64,000 nucleotides of DNA from Novilysobacter antarcticus (GTDB lineage: Bacteria; Pseudomonadota; Gammaproteobacteria; Xanthomonadales; Xanthomonadaceae): NCBI RefSeq assembly GCF_019802285.1, contig NZ_JAIEUJ010000003.1:62001-126000 (forward strand), in the 5' to 3' direction. The notes beneath the pieces were generated by a model, which did not search any database, had not been told where the DNA came from, and saw nothing but the letters and a program-made list of their open reading frames with translations. Below are positions 1 through 64,000 of the stretch, piece after piece; the first letter of the stretch is position 1; every line of letters starts with the position of its first letter. The position numbers were made by a program, and so were the translations under genes.

Positions 1-77
1 TTAAAACCATCATAAGTAGTGCACCTATCCCGGGCCGAACGAGCTGACATCAAGCCCCTATTAAATCACGCCCCAAA

Positions 78-593
78 CTACTTGCAGTAGGTCTGCAGGT
101 GGTCACCAACCATATAAGTTTGACAGAACGTGCTCGACTTCTGTGACGGAGGCGGCGCAGACTGGCTTTGAATGACCGCCTGCCCTAGCCCCTGCAGAGC
201 TGCGGCCATCGCTGCGGAATCTGCTCTACGTTGCTGCTCAAGCGCCATTTGAAATTGGACATCAATATCTCGACCCGGAATATCTGTCGGCCGCACGAAC
301 GTAAAGGACTGCTCATATCCATTTACAGGGCACACTGATTGCCTAGTATAGGCTGCCTCCGCGCCGCTTGCCCAACGCACTGATTTTCCATGAATAGTCG
401 TGCATTGTCCAGCTTTAAATTCCTTTTCAACCTCGTAATACAAAACCACCGGAGTATATCCATAATTATGTCCATCAAGGCCGTAAAGAGTTGCGCCCTG
501 AGGGTCTGAGTTATAGGTCAAGCCCAACCTCGTAGCACAGCCAGTCAGAAAAGATACGAATAAAATTAATACGAGCAGTCGACATAACTTCAT
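78..593 (-). CDS. Small lipoprotein of unknown function
   Basis: A 171-residue protein. Residues 1-18 are a hydrophobic signal ending in the lipobox LTGC, so Cys19 should be lipidated after signal peptidase II cleavage, placing it on the outer or inner membrane. The stretch from about residue 27 (SDPQGATLYGLDG) resembles the glycine-rich turns of PEGA-type surface domains. The rest has an Ala/Gln-rich helix (about 115-140) and a C-terminal segment with two cysteines that could form a disulfide. The DNA is clearly more AT-rich than what follows, which suggests acquisition or an island edge. I do not recognise the family. The lipoprotein call is firm; any function is open. Confidence 0.75.
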   Translation of the reverse strand: MKLCRLLVLILFVSFLTGCATRLGLTYNSDPQGATLYGLDGHNYGYTPVVLYYEVEKEFKAGQCTTIHGKSVRWASGAEAAYTRQSVCPVNGYEQSFTFVRPTDIPGRDIDVQFQMALEQQRRADSAAMAAALQGLGQAVIQSQSAPPPSQKSSTFCQTYMVGDHLQTYCK

Positions 594-901
594 ACCAGCC
601 CCTAAAGAATATGCGCCAACAACCCAAACTTACTCATAGACCTTACATGGAGAATCAAAATTAATTTTCCCCTGCGAGCTCTCTATCCATTAATAGATTC
701 ACAGAAAAGAGCTGAAGGGCGCAGCGCTAAAACACAACCACAAATGGCGTCCTTCGTTATGACTTAACGACAAGACAGTAAAACTGCGGCCATCTCAGCA
801 ATGACGAAGCCGCAGAAGGCCCTGGTGAGGTAACGCTGCGCAAGACTCTCGTCCGCCACCCTACCTGGAGTCGACGCTCGGGCATTCGACGCGGGGCGGG
901 G
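594..901. other. Intergenic stretch, no gene seen
   Basis: About 300 bases between the lipoprotein start and the end of the DUF3228 gene. The left half is AT-rich like the lipoprotein gene; by about 780 the composition becomes GC-rich like the rest of the window. No convincing reading frame, tRNA or strong hairpin was found. It probably contains the lipoprotein promoter (leftward) and marks a composition boundary. Confidence 0.5.
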
Positions 902-1459
902 TCAGGGTCGCCAGTTGGCGTTGTTGTCCCAGAACTCGACCGCATGGCGGTAGGCATCCCGATCCAGTGGCACGCCCGAACCGCCCTCTTCCACGCCCAG
1001 CGCGTTGCGCATCATCGTGATGGGCGCCATCGGGATCTCCTCCGGCGCCATGGTGTACAAGCAGCCGACCACGCCCCAGTCCGCGTCCACCACTGTTCCC
1101 TCTTTCGCCAGCTGCTCGCGGCTGTAGAGGATCACCACCAGATACTCCGCCACCGGCGGTTCCACGCCCTCGAACCAGCGCACCAGCACCGGCAGTTCCT
1201 CCTTGGTGCGCGCCTCGTAGGCCGAGCGCAGCAGGTGGCGGTTGTCGTCGCTGATCGGGACGGTCAGGCACCGGGTGGAGGTCCAGTTGCGATGCACGTG
1301 CAACTTGCAGAACGGCGCATAGCCGTCGAGCACCTTGAACGGCGCGTGCTCGTTGAGATGCCGCTCGAACTGCTCCGGCGTGCAGTCATGGATGGTGTTG
1401 CCGCGCGGGGTGCGCGGAAACAGGCGGGTACGGGCAAACGGGGTCAGGACGATGGACAT
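902..1459 (-). CDS. DUF3228 family protein
   Basis: A 185-residue soluble protein with no signal peptide. The N-terminal block SIVLTPFARTRLFPRTPRG and the central LHVHRNWTSTRCLTVP, followed by EYLVVILYSREQL, match my memory of the DUF3228 family found in xanthomonads and other proteobacteria. The biochemical role is unknown. The gene stands alone: the next gene upstream on this strand, the LytTR regulator, ends about 60 bases away, so co-transcription is possible but not shown. Family call by recognition; function not assigned. Confidence 0.7.
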   Translation of the reverse strand: MSIVLTPFARTRLFPRTPRGNTIHDCTPEQFERHLNEHAPFKVLDGYAPFCKLHVHRNWTSTRCLTVPISDDNRHLLRSAYEARTKEELPVLVRWFEGVEPPVAEYLVVILYSREQLAKEGTVVDADWGVVGCLYTMAPEEIPMAPITMMRNALGVEEGGSGVPLDRDAYRHAVEFWDNNANWRP

Positions 1460-1516
1460 GCAAACGGGCCGAGCAAGGGGGCTGCAAGGGTAGCCGCTGC
1501 GTGCCGCACCCGCGAC

Positions 1517-2260
1517 TTACAGCGTCAAGCGCTCTCGCAGTTCGCGACCCTGCCGGCGCGACACCTCAACGTGGCTGCCATCGTCCAGGCCGAGGTCGTA
1601 GCCATCGGCGATTGACGGCTCCACGGTGCGGACCATGCGTAGGTTGACCAGGGTGTTGCGGTTGGCACGGAAAAACAGCCCCGGCTCCATCCGCGATTCC
1701 AGTCCACTGAGGCTGCGCGCGAGCAGGGCGTTCTGGTCGCGGAAGCAGACCCGGGCGTAGTTGCCATCCACCACGATCCGGCGGATTTCTCCGAGGGCGA
1801 CGAACCAGCACCGCTCGCCGTCGCGCAGAAAGACCTGGTCGTGCGCCGCCAACAACACCTGCCGGTCCGGCCCGGGCTCGGGTGCGTCGGCCTGCTCCGC
1901 CATCTGGCTGCGGACCTTGTCCAGCGCGGTGCTCAAACGAGGCGCGACCACCGGCTTGAGCAGGTAATCCACGGCGTTGGCCTCAAACGCACGCACCGCG
2001 TAGTGGTCGTAGGCGGTGACGAACACGACCGACGGCAGTGGATCCAGCGCATCGAGCACGTCAAAACCGCTGCCCGACGGCAACTGGATATCCAGCAGCA
2101 CGACGTCGGGATGCAGACGCGCGATTGCCTCGCGGGCGCTGGGCACGTCGTCGGCTTCGCCTACGCACTCCACATCCGGCAGTTCCGCCAGCAACGTGCG
2201 CAGCTCGCGCCGGGCCAGCCGCGCGTCGTCGACAACCAACACCCTCAGCTGCCCGCTCAT
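1517..2260 (-). CDS. LytTR-family response regulator
   Basis: A 247-residue two-component response regulator. The receiver domain (about 5-125) has the acidic pair Asp11-Asp12, the phospho-acceptor Asp57 in VVLLDIQLPS, and the YLLKPV lysine. A LytTR DNA-binding domain follows (about 145-247), with FFRANRNTLVNL and the late VEVSRRQGRELRERL. Such proteins bind direct repeats upstream of target promoters. The start is set at 2260 because its ATG overlaps the stop of the sensor kinase gene as ATGA, so translation is coupled. A longer frame with 14 more residues runs into the kinase and is rejected. Its target genes are not visible. Confidence 0.93.
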   Translation of the reverse strand: MSGQLRVLVVDDARLARRELRTLLAELPDVECVGEADDVPSAREAIARLHPDVVLLDIQLPSGSGFDVLDALDPLPSVVFVTAYDHYAVRAFEANAVDYLLKPVVAPRLSTALDKVRSQMAEQADAPEPGPDRQVLLAAHDQVFLRDGERCWFVALGEIRRIVVDGNYARVCFRDQNALLARSLSGLESRMEPGLFFRANRNTLVNLRMVRTVEPSIADGYDLGLDDGSHVEVSRRQGRELRERLTL

Positions 2261-3306
2261 TGCGGCACCACCAAGCGGGCCACCATGCGCTCGCCACTGC
2301 ACTGCAACTCGACCGTGCCGGCCCCCAGCTGCGCCTGCAGATACGCCAGTCCGACGCCGTGGCCACGCGCGGCCGGAACCAGCGGCAGCGGATTGCTCAC
2401 CGCCACCTGCAACGCTTCGCCTTCGCGGCGAAGCTCGATGGTGATCTCGCCGCCGCCCGGCACCACCGCGATGCCGTGCTTGATCGCGTTTTCCACCAGC
2501 AGTTGCAGCGCCATCGCCGGCAGCGTCGCCTCCCGCGTGTCCGGTGCCACATCCCGCACGACCCGCAGGCGGTCCTCGTAGTGGACCGCCTCCACGGCGA
2601 GATAGTCGTCAACCACCTCCAGTTCACGCGCGACGCTGACCTCGGCGTTGCCGGTATGGTCCAGCGCGTGGCGCAGCGTGTTCGACAAGCGCGTCACCAG
2701 TTCGCGGGCGCGGGCCGGGTCCTCGTTGATCAGCGCGCGCACGTTGTTGAGCGCGTTGAAGACGAAGTGCGGATTAAGGCGCGCCTTGAGCGCATCGCGC
2801 TCCAACAGGCTGTGACGTGCCTCCGCGCGCAAACGGGCCAGCTCGCTCTGGCGCGCCTGGCGGACCGAGTGCGCCCCGGCCCAGATACCCGTCCACAAGG
2901 CGAGCACGACCGCCGTGTTCAACCAGTACATCAAGGTCGCGGCTGGCCGGTAGGCGGACATGCCACCGTCTACCTGCACCCAGCCCAGTTTGATTGAGGG
3001 AACCAACAGCGCGGCCACTCCCAGTTGCGCCGCGGTCGCGCCCACCGCCACGGCCGCGATCAGACGCGTAACCAGTGCCCACCCGCCGCGCTGCCACCAA
3101 CCGTGACGCACCGCCGTGACGCGAATGCGACCGCTGACCAGCCACAGATACACGCCCAACGACACGCTGATCAGCACCATCGCCGGCGACAGGCCGCCAA
3201 AGAGTGCGCCCAGCAGCAGACTGAGCGCGATGTACATGGACCACGCGATCGCGTTGAGCAGCCAGAATCGGCGGATCGGTATTGCAGGTTCCACAGCATC
3301 TTCCAT
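2257..3306 (-). CDS. LytS/YehU-type sensor histidine kinase
   Basis: A 349-residue membrane sensor kinase, partner of the LytTR regulator it overlaps by four bases. Four hydrophobic segments (roughly 14-40, 42-60, 78-104 and 122-146) form a short membrane sensor without a large periplasmic domain. The His_kinase domain follows, with the phospho-acceptor His180 in ARLNPHFVFNALNNV, an N-box (LQLLVENAIKHG) and a late glycine-rich GHGVGLAYLQAQL. The start at 3306 removes a 34-residue extension that would overlap the hydrolase gene. The hydrolase ends only about 40 bases upstream, so the three genes probably form one transcript. The stimulus is unknown. Confidence 0.93.
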   Translation of the reverse strand: MEDAVEPAIPIRRFWLLNAIAWSMYIALSLLLGALFGGLSPAMVLISVSLGVYLWLVSGRIRVTAVRHGWWQRGGWALVTRLIAAVAVGATAAQLGVAALLVPSIKLGWVQVDGGMSAYRPAATLMYWLNTAVVLALWTGIWAGAHSVRQARQSELARLRAEARHSLLERDALKARLNPHFVFNALNNVRALINEDPARARELVTRLSNTLRHALDHTGNAEVSVARELEVVDDYLAVEAVHYEDRLRVVRDVAPDTREATLPAMALQLLVENAIKHGIAVVPGGGEITIELRREGEALQVAVSNPLPLVPAARGHGVGLAYLQAQLGAGTVELQCSGERMVARLVVPQ

Positions 3307-3347
3307 CGTGCGGCCGGGCGACTGCGTGCCGCCCGGACCGTGGGTGA

Positions 3348-4298
3348 TTACGGCGTTGCAGCGAGAAAACCGCGCATCTGCGCCTGCAGCCACTGCGGAT
3401 CGTCCCACATCAGGAAGTGGTAACCCGCCTCGCTCATTTCGACACGCACACCCGGCAGCTTCGCGTACTGGTCGACGAAGATCTGGCGGGTGGATTCCTG
3501 GGTCGCGCCGTAGGGCTTGTACGCGGCCCAGCTGCCGAGCACCAGCGTCGGCGAGCTGACCGCACCGAGCTCGCCGCGCAGATCGGTCGTCATCAGCTCG
3601 TACATGGCCTGGGCGGTCACCGTGCGATCACTGTTGCGGCCCCACTGCTTCAGGGTCTCGACCCGCTCCGGCGCCTGCGCCATTCCCAAGACGGAGGCGT
3701 CGGTCTGGGCCACGTACATCGCCTCATCAATTCCCAACATGCCCGAACGCATCTGTTCGGCCATCGGGGTGATCTGGGCGACGGTCGCGGCGGGATTCTG
3801 CGCGGCGGCGAAGTACGGCAGGCTGTCGACGATCACCAGTTTGCCGAACGCGTCGGGCTGCTTGATCGCCATATCCAGCGCCAGGCTACCGCCCAGACTG
3901 TGGCCGACCACCGTCATCCCCTGCAGGTTGTGCTCGACGACGTAGTCCAGCAGCTGGTCCCTCATCACCGGCAGGAAGCTCTCGCCGTCGACCTTGGCCA
4001 GACCGGCAAAACCCGGCAGCTGGACCAGATGGCACTGGATCGGGAGACCGGGGCCGCTGTGGTCCGCAGCGGGTGCGCGCAATGCAAGACAGGTCTCACG
4101 CCAGGTGTCCGCGCCGCTGTTGAGGCCGGGAATCATCAGCACCGGCGCGCCCTCACCGATGACCTCGATGCGGATGCCGTGATGGTCCAGCGGCGCGGCG
4201 TGGGCGGCGAGCGATGCGCAGGCCAGACTGACAAACGCCGCAATGGCGAGCGGGACGCGCTTGCGCGACGGGACGGTGCTTGAGACAGGCTGGGTCAT
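3348..4298 (-). CDS. Secreted alpha/beta hydrolase
   Basis: A 316-residue alpha/beta-hydrolase with a signal peptide (basic start, hydrophobic 15-33, AHA cleavage near 35), so it acts in the periplasm or outside. The oxyanion segment MIPGLNSGADTW, the nucleophile elbow VGHSLGGS (Ser134) and a late His294 in EAGYHFLMWDD are visible; the acid residue is not obvious. The substrate is unknown; esters, lactones or acyl amides are all possible. The ATG at 4298 is preceded by GGAG at good spacing. It is the first gene of a probable operon with the LytTR two-component system, which raises the question whether its product or substrate is the signal. Confidence 0.85.
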   Translation of the reverse strand: MTQPVSSTVPSRKRVPLAIAAFVSLACASLAAHAAPLDHHGIRIEVIGEGAPVLMIPGLNSGADTWRETCLALRAPAADHSGPGLPIQCHLVQLPGFAGLAKVDGESFLPVMRDQLLDYVVEHNLQGMTVVGHSLGGSLALDMAIKQPDAFGKLVIVDSLPYFAAAQNPAATVAQITPMAEQMRSGMLGIDEAMYVAQTDASVLGMAQAPERVETLKQWGRNSDRTVTAQAMYELMTTDLRGELGAVSSPTLVLGSWAAYKPYGATQESTRQIFVDQYAKLPGVRVEMSEAGYHFLMWDDPQWLQAQMRGFLAATP

Positions 4299-4457
4299 CG
4301 ATACGGCTCCATGGGTGGTGAAGCCAGCATCGCCGCAGTTTTGCGTGTCGGGTTGCGCCGAATGACCAGCGGCCGGCAACTCGGTGCGAGCGGCGATTGT
4401 GCAATACGAACGGCAAGACCAGACGCGGGGCGGAGCAGCCGGCGCGACAGGTGTTAT

Positions 4458-4487
4458 TTTACATTCATCGTGATGAAGCGATATATT
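4458..4487 (+). promoter_or_regulatory. metF sigma70 promoter
   Basis: TTTACA (4458-4463), an 18-base spacer and TATATT (4482-4487) make a strong sigma70-type promoter. Transcription should start near 4494, about 24 bases before the metF ATG at 4518. This placement rules out the in-frame ATG at 4473, which lies inside the spacer. Confidence 0.75.
4464..4477. promoter_or_regulatory. Palindromic operator candidate in metF promoter
   Basis: TTCATC-GT-GATGAA is a 6+2+6 perfect inverted repeat lying wholly between the -35 and -10 boxes of the metF promoter. A dimeric repressor bound here would block RNA polymerase. Candidates from known methionine regulation are an ArsR-type SahR-like or a LysR-type MetR-like protein, but it does not match the textbook MetR box. 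The binding protein is not encoded nearby. Confidence 0.5.
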
Positions 4488-4517
4488 GCCGATCCCCCCA
4501 CGCTACACAGTGCCGGC

Positions 4518-5366
4518 ATGACCGCGATCAGCTTCGAGTTCTATCCGCCCAAGACCGATGATCAGCGCACCCAGCTCGATCGCACCGCCGCACGGCTCAA
4601 GGCGGCCGCCCCCGACTACGTCAGCGTGACCTTCGGCGCCGGAGGCTCGACCCTGAGCCACACACCGGAGACGATCGAACGCCTGCAGCGCCACCACGCC
4701 CTGGAGGCAGCACCGCACATCAGCTGCATCGGCGGCAGCCGGGCAGAGATCCGCGGGCAGCTGGAGCGGTATATGTCCATGGGCGCCAAGCGACTGGTGA
4801 CCCTGCGCGGCGACCTCCCCTCGGGCATGGCCAGTCCCGGTGACCTGCGCTACGCCAGTGACCTGGTCGAGTTCATCCGCGCCGAAACCGGCGATCATTT
4901 CCGCATCGAAGTCGCCGCCTACCCGGAAATGCACCCCCAGGCCCGCGATGCGCACGCCGACCTGAAGCATTTCATCGGCAAGGCGAAGGCCGGCGCCGAC
5001 GGTGCGATTACCCAGTACTTCTACAACGCCGACGCCTATTTCCGCTTCGTCGACGATGTGCGCGCCGCGGGCGTTGATATCCCGATCGTTCCGGGCATCA
5101 TGCCGATCTCCAATTTCAGCCAGCTGCGCCGGTTCTCGGAGATGTGCGGCGCAGAGATTCCACGCTGGATCACCCAGCGGATGCTCGCCTACGGGGATGA
5201 CGTCGCCAGCGTGCGTGCCTTTGGCGCCGACGTGGTTGGCCAGTTGTGCCAGCGCCTGATCGACGGCGGCGCGCCGGGAATGCACTTCTACACGCTCAAC
5301 CTGGCCAAGCCGACGCTCGCGGTGTTGGCGCGACTGGACGGACAGCGCAGCCGGATCACAGCCTGA
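4518..5366 (+). CDS. metF: Methylenetetrahydrofolate reductase
   Basis: A 282-residue FAD-dependent TIM-barrel enzyme that reduces 5,10-methylene-THF to 5-methyl-THF for the last step of methionine synthesis. The N-terminal SFEFYPPKTDDQ carries the conserved catalytic Glu. YVSVTFGAGGST, LVTLRGDLPSG, VAAYPEMHP and the later GITQ-like AITQYFYN and PGIMPISNFSQL are family signatures. The length fits bacterial MetF. The start at 4518 is chosen because the upstream in-frame ATG lies within the promoter. There is no clear Shine-Dalgarno. It faces metY, another methionine gene, across a shared terminator-like hairpin. Confidence 0.97.
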   Translation: MTAISFEFYPPKTDDQRTQLDRTAARLKAAAPDYVSVTFGAGGSTLSHTPETIERLQRHHALEAAPHISCIGGSRAEIRGQLERYMSMGAKRLVTLRGDLPSGMASPGDLRYASDLVEFIRAETGDHFRIEVAAYPEMHPQARDAHADLKHFIGKAKAGADGAITQYFYNADAYFRFVDDVRAAGVDIPIVPGIMPISNFSQLRRFSEMCGAEIPRWITQRMLAYGDDVASVRAFGADVVGQLCQRLIDGGAPGMHFYTLNLAKPTLAVLARLDGQRSRITA

Positions 5367-5381
5367 CGCACTGCGACAGCG

Positions 5382-5406
5382 GGGCCGACGGAACCTCCGT
5401 CGGCCC
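5382..5406. terminator. Hairpin between convergent metF and metY
   Basis: An 11-base-pair perfect stem (5382-5392 with 5396-5406) and a 3-base loop sits between the two converging genes. No good T-run follows on either side, so termination strength is uncertain. Confidence 0.55.
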
Positions 5407-5426
5407 GGTGCCGGATAAGCCGCGCG

Positions 5427-6704
5427 TCAGCCGCGGCTGGCCTCCAACGCCTGGCTGAGGTCGGCGAGGATGTCGTCGATGTGCTCCAGACCGATTGACA
5501 GCCGCACCATGTCCTCGCTCACCCCGGCCGCAGCCAGTTCGTCGGCATTGAGCTGGCGGTGCGTGGTTGACGCCGGATGGCAGGCAAGCGACTTCGCATC
5601 GCCGATGTTGACCAGGCGCACGATCATCTGCAGCGCGTCGATGAAGCGCGCACCCGCGGCGGCCCCGCCGTTGATGCCGAACGTGAGGATGCCTGCCGGA
5701 CGTCCACCCATGTAGGTCTGCGCGAGCGCATGGTCGGGATGCTCGGGCAAGCCGGCGTACTTCACCCAGGACACGTGGTCGTGCGCCTGCAGGAACTCCG
5801 CCACCTTCAGCGCATTGTCGCAATGGCGCTCCATGCGCAGGGCGAGCGTCTCGATGCCCTGCAGGACCAGGAAGGCGTTGAAGGGCGACAGCGCGGCGCC
5901 GGTATTGCGCAGCGGCACCACGCGGCAGCGGCCGATGAACGCGGCGGGGCCGAACGCATCGGTGTAGACCACGTCGTGGTAGGACGGATCGGGCTCGTTG
6001 AGCATCGGGAACCGCGCCTTGTGCTCGGCCCAGGGGAACTTGCCGGAATCCACGATCGCCCCGGCGATGGTCGTGCCGTGGCCGCCCATGTACTTGGTCA
6101 AGGCGTGGACCACGATATCGGCGCCGTACTCGAACGGGCGGCACAGCGCCGGGGTGGCCACGGTGTTGTCCACGATCAGCGGTATGCCATGGCGATGGGC
6201 CATATCCGCCAGCGCCTTGATATCGACGATGTCGCCGCCGGGATTGCCGATCGACTCGCAGAACACCGCCTTGGTGTCCTCGTCGATCAGCGCCTCCAGC
6301 CCGGCGATGTCGTCGTGCGAGGCGAGCCGCACCGTGATGCCCTGGCGCGGGAAGGTGTGCGCGAACAGGTTGTAGGTGCCGCCATACAACTTGCTCACCG
6401 AGACGATGTTGTCGCCCTGCTGGGCGATGGTCTGGATCGCATAGGTGATCGCGGCCATGCCTGAGGCAACCGCCAGTGCGCCAACGCCGCCTTCCAGCGC
6501 GGCGACGCGTTCCTCGAGCACCGCGTTGGTCGGGTTCATGATGCGGGTGTAGATGTTGCCCGGCGTCTTCAGGTCGAACAGGTCGGCCGCGTGCTGGGTG
6601 CTGTCGAAGGCGTAGGACGTGGTCTGGTAGATCGGCACTGCCACGGATTTGGTCGTGGGGTCGATTTCGTATCCCGCGTGGATTGCGAGCGTTTCAAACT
6701 TCAT
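5427..6704 (-). CDS. metY: O-acetylhomoserine aminocarboxypropyltransferase
   Basis: A 425-residue PLP enzyme of the Cys/Met metabolism family, making homocysteine from O-acetylhomoserine and sulfide. The start FETLAIHAGYEIDPTTKS is typical of MetY. The PLP lysine is Lys204 in ALTKYMGGHG, with VDNTVATP and NPGGDIVDI upstream. The length of about 425 fits MetY better than MetB or MetZ (about 390). The start at 6704 has a GAGGG Shine-Dalgarno; a longer frame of 65 more residues shows no homology-like features. Homocysteine made here would be methylated using the methyl-THF from the neighbouring metF. Confidence 0.93.
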   Translation of the reverse strand: MKFETLAIHAGYEIDPTTKSVAVPIYQTTSYAFDSTQHAADLFDLKTPGNIYTRIMNPTNAVLEERVAALEGGVGALAVASGMAAITYAIQTIAQQGDNIVSVSKLYGGTYNLFAHTFPRQGITVRLASHDDIAGLEALIDEDTKAVFCESIGNPGGDIVDIKALADMAHRHGIPLIVDNTVATPALCRPFEYGADIVVHALTKYMGGHGTTIAGAIVDSGKFPWAEHKARFPMLNEPDPSYHDVVYTDAFGPAAFIGRCRVVPLRNTGAALSPFNAFLVLQGIETLALRMERHCDNALKVAEFLQAHDHVSWVKYAGLPEHPDHALAQTYMGGRPAGILTFGINGGAAAGARFIDALQMIVRLVNIGDAKSLACHPASTTHRQLNADELAAAGVSEDMVRLSIGLEHIDDILADLSQALEASRG

Positions 6705-6901
6705 TTGCGCACCCTCATCGTGGTCGTAATGCAATGGCAAGTGGGATTCCGGACGCCGCAAGCGGATCACACCAGAACCAATCCACATCAATGTAACGAC
6801 AAGCGCCGCTCCAGCATCGCATCTGCGCCAACGCTGTATTTCATTTGCTTCACCAATACGCGCCCGAGACCGCTTCGGCCCAGCGGTAGTAACCTGCACG
6901 G

Positions 6902-7495
6902 ATGCCCCGGGCCTCGATCAACCTGTTGCGTGCGGCGCTGCTGGCCATTTTCCTGGTCACGGCCGGCGTGACGCCCCGCCCTGCCAATGCGGCGATCTAC
7001 CGATGCCAGGCGCCCGACGGCAGCATGGTCTACACCGACCGTGCCTGCTCGGAACTTGGCGCGACGGCCGCTCCCGCAGGCCCCGTCCAGGAGGGGCCAC
7101 CCGGCCAGCGGCGCCGTGCACCGCCCCGCGTTGGCTGTGCCCGCAATCTTCCGGAACTGGTGCTGCGCGTGGCCAATGCGATCAACCAGCAGGACACCAA
7201 CCAGCTGGCCGGCGTCTACCACTGGGCCGGCATGTCAGGCGGCCAGAGCGTGGCCATCCTGCGCCGGTTGGATGCCGTCGCCCACCGCCCGCTGGCCGGC
7301 ATCGTGCAGGTCAGCCCACAGGTCGCGCAGTCGATCGACGGCATGGTGACGGACGCGGAGTACTACGCAAAGCGCCCGGTGAGCCAATCGCCCGTGGCCT
7401 TGCGGATCGAGCAGTCCACCGGCGACGGGGTCAGTCCCTCCCATACCGTGTTCGGCCTGCAGCGCCACTTTGGCTGCTGGTGGATCCGCGGCTGA
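6902..7495 (+). CDS. Secreted DUF4124 domain protein
   Basis: A 197-residue exported protein. A signal peptide (1-30, cleavage near ANA-AIYRC) is followed by a short DUF4124 motif: [20 protein letters not shown], the usual pattern in small envelope proteins. After a Pro/Arg-rich linker (about 55-75) comes a second region with [17 protein letters not shown] and a C-terminal HFGCWWIRG. Four cysteines could form disulfides. It is divergent from metY and sits 46 bases before lpxH, so it may be read with it. Function unknown. Confidence 0.8.
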
Positions 7496-7541
7496 CGGAC
7501 CGCCAATCAGCGAGTCCGCACCCAGCCACTACAATGTGGCG

Positions 7542-8276
7542 ATGACGACCCTCTTCATTTCCGACCTGCATCTGGATGCCGAACGGCCGCACATCACCGA
7601 GCTGTTCGGCCGTTTCCTCGACGCTGAAGCGCGTGACGCGGAAGCGCTTTACATCCTCGGCGACCTGTTCGAGGCGTGGATCGGTGATGACGACCCTTCC
7701 GACACCGCCACCTTCGTCGCCGACCGCCTACGCGACCTTGCCGATGCCGGAACGCCGGTCTGGTTCATGCACGGCAACCGGGATTTCCTGGTGGGCCAGG
7801 ACTTTGCCGGTCGGGCGGGGATGACGATCCTGCCCGATCCCACCGTCATCCAGCTGTACGGCAAGCCGGTGCTGCTGATGCATGGCGACACCCTGTGCAC
7901 CGACGACGTCGCCTACCAGCAGTTCCGCGCCCAGACCCGCAATCCCGCGTGGCAGGCGCAGTTCCTGTCCCAGCCACTGGCGGCGCGGATCGCGTTTGCG
8001 AAACAGGCGCGCGAAGCCAGCCAGGCCCACCAGTCGGGCCTGGCGTCGGAAGGCACGATGGACACCATCACCGACGTGGCACCCGCGGCGGTAGCCGCCG
8101 CCTTCCAGCAGTTCGGTGTCGATACGCTGATCCACGGCCACACCCATCGACCCGCGGTGCACGTGCGGGAGGTGGATGGTCGCCCGCGCGAGCGCGTCGT
8201 GCTGGGCGACTGGTACGAGCAGGGTTCGGTGCTGCGGGTCGACCGTCAGGGCCACCGTCTGGACACCCTGGCCTGA
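7542..8276 (+). CDS. lpxH: UDP-2,3-diacylglucosamine diphosphatase
   Basis: A 244-residue calcineurin-type metallophosphoesterase that cleaves UDP-2,3-diacylglucosamine to lipid X at the inner face of the cytoplasmic membrane, step four of lipid A synthesis. Metal-binding motifs are in order: SDLHLD (about 6-11), [29 protein letters not shown] and the late [10 protein letters not shown]. The length matches LpxH (about 240). The ATG at 7542 begins exactly at the conserved [11 protein letters not shown]. No other lipid A gene is near. Confidence 0.96.
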
Positions 8277-8283
8277 GCGGTCG

Positions 8284-8305
8284 GCAGGCGTAGAAACCCG
8301 CCTGC
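8284..8305. terminator. Possible terminator after lpxH
   Basis: A 7-base-pair stem (8284-8290 with 8299-8305) lies between lpxH and the convergent lipoprotein gene. No T-run; weak support. Confidence 0.35.
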
Positions 8306-8306
8306 G

Positions 8307-8777
8307 TCAGTCCTCGGCGCTGGCGCAACCGGTCAACTGACGCTCGCCGTCGCTGAAGGTCGCGGTGTAGTCGTAGGCTTGGCCGGACATCGAATCCTCG
8401 CACTGACCGGGGGTGATGATGAGCACGAAATCCTTGCCGCCGTGGACGCCACGGAACTCGACATCCGTCGCGGTGTCGTTTCGCGTCGCGGCAAGCTCGA
8501 CGCCGGGCTGGGTATCAGGTGTGTTGTAGAGCAGCGTGTCCCCGACGACCTCAACAGACCAGAACGGCTCGTTGCCGCGCGCATGGAATCCCACCGCTCG
8601 GTCACCATCGAGGGACGCGTCAGCCTCTGCCGGCACTGCGGAAACCGGTGGGGTAATCCCGGCTCCACTCTCTGTCGAAGAGCTTGCTGGCGCGGTCGGC
8701 TCCGGATCACATCCCAGCAACGCCGCGCCGGCAGCAAGACCGCACAGCAACACCGTCAACGAACGTAGATGAGTCAT
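8307..8777 (-). CDS. GNEPFW-motif lipoprotein (COG3650-like)
   Basis: A 156-residue lipoprotein. The signal peptide ends in the lipobox ALLGC with Cys23 as the lipidated residue. A Ser/Thr/Pro-rich linker (24-60) leads to a compact beta-rich domain that opens with FHARGNEPFWSVEV, a motif I associate with COG3650 envelope proteins. Two further cysteines (in GQCEDSMSG and LTGCAS) probably form a disulfide. The gene lies just downstream of the DUF455 gene on the same strand with about 50 bases between. Function unknown. Confidence 0.75.
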   Translation of the reverse strand: MTHLRSLTVLLCGLAAGAALLGCDPEPTAPASSSTESGAGITPPVSAVPAEADASLDGDRAVGFHARGNEPFWSVEVVGDTLLYNTPDTQPGVELAATRNDTATDVEFRGVHGGKDFVLIITPGQCEDSMSGQAYDYTATFSDGERQLTGCASAED

Positions 8778-8825
8778 GGCACCGCCTCCCGATTGGATGC
8801 CGGTGAGCTTAACCGACCGTCTTGA

Positions 8826-9647
8826 TCACGCCGGGCCCTTGGCCAGTTCTGTGACCGCCGCCTCAAGCATCGCCAGCTCCTCCTCGTCGAAGCCCGCGCG
8901 AGTTCGCGCCTCGACGTTGAACGGTCCATGCAGCACAGCCCGCGCGTAGCCGGTGAGCAGTCCGCGGAACGTCGATGCCGGGTCCACGCCGCGCCGCTCG
9001 CAGTACCAGCGGAACCAACGCGAACCGGCCGCGACGTGGGCCACCTCCTCGTCCAGGATGATCTCCAGGATCGCGACCGTCTTGCTGTCGCCCATGCCCT
9101 TCAGGCGCTGGATCATCCCCGGCGTCACGTCCAGGCCGCGTGCTTCCAGCACCCGCGGTACCAGCGCCATCCGCGCAAGCCCGTCGCCGGCGGTCTTCTG
9201 CGCCATCTCCCACAAACCGTTGTGGGCGTCGAAGTCACCGTAATCGCGCCCGAGCTGCTGCAACCGACTGCGAAGCATCGTGAAATGCCGCGCCTCGTCG
9301 TCCGCGACCTGCACCCAATCGGCATAGAACTGATCCGGCAGTCCCCGGAACCGGTACACCGCATCCCAAGCCAGATCGATGGCGTTGAACTCGATATGCG
9401 CGATGGCATGGATAAACGCCGCCCGGCCCTCGTCGCTGCCGAACCCCCGCCGCGGCAGGTCGCGCGGAGGCACCAAGCGCGGGCGCGACGGCCGCCCCGG
9501 CATCCCGATCGGTTCCGGTGGCGGCGCATCGGCGGGAATCGCCAGCTCACCGCGGGAAAACGCCTCAGCCGCGCGCCGGGTCGCCGCCACCTTCGCGTCA
9601 GGCGATGACGCCACCAGGCACTCCCAAGCCGCCTCAAAAAGATTCAT
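8826..9647 (-). CDS. DUF455 ferritin-like protein
   Basis: A 273-residue soluble protein of the DUF455 family. The core is a helical bundle with ferritin-like metal ligands: HAIAHIEFNAIDLAWD, then ADDEARHFTMLRSRL, and later ILDEEVAHVAAGSRWF. These Glu/His pairs suggest a di-iron centre, as in MiaE-like oxygenases, but the reaction is unknown. The ATG at 9647 has a GGGAG Shine-Dalgarno. The frame stays open further upstream, but that part crosses a large inverted repeat and is not counted. Confidence 0.85.
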   Translation of the reverse strand: MNLFEAAWECLVASSPDAKVAATRRAAEAFSRGELAIPADAPPPEPIGMPGRPSRPRLVPPRDLPRRGFGSDEGRAAFIHAIAHIEFNAIDLAWDAVYRFRGLPDQFYADWVQVADDEARHFTMLRSRLQQLGRDYGDFDAHNGLWEMAQKTAGDGLARMALVPRVLEARGLDVTPGMIQRLKGMGDSKTVAILEIILDEEVAHVAAGSRWFRWYCERRGVDPASTFRGLLTGYARAVLHGPFNVEARTRAGFDEEELAMLEAAVTELAKGPA

Positions 9648-9675
9648 CAAACTCCCACCCAGCGAATGCCCCAAG

Positions 9676-9744
9676 GCGACACCGGGAGCCTGTTCCAACC
9701 AAGCGAATATCGTGGAGCGACTTGGAACAGGCTCCCGGTGTCGC
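9676..9744. repeat. 23-bp perfect inverted repeat
   Basis: Arms 9676-9698 and 9722-9744 are perfect reverse complements of 23 bases around a 23-base loop. It lies between purF and the DUF455 gene, both leftward. No T-run follows, so it looks more like a dispersed REP-type palindrome than a plain terminator. It could also act as an mRNA-stabilising stem after purF. Confidence 0.85.
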
Positions 9745-9831
9745 CACGCGCGAACTCCCAGTCCCACACCCGGGATCGCATATCCAACCCGTCCACGCAC
9801 CCAACAACCAATTACCCAGTCAAACGAGCGA

Positions 9832-11301
9832 CTAAGCGCCCCGCCGATCCGCCTTCGCCTCATCCGACCGCAACCGCCGCACCCGCTCGAAATATGCGTC
9901 CGCTGCCCCGGTCACGTACTCCCCGTTGAAGCACGACGAGTCGAAATCCTCCAACCGGTGCTTCGGCCCCGACACCGCGTCTTCCAGATCAGCGAGGTCC
10001 TGATAGACCAGCCAGTCGCAGCCCAGCAGCTTCTCGATCTCCGACTCGTCTCGCTGGTGGGCGATCAGCTCCTCGCGGCTGGGCATGTCGATGCCGTAGA
10101 TGTTGGGATGGCGCACCGGCGGCGCCGCCGAAGCCAGATACACCTTGCGCGCCCCGGCTTCGCGGGCCATCTGCACGATCTGCCGCGACGTCGTCCCGCG
10201 CACGATCGAATCGTCCACCAGCAAAACGACCCGGTTGCGGAACTCCAGCGGAATCGGATTGAGCTTGCGGCGCACCGATTTGGCCCGCATCTCCTGCCCC
10301 GGCATGATGAAGGTGCGGCCGACGTAGCGGTTCTTGATGAAGCCCTCGCGGTACTTGATCCCCAGCACGTTGGCCACTTCCAGGGCCGCGTCACGCGAGG
10401 AATCGGGAATTGGAATCACCGTGTCGATGTCGTGGTCCGGGCGCAGCCGCAGGATCTTCTCGCCCAGCTTCTGGCCCATGCGCATGCGCGCCTTGTGCAC
10501 CGAGACGTCGTCGATCATCGAGTCCGGGCGCGCGAAGTACACGTACTCGAAGATGCACGGGGTGTGGGTGCCAGGCGCGATGCACTGGCGCGCGTGCAGG
10601 GTGCCGTCGCTGGTGATCACGATCGCCTCGCCGGGCTGCACATCGCGGACCCGCTTGAAACCGGTCAGGTCGAATGCCACCGACTCCGATGCCACTGCGT
10701 ATTCGTCGCCATCCACGCCGCTGCGTTTGCCCAGCACCAGCGGGCGAATGCCGTTGGGATCGCGGAACGCGACCAGTCCCAGCCCCAGAACCGTGGCGAC
10801 CACCGCGTAGCCCCCCACGCAGCGCCGGTACACGCCGGTAACGGCGCGGAACGCGGTCTCCGGCGACAGCGGCTCGAGCACCCCCATCTCGTGGGCGAAG
10901 ACGTTCAACAGCACTTCCGAATCCGATTCGGTATTGACGTTGCGCCGGTCCTGCTGGAACAGCTCCTCGCGCAGCGTGTCGGCATTGATCAGGTTGCCGT
11001 TGTGGGCCAGCGCGATGCCGTAGGGCGAGTTGACATAGAACGGCTGCGCCTCGTCGTCGCCCTCGCTGCCGGCGGTCGGGTAGCGGCAATGACCGATGCC
11101 GACGTGGCCGACCATCCGCCGCATCGCGGCGTCATCGAACACATCGCTGACCAGCCCGTTGCCCTTGTGCAGCAGCAGGCGGTGGCGGTCCGCAGTGGCA
11201 ATGCCGGCGGCGTCCTGGCCACGGTGCTGGAGGACGAGCAGTCCGTCATAGATCTGCGCCGCGACGTCCTGGTGGCCAACGATTCCGATGATGCCGCACA
11301 T
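9832..11301 (-). CDS. purF: Amidophosphoribosyltransferase
   Basis: A 489-residue enzyme catalysing the first step of purine synthesis, PRPP plus glutamine to phosphoribosylamine. After Met, Cys2 ([10 protein letters not shown]) is the N-terminal nucleophile of the glutaminase domain; the propeptide seen in Bacillus enzymes is absent, as in E. coli Pur[16 protein letters not shown] and AHNGNLIN belong to the glutaminase half. The C-terminal PRT domain has the PRPP loop [19 protein letters not shown]. It follows cvpA by about 70 bases, the arrangement known from E. coli. Confidence 0.97.
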
Positions 11302-11370
11302 GACTGGTAATCCTGGTTGGTTGGAGCGATTGCAAAAAATGACAGCGCGGGCGCCATCGTGGAGAGCGTC

Positions 11371-12069
11371 TCAGCCGCCTTCGGCCGGTAGCACCGATTC
11401 GTTGTCCCCGTCGCCCGACTGCGCAGAACGCACGGGAGCCGGCAACGGGGTCTCCCGCTTGGGACGCTCGGGCACAACGGCATCGGGCGCAGCCGCGTCG
11501 GCGGACGTCGGCGACGTCACCGGCCGCGGAAGGCGGGGCAGCGTGTCGGACGACAGCAGCGCCGGACCGTCCGCATCACCGCGAAGGTCCACCTGCGCCG
11601 CGACCCACTCGGGCAGCCAATTACGCATCTGCTCGGCGCCAGGCACCAGCAGGGGAACCACGCGCGAGGAACGCCACGACGGTTCGCGCGGCAGCTCGGT
11701 CAATCCGATCAGCAACAACAGCGCGCAGGCAATCACCAGGCCGCGTACGACCCCGACAACAAAGCCGAGCATCCGGTCCACTCCGGACAACCCCACCGAG
11801 TGCACCAGCGTGCGCAGCATCCAGCCCGCGATCCCGACCACGATCATCACCACGATGAAGGCCAGCGCGTAACCGGCGAACAGGTGACCGGCGCTCGGTT
11901 CGCCGCTGCCGGCCAGCATGAGCGCGACCTGCGCCCCAAACTGGAACGCGGCCAGGCCAGCAAGGACCCAGGCGGCCAGCGATGCCAGCACACCGATCAG
12001 GCCACGCATCATCCCGAACAGAGCCGATACGCCGACCAGCCCGATCAGGACCCAGTCGATCGCGATCAT
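11371..12069 (-). CDS. cvpA: CvpA family membrane protein
   Basis: A 232-residue inner-membrane protein. Four hydrophobic segments occupy about 1-20, 24-50, 62-88 and 100-124, with DWVLIGLVGVSALFGMMRG and GLSGVDRMLGFVVGVVRGL as family signatures. CvpA was first linked to colicin V export and is needed for envelope robustness. Residues from about 165 onward are an extra Pro/Ala/Arg-rich tail, longer than in E. coli CvpA (162 residues). It lies between the SPOR gene and purF, a conserved order. Confidence 0.9.
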   Translation of the reverse strand: MIAIDWVLIGLVGVSALFGMMRGLIGVLASLAAWVLAGLAAFQFGAQVALMLAGSGEPSAGHLFAGYALAFIVVMIVVGIAGWMLRTLVHSVGLSGVDRMLGFVVGVVRGLVIACALLLLIGLTELPREPSWRSSRVVPLLVPGAEQMRNWLPEWVAAQVDLRGDADGPALLSSDTLPRLPRPVTSPTSADAAAPDAVVPERPKRETPLPAPVRSAQSGDGDNESVLPAEGG

Positions 12070-12118
12070 TGCGCCAACCGGTCGGGCCTCATGCGGGCGA
12101 ACCGCATAAAACGCTGTG

Positions 12119-13138
12119 TCATGGATGTGCGCGAACGAAGCCGGAGATGCCCAGCTTGGCGGCGGCCTGGGCCTTGAGCTGGTCGGCCGCGGCGCGGTCG
12201 GCGACCGGCCCGACCTGGACCCGGTTGAGCGTACCGTCGGCGGTGCGGACCTGCTCGACGAACGCGCTCAAGCCCTGGCTGCGCGCGCGATCACGCAGCG
12301 CGGTGGCCTCGGCCGGATTGCCAAAGGCACCCAGCTGGACGACGAAGCCCACCCCGGCTGCGGCGGGAGCCGGCTTGCTGGTCTCCGCCGCCGGCTCGGG
12401 CTTTGCAGGCGCCGGCGCGGGCGACGCCGCGACTGGTTTGGCCGGCTCGGGCTTTGCCGGCTCAGCGGGTTTGGGCTTGGGCGGTTCCGGCTTTGGCTCG
12501 GGGTTTGCAGCAACCGTCTGGGCGGGCTTCTCTGGAGTTGTCGCGGAACTGGCACTCGCGGTTGCGGACCCGGCACGATCCGCGTCCAGGACCACGACCT
12601 TGGCCCCGACGTCCTTGCGCACGCGGGCCGAATCGATGCGCGCAGTTTCCGCCTCGGCGCTGGTCTGGAAGGGTCCGATGCGCACCCGGTGCAGCGTGCG
12701 ATCGCCGCTCTTCACCGATTCGTGGAAGGCAGGAAAATCAGCTGCGTGCAGCGCGTCCACCACCTTCTGCGCATCCGACTGGCTGGCGTAGCTGCCGAAG
12801 CTGACCGCGTAGTTTCCGGCCGCCACTGCTGCCGGCGTCATGCCGGATGCCGGGTTGCCGGGATCGCGCGCAGCACGAGTATCCACGGTGGGCAGTGCGC
12901 CCTCGCCGGACGGCCCCGCACCGGGCGCGGTGACGCTGGCGCCGTTGCGCGCCGGCGGCGTCACCAGCGGCAACTCGCGGGTTTCAAAACCCTGCTTGGG
13001 CGTGGACGGGAGATCCAGTGAAATATCCGACACGCCGCTGTCGGGCGCCGGGCCCTTGATCAACATGGGCAGGAAGATCACCGCAATCGCGACCAGCACG
13101 GCGGCGCCGATCAGACGCTGTTTGAGGGCAGGTTCCAT
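12119..13138 (-). CDS. DedD-like protein with two SPOR domains
   Basis: A 339-residue cell-division protein. A short cytoplasmic start (MEPALKQRLIGA) and one transmembrane helix (9-26) anchor it in the inner membrane. A first SPOR domain begins at NYAVSFGSYASQSDAQKVV and a second at GFVVQLGAFGNPAEATALR. They are joined by a Pro/Lys/Glu/Ala-rich linker. SPOR domains bind denuded septal peptidoglycan. Its place between folC and cvpA matches dedD of E. coli, which has one SPOR domain. A TATAAT-like -10 at 13171-13176 (minus strand) may start this gene. Confidence 0.88.
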   Translation of the reverse strand: MEPALKQRLIGAAVLVAIAVIFLPMLIKGPAPDSGVSDISLDLPSTPKQGFETRELPLVTPPARNGASVTAPGAGPSGEGALPTVDTRAARDPGNPASGMTPAAVAAGNYAVSFGSYASQSDAQKVVDALHAADFPAFHESVKSGDRTLHRVRIGPFQTSAEAETARIDSARVRKDVGAKVVVLDADRAGSATASASSATTPEKPAQTVAANPEPKPEPPKPKPAEPAKPEPAKPVAASPAPAPAKPEPAAETSKPAPAAAGVGFVVQLGAFGNPAEATALRDRARSQGLSAFVEQVRTADGTLNRVQVGPVADRAAADQLKAQAAAKLGISGFVRAHP

Positions 13139-13227
13139 CGGATCTCGCAGGCAACGGGGAATGCCGGCAAATTATACCCTTGTGCCAAATGAAGGCCGGG
13201 CGCAGACGGCCGACGCGAACTGGCGGT

Positions 13228-14544
13228 TCAGCTCGCCGGCATCGCGGGCGCGGCTTCAAGGACCGTGAGCGCCTCGGCGGCCGTGTGGAAGGAGCCGAAC
13301 ACAAGTACACGGTCTCCAGGACTCGCTGCAGTCAAGGCGGCGGCCAGCGCATCAGCGACGGTGTCGTGCCGCGCGCCGGCTTCGCCCGCTGTTCCGGCCA
13401 ACCGCGGCGCAAACTCCGCGACCGTGACGCCCCTGGGTGCGTGTGCCAACAGTCCGGCCAAGTGCCAATGGTCCACCCGCGCTGCGAGCGCCGAAACCAC
13501 GCCAACCACGTCCTTGTCCACCAGCGCTGCGTACACGGCGTGCGTTTTACCGGCAATCGGCGTGGCCGCCAGCCAGTCCGCCAGCGCATGCGCGGCCTGC
13601 GGGTTGTGGCCGACATCCACCACCACCTCCACCCCGTTCCGGTCGAAGCGCTGCAGCCGGCCGCGGATGCGTGCATCGGCGACCCCCTGCACAACCGCCC
13701 GGTCGGGTGGTGATTTATCCAGGGCACGCAGAGCGGCGATGGCCACGGCGGCATTGCGCAGTTGCATCTGGCCCGCAAGCCGTGGCAACGGCAGCTCGAT
13801 GCGGTGGCCGACCTCGCGCCAGCGCCACTGTCGGGCAGCCACGGCATGGGAATCGTCCGGCTCACTGCCGGTTGCACCGGGCAGATCGACGAAGAAGTCG
13901 CAGCCAAACCGCAATGTCTTTGCGGCGATCGCGTAGGCGTGGCGCAACACGCTGGAAGGCGGGTCCTCGTCGCCGAGCACCAGCGGCTTCCAGGCCCGCG
14001 CGATGCCAGCCTTCTCGTGCCCGATGGCTTCCCGCCCTTCGCCCAGATAGTCCTGATGGTCGACGTCCACGGTGGTGATCGCCGCGACATCCGGGTCCAC
14101 CACGTTGGTCGCATCCAGGCGACCACCCAGCCCGACTTCCAGCACCGCCAGATCAAGATCGGCGCGTTGGAACAGCCACAACGCGGCCAGCGTGCCGTAC
14201 TCGAAATACGTCAACGGCGTGTCACCGCGTGCGGCTTCGATCGCCTCGAACGCGGCCACGATCATCGCGTCGTCCGCGTCCACGCCATCGATGCGGATTC
14301 GCTCGTTGTAGGCCAGCAGGTGCGGCGAGGTGTACGCGCCGACACGCCAGCCGGCCGCGCGGCCAATCGCTTCGATGAAGGCGACAGTGGAGCCCTTGCC
14401 ATTGGTGCCGCCCACGGTGATCACCCGCCGCGCAGGCCGCTTGATGCCCAGACGGCCGGCCACCGCGCCGATCCGCTCCAACCCCATATCGATCGACTTG
14501 GGATGCAGCTGCTCGATCCGGTCGAGCCATTGGGACAGGTTCAT
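13228..14544 (-). CDS. folC: Dihydrofolate / folylpolyglutamate synthase
   Basis: A 438-residue Mur-ligase-type enzyme that joins glutamate to dihydropteroate and to folates. The P-loop VGGTNGKGSTVAFIE (about 50-65), YTSPHLLAYNERIRI and the central TTVDVDHQDYLG are diagnostic. Its one-carbon product links to metF earlier in the window. The start MNLSQWLDRIEQLHPKSIDM at 14544 is typical; an upstream extension of 82 residues would run into the phosphatase gene. It is followed by the SPOR gene after about 90 bases. Confidence 0.95.
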   Translation of the reverse strand: MNLSQWLDRIEQLHPKSIDMGLERIGAVAGRLGIKRPARRVITVGGTNGKGSTVAFIEAIGRAAGWRVGAYTSPHLLAYNERIRIDGVDADDAMIVAAFEAIEAARGDTPLTYFEYGTLAALWLFQRADLDLAVLEVGLGGRLDATNVVDPDVAAITTVDVDHQDYLGEGREAIGHEKAGIARAWKPLVLGDEDPPSSVLRHAYAIAAKTLRFGCDFFVDLPGATGSEPDDSHAVAARQWRWREVGHRIELPLPRLAGQMQLRNAAVAIAALRALDKSPPDRAVVQGVADARIRGRLQRFDRNGVEVVVDVGHNPQAAHALADWLAATPIAGKTHAVYAALVDKDVVGVVSALAARVDHWHLAGLLAHAPRGVTVAEFAPRLAGTAGEAGARHDTVADALAAALTAASPGDRVLVFGSFHTAAEALTVLEAAPAMPAS

Positions 14545-14621
14545 GGCGAACACTCGCAGGACAACAGGCGGGGCGGCGCGGGGATGCGGGAATGCCGGGA
14601 TGCGGGCCGTGCGGCCTGCGG

Positions 14622-15269
14622 CTAGAGCGCGCGGTGCACCGCTTCGCCAAACAGCGCGGTGTGATGCGAGCAATCGTTCAGGCGCACCACCTCGAGGTCT
14701 TCCAGCCGCGTGCCTTCCAGCAGGTTGAGCGTGGTCGGCGCCTGGCGGAACGTCCACGGTCGCGAGAAAGGGATTCCCAGCACGTTGCACAGGAGCATGC
14801 GGTTGACCGCGTCGTGCGCGACCACCAGCAGCGTGTCGTGGTCGCCCAGTCCGGCCATTGCCCGACCGAATGCCGGCCAGGCGCGGTCGAACACATGCTG
14901 CAGCGACTCGCCGCCACCGGGCATCAACACCTCATGCGGTGAATCGCGCCAGAGCTTGAGCAGGTCCGGATCGGTGGCGTGGATTTCGCTGGCCAGCAGG
15001 CCTTCCCAGCTGCCGTGCGCGATCTCGCTGAGGTCCGCATCAGTGCTGAGCAGGCCTGCGCGGTGCTCGCCCAGGGCCAGTTCGGCGGTGCGGCGTGCAC
15101 GCGACAGTGGAGACGCCACCGCGCGGGTGATCTCCACGTCGTGCAGGCGAGCGCCCAGCGCGCGCGCCTGCGCCTCGCCGGTTTCCGAGAGGGGGATGTC
15201 GACCTGGCCCTGGTAACGACCTTCGGCGTTCCAGGGAGTTTCGCCATGACGGGCGAGGATGATTTTCAT
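14622..15269 (-). CDS. Histidine phosphatase family protein
   Basis: A 215-residue phosphoglycerate-mutase-like enzyme. The catalytic motif LARHGETPWNAEGRYQG (His8) is at the N-terminus, with SPLSRARRTAE, the acid in HGSWEGLLASEI, and the second histidine in LLVVAHDAVNRMLL. It resembles GpmB/CobC-type phosphatases rather than the glycolytic mutase. The substrate is not predictable; CobC would be a possibility only with cobalamin genes nearby, and none are seen. It ends about 80 bases before folC on the same strand. Confidence 0.88.
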   Translation of the reverse strand: MKIILARHGETPWNAEGRYQGQVDIPLSETGEAQARALGARLHDVEITRAVASPLSRARRTAELALGEHRAGLLSTDADLSEIAHGSWEGLLASEIHATDPDLLKLWRDSPHEVLMPGGGESLQHVFDRAWPAFGRAMAGLGDHDTLLVVAHDAVNRMLLCNVLGIPFSRPWTFRQAPTTLNLLEGTRLEDLEVVRLNDCSHHTALFGEAVHRAL

Positions 15270-15360
15270 GCGGGTACTCGATGAAGATGGGTAGGAAACA
15301 AAGGACCATTCTGGCCCAGCCCGCGCGAACGCGGGTCATTGCCGGTCCGCTGCCCATCGA

Positions 15361-15380
15361 CGCCCTCCCTCAGGAGGGCG
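15361..15380. terminator. Hairpin after first S46 peptidase gene
   Basis: An 8-base-pair GC-rich stem (15361-15368 with 15373-15380) and a 4-base loop, about 20 bases past the S46 stop. No T-run on the minus strand, so it may only be a 3' protecting stem. Confidence 0.45.
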
Positions 15381-15399
15381 CGACAGGCCGGTGCCGCGA

Positions 15400-17562
15400 T
15401 CACTGGCCGGTAGGCAGGCCGAGTTCCTTGAGCACCTGCGGCGCCGGGAACGCCTCCTGCATGACCCAGCGCAGGTAGCGCCCATCGACCGCAATCACGC
15501 GCGTCATGTCCGGGTCGAACACCCAGTTGGAGCTGACGCTTTCCCAGTTCATGTCGAACACCAGCCCGACCAGCTCACCGCGCGCATCCATCGCCGGCGA
15601 GCCCGAGTTGCCGCCGGTGATGTCCAGGTCGGCCATGAAGTTGACCGGTACCGTGCCCAACTCCTGGCTGGCCAGGCCGCCGTAGCGCTTGGCGGCGATG
15701 GCGTCGAGCTGTGCCTTGAGCGCATTGAACGGGTCCACGCCGGTGGATTTGTCGGCTATCTGCTCCAGCGTGGTGAACGCCGCCTGGCGGCTGCCGTCCA
15801 GCTTGGTGTAGCCCTGGACGTTGCCGAAGGTGATGCGCAGCGAGGAGTTCGCATCCGGATAGACCGACTCGCCACGGCTGGCGCGGTAATCGGCGACCGC
15901 CTGCAGATACACCGGGCGGGCCTGCAGCACGTCACCGGTGCGGATTTCTTCGAGCTCCTTGTTCTGCAGCATCGTCGGCATCAGTGCCACGGCCAGTTGC
16001 AGGGCCGGGTCCTTGCTGGCTTCAAGCGTCGCGCGGTCGGCCTGCATCAGCTTCAGGCGCGTATCCAGATCGCCCAGGCTGGTGCCGGCCAGGCGATCCA
16101 GTGCAGCCTGCACGGCGGCCTCGTCGTTGCCGCCCAGCCATTCATCGAGAGCGGGAATGTGCTGGTCCTGAGGCAACTTCACGTATTCGCGCAACCAGTA
16201 TTGCTGCAACTGGCGATCCATGCCGGCGTCGTAACGGCGCTCCATCTGCTTCAGCGAGCCCTCCAAACCGGGCAGGTCACGCGCCTGGTAGCCGGCGTCA
16301 CGCTGCGCGTCCGGCTTCTCAGCCTCCAGCGCAAACCGGTACAGGCTGGTTGCCGCGCCGATGGCACCGGTGCGGACCAGCTGGCCGAAGACCAGGTCGC
16401 GCTCGCGGGTGGCGCGCTCGGCGGCGTCCAGTTCCAGCAGTCGTGCGTGCGCTTCCAAAGCCGGCGCACCCTTGGTGCCCTGCCCGCGCAACCAGGCCAA
16501 TACCGCGGCCTCCTCGGCATGCTTGGTCTTGCTGGCATCTATGCGCTGGAAGCCTTCCAGCTGGCCGCCGTAGTTCTTCATCGTGTTCTGCCAGCCACGG
16601 ATCGTGCTGGCGTACTTGACCTTGATGTCCTCGTCCTTCGCGCCGGCCGCCTCGACCAGATCAACCATCGCCTCGTAATGGCGCTTGACCGTCGGGTAGG
16701 TCCACTGCTCGGTCGCGTCGAACTCCTCGGCCAGGGCGTAGCGCGCGGTCCGACCCGGATAGCCGGCGACCATCACGAAATCACCGATGTTCAGCGGCTG
16801 GCTGGCGAACTTGAGGAAGTGTTTCGGCTGGTAGGGAACGTTTTCGGTGGAGTACGGCGCCGGCTTGCCGTCCTTGCCGACGTAGGCGCGGTAGAACGCG
16901 AAGTCGCCAGTGTGGCGCGGCCACATCCAGTTGTCGATATCGCCACCGAAGCTGCCGATGCTGTTGGGCGGCGCATAGACCAAGCGCACGTCCTTGATCT
17001 CCAGGTTCTTGAACAGACGGTAGGTGTTGCCGCCGGCAAAGCTGTAGAACTGGCAGCGATAGCCGGCGTCGGCTTCGCAGTCGGCGACCAGTTGTTTCTG
17101 GATGGTCTCAAGCGCACGCGTGCGTCCCAGCGCATCGGGCGCGGCATCGATCGCGGCGCGGACGTCCTTGGTCACGTCGCGGATCGAGTCCAGCGCGTAG
17201 ATGCGCGCGTTCGGCCCGGCCGACACTTCGCGCTCCGTGGTTCCGGCATTGAAGCCGTGCTCGATCAGGTTGTTTTCCGGCGTGGAGTTGAGCTGGATCG
17301 CGCCATATGCGCAGTGATGGTTGGTCACCACCAGGCCCTGCGGGGAGACGAAGCTCGCCGTGCAGCCGCCCAGCGAGACCACCGCGCCCATCGGGTCGCC
17401 GGTCAGGTCAGCCAGTTGTTCGGCGGGCAGCTCCAGCCCGGCCTTCTGCAACGCTGCGGAAATCTCCGGCAGCTGCTGCGGCACCCACATGCCCTCGCCG
17501 GCCACCGCCGATCCCATGACGCCCGTCAACGCCATGGCGGCGGTCAATATCGAATAACGCAT
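15400..17562 (-). CDS. S46 dipeptidyl-peptidase, copy A
   Basis: A 720-residue secreted serine exopeptidase of family S46 (DPP7/DPP11/DAP BII), which removes dipeptides from peptide N-termini in the periplasm. A signal peptide (1-22) precedes EGMWVPQQLPE. The triad is visible: His83 in TNHHCAYGAIQ, Asp in WPRHTGDFAFYRAYVG and Ser653 in GNSGSPAMD. The S1 specificity site, 18 residues after the serine, is Met671, whereas DPP7 has Gly and DPP11 has Arg. The ATG at 17562 has an AGGAG site seven bases before it. Third in reading order of three tandem paralogs. Confidence 0.93.
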   Translation of the reverse strand: MRYSILTAAMALTGVMGSAVAGEGMWVPQQLPEISAALQKAGLELPAEQLADLTGDPMGAVVSLGGCTASFVSPQGLVVTNHHCAYGAIQLNSTPENNLIEHGFNAGTTEREVSAGPNARIYALDSIRDVTKDVRAAIDAAPDALGRTRALETIQKQLVADCEADAGYRCQFYSFAGGNTYRLFKNLEIKDVRLVYAPPNSIGSFGGDIDNWMWPRHTGDFAFYRAYVGKDGKPAPYSTENVPYQPKHFLKFASQPLNIGDFVMVAGYPGRTARYALAEEFDATEQWTYPTVKRHYEAMVDLVEAAGAKDEDIKVKYASTIRGWQNTMKNYGGQLEGFQRIDASKTKHAEEAAVLAWLRGQGTKGAPALEAHARLLELDAAERATRERDLVFGQLVRTGAIGAATSLYRFALEAEKPDAQRDAGYQARDLPGLEGSLKQMERRYDAGMDRQLQQYWLREYVKLPQDQHIPALDEWLGGNDEAAVQAALDRLAGTSLGDLDTRLKLMQADRATLEASKDPALQLAVALMPTMLQNKELEEIRTGDVLQARPVYLQAVADYRASRGESVYPDANSSLRITFGNVQGYTKLDGSRQAAFTTLEQIADKSTGVDPFNALKAQLDAIAAKRYGGLASQELGTVPVNFMADLDITGGNSGSPAMDARGELVGLVFDMNWESVSSNWVFDPDMTRVIAVDGRYLRWVMQEAFPAPQVLKELGLPTGQ

Positions 17563-17775
17563 GCACCTACTCCTGCCAAGGATCAATCCGCGATTTTAGC
17601 CTGCCAACCCCGATGGCGGCCCGTAACTTCCGGCACGGGCGCGAATGCGGTGAATGCAGACCAGTCGCCGACGGCACGCGCTGATTTACGGGTTTTTGCC
17701 CGCCTTTGAAGACATAGGGAGGACGGGGAAAATGTTGCTCATTGGCCCGGTTGTGGTGTGATCGACCGGGCGAGC

Positions 17776-17876
17776 GACCTGCATGCCTTCGAGGCGAATG
17801 TCCCCCGGCCACCGCCTCCGGCCACCGCCTCCGGCGGCGGCCTCCTCCTTTACTTCGCCCCGAAGGCATGCAGGTC
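17776..17876. repeat. Palindromic element 1
   Basis: Bounded by a perfect 16-base inverted repeat (17776-17791 with 17861-17876). Its core contains two blocks, 17794-17809 and 17840-17859, that recur inverted in element 2. Between them a 13-base unit (CCGGCCACCGCCT) is repeated twice in tandem. The element looks like a REP/REPIN-type unit. Confidence 0.7.
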
Positions 17877-17925
17877 CCCCCGGTACTGGCGGATTCGCGC
17901 ATCTGCAACCACCGCCATGCTGGAT

Positions 17926-18019
17926 GCCGGGGGTGAACGCCCTTGCGGCGAAGTAAAGGAGGAGGCACCGGCTTCACCGGTGCCGGGGGACATTCGCAGC
18001 AAGGGCGTTCGCCCCCGGC
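17926..18019. repeat. Palindromic element 2, inverted core of element 1
   Basis: Bounded by a 21-base inverted repeat with one mismatch (17926-17946 with 17999-18019). Inside, 17947-17966 is the exact reverse complement of 17840-17859, and 17982-17997 of 17794-17809. The terminal stems differ in sequence from those of element 1 although the core is shared. Confidence 0.7.
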
Positions 18020-18057
18020 CCGCGGCGACACCACGGTGCGGCGCTCTTCTCCAAGCC

Positions 18058-20238
18058 CTACTCCAGCGGCAGGCTCATTTCCCGCAACAGGTTCGGTGCC
18101 GGGTACACCTTGCCCATCAGCCAGCGCAGGTAACGCACGTCAACGTGGATGGCCCGCTTGTAGCGCGGGTCGTACATCCAGCTGGCGCTGACCGCTTCCC
18201 AGTTGCTGTCGAAGTTCAGCCCGATCAGCTTTCCGCTGGCGTCCAGCACCGGGGATCCGGAGTTGCCGCCGGTCGTGTCCAGGTTGGTCATCAGGTTGAC
18301 GGTCTGGGTGCCCAGCACGGGATCGATGGTGCTGCCGAAGTCGCCCTTGGCGATCGCGTCGCGCAGGGTCTTGGGGGCGTCGAAAGGATCCTCGCCGGTG
18401 TGCTTTTCGACGATTCCCTGCACCGTGGTGAGCGGGGTGTAGTGGACGCCGTCGCGCGGGTCCAGCGAGCTGACCTTGCCGTAGCTCACCCGCAGGGTCG
18501 AGTTGGCGTCGGGGTACACCGCCTGCCCTTGCGACTCACGGAAGCCGATCAGCGCGCGCATGTAGGCCGGCCGCAAACGCAGCAGTTCGCCGTCGCTGGC
18601 CTTATCCGCATCAGCGATTCGCAACTGGGCCGGCAGCAACTTCGCAGCGGCCTGCATCAACGGATCGGTGGACGCGCCGATCTCCGCGGGATCGGCGGCG
18701 AGCAGGCGCAGGCGCTCCGCCTCCTGATCGAGTCGGGTGCCGCTGTAGAGCGTGTCCAGCGCGGACACCGCTTGGGCCTTGTCGGTGCCGAACACGGCGT
18801 CCAGCTCGGCGATGCGCTGGTCGGCAGGCAGTGCGCGGTAGCGGGTCAGCAGCTCTGCCAACAGGGCTTTTTCCACCTGCGGGGCGTAACGGCGCTGGAC
18901 CTGCTTCAGCGAGGCCTCGATCTGCGCCTCGTCGCGGAGCTGGTAACCGGTTTCGCGCTCCGCGTCGGGCTTGGCACGCTCGACCGCCAGCCGCTGCAGC
19001 TGCATGGCGCTTTTGAGCAGCTGGGTCTGGGTGCGCATCAGCCCGAACAACTGGTCGCGCTCGCGCGTCGCCTGCGACTGCGCGATGACCGCGGCCGCCG
19101 CATCGATGTCGCGGCGGGCGGCGGCCGCATCGGGCTGCTTGTCGAGCCAGGTCAGCATCGCGGCCTCGTCGCGCTTGCGTACGCCGACCGCATCACTGCG
19201 GCGAAGGCCGTCCAACTCGCCCTGCGCCCGCTTGAGGTTGTTCTTCATGCTGGCAACCTGAGAGGCGTACAGCACGCCGGCATCCGCGTCGTTGGCGGCG
19301 GCACCCTCGATGGTGTCGATCATCGCGGCATACAGGTCCACGCGCTCGGGCAGCTGGGTGCCCACCTGGTCGGCGAACTCGGCCGCGGTACGATGGCGGA
19401 ACGTGCGGCCCGGATACCCAGCCAGCATCGCGAAATCGCCCTCGGCGACCGGGTCGGTCGACACCTCCAGGAATGCCTTCGGTTGATACGGCACGTTGTC
19501 CGGCGAGAACGCCGCCGGCTTGCCGTCGCGACCGACATAGGCGCGGTAGAACGCGAAGTCACCGCTGTGCCGCGGCCACATGAAGTTGTCGATCTCGCCG
19601 CCGTACTTGCCGATCGATTCCGGCGGCGCATAGACCAGCCGGATATCCTTCAGCTCCAGCTGCTTGACCAGGTAGAAATCGGTGCCGTAATACATGTTGG
19701 CAACGCTGCAGCGGTAACCGGCGTCCTGTTCGCACTCGGCCACCAGCGCCTTGCTCGCCGAATCAACCGCGTCGTAGTAATCGCGACCGGTCTTTCCGCG
19801 AGCCTCCGCGAGCACGCGGTCGGTGACCCGGTCGAAGTCGGTGGTCACAAACACGCGGGCGGCCGGTCCGGCCGAGACTTCATCCTTGAGCGAGGCGGCA
19901 TTGAAGCCGTCCGCCATCAGGTTGTTCTGCGGCGTCGAGTTGAGCTGGATCGCCCCATAGGCGCAGTGGTGGTTGGTCACCACCAGACCCTGTGGGGACA
20001 CGAAGCTGGCGGTACATCCGCCCAGCGACACCACCGCGCTCATCGGCGGGCGGGTCAGGTCGGCCAGCGCGGCGGGATCACCTTTGTAGCCGGCCGCAGC
20101 CAACTGGTCGGCGATCTGCGGCAGTTGCGACGGCATCCACATGCCTTCATCGGCGTGGGCGCCAAACGCGAGGCCGGCGGCGGTCGCCAGCAATGCTCCA
20201 CGCACGGCGGTCTTCAAGGTTGTGCTGGTGTCAGTCAT
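18058..20238 (-). CDS. S46 dipeptidyl-peptidase, copy B
   Basis: A 726-residue S46 serine exopeptidase, paralog of its two neighbours. The signal peptide (1-29, AHA end) precedes DEGMWMPSQLPQ. Catalytic His lies in TNHHCAYGAIQ, Asp in WPRHSGDFAFYRAYVG and Ser660 in GNSGSPVLD. The S1 specificity position (+18) is Ser678, neither the Gly of DPP7 nor the Arg of DPP11, so its dipeptide preference may differ. Its ATG overlaps the end of copy C by eight bases (20231-20238), so the two are translationally coupled. Confidence 0.93.
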   Translation of the reverse strand: MTDTSTTLKTAVRGALLATAAGLAFGAHADEGMWMPSQLPQIADQLAAAGYKGDPAALADLTRPPMSAVVSLGGCTASFVSPQGLVVTNHHCAYGAIQLNSTPQNNLMADGFNAASLKDEVSAGPAARVFVTTDFDRVTDRVLAEARGKTGRDYYDAVDSASKALVAECEQDAGYRCSVANMYYGTDFYLVKQLELKDIRLVYAPPESIGKYGGEIDNFMWPRHSGDFAFYRAYVGRDGKPAAFSPDNVPYQPKAFLEVSTDPVAEGDFAMLAGYPGRTFRHRTAAEFADQVGTQLPERVDLYAAMIDTIEGAAANDADAGVLYASQVASMKNNLKRAQGELDGLRRSDAVGVRKRDEAAMLTWLDKQPDAAAARRDIDAAAAVIAQSQATRERDQLFGLMRTQTQLLKSAMQLQRLAVERAKPDAERETGYQLRDEAQIEASLKQVQRRYAPQVEKALLAELLTRYRALPADQRIAELDAVFGTDKAQAVSALDTLYSGTRLDQEAERLRLLAADPAEIGASTDPLMQAAAKLLPAQLRIADADKASDGELLRLRPAYMRALIGFRESQGQAVYPDANSTLRVSYGKVSSLDPRDGVHYTPLTTVQGIVEKHTGEDPFDAPKTLRDAIAKGDFGSTIDPVLGTQTVNLMTNLDTTGGNSGSPVLDASGKLIGLNFDSNWEAVSASWMYDPRYKRAIHVDVRYLRWLMGKVYPAPNLLREMSLPLE

Positions 20239-22408
20239 GCGGCAGTCCCATCTCCTCCAGGAGGTGTTCAGCGTGGTCGACCTCGTCCATCACCCAGCGC
20301 ATATAGCGGGCATCGACGTGGATCGAGCGGGTCAGTTCGGGGTTGAAGATCCAGCCGGCGCTGAGGCTTTCGTAGTTGCCGTCAAACAACAGGCCAACCA
20401 GCTCGCCTTTGGAATTCAGCGTGGGCGATCCGGAGTTGCCGCCGGTGGTATCCACGTCGCTGAGGAAGTTCACCGGCACATCGCCCAGCGAGTCCATCCG
20501 GTACTGCGCGCCCTTGCCGGCGGCAATCGCATCCAGTTCCGCCTGCGGGGTGACAAAAGGCTCCTTGCCGGTGGTCTTGGCGACGATGCCGGCCAGAGTG
20601 GTGAACGGTGTCATCTGCACGCCGTCGCGCGGCGAGTAACCCTTCACGGTGCCGAAGGTGATGCGCAGCGAGCTGTTGGCGTCCGGATAGACCGGCTTGC
20701 CCTGGGACTGGTTGAAATCGATCATCGCCTGCATGTACTGCGGCCGCAGTGCCGAGATCCGGCCGGAGCGTGCCTCGCCATCGGCTTCGATCTGCAACAC
20801 GGTCGGCATCATCGCGACCGCCAACTGCAGGGCGGCATCATCGGAGGCCTCGATATCGGCCTTGTCCGCCTTCAGCAGCGCAAGACGGGTGTCCACGTCG
20901 CCGAGCCTGGAGCCGGCGTACAGGGCGTCGAGCTTCGCATCCAGTCCAGGGATGGTCGTGTCGGTGGCGCCGATACCCAGCCAGCGGTCGAGGGCGGCGA
21001 TGCGCTGCGCCGCCGGCACCTGGCTGGCGTAACGCTGCAGGCGCAGCGACATCAGTGCCTGGTCCACCTTGGCGTCGTAGCGCTTGTCGAACGCCGTCAT
21101 CGAGCCGGCGATGCGCGGCGCATCACGATCCTGATAGCCCGGCTTGCGCTCCGCGTCCGGCTTGGCCTGTTCGATCGCGTTGCGATACAGGTTCACCGCC
21201 ACGCCGGGCAGTCCGCCGCCCAGCGTGTTGTTGAACCACAGGTCACGCTCACGGGTTGCGCGATCCTCGGCCAGCTCCTTCTCCAGTGCGCGGATGGCGT
21301 TCAGCTGCGCCCGGCCCTCGCTGCCGCGCTTGCCCAACCACGCTTCCAGCGCGTCCTCGCGCGCCTGTTTGACCCCCACCGGATCGGCCATCTGGGCGAA
21401 ACCGTCCAGGTTGCCCTGATAAAGCTTCAGCACGTTGTTGAGGCTGGCCACGGTGGAGGCGTACTTGAGCGCTGCGGCCTTGTCGCCGGCGGTCGTTCGA
21501 TCAATCGTGGCCAGGTAGTCACCGAAGTACCCCACCATCGTCGGATAGCGCCACTCGATCGCTTCCTTGACCTCGCCTGGCAGGCGGTAGCGATCGGTGG
21601 AACCGGGATAGCCGGTCACCATGACGTAGTCACCCTCCTCCAGCGGCTGCTGGGCCACCGTCAACCAGCTGGCCGGCTTGTAGGGCACATTGTCGGGGGA
21701 GTACGCCGCCGGCTTGCCGTCCTTGCCGACGTAGGCGCGCAGGAACCCCCAGTCGCCGGTGTGCCGCGGCCACTCGAAGTTGTCCTCGTCACCGCCGAAC
21801 TTGCCGATCGAGTCGGGCGGGGCGTACACGAGGCGCACGTCGCGGATCTCCAGCTGGCGGATCAGTGAGAACTGCAGCCCGCCGTGGAAGTTGTAGACAT
21901 TGCAGCGCAGACCGCCGGGCTGCTCGCACTCGGCCACGAGCGCCTTGCTGCGCGACTCAATGGTGTCGTAGCGGGCCTTGCCATCCAGACCGTCCAGACC
22001 GTCGGTGATCCGGGCGGTGACGTCTGCGATCTCCTGGGTGACGTAGATGCGTGCATTGGGCTCGGCGGGCAGCTCCTCGGCGAGGGTCTTGGCGACAAAC
22101 CCATCGCTGAGCAGGTCGCGCTCGGGCGTGGAGTTGTACTGGACCGCGCCGTAAACGCAGTGATGGTTGCTCACCACCAGACCCGTAGGGGACACGAAAC
22201 TTGCCGTGCAGCCGCCCAGGCTGATGACCGCGTCCAGCGGTTTGCCGGCCAGGTTGGACAACGCCGCCGGGTCCATCTCCAGGCCGCGCGCCTTGAGCTG
22301 GGCGGCCAGCTCGGGCATCTGGCTGGGTTGCCACATGCCTTCATCGGCGTGGGCGACGGTGGATGCGAGCGCGACGGTCAGGGCCGCCGAGAGGATTCGA
22401 AAGTTCAC
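20231..22408 (-). CDS. S46 dipeptidyl-peptidase, copy C (DPP7-like)
   Basis: A 725-residue S46 exopeptidase. I choose the GTG at 22408 as start, since it gives a compact signal peptide (NFRILSAALTVALASTVAHA) before DEGMWQPSQMPE and has a GGGG run nearby; an ATG further upstream would add a poorly hydrophobic 25-residue extension. The triad is His in SNHHCVYGAVQ, Asp in WPRHTGDWGFLRAYVG and Ser659 in GNSGSPTLN. Position +18 is Gly677, as in DPP7 and DAP BII, predicting a preference for bulky hydrophobic residues at P1. First gene of the cluster, divergent from tdh. Confidence 0.9.
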   Translation of the reverse strand: MNFRILSAALTVALASTVAHADEGMWQPSQMPELAAQLKARGLEMDPAALSNLAGKPLDAVISLGGCTASFVSPTGLVVSNHHCVYGAVQYNSTPERDLLSDGFVAKTLAEELPAEPNARIYVTQEIADVTARITDGLDGLDGKARYDTIESRSKALVAECEQPGGLRCNVYNFHGGLQFSLIRQLEIRDVRLVYAPPDSIGKFGGDEDNFEWPRHTGDWGFLRAYVGKDGKPAAYSPDNVPYKPASWLTVAQQPLEEGDYVMVTGYPGSTDRYRLPGEVKEAIEWRYPTMVGYFGDYLATIDRTTAGDKAAALKYASTVASLNNVLKLYQGNLDGFAQMADPVGVKQAREDALEAWLGKRGSEGRAQLNAIRALEKELAEDRATRERDLWFNNTLGGGLPGVAVNLYRNAIEQAKPDAERKPGYQDRDAPRIAGSMTAFDKRYDAKVDQALMSLRLQRYASQVPAAQRIAALDRWLGIGATDTTIPGLDAKLDALYAGSRLGDVDTRLALLKADKADIEASDDAALQLAVAMMPTVLQIEADGEARSGRISALRPQYMQAMIDFNQSQGKPVYPDANSSLRITFGTVKGYSPRDGVQMTPFTTLAGIVAKTTGKEPFVTPQAELDAIAAGKGAQYRMDSLGDVPVNFLSDVDTTGGNSGSPTLNSKGELVGLLFDGNYESLSAGWIFNPELTRSIHVDARYMRWVMDEVDHAEHLLEEMGLPHD

Positions 22409-22590
22409 GGTTGCCCCGGTAGGTGATGTGCAACCTTCGACGATAAGCAATGCCACCGAGCATCCGCAACCGCCAACGGTCATGCCTGCGAGCCGGTTGC
22501 CACGCCCGGCATATGCAGAGTCCGTCATCGGGACCGAAGGTGTGGCCGGTACAATTGGCCCCCAACCACGCCGTTTTCGCCAGGCCATCC

Positions 22591-23670
22591 ATGTCCGATA
22601 CCACCGCCAAAGCGCAGCCGTACGCAGCGCACTCGATCCCCTCCACGATGAAGGCGCTGGTCAAGCGCGAAGCCGGAAAAGGCATCTGGATGGAAGACGT
22701 GCCAGTGCCCAGCGCCGGTGCCAACGAGGTCCTGATCAAGCTGGAGAAGACCGCGATCTGCGGAACCGACCTGCACATCTACCTGTGGGACGAGTGGAGC
22801 CAGCGCACCGTCAAGCCGGGCCTGGTGATCGGTCATGAGTTCGTCGGCCGGATCGTCGACTTCGGCCCGGGTGTCACCGGGTATCGCGTCGGCCAGCGGG
22901 TCTCGGCGGAAGGCCATATTGTCTGCGGCCACTGCCGCAATTGCCGCGGCGGCCGCCAGCACCTGTGCCCCAACACAGTGGGCATCGGGGTCAACCGCAA
23001 TGGCGCGTTTGCCGAATACATCGTGATGCCGGCCACCAACCTGTGGCCGATCCCCGACCAGATCCCCAGCGAGCTGGCGGCCTTCTTCGACCCCTACGGC
23101 AACGCGGCCCACTGCGCGCTGGAGTTCGACGTGGTCGGCGAGGACGTGCTGATCACCGGTGCAGGCCCCATCGGCATCATCGCGGCGGGCATCTGCAAGC
23201 ACATCGGCGCGCGCAACGTGGTGGTCACCGACGTCAACGACTATCGGCTCAAGCTCGCCGCCGACATGGGCGCCACCCGCGTGGTCAACGTCGCCAACAC
23301 ACCGCTGAAGGACGTGATGAAGGACCTGCACATGGAAGGCTTCGACGTCGGTCTGGAGATGAGCGGCAACCCGCGCGCCTTCAACGACATGCTCGAGTGC
23401 ATGTACCACGGCGGCAAGATCGCGCTGCTTGGCATCATGCCCCAGGGCGCCGGCGCGGACTGGGACAAGATCATCTTCAAGGGCCTGACCCTGCATGGCA
23501 TCTACGGGCGCAAGATGTATGAGACCTGGTACAAGATGACCCAGCTGGTGCTCGGCGGATTCCCGTTGGGCAAGGTGCTGACCCACCAGCTCCCGGTGGA
23601 CGAATTCCAGAAGGGTTTCGACCTCATGGAAGCCGGCCAGTCGGGCAAGATCGTTCTCAGCTGGAACTGA
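22591..23670 (+). CDS. tdh: L-threonine 3-dehydrogenase
   Basis: A zinc-dependent medium-chain dehydrogenase (359 residues from this start) oxidising L-threonine to 2-amino-3-ketobutyrate with NAD. Catalytic-zinc ligands are in [16 protein letters not shown] and [10 protein letters not shown], structural-zinc cysteines in [15 protein letters not shown], and the Rossmann motif in [11 protein letters not shown]. The family normally starts at [12 protein letters not shown] (ATG 22648); neither start has a good Shine-Dalgarno, and a TACAAT -10 at 22550-22555 allows the longer form. It precedes kbl, forming the usual two-gene threonine pathway. Confidence 0.93.
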
Positions 23671-23794
23671 GTGCGAACCGCCCGCCACGCCGCGCCGGCG
23701 GCAAACGCCCAGCGCACACCGCCCTTTTCCGCAGCTGCGCGAACGTAATCCACGCGCAGCAACCCGACATCGACTACGACTTTCTGGAGCCGCC

Positions 23795-24988
23795 ATGTCC
23801 CTGACCAAGCGTTACGCCACCAGCCTCGAGGAAATCCGCGAGGCGGGGCTGTTCAAGTCCGAGCGGGTGATCAGCAGCCCGCAGTCGGCGCAGATCACGC
23901 TGGATGACGGCAGCACGGTGCTGAACTTCTGCGCCAACAACTACCTCGGCCTGGCCGACCATCCCGACCTGATCCAGGCCGCCAAGGACGCACTGGATTC
24001 GCACGGTTTCGGCATGGCCTCGGTCCGCTTCATCTGCGGCACGCAGGACCTGCACAAGGAGCTGGAAGAGACGATCGCCGACTTCTTCGGCACCGAGGAC
24101 ACCATCCTCTACGCATCCTGCTTCGACGCCAACGGTGGCTTGTACGAACCGCTGTTGGGGCCGGAAGACGCGGTCATTTCCGACAGCCTCAACCATGCCT
24201 CGATCATCGACGGCGTACGTCTGTGCAAGGCCCAGCGCTTCCGCTACGCCAACTGCGACATGGCCGATCTGGAAACCCAGCTGCAGGCAGCGGACGCGGC
24301 TGGCTGCAAGACCAAATTGATCACCACCGATGGCGTGTTCTCAATGGACGGCTTCGTCGCCCCACTCGACGAGATTTGCGCACTGGCGGCGAAATACGGC
24401 GCCCTGGTGCACATCGACGACTGCCACGCGACCGGGTTCATAGGCGCCACCGGCCGGGGTTCGGCGGAACTCAAGGGCGTCATGGACCGCATCGATATCT
24501 TCACCGGCACCCTTGGCAAGGCCATGGGCGGCGCCGTGGGCGGCTTCACTACGGGCAAAAAGGAAGTGATCGAGCTGCTGCGCCAGCGCTCACGCCCGTA
24601 CCTGTTCTCCAACTCGTTGCCGCCTCACGTCGTGGCTGCCGGGACGAAGGCGTTCCAGATGCTGGCCGGCGCCGACGCGATGCGCACCACACTGGTGGAG
24701 AACACGCGTTACTTCCGCGAGAAAATGAGCGCAGCCGGATTCGACCTCAAGCCCGGTGACCATCCGATTGTCCCCGTCATGTTGTATGACGCGCCGATGG
24801 CACAGAAATTCGCCAACCGGCTGCTGGATGAAGGAATCTACGCAATCGGGTTCTTCTTTCCCGTCGTACCCCAGGGCGAGGCGCGCATCCGCACGCAGAT
24901 CAGCGCCGCGCATACCCGCGAGCAGCTCGACCAGGGCATTGATGCCTTCATCCGCATCGGTCGGGAACTGGGCGTACTGAAAGACTGA
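23795..24988 (+). CDS. kbl: Glycine C-acetyltransferase
   Basis: A 397-residue PLP enzyme (2-amino-3-ketobutyrate CoA ligase) that splits the tdh product with CoA into glycine and acetyl-CoA. [28 protein letters not shown] and the PLP lysine in [15 protein letters not shown] are visible, and length matches E. coli Kbl (398). A GGAG site lies six bases before the ATG. It lies 124 bases after tdh, and the instability of the intermediate makes co-expression sensible. Confidence 0.97.
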
Positions 24989-25047
24989 GCGGGCCTCAAG
25001 CGCTGCACACTGCAACCGGTTTGCGGGCAACCTTCGCAGCGCATATG

Positions 25048-25073
25048 GAAACGGCCGCGTATGCGGCCGTTTC
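25048..25073. terminator. Terminator after kbl
   Basis: An 11-base-pair perfect stem (25048-25058 with 25063-25073), 4-base loop, with TTT and AAA at the stem base, between convergent kbl and the secreted-protein gene. Likely bidirectional. Confidence 0.75.
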
Positions 25074-25116
25074 ATCGTTCACCCCAGCCGGCTGCAGACG
25101 CAGCCTGCCTTGCTAA

Positions 25117-25695
25117 TTATTGCTCCTGGACGGGCGGCGCGGCTGCTCCGGCATCCGCCGCGGGTACCTCGGCGGATGCCTTGATCCGGACGAATTTTCC
25201 ACCAACGACCTGCAAGCCTTTCGCTTTCATCCACTCGTCGAAGGCGTCGGCGGTCATGCGCTGGCCGTTCTGGCTCATGCTGAAACGCCAAGGGGTGTTG
25301 TCGAACTCGGTCCGCGGCTTGTACGCAGCCGGATCGGCCGAGGTGGGGACACCGGTCGTCGCATCCGTGGTTCCAACGGCGGCCGGCGCCACGGTCGCAG
25401 CGGGCAGGCTGCCAGGTGAGACCACCGGCGCGATACTGGCCACAGTGGCGCAGCCTTCAAGCTGCTTGCGGAACAGCACCTGCTCGGCCGAAAGCGACTC
25501 GCTCAGCGCCTGCGAAAGGACGCCCGAGGGAGCGCCAAGCTGGCGGCCCGGGGTCCGGAACTCCGAGGCGACCGGAACGATCACGGTGCGTTGCATCGGA
25601 ATGGCCGGCGCCGCCAGGCTACCGCAGGCCGCGGTTTGCGCGTTCGCCAAACCGGCGGAGGAAAGCAGTACAAGGACAATGGCAGCACGCAACAT
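25117..25695 (-). CDS. Secreted Ala-rich protein, unknown
   Basis: A 192-residue exported protein with a clear signal peptide (1-19, ANA-QTAAC). The middle (about 75-115) is Ala/Val/Pro-rich and probably unstructured. The end contains FDNTPWRFSMSQNGQRMTADAFDEWMKAKGLQVVGGKF, cut here into two recognisable parts: a Trp-containing stretch and a short helix-turn. I do not recognise the family. ATG 25695 has AGGAG eight bases upstream; the longer frame would cross the terminator of the next gene. Confidence 0.75.
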   Translation of the reverse strand: MLRAAIVLVLLSSAGLANAQTAACGSLAAPAIPMQRTVIVPVASEFRTPGRQLGAPSGVLSQALSESLSAEQVLFRKQLEGCATVASIAPVVSPGSLPAATVAPAAVGTTDATTGVPTSADPAAYKPRTEFDNTPWRFSMSQNGQRMTADAFDEWMKAKGLQVVGGKFVRIKASAEVPAADAGAAAPPVQEQ

Positions 25696-25811
25696 GTTCA
25701 GACTCCTGGAAAACGGCACCCGGACATCGCGTCCAGTCGGCCAGAGTGTAGGCGCCTGACCGGCCTTGAACAACCGCCCGCATCGGGTCTTCCGCCAAAC
25801 GCCCGAAAACA

Positions 25812-25839
25812 CGAAGCCCGGCACGATGGCCGGGCTTCG
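25812..25839. terminator. Terminator after first ompA-family gene
   Basis: An 11-base-pair stem (25812-25822 with 25829-25839) about 50 bases past the stop; on the minus strand it is followed by a TTTT run (25806-25809). A good intrinsic terminator. Confidence 0.8.
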
Positions 25840-25888
25840 GTACTGCACAGGGGTCGCCCGAGGGCGTTCCCTGACCTTGCGAGCGTGC

Positions 25889-26902
25889 TTAGTTCTGCAC
25901 GTTCAACTCGGTGCGACGGTTCTCGGCGCGACCTTCCGGATTGTCCGAACCGTCCGGGTTGGTGTTCGGCGCGATCGGACGGCTCTCGCCGTAACCGTTC
26001 GGGCCCACCAGGCGACCGGCGTCAATACCGTTGCTGGTCAGGTAGTCATAGACGGCGCTGGCGCGACGCTCCGACAGGGCCTGGTTGTAGGCGTCCGAAC
26101 CCTTGGAGTCGGTGTGACCGGCCACTTCCACGCGCAGCTCGGGGTAGCGCTGCAGGATCTGGGTGGCTTCGCTCAGGATTGAGACCGCATCCGGGCGCAG
26201 GTTCGACTTGTCGAACTCGAAGTTGACGCCACGCAGGTCGATGGTCACCGGGATCGGCGCATCTTCAACCGGAGCCGGCGGCGGGGCAACCGGAGCCGGG
26301 GCGACCGGAGCCATCGGCTCGGGACCCAGCGGAACGATCACGCCGACGGTTGCCAGCAGGTCACCAAACCAGCTCTCATTGGGGTTGTGGACGCTCTGGT
26401 CGTCGAAGTCGCCGCGGTACGCCAGCTCGGTACGCACGCCGACGCGGCCCATGTTGGCCTGCAGACCGGCACCGACCTTGGCCGCCAGGTTGCCATCAAC
26501 GCGCTGGCCCGGGGAGTCGGAGTTCGGGAACGCGTCGAACTCTTCCTCGGAGCGCTGGTAGCCCAGGCCCATCAGCAGGTACGGGTTCCAGTTCCGGCCT
26601 TCGGCCAGGAAGTGGTAACGCGCGTCCAGCGAGATGCCGTACTGGCTCCAGTTGAGGTCCTGGTTGGCGTCGAAGTTCGGGTTCTGGTAGTTCAGCTCGC
26701 CGTCGATCGACCAGTTCGGGCTGACGAACTTGCCCAGGCCGAGGGCCAGGAACGGAGCGTCATTAGTGCCACGGTCGCTGTCCTGCAGATTGAAACCGGT
26801 GGAACCGGTCAGGTACCAGCGGTCATCGAATTCCTGGGCATTGGCGGCCGAGGCAAATGCCAGGCCTGCGAGCAGAGCGGCGCTCATCAAGCGAATCTTC
26901 AT
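25889..26902 (-). CDS. OmpA-family outer-membrane protein, copy 1
   Basis: A 337-residue outer-membrane protein. Signal peptide 1-22 (ANA-QEFDDRWY), an eight-strand-type beta-barrel (about 23-195), a Pro/Ala hinge (PVAPAPVAPPPAPVEDAP) and a peptidoglycan-binding OmpA domain with NFEFDKSNLRPDA, VEVAGHTDSKGSDAYNQ and LSERRASAV. It tethers the outer membrane to the wall. The ATG sits after a short GGAG-like site. The C-terminal DNA is identical to copy 2 over about 429 bases while the barrel differs. Both have their own terminators, so they are probably separate transcripts. Confidence 0.95.
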   Translation of the reverse strand: MKIRLMSAALLAGLAFASAANAQEFDDRWYLTGSTGFNLQDSDRGTNDAPFLALGLGKFVSPNWSIDGELNYQNPNFDANQDLNWSQYGISLDARYHFLAEGRNWNPYLLMGLGYQRSEEEFDAFPNSDSPGQRVDGNLAAKVGAGLQANMGRVGVRTELAYRGDFDDQSVHNPNESWFGDLLATVGVIVPLGPEPMAPVAPAPVAPPPAPVEDAPIPVTIDLRGVNFEFDKSNLRPDAVSILSEATQILQRYPELRVEVAGHTDSKGSDAYNQALSERRASAVYDYLTSNGIDAGRLVGPNGYGESRPIAPNTNPDGSDNPEGRAENRRTELNVQN

Positions 26903-27152
26903 GAAAACTCCTTCAGTGGTATCCGGGGGAAATTATTGGGCGACATTCCGGTTTCGCGTCATGTCGCTGGAGCAGGCAAGTCACTCCGGAAGGCGGCACA
27001 AAGCCTCCACGATCCGCAGTCACGCTGGCGATCATACACATATCGGAACGTTTTATTAACAAGCGCGTAAAACGACCAGAGCCCGACATAAGCTGCCGGG
27101 CTCTGGAGTTACCTCAGTGCTGCAGGAAAAACCGCAGCGAGTTGTAGCTGAC
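26903..27152. other. Spacer between ompA copies
   Basis: About 250 bases with the terminator of copy 2 and, toward copy 1, an AT-rich stretch (27035-27062) that holds plausible minus-strand -35/-10 boxes (TTAATA, 17 bases, TATGAT). No gene. Confidence 0.5.
27076..27106. terminator. Terminator after second ompA-family gene
   Basis: A 10-base-pair stem (27076-27085 with 27097-27106) followed on the minus strand by a TTTT-containing run. Good intrinsic terminator about 50 bases past the stop. Confidence 0.8.
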
Positions 27153-28217
27153 TCAGTTCTGGACGTTCAGCTCGGTGCGACGGTTCTCGGCGCGACCTTC
27201 CGGATTGTCCGAACCGTCCGGGTTGGTGTTCGGCGCGATCGGACGGCTCTCGCCGTAACCGTTCGGGCCCACCAGGCGACCGGCGTCAATACCGTTGCTG
27301 GTCAGGTAGTCATAGACGGCGCTGGCGCGACGCTCCGACAGGGCCTGGTTGTAGGCGTCCGAACCCTTGGAGTCGGTGTGACCGGCCACTTCCACGCGCA
27401 GCTCGGGGTAGCGCTGCAGGATCTGGGTGGCTTCGCTCAGGATTGAGACCGCATCCGGGCGCAGGTTCGACTTGTCGAACTCGAAGTTGACGCCACGCAG
27501 GTCGATGGTCACCGGGATCGGCGCATCTTCAACCGGAGCCGGCGGCGGGGCAACCGGAGCCGGGGCGACCGGAGCCATCGGCTCGGGACCCAGCGGAACC
27601 ACAACGCCGACCGAGGCGAGGACATCACCGAACCAGTCGGCGCCGTCATCACGCGGCTCGTCGTCGCTCAGGAACGCGCCGACGCTGTTGTCGTGCGCAT
27701 CAATGCGGTACGCCAGCTCCGTACGGATCTTGACGCGACCGACGTCACCCTGGGCACCGAAGCCGAGCTTGCCGGCAACGTGGCCGTCTTTCTGCACGCT
27801 CGGAGCACCGTTGCGGGTGAAGCGCGCGGGCAACAGCGGGTTGGACGGATCAAACTCTTCCTCGGCGCGCTGGTAACCCAGGCCCATCAGCACGTACGGG
27901 TTCCAGTTCCGGCCTTCGGCCAGGAAGTGGTAACGCGCATCGAGCGAGATGCCGTACTGGCTCCAGTTCAGATCCTGGTTGCGATCGGCCTTCGGCTTCT
28001 GATAGTTCAGCTCCGCGTCAAGCGACCAGTTCGGGTTGAGGAACTTGCCCACACCCAGGGCCAGGAACGGCGCATCGCGGGAATCGCGATTGCTGTCCTG
28101 GATGTTCATGCCCGCCGAACCGGTCAGGTACCAGCGGTCATCGAACTCTTGAGCGCTGGCCGAGCTCGCAAACGCGAAGCCGCCAAGCAGGGCTGCGCAG
28201 AGGAGTTTCTTGTTCAT
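27153..28217 (-). CDS. OmpA-family outer-membrane protein, copy 2
   Basis: A 354-residue paralog of copy 1: signal peptide 1-22 (ASA-QEFDDRWY), barrel (about 23-210), the same hinge and an identical OmpA domain. The barrel differs mainly in its loops: this copy has extra residues around EEFDPSNPLLPARFTRNG and FLSDDEPRDDGADW, which should be surface-exposed. The ATG at 28217 has GGAG about eight bases upstream. An in-frame upstream extension of 29 residues has no signal peptide at its start and is rejected. Confidence 0.95.
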   Translation of the reverse strand: MNKKLLCAALLGGFAFASSASAQEFDDRWYLTGSAGMNIQDSNRDSRDAPFLALGVGKFLNPNWSLDAELNYQKPKADRNQDLNWSQYGISLDARYHFLAEGRNWNPYVLMGLGYQRAEEEFDPSNPLLPARFTRNGAPSVQKDGHVAGKLGFGAQGDVGRVKIRTELAYRIDAHDNSVGAFLSDDEPRDDGADWFGDVLASVGVVVPLGPEPMAPVAPAPVAPPPAPVEDAPIPVTIDLRGVNFEFDKSNLRPDAVSILSEATQILQRYPELRVEVAGHTDSKGSDAYNQALSERRASAVYDYLTSNGIDAGRLVGPNGYGESRPIAPNTNPDGSDNPEGRAENRRTELNVQN

Positions 28218-28401
28218 ACGTATATCTCCATGTGGATCGAGACTGAAAAAAACCGGGGTGCGTAATTCCGTACCGCTATCAGACGGCTGCCGGTACGACG
28301 CCATCGAGTGAAGATTAGGTCCGTCACCGTGAAGGCCATGTTAACAGGGGACTAACAATTGACGAAGTTCCCGGATGGCCACCGCCCCGGTTGCGTTTGG
28401 T

Positions 28402-32041
<3,640 letters not shown>

Positions 32042-32402
32042 GCGAACTCCTGTAAAACCCTGAACAGGGGTTTTCTGACGGCAGATTCAGGATTCTGTTC
32101 AGCTTGTCGTGAAAGCTTTGCGGTGTAAGGGCTTCCTCGATCGGGTCGGTACAGACCGTGCCCACACAAACCTGAATGCGCAACCCGGTTCACGTTGCGT
32201 TTATATTCCTGCCGCTACCGTGCCGCAACTTTCCCAGTCACCCACTGCGAGTGACATCCACCCTCCCGCCTTCTGCGGGTCAAAGGTGAAGGGGCCAAGC
32301 GCGCCACAGAGCCGCCGCCTCCCCAGTACGCCATGCCGGCAACAGACCGCACTCCCCGGAGTGCAACGAACGTTGCCGGCGCAACGGAGCAAGGAGTTCG
32401 TC
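32042..32402. other. Intergenic region after fadH
   Basis: About 360 bases with the fadH terminator at the left end. No gene is convincing; an in-frame extension of the following ORF lacks a signal-like start. A TATATT at 32202-32207 may be a -10 for the hydrolase gene, giving a leader of nearly 200 bases, but no good -35 was found. Confidence 0.5.
32054..32074 (+). terminator. Terminator after fadH
   Basis: AAAACCC (32054-32060) pairs with GGGTTTT (32068-32074), extended by a T-G pair, right after the fadH stop. The right arm ends in a T-run as expected of an intrinsic terminator. Confidence 0.75.
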
Positions 32403-32873
32403 ATGAAACTGGCCTGGATCCTGTGGTTGGCCTCGGTTCTATCCCCGCAAAGCGCAGACTCGCTTTGCCTGAGCACCACCCTGTATCTGGAAGCACGCAA
32501 TCAGTCCGTGCAGGGACAGCAAGCGGTCGCTGAAGTGGCGCTACGTCGCCGCGACAGCGGATTGTGGGGCGACAGCGTCTGCGACGTGGTCACGGCGCGC
32601 AAGCAGTTCGCGCCCACCATCGTCTCGCCCAATACCCGTCTGAGCAACACCGAGGCCTGGGCCGAGTCGGTGACCATCGCGCTGGAAGCACAGCGCAACT
32701 GGGAACTGCCGGTTGGTGAGCGCCTGGAGATCGTGCCCGGCGCCAGCCATTTCGCCGCGCTGTCGATCGCCAGCCCAAACTGGCGCAACGCCTACCGGGT
32801 CGCGACCATCGGCGACCACACCTTCCTGAAGGTGCAGAACCTCGCTCCCTCCAACCTTCCGGTCGGGACCTGA
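32403..32873 (+). CDS. Small cell-wall hydrolase (SleB/CwlJ-like)
   Basis: A 156-residue exported protein, essentially a signal peptide (1-20) plus one Hydrolase_2 domain (SleB/CwlJ family, lytic-transglycosylase-like). LSTTLYLEARNQSVQGQQAVAEVALRR would carry the catalytic Glu in YLEARNQ, split here as the family hallmark. VCDVVTARKQFAP and GASHFAA follow. It should cut peptidoglycan, perhaps in wall turnover. ATG 32403 has AAGGAG seven bases upstream. It stands alone and lacks the wall-binding domains of larger relatives. Confidence 0.85.
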   Translation: MKLAWILWLASVLSPQSADSLCLSTTLYLEARNQSVQGQQAVAEVALRRRDSGLWGDSVCDVVTARKQFAPTIVSPNTRLSNTEAWAESVTIALEAQRNWELPVGERLEIVPGASHFAALSIASPNWRNAYRVATIGDHTFLKVQNLAPSNLPVGT

Positions 32874-32956
32874 GCGCAGCGCCAGCGGTCGCGTGGATAA
32901 TGGCGGGTGGTCATCGGCGAGACGATGGCCCTCCCCCGCCCCACTCCGGAGATCGC

Positions 32957-33568
32957 ATGAAGCTGTACACAAAGCCTGGTTCGTGTTCAACCGCTGACCA
33001 CATTGCCCTTGAATGGACCGGCCAGCCCTACGAGATCGAAGTCATGACGGCTCAGGCGATGAAGTCGCCCGAGTACCTGGCGCTCAATCCCAGTGGCACC
33101 GTGCCGACCCTGGTGGACGGTGACTTCGTCCTTACCCAGAACGCCGCGATCATGGGCTATATCGCCGACAGCTATCCCAACGCCGGCCTCATCGGCGACG
33201 GCAGCGCCCGCCAGCGAGCCATCGCCACCCGTTGGCTGGCGTTCGTCAATGCCGACCTGCACCCTGCATTCAATCCGCTGTTCGCACCCGCGCGGTTCCA
33301 TGCCGACGAGGCGCAGCATGCCGGCCTGAAGACTGCTGCCCGGGGCCGTGTGCGCGATCTGTTCAAGGTCGCCGATGCAGCCCTGGAAGGGCGGCAGTGG
33401 CTGGCCGGCTTCCGCAGCCATGCCGACGCTTATTTCTATATGACTCTGCGCTGGGCGGGGTTTGTGGGAATCGACATGACAGGACTGGATAACCTGGCGG
33501 CCTACCGCGCCCGTATGGACGCCGATGAGGGCGTGCAGGCGGTGTTGAAGGCGGAAGGCCTCAGCTGA
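32957..33568 (+). CDS. Glutathione S-transferase
   Basis: A 203-residue two-domain enzyme. The thioredoxin-like N-domain has MKLYTKPGSCSTADHIALEW with Cys10 at the position used by beta-class bacterial GSTs for glutathione, and the cis-Pro motif NPSGTVPTLVDG followed by QNAAIMGYIAD. The helical C-domain runs from about 85. It is likely cytoplasmic and detoxifies electrophiles or handles mixed disulfides. GGAG lies six bases before the ATG. No pathway partner is adjacent. Confidence 0.9.
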   Translation: MKLYTKPGSCSTADHIALEWTGQPYEIEVMTAQAMKSPEYLALNPSGTVPTLVDGDFVLTQNAAIMGYIADSYPNAGLIGDGSARQRAIATRWLAFVNADLHPAFNPLFAPARFHADEAQHAGLKTAARGRVRDLFKVADAALEGRQWLAGFRSHADAYFYMTLRWAGFVGIDMTGLDNLAAYRARMDADEGVQAVLKAEGLS

Positions 33569-33590
33569 GCCGGTCCGAGTGCACCGACAA

Positions 33591-33618
33591 AAAAGGCCAC
33601 GCATCTGCGTGGCCTTTT
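33591..33618. terminator. Bidirectional terminator, GST / prpC
   Basis: A 12-base-pair perfect stem (33591-33602 with 33607-33618), loop ATCT, with A-run on one side and T-run on the other. It separates the convergent GST and prpC genes and should stop transcription from both sides. Confidence 0.9.
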
Positions 33619-33653
33619 GCTTGCTGCGAGCCGCTGAGCGGCCGTAGTCCCGG

Positions 33654-34805
33654 TCAGCGCTTGTCGAGTTCCACGTACGCCTGGTCCTCGGGGCCAACGT
33701 AGGTCGCGCTGGGGCGGATGATCTTGCCGTCCTGGCGTTGCTCAATCACGTGGGCGCTCCAGCCGGTGGTCCGCGCAATTACGAACAGCGGGGTGAACAT
33801 CGCGGTCGGGATGCCCATCATGTGGTACGCCGAGGCGCTGTACCAGTCGAGGTTCGGGAACATCTTCTTGGTGTCCATCATCAGGTTCTCGATGCGCTCG
33901 GACACGTCGAACAGCACCTGGTTGCCGCCGTCCTCGCACAGGCTGCGGCTGATCTCCTTGATGATCGGATTGCGCGGATCGCCGATCGTGTACACGGGGT
34001 GGCCGAATCCGATGACGATCTCTTTGCGCTCCATCCGCGCGCGGATGTCGGCCTCGGCCTCATCGGCGGTGTTATAGCGGCTGATGATGTCCATCGCCAC
34101 TTCGTTGGCGCCACCGTGCTTGGGTCCGCGCAGCGCGCCGATCGCACCGGTCAGACACGAGTACAGGTCCGATCCGGTGCCGGCGATCACGCGGCCGGCA
34201 AAGGTCGACGCGTTAAATTCGTGCTCCGCGTACAGCACCAGCGATTTGTCCAGCGCGTCGGCGTGCAACGCACTGGCCGGCTCGCCGTGGAGCAGATGGA
34301 GGAAGTGCGCGGCGACGCTGTCGTCCTCGGTCTCGACATCAATCCGGCGGCCGTTGCGGGTGAAGTGCCACCAGTACAGCAGCATCGAGCCGAAGCTTGC
34401 GATCAGGCGGTCGGCGATGTCGCGCGCCTCCGATGCCGGATGACTGTCACGTTCCGGCAACACCGTACCCAGCATCGAGCATCCGGTCCGCAGCACGTCC
34501 ATCGGGTGGGCGTTGGCCGGCACCAGCTCGAGCACTTCGGTGACCAGTGCCGGCAGGCCACGCAGGCGGCGCAACTTGGTCTTGTAGGCGGCCAGCTGCG
34601 CGCGGGTGGGCAGCACGCCGTGAATGAGCAGGTGGGCGACCTCCTCGAAGGACGAGCGGGTGGCCAGATCGTGGATATCGTAACCACGGTAGTGCAGGTC
34701 ATTGCCGCTGAGGCCGACGGTGCACAGCGCCGTGTTTCCGGCGGGCGTGCCGCTGAGGGCCACGGATTTTTTCGGCTTGGGCTTGGTAACGGGTGTGTCG
34801 CTCAT
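33654..34805 (-). CDS. prpC: 2-methylcitrate synthase
   Basis: A 383-residue type II-like citrate synthase family enzyme joining propionyl-CoA to oxaloacetate. [14 protein letters not shown] and [18 protein letters not shown] hold the active-site histidines, and the C-terminal [17 protein letters not shown] the catalytic region; these fit PrpC better than GltA, which is about 430 residues with a different N-terminus. The oxaloacetate it uses can come from the neighbouring mdh. No prpB, acnD or prpF is in the window. A TAGAAT -10-like hexamer lies upstream. Confidence 0.92.
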
Positions 34806-34951
34806 CTCGGCTCCAGTGGTGATGGTCCAGACCGTGTCCCGGCGGCGCGCTGGTCGTCGGACGGCGGCGTTGCATAAGTTGCGCCGGACTCAAGACGCGG
34901 CAGATGTTTACATTCTAGCCGAGCCGCGGGCCTGCCCGGCCCGGAACGCAA

Positions 34952-34973
34952 CGGGGCAGCCGAAGCTGCCCCG
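34952..34973 (-). terminator. Hairpin after mdh
   Basis: A 9-base-pair stem (34952-34960 with 34965-34973). Read on the minus strand the loop is TTCG, a very stable tetraloop. No T-run follows, so it may be a rho-assisted or 3'-protective stem. Confidence 0.6.
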
Positions 34974-34996
34974 TGGGAACCGCTTTGCTTGAGTAC

Positions 34997-35983
34997 TCAG
35001 CCCAGCAGGTGGGCGACGCCGGCGCGTTCCTCCTCCAGCTCTGCCAGGGTCTTGTCCATCGCCGCACGGCTGAAGTCATCCACCTCCAGCCCTTCGACGC
35101 GGGTGTACTTGCCGTTCTCGGTGATCACAGGCACGCCGTAGATGATGCCTTCGGGGATCCCGTAGCTGCCGTCTGAGGCCACGCCCATGGTCACCCACTT
35201 GCCGTTGCTGCCGAGCACCCAGTCACGGATGTGGTCGATGGCCGCGTTGGCAGCAGAGGCCGCCGATGACAGGCCACGCGCCTCGATGATCGCCGCGCCG
35301 CGCTTGCCGACCTGCGGAATGAAGGTGTTGGCATTCCAGTCGGCGTCGTTGATCTTGTCCTTCAGCGACTGCCCGTTGACCGTGGCAAAGCGGTAGTCCG
35401 GGTACATGGTCGGGCTGTGATTGCCCCACACAACGAGCTTCTCGATATCGCCCACCGGCACACCGGCCTTGTTGGCCAGCTGCGACAGCGCGCGATTGTG
35501 GTCCAGGCGCAGCATTGCGGTGAAGTTGGCCGGGTTGAGGTCGGGCGCGGACTTCATCGCGATGTAGGCATTGGTGTTGGCCGGATTGCCCACCACCAGG
35601 ACCTTGACGTCGCGGCTGGCGACCTTGTTCAGCGCCGCGCCCTGGGCGGTGAAGATCTTCGCGTTCTCCAGCAGCAGGTCCTTGCGCTCCATACCGGGGC
35701 CACGTGGGCGCGCGCCCACCAGCAGGGCGACGTCCGCGTCCTTGAAGGCGACTTCGGCGTCATCGGTACCGACCATGCCGGCCAGCAGGGGGAATGCGCA
35801 GTCTTCCAGCTCCATCATCACGCCCTTCAGCGCGGCCTGGGCTTTCTCCATCGGCAGCTCGAGCATCTGCAGGATCACCGGCTGGTCCTTGCCGAGCATC
35901 TCGCCGGACGCGATGCGGAACAGCAGGGAGTAACCGATCTGGCCGGCAGCGCCGGTAACGGCAACGCGAACGGGGTTCTTCAT
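34997..35983 (-). CDS. mdh: Malate dehydrogenase
   Basis: A 328-residue NAD-dependent enzyme of the TCA cycle, malate to oxaloacetate, of the type-2 (cytosolic-like) MDH form used by xanthomonads and Burkholderia. The NAD motif [13 protein letters not shown] is N-terminal; [14 protein letters not shown] is the substrate loop; [22 protein letters not shown] and the catalytic His in [11 protein letters not shown] follow. AGGAG lies six bases before the ATG. It supplies oxaloacetate to the upstream-strand prpC and substrate to the neighbouring aminotransferase. Confidence 0.97.
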
Positions 35984-36027
35984 GGGGACTCCTGAAACAG
36001 TGGGGGTGGGAGATGGGAAGCGACAGC

Positions 36028-37233
36028 TCAGTTCAATTCAGCAAAAAACTCGGCAAACCGCTGCAGCCCGGGGACCAGCTGCGGGGTCGGACAGGTGTAG
36101 CTGATGCGGACGGCGCGCGGCTCGCCGAAGGCAGAACCCGGCACGCAGGCCACGCCCTTGGTCTCCAGCAACGCACCGCAGAATGTCAGGTCGTCATCGA
36201 TCGCAAGGCCGCTGGGACCGTGCACCCGGCCGAACGCGATGCTCACATCGGGGAAGGCATAGAACGCCCCCTGCGGCCGCGGGCACACCACGCCGGGGAT
36301 CGCGTCCATCACGTCCATGACCTGGTCGCGCTTGGCCTGGAATTCGCGCCGCTTGGCTGCCGGCACATCCTGCGGGCCTTCCAGCGCGGCCACCGCGGCA
36401 GCCTGAACGACCTCGGGAATACTGGTGATGTGGTTGGAGTTTAGCGTGGCGATCGCCTTGGCCACGGACTCCGGACCGGCCATCAAGCCGACGCGCCAAC
36501 CGGGCATGCCGTAGGTCTTGGACAGCGAGTCGACGAAGATCAGGCGATCCCGCAGCTCCGGCCGGGCGTGGGCAAAGTTGTAGTAGCCCAGGTCATCGAA
36601 CACCATCGCGTGGTAGATGTCATCGGTGATGATCCAGGTATCGGGATAGCGCACGAGCACGTCGGCCAGCGCGGCGATCTCGTCCCTGCCGTAGACCATG
36701 CCGGTCGGATTGGACGGGTTGTTGAACAGGAACACGCGCGGCTTCTTCTCCAGCGCGGTCTGCAGCTGTTGAGGGGTCAGCTTGTAGTCCTGCGCGGCGG
36801 GACACGGCAGCAGGTCGACCTTCGCGTTTACGATGGCCGCGATGTCCCGGTAACTGGTCCAGTACGGCACTGCGAAGGCGATCGTGTCGCCCTCGTCGAG
36901 CAACGCCTCCGCGAGGTTGTAGATGACCTGTTTGGCGCCAATCCCGCTGGCCAGGTTGGCCACGCTGTACCCGGTCAGGCCAATCTTTTCCAGATGGGCG
37001 AGGAACGCTTTCAGGAGGGTCTCGGAACCGCGGTTGCTGCCGTACTGGCCGCTGTCGTGGGCCAGGGATTCGCGCGCCGCGGCGTAGACGTGATCGCCGG
37101 GCAGGAAATTGGGCACGCCGATCGAGAAGTTGATGATGTCGCGGCCTTCGGCCTTCAGCCGCTTGGCCTTTTCAGCGACCTGCATGATCGCGCTGGGCCG
37201 GGCCCGACCGATGCGCTGGGCAAACTGGGGCAT
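36028..37233 (-). CDS. Class I aspartate-type aminotransferase
   Basis: A 401-residue PLP aminotransferase of subfamily I-beta/gamma, probably aspartate aminotransferase. [30 protein letters not shown], and the PLP lysine in [14 protein letters not shown] are clear; the substrate-binding arginine is in RISYTCP. ATG 37233 chosen since the protein family begins [20 protein letters not shown]; a 75-residue upstream extension is Arg/Thr-rich and belongs to the antisense of ppiB. It sits 44 bases from mdh, so oxaloacetate and aspartate interconversion is a natural role. Confidence 0.9.
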
Positions 37234-37315
37234 CGCAATCGCCTGTTGCAAGGGGGTTGAAGGCGGTGGCGCCACACGCAGCCGCGGCTTGGCGGCGCCA
37301 CTGCCGATAAGTGCG

Positions 37316-37816
37316 TTACGCCTTGGCGTCGAGGGTCTTGTTCCATTCTGCAACGCGGTCGGCCTTGGCCGCGAGTGCCGCGTCAACGTCGCCTTCAATC
37401 TTGACCGAGTTGATCTTGTCGCCCTGCTTGACGCTGTCGACGATGTCCTGGCCTTCAATCACCTTGCCGAACACGGTGTGCTTGCCATCCAACCAGGAGC
37501 ACGGCACGTGGGTGATGAAGAACTGGCTGCCATTGGTACCCGGACCGGCGTTGGCCATCGAGAGCACGCCGCGCTCGTGGGCGAGGCCGTTGCCGGTCTC
37601 ATCCTCGAAGCGGTAGCCCGGGCCGCCCGTACCGGTGCCCTGCGGGCACCCGCCCTGGATCATGAAATCGGCCAGGACGCGGTGGAAATTGAGGCCGTCG
37701 TAGAAGCCGCGCTGGGCCAGGTTGACGAAGTTGGCGACCGTCAGCGGCGCCTTGTCGGCGGCCAGCTCAATGCGGATCGGTCCGCGCTCGGTATCGAAAT
37801 TGGCGATCAGGCTCAT
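37316..37816 (-). CDS. ppiB: Cyclophilin-type peptidyl-prolyl isomerase
   Basis: A 166-residue cytoplasmic cyclophilin that speeds Xaa-Pro isomerisation during folding. The active-site stretch FHRVLADFMIQGGCPQG holds the catalytic Arg, and NGSQFFITHVPCSWLDGKH the substrate pocket. No signal peptide, so it corresponds to PpiB rather than the periplasmic PpiA. It reads into the aminotransferase gene after about 80 bases and is divergent from typA. Confidence 0.95.
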   Translation of the reverse strand: MSLIANFDTERGPIRIELAADKAPLTVANFVNLAQRGFYDGLNFHRVLADFMIQGGCPQGTGTGGPGYRFEDETGNGLAHERGVLSMANAGPGTNGSQFFITHVPCSWLDGKHTVFGKVIEGQDIVDSVKQGDKINSVKIEGDVDAALAAKADRVAEWNKTLDAKA

Positions 37817-37964
37817 GTCGTGACTCCGGTTTTCTCAAGGGGGCGCTTGTGCGAACGCCAGACCCCCAAGTTTAACCCACCCCAACCCGGTTACCGCGCA
37901 GAACACGCAGCCATATATACTGGCGGACTTCCTTATGAAAGCTGCCTACGCGCCGCTCTACCCA

Positions 37965-39791
<1,827 letters not shown>

Positions 39792-39802
39792 CCGGCCGGC
39801 AA

Positions 39803-39827
39803 CCGCCCCGCGCAGCATGCGGGGCGG
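39803..39827 (+). terminator. First hairpin after typA
   Basis: A 9-base-pair GC stem (39803-39811 with 39819-39827) directly after the typA stop, immediately before the stronger terminator. No T-run of its own. Confidence 0.5.
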
Positions 39828-39832
39828 ACATG

Positions 39833-39862
39833 AAAAAGCCGCCCATCACGGGCGGCTTTTTT
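39833..39862. terminator. Main terminator, typA / DAHP synthase
   Basis: A 12-base-pair stem (39833-39844 with 39850-39861), loop ATCAC, with an A-run before and a T-run after. It lies between convergent genes and should work in both directions. Confidence 0.9.
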
Positions 39863-39902
39863 GTTGCTGACGCTTGTGCCGGCAGCCTGGCTGCAGCCCG
39901 GC

Positions 39903-41300
39903 TTAGACGCCCTGGTCGCCAGCCGACAGCTGTGACTGCTTGCGCACGATCAGCATGGCCACTTCCAGTGCCTGCTCGTAGTTCAGGCGCGGATCCACCG
40001 TGGAATGGTAGGCACGCTCCAGATCGCCCTCGGTCAGCCCGCGCGCGCCGCCGGTGCACTCGGTCACGTCCTCACCGGTCAGCTCCAGATGCGCACCGCC
40101 CAACCGGGTCCCGGCCGCCGCATGCAGGTCAAACGCCAGCTCAAGCTCGTCCCCAATGTTGGCAAACTTGCGGGTCTTGTAGCCGTTCGCGGTCGCCTCG
40201 GTGTTGCCGTGCATTGGATCGCACACCCAAAGCACGCGGCGACCGTCGCGCCGCACGGCGTCCAGCAGCGGCGGCAATTTCTCGGCGATATGGGCCGCGC
40301 CCATCCGATGGATGAGAGTCAACCGGCCCGGTTCGTCCTGCGGATTGAGCACATCCACCACCCGCATCAGCTGATCCGGCGTGACCGACGGGCCCACCTT
40401 GAGCGCGATCGGATTGCGTATGCCGCGGAAGTACTCGACGTGCGCACCGTCGAGCGCCGCGGTGCGCATGCCGATCCACGGGTAGTGGGTGCTCAGGTTG
40501 AACCAACCCCAGTGACGCGGCACCTGGCGGGTGAACGACTCCTCGTATGGCAGCAGCAACGCCTCGTGCGAGGTGTAGAAATCAACCCGGTCCAGGTTGC
40601 GCACCGACCCGCCCGACAACGTCTCCATGAAGCGGACCGCGTCGCCGATCGACTCGACCATGCGGCGATATTCCGCCGCCAACGGTGAATGCCCAACCCA
40701 GTCCAGGTTCCAGTACTCGGGATGGCGCAGGTCAGCGAAACCGCCATCGATCAGCGCACGCACGAAATTCATCGTCATGGCCGAGCGGGCGTGGGCTTTT
40801 ACCATCCGCCGCGGATCCGGGCGCCGCGCAGCGGCCTCAAACAATGGCGCATTGACCATGTCGCCGCGGTAGCTCGGCAGGGTCACGCCATCAATCGTCT
40901 CGGTATCGGCAGAGCGCGGCTTGGCGTACTGACCGGCGAACCGGCCCACCCGAACCACCGGCTTACGCATGCCGTGCACGAGCACGAGGCTCATCTGCAA
41001 CAACACCTTCAGGCGGTTGGAGATCACATCCGAGGAGCACGCATCGAATGTCTCAGCGCAATCGCCACCCTGCAGCACGAAGCACTTCCCGTCCTGCGCA
41101 TCGGCGATCTGCTGCTTGAGCGCGAGGATTTCCCAGGACGTCACCAGCGGGGGCAGCGCCCGCAGCTCCGCCAGCACCGCGGCGAGCTCGTCGGCATCAC
41201 CATAGGTCGGCAGCTGGAGCGCGGTGCGCTCGCGCCAGGAGGTCGGGTTCCAGTTCTCGGGGAGATTCACGGAGTGCAGGCTGCGTTCGGCGGTGGGCAT
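39903..41300 (-). CDS. Class II DAHP synthase
   Basis: A 465-residue 3-deoxy-7-phosphoheptulonate synthase of the class II (plant-type) family, joining PEP and erythrose-4-phosphate at the entry of aromatic amino-acid synthesis. The metal-binding Cys region GKCFVLQGGDCAETF, RVGRFAGQYAKPRSAD, WVCDPMHGNTEAT and LELTGEDVTECTGG are hallmarks. It carries no N-terminal regulatory extension like that of the mycobacterial enzyme. In pseudomonads and xanthomonads this class is often linked to secondary metabolism as well as housekeeping; no such genes lie here. Confidence 0.94.
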   Translation of the reverse strand: MPTAERSLHSVNLPENWNPTSWRERTALQLPTYGDADELAAVLAELRALPPLVTSWEILALKQQIADAQDGKCFVLQGGDCAETFDACSSDVISNRLKVLLQMSLVLVHGMRKPVVRVGRFAGQYAKPRSADTETIDGVTLPSYRGDMVNAPLFEAAARRPDPRRMVKAHARSAMTMNFVRALIDGGFADLRHPEYWNLDWVGHSPLAAEYRRMVESIGDAVRFMETLSGGSVRNLDRVDFYTSHEALLLPYEESFTRQVPRHWGWFNLSTHYPWIGMRTAALDGAHVEYFRGIRNPIALKVGPSVTPDQLMRVVDVLNPQDEPGRLTLIHRMGAAHIAEKLPPLLDAVRRDGRRVLWVCDPMHGNTEATANGYKTRKFANIGDELELAFDLHAAAGTRLGGAHLELTGEDVTECTGGARGLTEGDLERAYHSTVDPRLNYEQALEVAMLIVRKQSQLSAGDQGV

Positions 41301-41400
41301 GGCGGTAAGGACTTTTGTTGCGGAGCAGCATTACATCATCCATGCGTGCCGACAAAGTTGCAACGTCCGCCCAAAGGACCAACGCCCGCGCCGACCACCC

Positions 41401-41910
41401 TCAGTCTGCGCGCGTGCTCGCATACAGCGCCCAGGCACCGAGCAGGACAAACCAGAGAAGGCTCCATGCCGGCATCGCCAGACCCAGGAAGCTCCAGTCG
41501 ACCTCCGCACATTCTCCCGATCCAGTCATCACCTTGCGGATCACGCCGGTCAACGGCATCGCCTCAAGCATGTAATCGAGCCCCGGGCCACAGGACGGCA
41601 CCTGGTCAGGTGGTAGATGCTGCAGTCGCACGTGGTTGCCTGCCACTCCCATGCCGACCAGCGCGGTCAGGAATGCGAGTCCGCCGTACACGCGGCGCCC
41701 CATCCGACCGATCGGTGCGTGCAGCCCGCCCACCAGGAAGACCAGCCCGACCGCTGCGAAGGCGACCCGCTGGAAAATGCACAGCGGACACGGCAGCAAA
41801 CCGCCGTAGATCTGGGTGTAGAGCGCATAACCGATCAGTCCGGCACAAGCCACGAAGCCAAGCAGGAAACGGCGGCGAAAACCGGCGGTACGCGTTGCGA
41901 GTGTCGTCAT
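41401..41910 (-). CDS. dsbB: Disulfide bond formation protein B
   Basis: A 169-residue inner-membrane quinone reductase that reoxidises periplasmic DsbA. Four transmembrane segments (about 14-33, 45-63, 70-88 and 141-163). The first redox pair is in LLPCPLCIFQR (CxxC), the second spans PSCGPGLDY and SGECAEVDWSFLG in the second periplasmic loop. ATG 41910 is the first Met consistent with a short cytoplasmic arm; the 12-residue longer frame lies over the upstream terminator area. No dsbA nearby. Confidence 0.93.
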   Translation of the reverse strand: MTTLATRTAGFRRRFLLGFVACAGLIGYALYTQIYGGLLPCPLCIFQRVAFAAVGLVFLVGGLHAPIGRMGRRVYGGLAFLTALVGMGVAGNHVRLQHLPPDQVPSCGPGLDYMLEAMPLTGVIRKVMTGSGECAEVDWSFLGLAMPAWSLLWFVLLGAWALYASTRAD

Positions 41911-41964
41911 GGGGCTACACGATACGGACTTGTGGCAGCTGCGCAAAGGCCAAGCCGCTTAACG

Positions 41965-41990
41965 CAAAAACCCCGGCGCAAGGCCAGGGT
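41965..41990 (-). terminator. Terminator of the alpha operon
   Basis: On the minus strand an 8-base-pair stem with one U-G pair (41990-41983 with 41977-41970) is followed directly by TTTTT. Placed about 50 bases past the rplQ stop, it ends the ribosomal supercluster. Confidence 0.85.
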
Positions 41991-42037
41991 CGATGCGTGC
42001 GGCAGGGCATTGCTACCCCTTGGCAGTCGAGGAACGA

Positions 42038-42412
42038 TTACTCCGCCGCGGACTGCGGACGGTCAACCAGTTCCACGTAGGCCATCGGCGCATTGTCGCC
42101 AGCGCGGAAACCGCACTTGAGGATGCGCAGGTAACCGCCCGGACGCGCGCTGTAACGCGGGCCGAGTTCGACAAACAGCGTGCCCACCGCTTCCTTGTCG
42201 CGCAGGCGCGAGAAGGCGAGGCGACGGTTGGCAACGCCATCGGTCTTGCCAAGGGTAATCAGCGGCTCCGCAACGCGGCGCAGCTCCTTGGCCTTGGGCA
42301 GGGTGGTACGGATTGCTCCGTGCTTGATGAGCGACGCGGCCATATTGGTGAACATCGCATCGCGATGGGCACTGGTACGGTTGAATTTGCGTCCTGATTT
42401 CTGGTGGCGCAT
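42038..42412 (-). CDS. rplQ: 50S ribosomal protein L17
   Basis: 124 residues. The start [20 protein letters not shown] is the invariant L17 opening that holds it near the exit side of the large subunit, and VELVDRPQ marks the end. It is the last gene of the alpha operon, 16 bases after rpoA, the same final pair as in E. coli. Confidence 0.98.
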
Positions 42413-42428
42413 GAGTGTTGTTTCCTGT

Positions 42429-43427
42429 TTAGCCCATCATGCCGTGCGAGGCGATGCCTGCAGGCGGCCAGTTTTCAAGCTTCATGCCGAGCGAGAGGCC
42501 GCGCTGTGCGAGCACTTCCTTGATCTCGGTGAGCGACTTCTTGCCGAGGTTCGGCGTCTTCAGCAGTTCGACTTCGGTTTTCTGGATCAGATCGCCGACG
42601 TAGTAGATGCTCTCCGCCTTGAGGCAGTTGGCCGACCGCACCGTGAGCTCCAGGTCATCGATCGGACGCAGCAGCACCGGATCGATCCCGGTGCTTGCCG
42701 GCTTGGCTGCACCACGCTCGCGCTGGGTGAAGTCGCCGAACACCGACAGCTGGTCACTGAGCACTTCAGCGGCGGTACGGACCGCCTCTTCCGCGTCGAT
42801 TGTGCCGTTGGTCTCGATGTCGATGATCAACTTGTCCAGATCGGTGCGCTGCTCAACGCGCGCTGCTTCCACCGAATACGCCACGCGGCGGATCGGGCTG
42901 AAGCTCGCATCCAGAATCAGGCGACCGATGGTGCGGGTCTCTTCTTCCGGATTGCGGCGGGTGGTAGCAGGCTGGTAGCCGTACCCACGCTCGACCTTGA
43001 TGCGCATGTTGAGTGCGGTGTCCTTGGTCAAGTGCGCGATCACGTGGTCGCCGTTGACGACCTCGACATTGTGGTCGGTCTTGATGTCGGCCGCAGTCAC
43101 CACGCCTGGACCCTGCTTGGTCAGCGACAACGTCGCCGACTCGCCGGTGTGCATGGTGATGGCGACGTCCTTCAGGTTGAGCAGGACCTCGAGCACGTCC
43201 TCCTGCAATCCTTCGACCGTGGTGTATTCGTGCAGCACGCCATCGATCTCGACTTCCGTAATCGCGAAGCCCGGGATCGAGGACAGCAGAACCCGGCGCA
43301 ACGCGTTGCCCAGCGTGTGACCGTAGCCACGCTCGAGCGGCTCGATGACCACCCTTGCACGGTTGTCGGTGAGGCGTTCGATCTGGGGACCGCGCGGGCG
43401 CAGCACCTGATTGGCGGTAACCGTCAT
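42429..43427 (-). CDS. rpoA: RNA polymerase alpha subunit
   Basis: 332 residues. The N-terminal domain (about 1-235) dimerises and scaffolds beta and beta-prime: [20 protein letters not shown] is the signature. After a short linker the C-terminal domain (about 250-325) has [20 protein letters not shown] and [19 protein letters not shown], the helix-hairpin-helix that binds UP elements and activators. Start at 43427; an in-frame 16-residue extension overlaps the intercistronic gap to rpsD. Confidence 0.98.
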
Positions 43428-43486
43428 TTTGTGGAGTCTCCTGTGAGCCCACGACCCGGCGGGTCGGAGGCTCAAGAACAGATGGA

Positions 43487-44116
43487 TTACTTCGAGTACA
43501 GCTCGATGATCAGCGCTTCGTTAATGTCGGCCGACAGATCCGTACGCTCCGGAATCGCCTTGAAGACACCTGCAAACTTCTTGCTGTCCACATCGATCCA
43601 GGACGGCGACAGGTCCATCTGCTGCGACACGGTCAGCGACTCCTGCACGCGCAACTGCTTCTGCGCACGCTCGGACAACGCGATCGCGTCACCGGCCTTG
43701 ACCTGGTAGGAAGGCAGGTTGACCGACTTGCCGTTGACCGTGACACCACGGTGCGACACCAGCTGGCGCGCGGCCGGCCGGGTCACCGCAAAGCCCATGC
43801 GGTAGACGACATTGTCGAGACGGGTTTCGAGCAACTGCAACAGGATTTCACCCGTGTTGCCGCGCTTCGCCGCCGCCTTCTTGTAGTAGTTCCGGAACTG
43901 GCGCTCAAGCAACCCGTAGGTGCGCTTGACCTTCTGCTTCTCGCGGAGCTGGTTTGCGTAATCGGACATCTTGCCGCGACGAAGCGTCGCGCCATGCTGA
44001 CCGGGCTTCTGCTCAAGCTTGCACTTGGAGTCAAGGGCGCGCGAGGCGGACTTGAGACCGAGATCGACGCCTTCGCGACGGGCAAGTTTGCAGGTGGGAC
44101 CAATATAACGAGCCAT
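43487..44116 (-). CDS. rpsD: 30S ribosomal protein S4
   Basis: 209 residues. [20 protein letters not shown] opens the protein, and the S4 RNA-binding domain is in [21 protein letters not shown]4 nucleates 16S assembly. In E. coli it also represses the alpha operon through a pseudoknot in front of rpsM; the long gap upstream of rpsM here could host an equivalent. Lies between rpsK and rpoA in the standard order. Confidence 0.98.
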
Positions 44117-44130
44117 TCTTCTTCAGCTCC

Positions 44131-44523
44131 TCAGACGCGACGCTTTTTCGGCGGGCGGCAACCGTTGTGCGGAATCGGCGTCACGTCGATGATGTTGATG
44201 ATCTTGTACCCGACGTTGTTCAACGAACGAACGGCGGATTCCCGACCCGGACCCGGGCCCTTGATGCGCACTTCCAACGACTTGACGCCGTAGTCGAGCG
44301 CAGCACGGCCGGCCTTCTCGGCAGCTACCTGGGCGGCGAACGGGGTCGACTTGCGCGAACCGCGGAAACCCGCGCCGCCCGAAGTCGCCCACGAGAGCGC
44401 GTTGCCCTGGCGGTCGGTGATCGTGATGATGGTGTTGTTGAACGAAGCGTGGACGTGGGCCACGCCGTCAGTGACGACGCGCTTGACCTTCTTCTTCGTC
44501 TTCGAGCCGCTTGGATTGGCCAT
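44131..44523 (-). CDS. rpsK: 30S ribosomal protein S11
   Basis: 130 residues, with the platform-binding core [20 protein letters not shown] and the conserved end [17 protein letters not shown]. It lines the mRNA exit near the E site. Ten bases downstream of rpsM and 14 before rpsD, so tightly co-transcribed. Confidence 0.98.
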
Positions 44524-44533
44524 GATCTACCCC

Positions 44534-44890
44534 TTACTTCCGGATGGCCCGACGCGGACCCTTGCGGGTACGTGCGTTGGTCTTGGTGCGCTGGCCACGA
44601 AGCGGCAGGCCGCGACGATGACGCAGGCCGCGGTAGCAACCCAGGTCCATGAGGCGCTTGATCGACATGCCGACCTCACGACGCAGGTCGCCTTCGACGA
44701 TGAACTTGCCGATTTCGGCGCGGAGACGCTCGACTTCCGGCTCGGACAGGTCGCGGATCTTGGTCGACAGCTTCACGTCGGCCGACTCGCACACTTGTTT
44801 GGAACGGGTACGGCCAATGCCGTAGATGTTCTGCAGCCCGACCCAGACGTGCTTCTGGGCAGGCAGGTTGACGCCCGCAATACGCGCCAT
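44534..44890 (-). CDS. rpsM: 30S ribosomal protein S13
   Basis: 118 residues. [19 protein letters not shown] at the start and the Arg/Lys-rich tail [18 protein letters not shown], which reaches the P-site tRNA, are typical. It forms intersubunit bridges with 23S rRNA and L5. First gene of the alpha operon here, with a 398-base gap behind it and no rpmJ. Confidence 0.98.
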
Positions 44891-45288
44891 AACGCGATCT
44901 CCAACTGGTTTGGCAACCGAGCCCTGACAACTCGGTGGAAAGGTTCACTGGTTAGTGAATCGAAAAATCATCTAGGTCTCGGATGATAGGAAGCGGCGCA
45001 CCGTCTATGACGCAGCGCCGCAACGGCATGGGGAGTGTGCCCATGCTCCGGCGACGAACCAGGACTGACCGGGAAAGCGCTGTCAAGCCGCCTTCCCGGA
45101 CACCGCGCGCTACTCTGGCGCGCAGACGGGTCCGGATCCACCTGCACGCGAGACGTCGTGCAGGTCGCCCTGATGAAAGCCGGTGTGGAGGCCGGGCTTT
45201 CGATACATCAGCAGCATCCACGGCGACGTACGCCGAAGATGACGCGCCAGTCTAGCCGAAGCGACTGGCAGGAATCAACACTTTTTGC
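44891..45288. other. Gap between secY and rpsM, no gene seen
   Basis: About 400 bases where many bacteria have only rpmJ (L36). No L36-like frame is present on either strand. It should hold the promoter and any S4-binding leader for the alpha operon. A hairpin of 7 base pairs (45246-45252 with 45263-45269), with an inner GC pair closing a CGAA loop, lies just past secY. Confidence 0.55.
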
Positions 45289-46647
45289 TCAGCGTGCGCC
45301 TGCGCCGCCGCGCGAACCCTTCAGGTTCGCCTTTTTCAACAGGCTTTCGTACTGGTGCGACATCAAATGCGCCTGGATCTGCGCGATGAAGTCCATCACC
45401 ACCACCACCACGATCAGCAACGAGGTGCCGCCGAAGTAGAACGACGTCCCCATCTGTGAGCGCATCACTTCCGGCAACAGGCACACGATCACCAGGTAGG
45501 TCGCACCCGCCGCGGTCAGCCGGGTGAGTACACCATCAACATAGTCCGCGGTAGCCTTGCCCGGCCGGATGCCCGGGATCAGCGCACCGGACTTCTTCAA
45601 GTTGTCGGCGGTTTCCTGCGAGTTGAAGACCAGCGCGGTGTAGAAAAACGTGAATCCGGCGATCAGCCCGCCGTAAAGCAGCATGTGCAGAGGCTCGCCG
45701 GGGTTCAGCCACTGGCTGACCTTGAGCATGAACGAGGACGAATCACCCTGGCTGAACCACGTTGCCGCAGTGGCCGGGAACATCACGATGCTGGACGCGA
45801 AGATCGGCGGAATAACGCCCGACATGTTGAGCTTCAGCGGCAGGAACGAGGACTGGTTCATGTACGCGCTGCGGCCACCCTGGCGCCGCGCGTAGTTGAC
45901 CGTGATCCGCCGCTGGCCGCGCTCGACAAACACCACGAAGAAGGTGACGGCCAGAACAATCGCCACCACCGCCATCGCGGTAAGCGTACCCATCTCACCG
46001 TTGCGGACCTGCTCGAACATGTTCAGCGCTGCCGACGGCAACCCGGCGACGATGCCGGCGAAGATGATCAACGAGACACCGTTGCCGATACCCCGCTCGG
46101 TCACCTGCTCGCCCAGCCACATCAGGAACATTGTCCCGGCGGTGAGCGAGATGACCGCGGTGATCACGAAGCCCGCCCCGGGGCTGTAAACCACCGGGAT
46201 GCCCTGGCTGGCACCCCCGGCCTGCAGGGCGGTCGCGATGCCCCAGGCCTGGAACACCGCAAGTGGGATCGCGCCAAGACGCGACCACTGGGTGATCTTG
46301 CGCCGGCCCGACTCACCCTCTTTCTGGATCGCCTTCATGCTGGGCAGGATCTGCACCATCAACTGCATGATGATGGACGCGGAGATGTACGGCATCACGT
46401 TCAGCGCGAACAGGCTGAAGCGCTCCAGCGCACCACCGGAGAACATGTTGAACATGTCCACGATGGTGCCCTGCTGGCTTTCCATCAAGCGCAACATCGC
46501 CTCGGGATTGACGCCCGGGACCGGGATGTAACATCCCACCCGGTAGACGACCAGTGCTCCCAGCACAAACATGAGTCGCTGACGGAGCTCGGTGAATTTG
46601 CCGAGCCCGCCACCCATGCCGGCCATGGCGTTGTTGCTACGCGCCAT
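45289..46647 (-). CDS. secY: Protein translocase subunit SecY
   Basis: 452 residues, ten predicted transmembrane helices, the core channel of the Sec translocon. Conserved points: [10 protein letters not shown] after helix 1, SQLM-like [16 protein letters not shown] in helix 2 region, [17 protein letters not shown]-like [19 protein letters not shown] near the middle, and the loop [15 protein letters not shown] 46647 gives the usual MARSNN start; the longer frame overlaps rplO. It follows rplO by seven bases at the end of the spc operon. Confidence 0.97.
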
Positions 46648-46654
46648 CGGTGAC

Positions 46655-47092
46655 CTACTCCTCGACCTTGCCGCCGGCCGCTTCAACCGCGGCCTTGGCA
46701 CCGGCCGTGGCCAGCACGCCCTTGAACACGAACTTCTTGCTAACCTCGCCCTTCACCACCAGCTTGGCGCGCTTGGCGCGGGTCGGCACGAGGCCGGCGG
46801 CGCGCAGAGCGGCGAAATCGATCTCGCCCGCTTCAAGCTTGTCCAACTGGTAGAGCATGACTTCGGCGGTGTCGTTCTTGGTCTTGCTGCGGAAGCCAAT
46901 TTTCGGCAGCCGCATCTGCATCGGCATCTGGCCGCCTTCGAAGCCGGCCTTGATCTTGCCCTTGCCGGACCGCGCGAAGGAACCCTTGTGTCCGCGACCA
47001 GCGGTCTTGCCCAGGCCGGAACCGATACCGCGACCGACGCGCTTGCGGTCTTCGCGGGCGCCCTCTGCGGGCGACAGTGTATTGAGACGCAT
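46655..47092 (-). CDS. rplO: 50S ribosomal protein L15
   Basis: 145 residues. The Gly/Arg/Lys-rich N-terminal extension [20 protein letters not shown] threads into 23S rRNA, and [18 protein letters not shown] follows. A late assembly protein. Immediately upstream of secY. Confidence 0.98.
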
Positions 47093-47096
47093 CGTA

Positions 47097-47297
47097 TTAC
47101 TCCTCGACCCGGACCAGGTAATGGACCGTATTGATCAGGCCACGAACCTGCGGGCTGTCCTTCAGCTCGCGGACGTCATTGATCTTGCGCAGGCCCAATG
47201 CCTTCACCGACAGCCGGTGCCGACCCTGGGTACCACGCAGACCCTTGACCAGACGCACCTTGACGGTGCCGTTCTTGTTTTCAGTTGCATCAGCCAT
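47097..47297 (-). CDS. rpmD: 50S ribosomal protein L30
   Basis: 66 residues; short L30 core [20 protein letters not shown] and [18 protein letters not shown] small protein on the solvent side of the 50S. Its ATG overlaps the rpsE stop by eight bases, coupling the two. Confidence 0.97.
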
Positions 47298-47820
47298 GGT
47301 TCAATTCCTCGACCTTCTTGCCGCGCTTGGCCGCGATCTTCTCCGGCGAATGCATCTCGGAAAGGCCACGCAACGTCGCCCGCACCAGGTTGATCGGATT
47401 GCGTGAACCGGTGGCCTTGGCCAGCACATCACGCACGCCGACCGCCTCGAGCACAGCGCGCATTGCGCCGCCCGCGATCACGCCGGTACCTTCCGACGCC
47501 GGCTGCATGTACACATGCGCTGCGCCGTGGCCGGACTTGACCGAATGCCAAAGCGTGCCGTTGTTCAGATCGACACCCTTCATGTTCTTGCGTGCCTGCT
47601 CCATCGACTTCTGGATCGCGGCCGGCACTTCGCGCGCCTTCGCGTAACCCATGCCGACCTTGCCGCCACCATCGCCGACCACCGTCAAAGCGGTGAACGT
47701 GAACTGGCGACCGCCCTTGACGGTCTTGCTGACACGGTTGACGGTGATCAGCTTCTCGATCATCCCGTCGTCGATTTCGTCACGGGGACCACGCCCCCGC
47801 GAATCGCGTTCGTTAGCCAT
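47290..47820 (-). CDS. rpsE: 30S ribosomal protein S5
   Basis: 176 residues. [20 protein letters not shown] is the double-strand-RNA-binding-like N-domain, the loop in which spectinomycin-resistance changes occur elsewhere; no such change is evident. [19 protein letters not shown] marks the second domain. Start at 47820 ([11 protein letters not shown]); the 27-residue upstream frame lies in the structured gap behind rplR. Confidence 0.98.
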
Positions 47821-47973
47821 CTTGCAGTTACCTGGTTTGAATAGGGAATTTGCGGCGTTGCCGCTTATGATTGTTGACACTTCCGGGCGCCGTGCGACCA
47901 CAGGAACCTGGGATCACACCCGACGCGACCCGCGTCGGCAGGTACGGAAACGGGACAGAAGCCCCGTCCCGGC
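47821..47973. other. Structured gap between rplR and rpsE
   Basis: 153 bases inside the spc operon, with three hairpins: 47951-47956 with 47966-47971 (6 bp), 47920-47927 with 47931-47938 (8 bp, very stable) and 47852-47856 with 60-64 (5 bp). In E. coli this junction is only a few bases. No gene inside. Confidence 0.7.
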
Positions 47974-48327
47974 TTAGAACTGCAGGCCACCTTCGCGGGC
48001 GGCATCGGCCAGCGCCTTGACGCGACCATGGTAGCGATAACCCGAGCGGTCGAAAGCAACCTTCTCGATGCCGGCGGCCTTGGCCGCAGCGGCAATTGCC
48101 TGGCCAACCTTGACAGCGGCGTCGGCGTTGCGGCCGTTCTTCAGGCCTTCCATCACGCTCGACTGGGTGGTCGAGGCGGCGGCGAGGCACTGCGAGCCGT
48201 CGGCAGTGAATACCTGCGCGTACAGGTGCTGACCGGTACGCAGCACCGACAGGCGCGGGACGCCGAGCGTGCGGATATGCGAACGGGTGGATTTGGCGCG
48301 GCGCAGGCGGGCGATGTTCTTGTTCAT
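47974..48327 (-). CDS. rplR: 50S ribosomal protein L18
   Basis: 117 residues. [20 protein letters not shown] at the N-terminus contacts 5S rRNA, and [21 protein letters not shown] closes the protein. It forms the central protuberance with L5 and 5S rRNA. Followed by the unusual 153-base gap. Confidence 0.98.
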
Positions 48328-48364
48328 TGTCTGGTCCTCGAAAGCTGAAGGCCCCTGATGGTGA

Positions 48365-48892
48365 TCAGGCCTTCTTGGCTTCCTTGCGAATGATGGTCTC
48401 GCCGGCGTACTTCACACCCTTGCCCTTGTAGGGCTCGGGCGGACGGAAGCCACGAATCTTGGCAGCCACCTCACCGACACGCTGGTTGTCGGCACCCTGG
48501 ACCAGAACTTCGGTCTGGGTAGGGGTGGTGATGGTGATGCCTTCCGGAGCGGTGAACACGATCGGGTGCGAGAAACCGAGCGAAAGGCTCAGGTCCTTGC
48601 CCTGCATCGCGGCTCGGTAGCCGACGCCGACGAGCTCGAGCTTGCGCTCGAAGCCTTCGGAAACGCCGTGAACCATGTTGGCGATGATCGAGCGCATCGT
48701 GCCGGTAACGGCGACGTGTGCCGGGGTGTCGGCGCTCATGAGCGCCTGACCGTCTTCGATCTTGATCTGGACGCCTTCGGGCACGGCCATCGAGAGGGCG
48801 CCCTTCGGACCCTTGACGCTCACGTTACCGGACTGGACATCCAGCTGGACGCCCTTGGCCAGGACGATAGGCTTGTTGGCAATACGGGACAT
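48365..48892 (-). CDS. rplF: 50S ribosomal protein L6
   Basis: 175 residues, two similar alpha/beta folds. [19 protein letters not shown] starts it and [18 protein letters not shown], the sarcin-ricin-side segment, ends it. Start at 48892 with GGGAG eight bases upstream. Confidence 0.98.
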
Positions 48893-48905
48893 GGTCGTTA
48901 CTCCC

Positions 48906-49304
48906 TTATGCCACGAAGCACAGGACTTCACCGCCGACGCCGAGCTCGCGCGCCTTCGAATCGGTCATGATGCCTTTGGAGGTGGAAATGATGGCGACAC
49001 CCAAGCCGTTGAGCACCTTGGGCAGCTGGTCCTTGCCTCGGTACTGGCGCAGGCCGGAGCGCGAATAGCGCTTCAGCTGCTCGATTACCGGCTTGCCCTC
49101 GTAGTACTTGAGGTCGACCTGGAGCTCGTGCTTGCCGTTGCCGATATCGGTGACGGTGGTGCCGAGGATGTAGCCTTCGTCTTCCAGCACCTTGGCGATA
49201 GCCACCTTGGTCTTGGACGACGGCATTTTTACCGACGGCTTGCCGACCGCGGCCGCATTGCGGATGCGGACGAACATGTCGGCGATGGGATCAGTCATGC
49301 TCAT
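48906..49304 (-). CDS. rpsH: 30S ribosomal protein S8
   Basis: 132 residues. [15 protein letters not shown] opens the protein and [20 protein letters not shown] holds the 16S-binding end. S8 in E. coli represses the spc operon at rplE; the target is not obvious here. The start could also be the Met two codons on. Confidence 0.97.
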
Positions 49305-49440
49305 GTGTAGTTACCTGATGAGTGCACCGATATCCGCGCGATTGCGAATTCAGTTGTGGCGCGCCGAAAACGGCTGACGCGCATGGAGCGTGGCTAGCCG
49401 GCAAGTCTAGCAGACTAACCGACCCGCATTACCACTTTTT

Positions 49441-49746
49441 TTACCAGCTGGCCTTGCGCAGGCCCGGTACGTCGCCACGCATCGTGGCTTCGCGCAGCTT
49501 GTTGCGGCCGAGGCCGAACTTCGCGTATACGCCGCGCGAACGGCCGGTCAGGGCGCAGCGGTTTCGCTGGCGCGACGGGGACGAGTCACGCGGCAGTTTC
49601 TGCAGCTTGATCACCGCCTCTTCCTTCTCCTCGTAGGAGCTGGACGGGCTGGAGATGGTCTTCTTCAGCTCGGCGCGCTTGGCGGCGTACTTCTCCGCCA
49701 GCTTCGCCCGCTTCAGGTCGCGGTTGACCATTGAGGTCTTTGCCAT
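49441..49746 (-). CDS. rpsN: 30S ribosomal protein S14
   Basis: 101 residues, the long zinc-free form (only one Cys, no CxxC pairs). [20 protein letters not shown] and [19 protein letters not shown] are typical. A gap of 136 bases to rpsH follows its stop, with an A-run right after the stop codon. Confidence 0.98.
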
Positions 49747-49761
49747 GGATAGGTCCTTGGA

Positions 49762-50301
49762 TTAGGTGCGGAACGGGAAGCGGAACGCTTCCAGCAGGGC
49801 GCGGGCTTCGGCATCGGTGTTCGCGGTCGTGATGATCGCGATGTCCATGCCCCGGACAGCATCCACCTGGTCGTAATCGATTTCCGGGAAGATGATCTGT
49901 TCCTTGACGCCCATGTTGTAGTTGCCACGCCCGTCAAAGGACTTGCCAGACACACCACGGAAGTCACGCACGCGCGGCAGCGAGACGTTGATCAGACGAT
50001 CGAGGAACTCGAACATCCTCGAACGGCGCAGGGTGACCTTGCAACCGATCGGCCAGCCGTCACGGATCTTGAACGAGGCCACGGAAACGCGGCTGTTGGT
50101 CACGATCGGCTTCTGGCCGGCGATCTTGGTCATATCGGCGACGGCGTTCTCCAGCACTTTCTTGTTGGTGGCCGCCTCGCCCACACCCATGTTCAAGGTG
50201 ATCTTGGAGATGCGCGGCACCTGCATCGGGTTCGTGTAACCGAACTTCTCGGTCAGGGACGGAACCACTTCTTCTTTGTAGAATTTTTCAAGCCGGGTCA
50301 T
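49762..50301 (-). CDS. rplE: 50S ribosomal protein L5
   Basis: 179 residues. [20 protein letters not shown] and the 5S-contacting [20 protein letters not shown] are clear. It bridges to S13 and to P-site tRNA. Follows rplX by eleven bases. Confidence 0.98.
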
Positions 50302-50312
50302 TTCAGCATTCC

Positions 50313-50627
50313 TCAGGCGTCTAGCGCCTCGCCGCTGGAGCGGAACACACGCATTTTGCGTCCATCCTCCAGCACTTTGATGCCAACGCGCTCGCCCTTG
50401 CCCGATGCCGGGTTGAACACCATCACGTTGGAGATATGGATCGGCGCTTCACGCTCGATCACGCCGCCGGCCTGGCCGACCTGCGGGTTCGGCTTGGTGT
50501 GGCGCTTGATGATGTTGACGTTGGACACGACGACCTTGTCGCCTGCCACACGCACCACATCACCCCTCTTGCCCTTGTCCTTGCCGGCGGTGACGATCAC
50601 GTGGTCGCCCTTCTTGATACGGTTCAT
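50313..50627 (-). CDS. rplX: 50S ribosomal protein L24
   Basis: 104 residues. KOW motif in [20 protein letters not shown], which initiates large-subunit assembly near the exit tunnel. Conserved gene order rplN-rplX-rplE. Confidence 0.98.
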
Positions 50628-50641
50628 GTCAATTCCTCCGC

Positions 50642-51010
50642 TCAGAGCACTTCTGGGGCGAGCGAGACGATCTTCATGAACTTCTCGGAACGCAGTTCAC
50701 GGGTCACGGGCCCAAAGATTCGGGTGCCAATCGGCTCCTGCTTGTTGTTCAGCAGGACGGCGGCGTTGCCATCGAAGCGGATCAACGACCCATCCGGGCG
50801 GCGAACGCCCTTGCGGGTACGCACCACGACGGCGTCATAGACGTCGCCCTTCTTGACCTTGCCCCGCGGAATCGCGTCTTTCACGGTCACTTTGATGACG
50901 TCGCCGATCGCGGCGTAACGGCGCTTGGAGCCGCCGAGCACCTTGATGCACATCACTTCCTTCGCGCCGGAATTGTCTGCCACCGTGAGGTAGCTTTGCA
51001 TCTGGATCAT
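50642..51010 (-). CDS. rplN: 50S ribosomal protein L14
   Basis: 122 residues. [20 protein letters not shown] is the invariant start; [20 protein letters not shown] the end. It sits at the subunit interface and is the site where silencing factor RsfS binds in other bacteria. First gene of the spc segment. Confidence 0.98.
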
Positions 51011-51025
51011 GGTTCAGCCTCCTCG

Positions 51026-51295
51026 TTATTCGACAGCGCGGGTGACAACTTCCACCACACGCCAGTTCTTGGTCTTCGACATCGGCGCGATCTCGGAAAT
51101 CCGGACCACGTCGCCCTCGTTGCAGGTGTTGTCCGCATCGTGCGCGTGCAGCTTGGTCGAGCGACGGATGTACTTGCCGTACAGCGCGTGCTTGACCTGG
51201 CGCTCGACGAGCACGGTGACGGTCTTGTCCATCTTGTTGCTGACCACGCGTCCTTCGACCGTGCGCAGCGCCTTCTCTGTATTGTTGTCGGTCAT
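51026..51295 (-). CDS. rpsQ: 30S ribosomal protein S17
   Basis: 89 residues, an OB-fold primary 16S binder: [20 protein letters not shown] and [20 protein letters not shown]. Last gene of the classical S10 operon. Confidence 0.98.
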
Positions 51296-51304
51296 GGCGG
51301 GTCC

Positions 51305-51490
51305 TTACTTCTTCTCGCCGAGCAGGGTGTTGACGCGAGCGATCTCGCGGCGCACCCGGCGGGCCTCATGGGTCTTGGCGAGCTGGCCAGTCGCCTTCTG
51401 CATGCGAAGGGCGAAGCCCTCCTTGTGCAGCTCGGTCAGGTGGGCCTTGAGCTCGTCAGCGGACTTCTCTCGCAGTTTGTTGAGTTCCAT
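51305..51490 (-). CDS. rpmC: 50S ribosomal protein L29
   Basis: 61 residues, a two-helix hairpin: [20 protein letters not shown] and [15 protein letters not shown]. It lies at the tunnel exit with L23. Its ATG shares one base with the rplP stop (position 51490). Confidence 0.97.
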
Positions 51491-51903
51491 TACCGCACCG
51501 TCCGGGTCACGAAAGTGGTGGTCACCGAGAGCTTCGCGGCGGCCAGGCGGAACGCCTCGCGTGCCACATCTTCAGCCACGCCCTCGATCTCGTAGATCAT
51601 CCGGCCAGGCTGGACCTGGGCAACCCAGTACTCCACGTTGCCCTTGCCCTTGCCCATGCGGACTTCGATCGGCTTCTTGGTGACCGGCTTGTCCGGAAAC
51701 ACCCGCAGCCACATCTTGCCGCCGCGCTTGACGTGGCGGCTGATGGAGCGACGTGCCGCCTCGATCTGGCGAGCGGTGAGCTGGCCGTGCGCAGTGGCCT
51801 TGAGGCCGTACTCGCCGAAGCTGACAGCGTTGCCATTCCAGGCCAGGCCATCATTGCGGCCCTTGTGCACCTTGCGGTACTTGGTTCGTTTTGGTTGCAA
51901 CAT
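51490..51903 (-). CDS. rplP: 50S ribosomal protein L16
   Basis: 137 residues. [20 protein letters not shown] starts it; the loop [19 protein letters not shown] approaches the A-site tRNA, including the arginine hydroxylated by RoxA in E. coli. Start and length match the family exactly. Confidence 0.98.
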
Positions 51904-51909
51904 GATCCG

Positions 51910-52626
51910 TTACCTCGAGTCGCGGGGCGGACGGGGCGAGCGGTCACGTCGATCGCTGCGCGGGCTGTCGTCCGGCTTTTCCTGACCAACCTGGGAGAAA
52001 TCGAAGATCTCGCCCCGGTAGACCCATGCCTTCACGCCGATGATGCCGTAGGTGGTGTTCGCCTCGGCAAAGCCGTAGTCAATGTCGGCGCGCAGGGTGT
52101 GCAGCGGCACACGACCTTCGCGGTACCACTCGGAACGGGCGATTTCCGCGCCATTCAAACGGCCACCGACCTGGACCTTGATGCCCAGGGCACCCAGGCG
52201 CATCGCGTTGCCGACCGCGCGCTTCATCGCGCGACGGAACATGATGCGACGCTCCAGCTGCTGGGCAATCGACTCCGCCACCAGCTGGGCGTCCAGCTCG
52301 GGCTTGCGCACTTCGGTCACGTTGATGTGGGCAGGCACACCCATCATCTCGCTGACTTCCTTGCGCAGCTTGTCGATGTCCTCGCCCCGCTTGCCGATCA
52401 CCACGCCCGGACGGGCGGTGTGGATGGTCACGCGGGCGTTGTTGGCCGGGCGTTCGATGAAGATCTTCGAAATGCCTGCCTGCGACAGCTTCTTGCGCAA
52501 CATCTCGCGGACCTTGAGGTCGGCGATCAGGTACTCGGAGTACTGCTTCTTGCCGGCAAACCACTTGGAGTTCCAGTCTTTGGAAATGCCCAGGCGAATG
52601 CCGGTCGGATGAACTTTGTTACCCAT
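51910..52626 (-). CDS. rpsC: 30S ribosomal protein S3
   Basis: 238 residues. A KH domain with [20 protein letters not shown], at the mRNA entry with helicase activity, then the C-domain with [14 protein letters not shown]. The tail (about 212-238) is rich in Asp, Arg and Pro and is a few residues longer than in E. coli (233). Confidence 0.98.
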
Positions 52627-52628
52627 AA

Positions 52629-52976
52629 TCAGACTCCGCCCTGCTTGCCGTCGCCCACAACCACGGTGATGTGGCTGGTGCGCTTGAGAATGCGGGTGCC
52701 GCGACCCTTCGCACGCGCCATGAAGCGCTTCAGCGTCGGACCTTCGTCAACCATGATGGTCGTGACCTTGAGCTCGTCGATGTCGGCGCCCTGGTTGTTC
52801 TCGGCGTTGGCAATGGCCGACTCCAGAACCTTGCGGACGAGATCGGCGGCCTTCTTGTCGGAGAACTTCAGCAGGTTGACTGCTTTCTCCGCGGTCTGGC
52901 CACGGACCTGGTCAGCGACCAGGCGGACTTTCTGGGCGGAGATGCGCGCACTGCGCAGGATGGCTTTGGCTTCCAT
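52629..52976 (-). CDS. rplV: 50S ribosomal protein L22
   Basis: 115 residues. [17 protein letters not shown] and the long tunnel beta-hairpin [17 protein letters not shown], the site of macrolide-resistance changes elsewhere. Start at the second possible ATG (52976): AAGGAG is six bases before it but abuts the first ATG (52982), so the shorter form is translated. Confidence 0.97.
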
Positions 52977-52986
52977 GGTCATCTCC

Positions 52987-53253
52987 TTATCGGCTCTTCT
53001 TGTCGCCGACGTGTCCCTTGAAGGTACGCGTCAGGGCGAACTCGCCGAGTTTGTGGCCGACCATGTTCTCGTTGACCAGCACCGGGATGTGGTTGCGACC
53101 GTTATGCACGGCGATGGTGAAACCCACCATCTCCGGCAGCACCATCGAGCGGCGCGACCAGGTCTTGATCGGGCGCTTGTTGTTGGCCGCAGCCTCCACC
53201 TTCTTGATCAGATGGTGGTCGACGAACGGACCCTTTTTAAGTGAACGTGCCAT
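52987..53253 (-). CDS. rpsS: 30S ribosomal protein S19
   Basis: 88 residues. [40 protein letters not shown] and [13 protein letters not shown] fit S19, which forms the head with S13 and meets A-site tRNA. Tight spacing to rplB and rplV. Confidence 0.98.
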
Positions 53254-53259
53254 TGTCGA

Positions 53260-54087
53260 TTAGCTCCTGCGATCGCGAACGATGAACTGCTGCGTGCGCT
53301 TGTTGTGCCGCGTCTTGTAACCCTTGGTCGGGACACCCCACGGGGTGACCGGATGCGGGTTGCCCTGGCCAGCCTTGCCTTCACCACCGCCGTGCGGATG
53401 GTCGACCGGGTTCATGGCGGCACCACGCACCGTCGGGCGGATGCCCAACCAGCGTTTGGCACCGGCCTTGCCCAGTTTCTGCAGGCTGTGCTCGTTGTTG
53501 CCGACCTCACCGATGGTGGCGCGGCACTCGACCGGCACCTTGCGCATCTCGCCGGAACGCAGACGCAGGGTTGCGTAGCCCTGCTCGCGCGCCACCAGCT
53601 GGACCGAAGCGCCGGCGGCACGTGCGATCTGCGCACCCTTGCCAGGCTTCATCTCGATGCAATGCACGGTCGAGCCGACCGGCACGTTGGCCAGTGGCAG
53701 GCTGTTGCCGGTCCGGATCGGAGCATCACGGCCAGCGATCACCTGGTCGCCCGCCTTCAAGCCCTTGGGCGCGATGATGTAGCGACGCTCACCGTCGACA
53801 TAGCACAGCAGGGCGATATGAGCGGTGCGGTTGGGATCGTATTCAATCCGCTCCACACGCGCCGGAATGCCTTCCTTGTTGCGCTTGAAATCGATGATGC
53901 GGTAGTGCTGCTTGTGGCCACCACCGATGTGACGGGTGGTGATGCGGCCGTGGTGGTTACGACCACCCGAGCGGCTCTGCGGCTCCAGCAACGGCGCATA
54001 CGGGGCGCCCTTGTGGAGTTCGGGCGACACGACGCGGACTGCCGAACGGCGGCCTGGCGAAGTGGGTTTGAATGTCATTAGTGCCAT
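53260..54087 (-). CDS. rplB: 50S ribosomal protein L2
   Basis: 275 residues, the largest and among the most conserved: an OB domain, an SH3-like domain and the peptidyl-transferase-side loop [19 protein letters not shown] with the histidine needed for activity. GAGG lies eight bases before the first ATG, supporting it over the Met three codons on. Confidence 0.98.
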
Positions 54088-54097
54088 GGGTCGATCC

Positions 54098-54394
54098 TCA
54101 AGCCTTGGCCATCACGTCGATCGACTGGCCATCGGCCAGCGTCACGTATGCCTTGCGCCAGTCGGGGCGACGGCCCATGCGGAACTTGAAGGCTTTGGCT
54201 TTGCCCTTCACGTTGAGCACGTTGACCGCCTCGACCTTGACGTCGAACAGCTTTTCCACGGCGACCTTGATGTCCGCCTTGGTTGCCGTCGTCGCCACTT
54301 CGAAGACGTATTGATTGGAAACTTCCTGCAGCCGTGCGGTCTTCTCGGACACACGCGGTGCACGGATCACGTTGTAGAGCTTGGCGTCGTTCAT
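54098..54394 (-). CDS. rplW: 50S ribosomal protein L23
   Basis: 98 residues. [15 protein letters not shown] and [19 protein letters not shown] are typical. L23 is the docking point for trigger factor and SRP at the tunnel exit. The ATG at 54394 overlaps the rplD stop as ATGA and has GAGGAG eight bases upstream; a GTG three codons earlier lies within that Shine-Dalgarno and is rejected. Confidence 0.97.
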
Positions 54395-54996
54395 GCCAGC
54401 CACTCCTCGATCTTCTTGATCGCGTCGGCGGTGACCACGACCGTGTCGGCGCCAACCAGCGCGACCGGATCCAGGCCCTGCACGTCACGGACTTCGACAT
54501 ACGGCAAGTTGCGCGCCGAGAGGTACAGATTCTCGGTGGCATCCTCGGTAACCAGCAGCGGGCGGCGGCCGGCTTCAAGACCCTTGAGCAGGGCAACCAT
54601 GCCCGTGGTCTTGGGCGAGTCCAGCTCCAGGCTTTCCACGACAGTGATCCGACCCTGACGGTTGAGCTCGGACAGAATCGAAGCCATTGCCGCGCGGTAC
54701 ATCTTGCGATTGACCTTCTGCGCGAAGCTGCGCGGCTTGGCCGCGAACGTCACGCCACCACCGCGAAAGATCGGAGCGGTCAGCGCGCCGTGGCGTGCGC
54801 CACCGCCCTTCTGCTTCTTCGACTTCTTGGTGGTACCGGCGACTTCCGAACGGGTCTTCTGCGCCTTCGTTCCGGCGCGACCGGCGTTGCGGTAAGCAAC
54901 GACGACCTGGTGGACGAGGTCTTCGCTGAACTCGCGGCCGAAGATCTCCTCGGAGACCGCCAGCGTCTTGCTGCTGTTATTGATGGCAAGTTCCAT
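54391..54996 (-). CDS. rplD: 50S ribosomal protein L4
   Basis: 201 residues. The tunnel loop [19 protein letters not shown] and [19 protein letters not shown] are diagnostic. In E. coli L4 also represses its own S10 operon by attenuation in the leader. Start at 54996 (MELAINNSS): GGGAG is seven bases before it but only one base from the ATG at 55002. E. coli L4 also begins MEL and has 201 residues. Confidence 0.97.
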
Positions 54997-54998
54997 CG

Positions 54999-55655
54999 TC
55001 ATACTCCCTTGGTCGTCGGACGGACGATCACATCGCCGCCCGGCGCGCCCGGCACCGCGCCCTTGATCGCGATCAGGCCACGCTCGGCGTCGACCTTGAC
55101 CACTTCCAGACCCTGCGTGCTCTGCTGCACCTGACCCATGTGGCCGGACATCTTCTTGCCCGGGAACACGCGGCCCGGCGTCTGGCGCTGGCCGATGGAA
55201 CCCGGGGTCCGGTGCGAGAGCGAGTTACCGTGGGTGGCATCACCCATGGCGAAGTTCCAGCGCTTCACGGTGCCCTGGAAGCCCTTGCCCTTGGTCACGC
55301 CCTGGACGTCAACGATCTGGCCCACTTCAAAGATGTCGGCCTTGATCTCGCCGCCGACGCTGAAGTCGGACAGCTTGTCGTCGGCCACGCGGAACTCCCA
55401 CAAGCCACGACCGGCGCCGACCTTGGCCTTGGCCAGGTGCCCCGCTTCAGGCTTGTTGACCAGCGCCGCGCGACGCACGCCCACGGTGACCTGCACCGAG
55501 CTGTAACCGTCGGTTTCGACCGACTTGATCTGGGTGATCCGGTTGGGGGTCGCCTCGATGAGGGTCACCGGCACGGACCGGCCATCCTCAGTGAAGAACC
55601 GGCTCATGCCGGCCTTGCGACCGACGATGCCCAACGAATATTTCTTCGTCGTCAT
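54999..55655 (-). CDS. rplC: 50S ribosomal protein L3
   Basis: 218 residues. [19 protein letters not shown] starts it; the extended loop [20 protein letters not shown] and [18 protein letters not shown] reach the peptidyl-transferase centre and include the Gln methylated by PrmB elsewhere. One of two proteins that nucleate 50S assembly. Confidence 0.98.
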
Positions 55656-55665
55656 GATGGCCGCC

Positions 55666-55977
55666 TCAGGTCAGCTTGATCTGGACGTCGACGCCGGCAG
55701 CCAGTTCGAGCTTCATCAGCGCGTCCACGGTCTTGTCGTTCGGGTCGACGATATCGAGCACGCGCTTGTGCGTGCGGGTCTCGTACTGGTCGCGCGCGTC
55801 CTTGTCGACGTGCGGAGAAGTAAGAATGGTGAAGCGCTCGATCTTGGTCGGCAGCGGAATCGGACCACGCACTTGTGCGCCGGTCCGCTTGGCTGTCTCG
55901 ACGATCTCGCTGGCCGAGCGGTCGATCAGTCGATGATCGTACGCCTTCAGCCGGATTCGGATCTTTTGGTCCGCCAT
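55666..55977 (-). CDS. rpsJ: 30S ribosomal protein S10 (NusE)
   Basis: 103 residues. [20 protein letters not shown] and [20 protein letters not shown] are invariant. It also acts as NusE in antitermination with NusB and links RNA polymerase to the ribosome through NusG. First gene of the S10 operon; start 55977, length identical to E. coli. The 37-residue upstream frame covers the leader. Confidence 0.98.
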
Positions 55978-56093
55978 GACGGTGTTCCTTAGAGTAAAGA
56001 GCGACGGGCCGGTGGCTAGGTGCACCGAACCCCAATGGTCATTTCCCCCGCACCGGCGATGACCCGCCAACACGGAAATCTGTAGCAAAACAA

Positions 56094-56117
56094 GGCAGGC
56101 CGGTTACCCGGCCTGCC
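56094..56117 (-). terminator. Terminator-like hairpin at the S10 leader 5' end
   Basis: A 10-base-pair perfect stem (56094-56103 with 56108-56117), followed on the minus strand by TTGTTTTG. It would stop read-through from tuf, but lies at about +5 to +28 of the transcript from the promoter beside it, so it could also act as an early attenuator. Confidence 0.75.
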
Positions 56118-56127
56118 CAGACAGAAA

Positions 56128-56157
56128 AGTATAAAGCGCGTGTCACCAGCCCGTCAA
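56128..56157 (-). promoter_or_regulatory. S10 operon promoter
   Basis: On the minus strand TTGACG (56157-56152), 18 bases, TATACT (56133-56128), then TTTCTGTC. It is nearly identical in layout to the promoter upstream of rpsL. A strong sigma70 type fitting a ribosomal operon. Confidence 0.8.
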
Positions 56158-56224
56158 GCTGTCGCGGACACATCCGCTACAGCCAACGGCCTTGCCACGC
56201 GACATTTCCCTGTCGGGCGAATAC

Positions 56225-56243
56225 GAGGTGCTTCCTGCTCCTC
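56225..56243 (-). terminator. Hairpin after tuf
   Basis: GAGGTGC (56225-56231) and GCTCCTC (56237-56243) pair with one mismatch, about 45 bases past the tuf stop. The flanks and stem resemble the hairpin past rpoC at 60840-60858. No T-run. Confidence 0.5.
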
Positions 56244-56287
56244 ATTTCGCTGGTTTGGCGCCCCTCTCGGAGCGCCGGGTACAGCAA

Positions 56288-57478
<1,191 letters not shown>

Positions 57479-57545
57479 GATTGTTACCTCTGGATTTCAT
57501 CTGGTTGTCTGTGGAAGCGGCGGCCGGCGGGTGCCGGCCGTTGCA

Positions 57546-59636
<2,091 letters not shown>

Positions 59637-59773
59637 GGTACCCTCTCGTATTTGGATGTTTCAGAAAGGCCGGATGCCGCCTCGTGGCGGCACACGGTAC
59701 GCTCGGGCAGCCGCGGCCGCCGTCGGAGTATGTTGTTGCCTGCGAACGCCCCGCTACTGACGGGGCATCCGGG

Positions 59774-60241
59774 TCACCAGCGGTAGTGCGCGAACGCCTT
59801 GTTCGCTTCCGCCATACGGTGGGTTTCTTCACGCTTCTTGACCGCGCCACCACGACTCTCGGAGGCATCAAGCAGCTCGGCGGCGAGCTTGCGCGGCATC
59901 GTGTTCTCTCCGCGCTTGCGCGCGGCGTCGATCAACCAGCGCATTGCCAGCGCGACACGACGCGACGAACGCACCTCGACCGGCACCTGATAGGTGGAAC
60001 CACCGACGCGACGGGACTTGACCTCAACCGCAGGCGAGATGTTGGCCAGGGCCTTTTCGACAACTTCCAACGGATCGGCGTTCTTCTCGCCGATCACGTC
60101 CATGGCGCCGTACACGATCTTCTCGGCAACCGACTTCTTGCCGCTGTACATGACCATGTTGATGAAACGCGCGATCGTCTCGCTGCCATGCTTTGGATCG
60201 GGCAGGATCGAACGCTGCGGTGCTGAACCTTTACGCGACAT
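59774..60241 (-). CDS. rpsG: 30S ribosomal protein S7
   Basis: 155 residues. [20 protein letters not shown] and the beta-hairpin near [18 protein letters not shown] contact the E-site tRNA; S7 nucleates the 30S head. In E. coli it represses the str operon by binding the rpsL-rpsG junction, which is only eleven bases here. Confidence 0.98.
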
Positions 60242-60252
60242 GAGTCAATTCC

Positions 60253-60627
60253 TCAGGACTTCGGGCGCTTGGCGCCGTACTTTGAACGACGCTGGCGGCG
60301 CTTGGCGACGCCGGCGGCATCGAGCGCACCGCGAACGGTGTGGTAACGGACGCCAGGCAGGTCCTTGACGCGACCGCCGCGGATCAGTACCACCGAGTGT
60401 TCCTGCAGGTTGTGGCCTTCACCGCCGATGTACGAGATGACCTCGTAACCGTTGGTCAGGCGCACCTTGGCCACCTTGCGCATCGCCGAGTTCGGCTTCT
60501 TCGGGGTAGTGGTGTAAACACGGGTGCAAACGCCGCGGCGCTGCGGGCAGTTCTCAAGCGCCGGCGAGGCACTGTTGTAGGTCGCTGCCTGCCGCGGCTT
60601 GCGGACCAGCTGATTGATCGTCGCCAT
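60253..60627 (-). CDS. rpsL: 30S ribosomal protein S12
   Basis: 124 residues, in the decoding centre. [20 protein letters not shown] keeps both lysines at the streptomycin site (wild-type state), and [20 protein letters not shown] has the Lys and the Asp that RimO methylthiolates elsewhere. No resistance change is seen. First gene of the str operon. Confidence 0.98.
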
Positions 60628-60721
60628 CGGGAACTCTTTGGTGAGAGGCCGGCCAGGAATGCCGCACCTCTTGTGAATAACGAACGGAAAGCCGGAAACT
60701 CCCGACCGACCGAGACCGAAA

Positions 60722-60751
60722 AGTATAACCCGCCCTTGACGATGCCGTCAA
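60722..60751 (-). promoter_or_regulatory. str operon promoter
   Basis: On the minus strand TTGACG (60751-60746), 18 bases, TATACT (60727-60722), then TTTCGGTC. The -35 box is also the left arm of a palindrome, TTGACG-4 bases-CGTCAA. Same design as the S10 promoter. Confidence 0.8.
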
Positions 60752-60839
60752 ATGCGGATTAGACACGAATTCGCGGGGACCGGCGCAGTGCGCCAGTCCC
60801 GCGAAACTTCCTGATCCCGCCCTTCCCTGGGCCCAACAC

Positions 60840-60858
60840 GAGGCGCTCCGTGCGCCTC
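60840..60858 (-). terminator. Hairpin after rpoC
   Basis: A 7-base-pair perfect stem (60840-60846 with 60852-60858), about 50 bases past the rpoC stop. Stem and flanks resemble those of the hairpin past tuf. No T-run, so a rho-assisted or protective role is possible. Confidence 0.55.
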
Positions 60859-60908
60859 ATTTGGTGATCTGGGACGACCGTTTCCGATCGCCACTTGCTA
60901 TTACGGTG

Positions 60909-64000
<3,092 letters not shown>

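Follow-up and report, generated by a model that had tools for sequence, protein, structure and literature searches.

A dispersed family of paired inverted hairpins with a near-invariant internal loop, very probably under selection on a single-stranded fold

The two-hairpin unit and its surroundings

The window, that is, the whole 64-kb stretch of Novilysobacter antarcticus DNA that was analyzed, carries three tandem S46 peptidase genes on the minus strand at 15400-22588 (728, 726, and 785 aa), and the unit described here occupies the intergenic region separating the first from the second. At 17776-18019, it consists of two hairpins of ~95 nt in opposite orientation, placed head-to-head in the order [- +]. 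Two palindromic elements of this kind had been put forward in the original prediction, and their presence is confirmed by the inverted arms, the fold, and a covariance model. The features are as follows.

15400..17586, minus strand: S46 peptidase gene, downstream neighbor of the unit (Pfam PF10459, 756 bits)
17772..18020, no strand: complete unit, two ~95-nt hairpins and a 44-nt spacer (sequence and covariance model; 14 genomic places)
17772..17880, minus strand: left hairpin, GACCTGCATGCC-type outer-stem class (R1 model 67.5 bits, E 8.7e-16; DNA fold z -8.4)
17776..17798, minus strand: left hairpin, outer-stem arm, 3' on the minus strand, partner 17854-17876 (inverted pair, 96% complementary)
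17799..17806, minus strand: left hairpin, conserved 3' loop side, GGGGGACA on the minus strand (sequence; invariant alignment columns)
17802..17827, plus strand: 13-bp tandem duplication lengthening the inner stem of the left hairpin (repeat search; copies of relatives)
17842..17854, minus strand: left hairpin, conserved 5' loop side, AGTAAAGGAGGAG on the minus strand (sequence; near-invariant alignment columns)
17854..17876, minus strand: left hairpin, outer-stem arm, 5' on the minus strand, partner 17776-17798 (inverted pair)
17881..17924, no strand: inter-hairpin spacer, fast evolving among orthologs (model bounds; 24.8% changed over ten places)
17925..18020, plus strand: right hairpin, GGGGGTGAACGCCC-type outer-stem class (R1 model 91.8 bits, E 2.4e-22; DNA fold z -9.1)
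17926..17951, plus strand: right hairpin, 5' outer-stem arm (inverted pair)
17952..17963, plus strand: right hairpin, conserved 5' loop side, AGTAAAGGAGGA (sequence; alignment columns)
17964..17984, plus strand: right hairpin, variable inner hairpin (sequence; DNA fold)
17985..17992, plus strand: right hairpin, conserved 3' loop side, GGGGGACA (sequence; alignment columns)
17993..18019, plus strand: right hairpin, 3' outer-stem arm (inverted pair)
18058..20238, minus strand: S46 peptidase gene, the unit lying 38 bp past its stop codon (Pfam PF10459, 770 bits)

The outer arms measure 23 nt in the left element and 27 nt, with 93% complementarity between 17926-17952 and 17993-18019, in the right one. 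The two exact blocks predicted to be shared, GGCGAAGTAAAGGAGGAGGC (20 nt) and GCCGGGGGACATTCGC (16 nt), are read in opposite orientation in the two elements and turn out to be the two sides of a conserved core, GGCGAAGTAAAGGAGGAGGC lying inside the inverted pair 17840-17872/17934-17966. Folded as single-stranded DNA, both hairpins are better than all 200 dinucleotide shuffles, and a scan of the 64-kb window with R1, a covariance model of relatives built on 47 sequences, one of which is the right hairpin itself, returned exactly two matches, the left and right hairpins. The sister-species copy at G006:C1:612944 has a normal inner stem without the 13-bp duplication, and the inner stems of the other compared copies are shorter than that of the left hairpin in the window. 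No sigma-70-like promoter was found in 17587-18060, an absence of little weight since the expected number is also 0.0.

Fold, covariation, and orientation across the family

Family members follow one plan, in which a variable, covarying outer stem of at least 20 pairs leads to an asymmetric internal loop, ATAAAGGAGGA / GGGGGACA, and then to a variable inner hairpin. The loop hardly varies between Lysobacteraceae and Burkholderiales, and the inner hairpin is fixed in neither sequence nor length. Across an alignment of 47 diverse hairpins, the sequence of the outer stem is not constant, two-sided changes occurring at 24 of its 26 pairs (27 of 30 pairs overall), and paired cells amount to 90.0%, vs 61.8% when shuffled and 38.5-43.5% when slid out of register. 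The selection on structure suggested at the outset is thus supported both by matched stem changes and by pairing above the shuffled and slid controls. The predicted "mosaic", in which each element has its own terminal stem, corresponds to two hairpin classes that differ in their outer stems and are usually paired together in the lineages examined.

The alignment took 47 of 68 thinned hairpins, 21 having been dropped by choice, including the long-insert minus hairpin of L001. Next to the loop, GCGAA/TTCGC is nearly fixed, an invariance that is somewhat overstated because the GACATGAGC variants were also left out of the 47. There are matched exceptions, GCAAA/TTTGC in Stenotrophomonas and GGCAT/ACAGCC in genome G232, together with an unmatched variant that ends in ACATGAGC or ACATGGAGC; near-core variants occur in L016, L123, L135, L159, L270, L271, and G232. 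The ACATGAGC/ACATGGAGC variant (L016, L135, L159, L270, and L271) could form tandem G-A pairs by the loop, replacing GAA/TTC. A two-layer G-quadruplex in the loop was also considered and was not chosen by ViennaRNA with G-quadruplexes switched on in the three hairpins folded. A separate alignment within the window's genome (G000) comprised 23 of its 26 hairpins, omitting the minus hairpin of L001, which has an insertion, and two truncated hairpins, L007 plus and L008 minus.

The paired arrangement is as regular as the fold. Of 66 two-hairpin clusters in the named loci L080-L197, 62 are ordered [- +], two [- -], one [+ +], and one [+ -], as retrieved for 98 of 118 loci, with some hairpins listed on both strands since a single hairpin can match on both. 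The remaining clusters comprise 31 singles and one triple, the count excluding a further 18 that lie close to an edge. The order [- +] holds in 39 of 39 two-hairpin clusters of G000 and of G001 and G006, the sister-species genomes used for comparison. Loop-to-loop distances are mostly 96-134 bp, with extremes of 78 and 262. Lone hairpins are found in G083 and G086 (no second within ~800 bp) and at three places in G232 (none within ~3 kb). Short tandem repeats of the AACAACAGCGCC type stand directly outside the right end of the unit in Variovorax loci such as L110, L121, and L142.

Dispersal across genomes

In G000 (2.78 Mb), searches with the 244-bp unit and its core locate 14 places, so that the refuting outcome named beforehand, blocks occurring nowhere else, did not arise, and the elements in the window are far beyond chance. 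All 23 exact copies of AAAGGAGGAGRC in this genome fall within the 14 places; the motif forms a [- +] pair with at most one mismatch at 12 of them, and both hairpins are whole at 10. By covariance model, the family is present in five of the nine other genomes of the genus. Exact core matches were obtained in six of 60 genomes including G000, namely, five of the 10 from the genus plus G018, which belongs to a different genus. With R1, 11 of 119 genomes match, G000 included and six of the 10 of the genus among them, and in 369 genomes drawn evenly over the class, four match, again including G000, these scans having scored at most 35 and at most 11 matches per genome, respectively.

A scan of genome contigs for the exact core pattern yielded at least 118 stretches, three of which (L094, L095, and L191) were dropped as chance. 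The family is spread across many bacteria of soil and water. Among the named bearers are Variovorax, Ramlibacter, Hydrogenophaga, Rhodoferax, Pseudorhodoferax, Stenotrophomonas, and Luteimonas, many of them Burkholderiales. The eight genomes behind named records hold 4 to 112 model matches each at E <= 0.01, the maximum of 112 being in one Variovorax paradoxus genome, where some matches may come from the opposite strand of a hairpin already counted. The exact core pattern was found in no viral contig, and the phage records contain nothing similar to the window unit; in PLSDB, a Variovorax unit matched only four Variovorax replicons of 1.2-2.5 Mb. No description of the hairpin was found among titles and abstract openings, and one may yet be in print. 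Records titled Bacillus subtilis SK7B5 (L091, L099, L107, L126, L130, L134, L168, and L189) contain Stenotrophomonas-type units at 67-69% G+C, and this assembly is probably mislabeled.

Conservation in place

Counterparts of the 14 places in G000 are present at 14 of 14 in G006 and at 12 of 14 in G001, and copies at sites shared by the sister species are mostly intact. Over 20 comparisons of G000 with G001 and G006 at 10 of the 14 places (L007, L008, L010, and L013, with one whole hairpin, being excluded), loops changed at 18 of 699 sites (2.6%) vs 249 of 1003 (24.8%) in the spacer, although the loci of G001 and G006 were fetched by exact core, which favors conserved loops in these counts. In the same comparisons, changes affected 9 of 370 near-stem, 71 of 819 inner, 246 of 1696 outer-stem, and 1177 of 9296 flanking sites, the flanks being partly coding. 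Between G001 and G006, 1 of 460 loop sites differs and 100 of 590 spacer sites.

Within the outer stems, both sides of a pair changed more often than expected. Between G000 and G001, there are 15 such changes (13 still paired) vs 3.4 expected, with 42 of 50 changed pairs standard in 12 hairpins; between G000 and G006, 15 (12 still paired) vs 3.2, with 36 of 46 in 11 hairpins; and between G001 and G006, seven (five still paired) vs 1.5, with 34 of 47 in 18 hairpins. It should be noted that the three comparisons share genomes and are not independent, that they skipped 8, 7, and 8 hairpins, respectively, owing to indels or the lack of a one-to-one match, and that they use ungapped arms, in which unnoticed indels could add false double changes. 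Loss occurs as well, in the form of truncated hairpins in G000 and the partial deletion of one hairpin in G008. Given that the loop is near-invariant and the stems change in matched pairs, something still reads the folded shape, and from the conservation we infer that the retained copies also serve the host.

Strand polarity of stem mismatches

Outer-stem mismatches are strongly polarized. On the AAAGGAGG strand of 247 distinct hairpins, G·T occurs 418 times and A·C 41 times, a ratio of ~10:1, in arms aligned with an equal penalty for every mismatch. The other mismatches number 431, similar to G·T, and 297 of them are A·G or G·A, partly from one motif shared in Burkholderiales. Thinned sets from three lineages give G·T:A·C ratios of 68:5 (41 hairpins), 127:12 (59), and 10:0 (13); the inner stems, whose sequence was crudely halved, are without the bias (29 vs 24). 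A duplex or cruciform would give G·T and A·C equally, so the excess implies that one strand of fixed polarity is read. The bias fits RNA or strand-specific single-stranded DNA; strand-specific deamination could contribute, and this also needs one strand to be exposed. The family very probably represents paired hairpins under selection on a single-stranded fold.

Genomic placement and the case for a structured RNA

Among 132 clusters, 51 lie between tandem genes, 39 between convergent genes, and six between divergent genes, with 15 inside a called ORF, 20 near an edge, and one unclear, gene calls here and in the terminator counts below being made by a simple GC3 rule. This placement downstream of genes, along with wobble pairs that far outnumber A·C on the AAAGGAGG strand, would suit a structured RNA, in which transcription from either side would run through the unit and the sense hairpin would act as a 3'-end stabilizer, a processing site, or a decoy; the [- +] order would then supply one distal sense hairpin for transcription from either direction. 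The target of a decoy would be a protein or the ribosome, since AAAGGAGG is a strong Shine-Dalgarno sequence. However, an intrinsic terminator separates the stop codon from the unit on 24 of 117 gene 3' sides, vs 6 in the reversed control, and terminators stand on both sides of the unit in four loci (L089, L097, L120, and L123). Single hairpins between tandem genes are, moreover, sense in four of 10 cases and antisense in six, and together with the terminators this weakens a role in the mRNAs of neighboring genes. No Rfam family is matched at gathering score in the window, the 13 weak matches being all far below the cut-offs. A structured RNA is considered unlikely, albeit the strongest of the alternatives.

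Evidence on multiplication and movement comes from several lineages. In Ramlibacter WS9, four right hairpins differ by at most one base and their spacers have diverged; one locus carries 2, 2, 4, and 3 hairpins in four Stenotrophomonas-type genomes (three named ones and G398); and in Variovorax, many units share TTCAGGG ... CCCTGAA-like ends outside the stems. By eye, the flanks of 33 units displayed neither a target duplication nor a clean empty site. At the L006 place, the flank orthologs are non-adjacent in the four non-bearers G002, G004, G005, and G009; two sites occupied in G001 only are not clean, since gene content in G006 differs widely there; and for L238, the counterpart in G001 is not within the 38 kb examined. 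At L257 and L316:5600-14850, the position of a hairpin unit in G001 is taken in G006 by ~9 kb of large surface-type genes, a segment with Dps-like and RecQ-like helicase genes on its two sides, as named by reading translations. As all 14 places are common to sister species, recent movement within the genus of the window is not shown.

Search for a partner gene and the remaining alternatives

The layout, placement, and paired orientation of the units recall REP dimers as presented in PMC3733652, which invites the explanation that they are true REP/REPIN or TIRYT repeats, mobilized by a Y1 (RAYT/TIRYT) transposase that has been lost in some hosts. A Y1_Tnp domain (PF01797) is indeed encoded in 20 of 29 bearing genomes, GGGGACAT resembles GGGGWSAS (7/8), and one Stenotrophomonas stem class starts with GTAG. 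In contrast, the domain is absent from the other nine (G000, G001, G003, G008, G083, G086, G091, G498, and G499), although draft genomes may hide Y1_Tnp or other genes. The search for a RAYT gene proposed in the original prediction thus came out negative in the window's own genome. Neither did proximity point to a link. Model scans covered 76 Y1_Tnp loci, 47 from bearing genomes (L225, L320-L333, and L342-L373), which are all the Y1_Tnp matches there, 35 of them in Stenotrophomonas-type genomes, and 29 from family-free genomes, which say little. In the 47, from the 20 bearing genomes with the gene, no family hairpin lies closer than about 1.5 kb, a single 41-nt match of 18.9 bits at L344 being judged chance. 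The pattern GGAGG...GGGGWSA, sought in 44 Y1_Tnp loci, gave four matches in three loci, none of them like the family hairpin. Within the genus, there is no association either, four of six bearers being without the gene and three of four non-bearers having it. Repeats of a Y1 transposase are on this record a quite improbable explanation.

Five Variovorax genomes (L320-L324) each contain exactly one Y1_Tnp, a single-copy RAYT-like gene with no family hairpin within 1.5 kb, and this one-per-genome occurrence counts on the side of the Y1 transposase. Retro-mobilization is without support, given that a reverse transcriptase (PF00078) was matched (E <= 0.001) in only three of 18 genomes, two of 14 bearers (G119 above the cut-off and G083 under it) and one of four non-bearers (G002). 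The clustering of 899 ORFs from element loci revealed no partner gene beside the copies, the largest clusters being common families; eight neighbor-cluster representatives were named by Pfam, as ABC transporter, AMP-binding, LysR, sensor kinase, aldehyde dehydrogenase, TctC, enoyl-CoA hydratase, and CoA-transferase. A nine-member cluster of 118 aa corresponds, in L110, the one case compared, to an ORF running across the hairpin.

Long, near-perfect arms are a substrate of template switching. It is conceivable that template switching at quasi-palindromes during replication keeps the arms complementary and produces paired changes without selection on the stems, the cores being remnants; the slow change of the loops relative to the spacer and the 10:1 polarity would be left unexplained, and this account is accordingly very unlikely. 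A site bound as double-stranded DNA by gyrase, IHF, or a nucleoid-type protein, cruciform extrusion being incidental, would agree with the intergenic 3' placement and with the proteins that PMC3686654 reports on REP/BIME. Such a site predicts no polarity in the mismatches, however, and the outer stems, most of the site, are observed to be free in sequence; this explanation is the least credible of all.

A proposed reader of the single-stranded fold

Belief and doubt are about balanced for the reading preferred here, that of a REPIN-like element structured as a single strand, with a trans-acting reader of single-stranded DNA that mobilizes the unit. The trans-acting protein, whose existence we infer, would most likely be a single-strand nuclease or a transposase-like enzyme that recognizes the internal loop when the AAAGGAGG strand is single-stranded, for instance at replication. 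With its hairpins inverted, the unit would offer one correctly oriented hairpin on each DNA strand. A nuclease-processed site, as suggested at the outset, is a possibility. The machinery may occasionally multiply or move the unit, and promoter-distant copies would be retained. A neighboring formulation, of somewhat lower probability and short of an even chance, is that the paired hairpins are distinct from REPs and have their own recognition loop (ATAAAGGAGGA / GGGGGACA) and a trans-acting partner common to Burkholderiales and Lysobacteraceae, selection on the fold holding old copies in place for a role in host chromosome or RNA processing.

The family makes single-stranded polarity and selection in place measurable from sequence, and a hairpin of ~95 nt with a known loop is a ready probe for a protein that binds single-stranded DNA or RNA. 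It also raises the question of what holds repeats at fixed places after movement stops.

Comparison with known systems

REPs are short palindromes of 20-40 bp (PMC3733652), and IHF, gyrase, and DNA polymerase I are the proteins reported to bind REP/BIME (PMC3686654). The family is like REPINs and head-to-head REP dimers in having two closely spaced inverted palindromes at intergenic positions between convergent or tandem genes (PMC3733652), and like REPINs in numbering as many as a hundred or so model matches in one genome, in occurring as singles and clusters, and in its lineage-specific stems and frequent wobble pairs. Inverted pairing and extragenic placement downstream of genes are therefore common ground, whereas palindrome size and a RAYT gene flanked by repeats are not: the hairpins here are of ~95 nt, with an outer stem of 20+ bp and a nearly invariant asymmetric loop, no RAYT lies beside the tested copies, and one loop sequence extends from Burkholderiales to Lysobacteraceae. 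The unpaired GTAG/CGTC tag of REPs is not found beside the outer stems in the listed Novilysobacter and Variovorax flanks, the latter sharing GCGCCCTGAAC there. GGAG is located inside the loop, 5' of the inner hairpin, and in the Stenotrophomonas class that starts with GTAG (L091, L130, and L189), this end of the outer stem is paired with CTAC. The idea of a REPIN-type mobile unit, as first proposed, consequently stands with respect to layout, dispersal, and placement and falls short with respect to RAYT, which is missing from the genome of the window and stands beside no hairpin in 47 cases.

Among known kinds, the repeats associated with TIRYT transposases come nearest as an alternative; they have the motif GGGGWSAS and are self-complementary, with short spacing, in S. 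maltophilia (Di Nocera et al. 2013, PMC3733652). Like these TIR families, the present family is moderately abundant, partly self-complementary, and dimeric, and it also occurs in Stenotrophomonas; its GGGGACAT matches the motif at seven of eight positions, the G232 variant GGGGACAG at all eight. Unlike TIRYT TIRs, the hairpins flank no Y1_Tnp in the 47 loci, and nine of the 29 bearing genomes are without the gene. The Stenotrophomonas part of the family may nevertheless be the TIR family of ORF 1152 in S. maltophilia K279a, the comparison having covered motif and gene adjacency.

Bacterial MITEs of the ERIC or NEMIS type are likewise non-coding, mobile-looking units with inverted ends, and the size of ~240 bp is comparable; unlike them, the family has ends that differ between lineages instead of a constant terminal inverted repeat, shows no target duplication in the 33 units viewed, and has a hairpin at each end. 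The ends of IS200/IS605 elements are strand-specific hairpins with unpaired recognition bases, and hairpins of this kind would explain the polarity of the family. Here, in contrast, no transposase gene lies between or beside the hairpins, and these are inverted rather than on the same strand. REPs and REPINs are taken as tied to RAYT; the family has the same layout and placement, a larger and different fold, and no RAYT link found, and it is best read as REPIN-like in its working and, where tested, not as a member of REP/REPIN.
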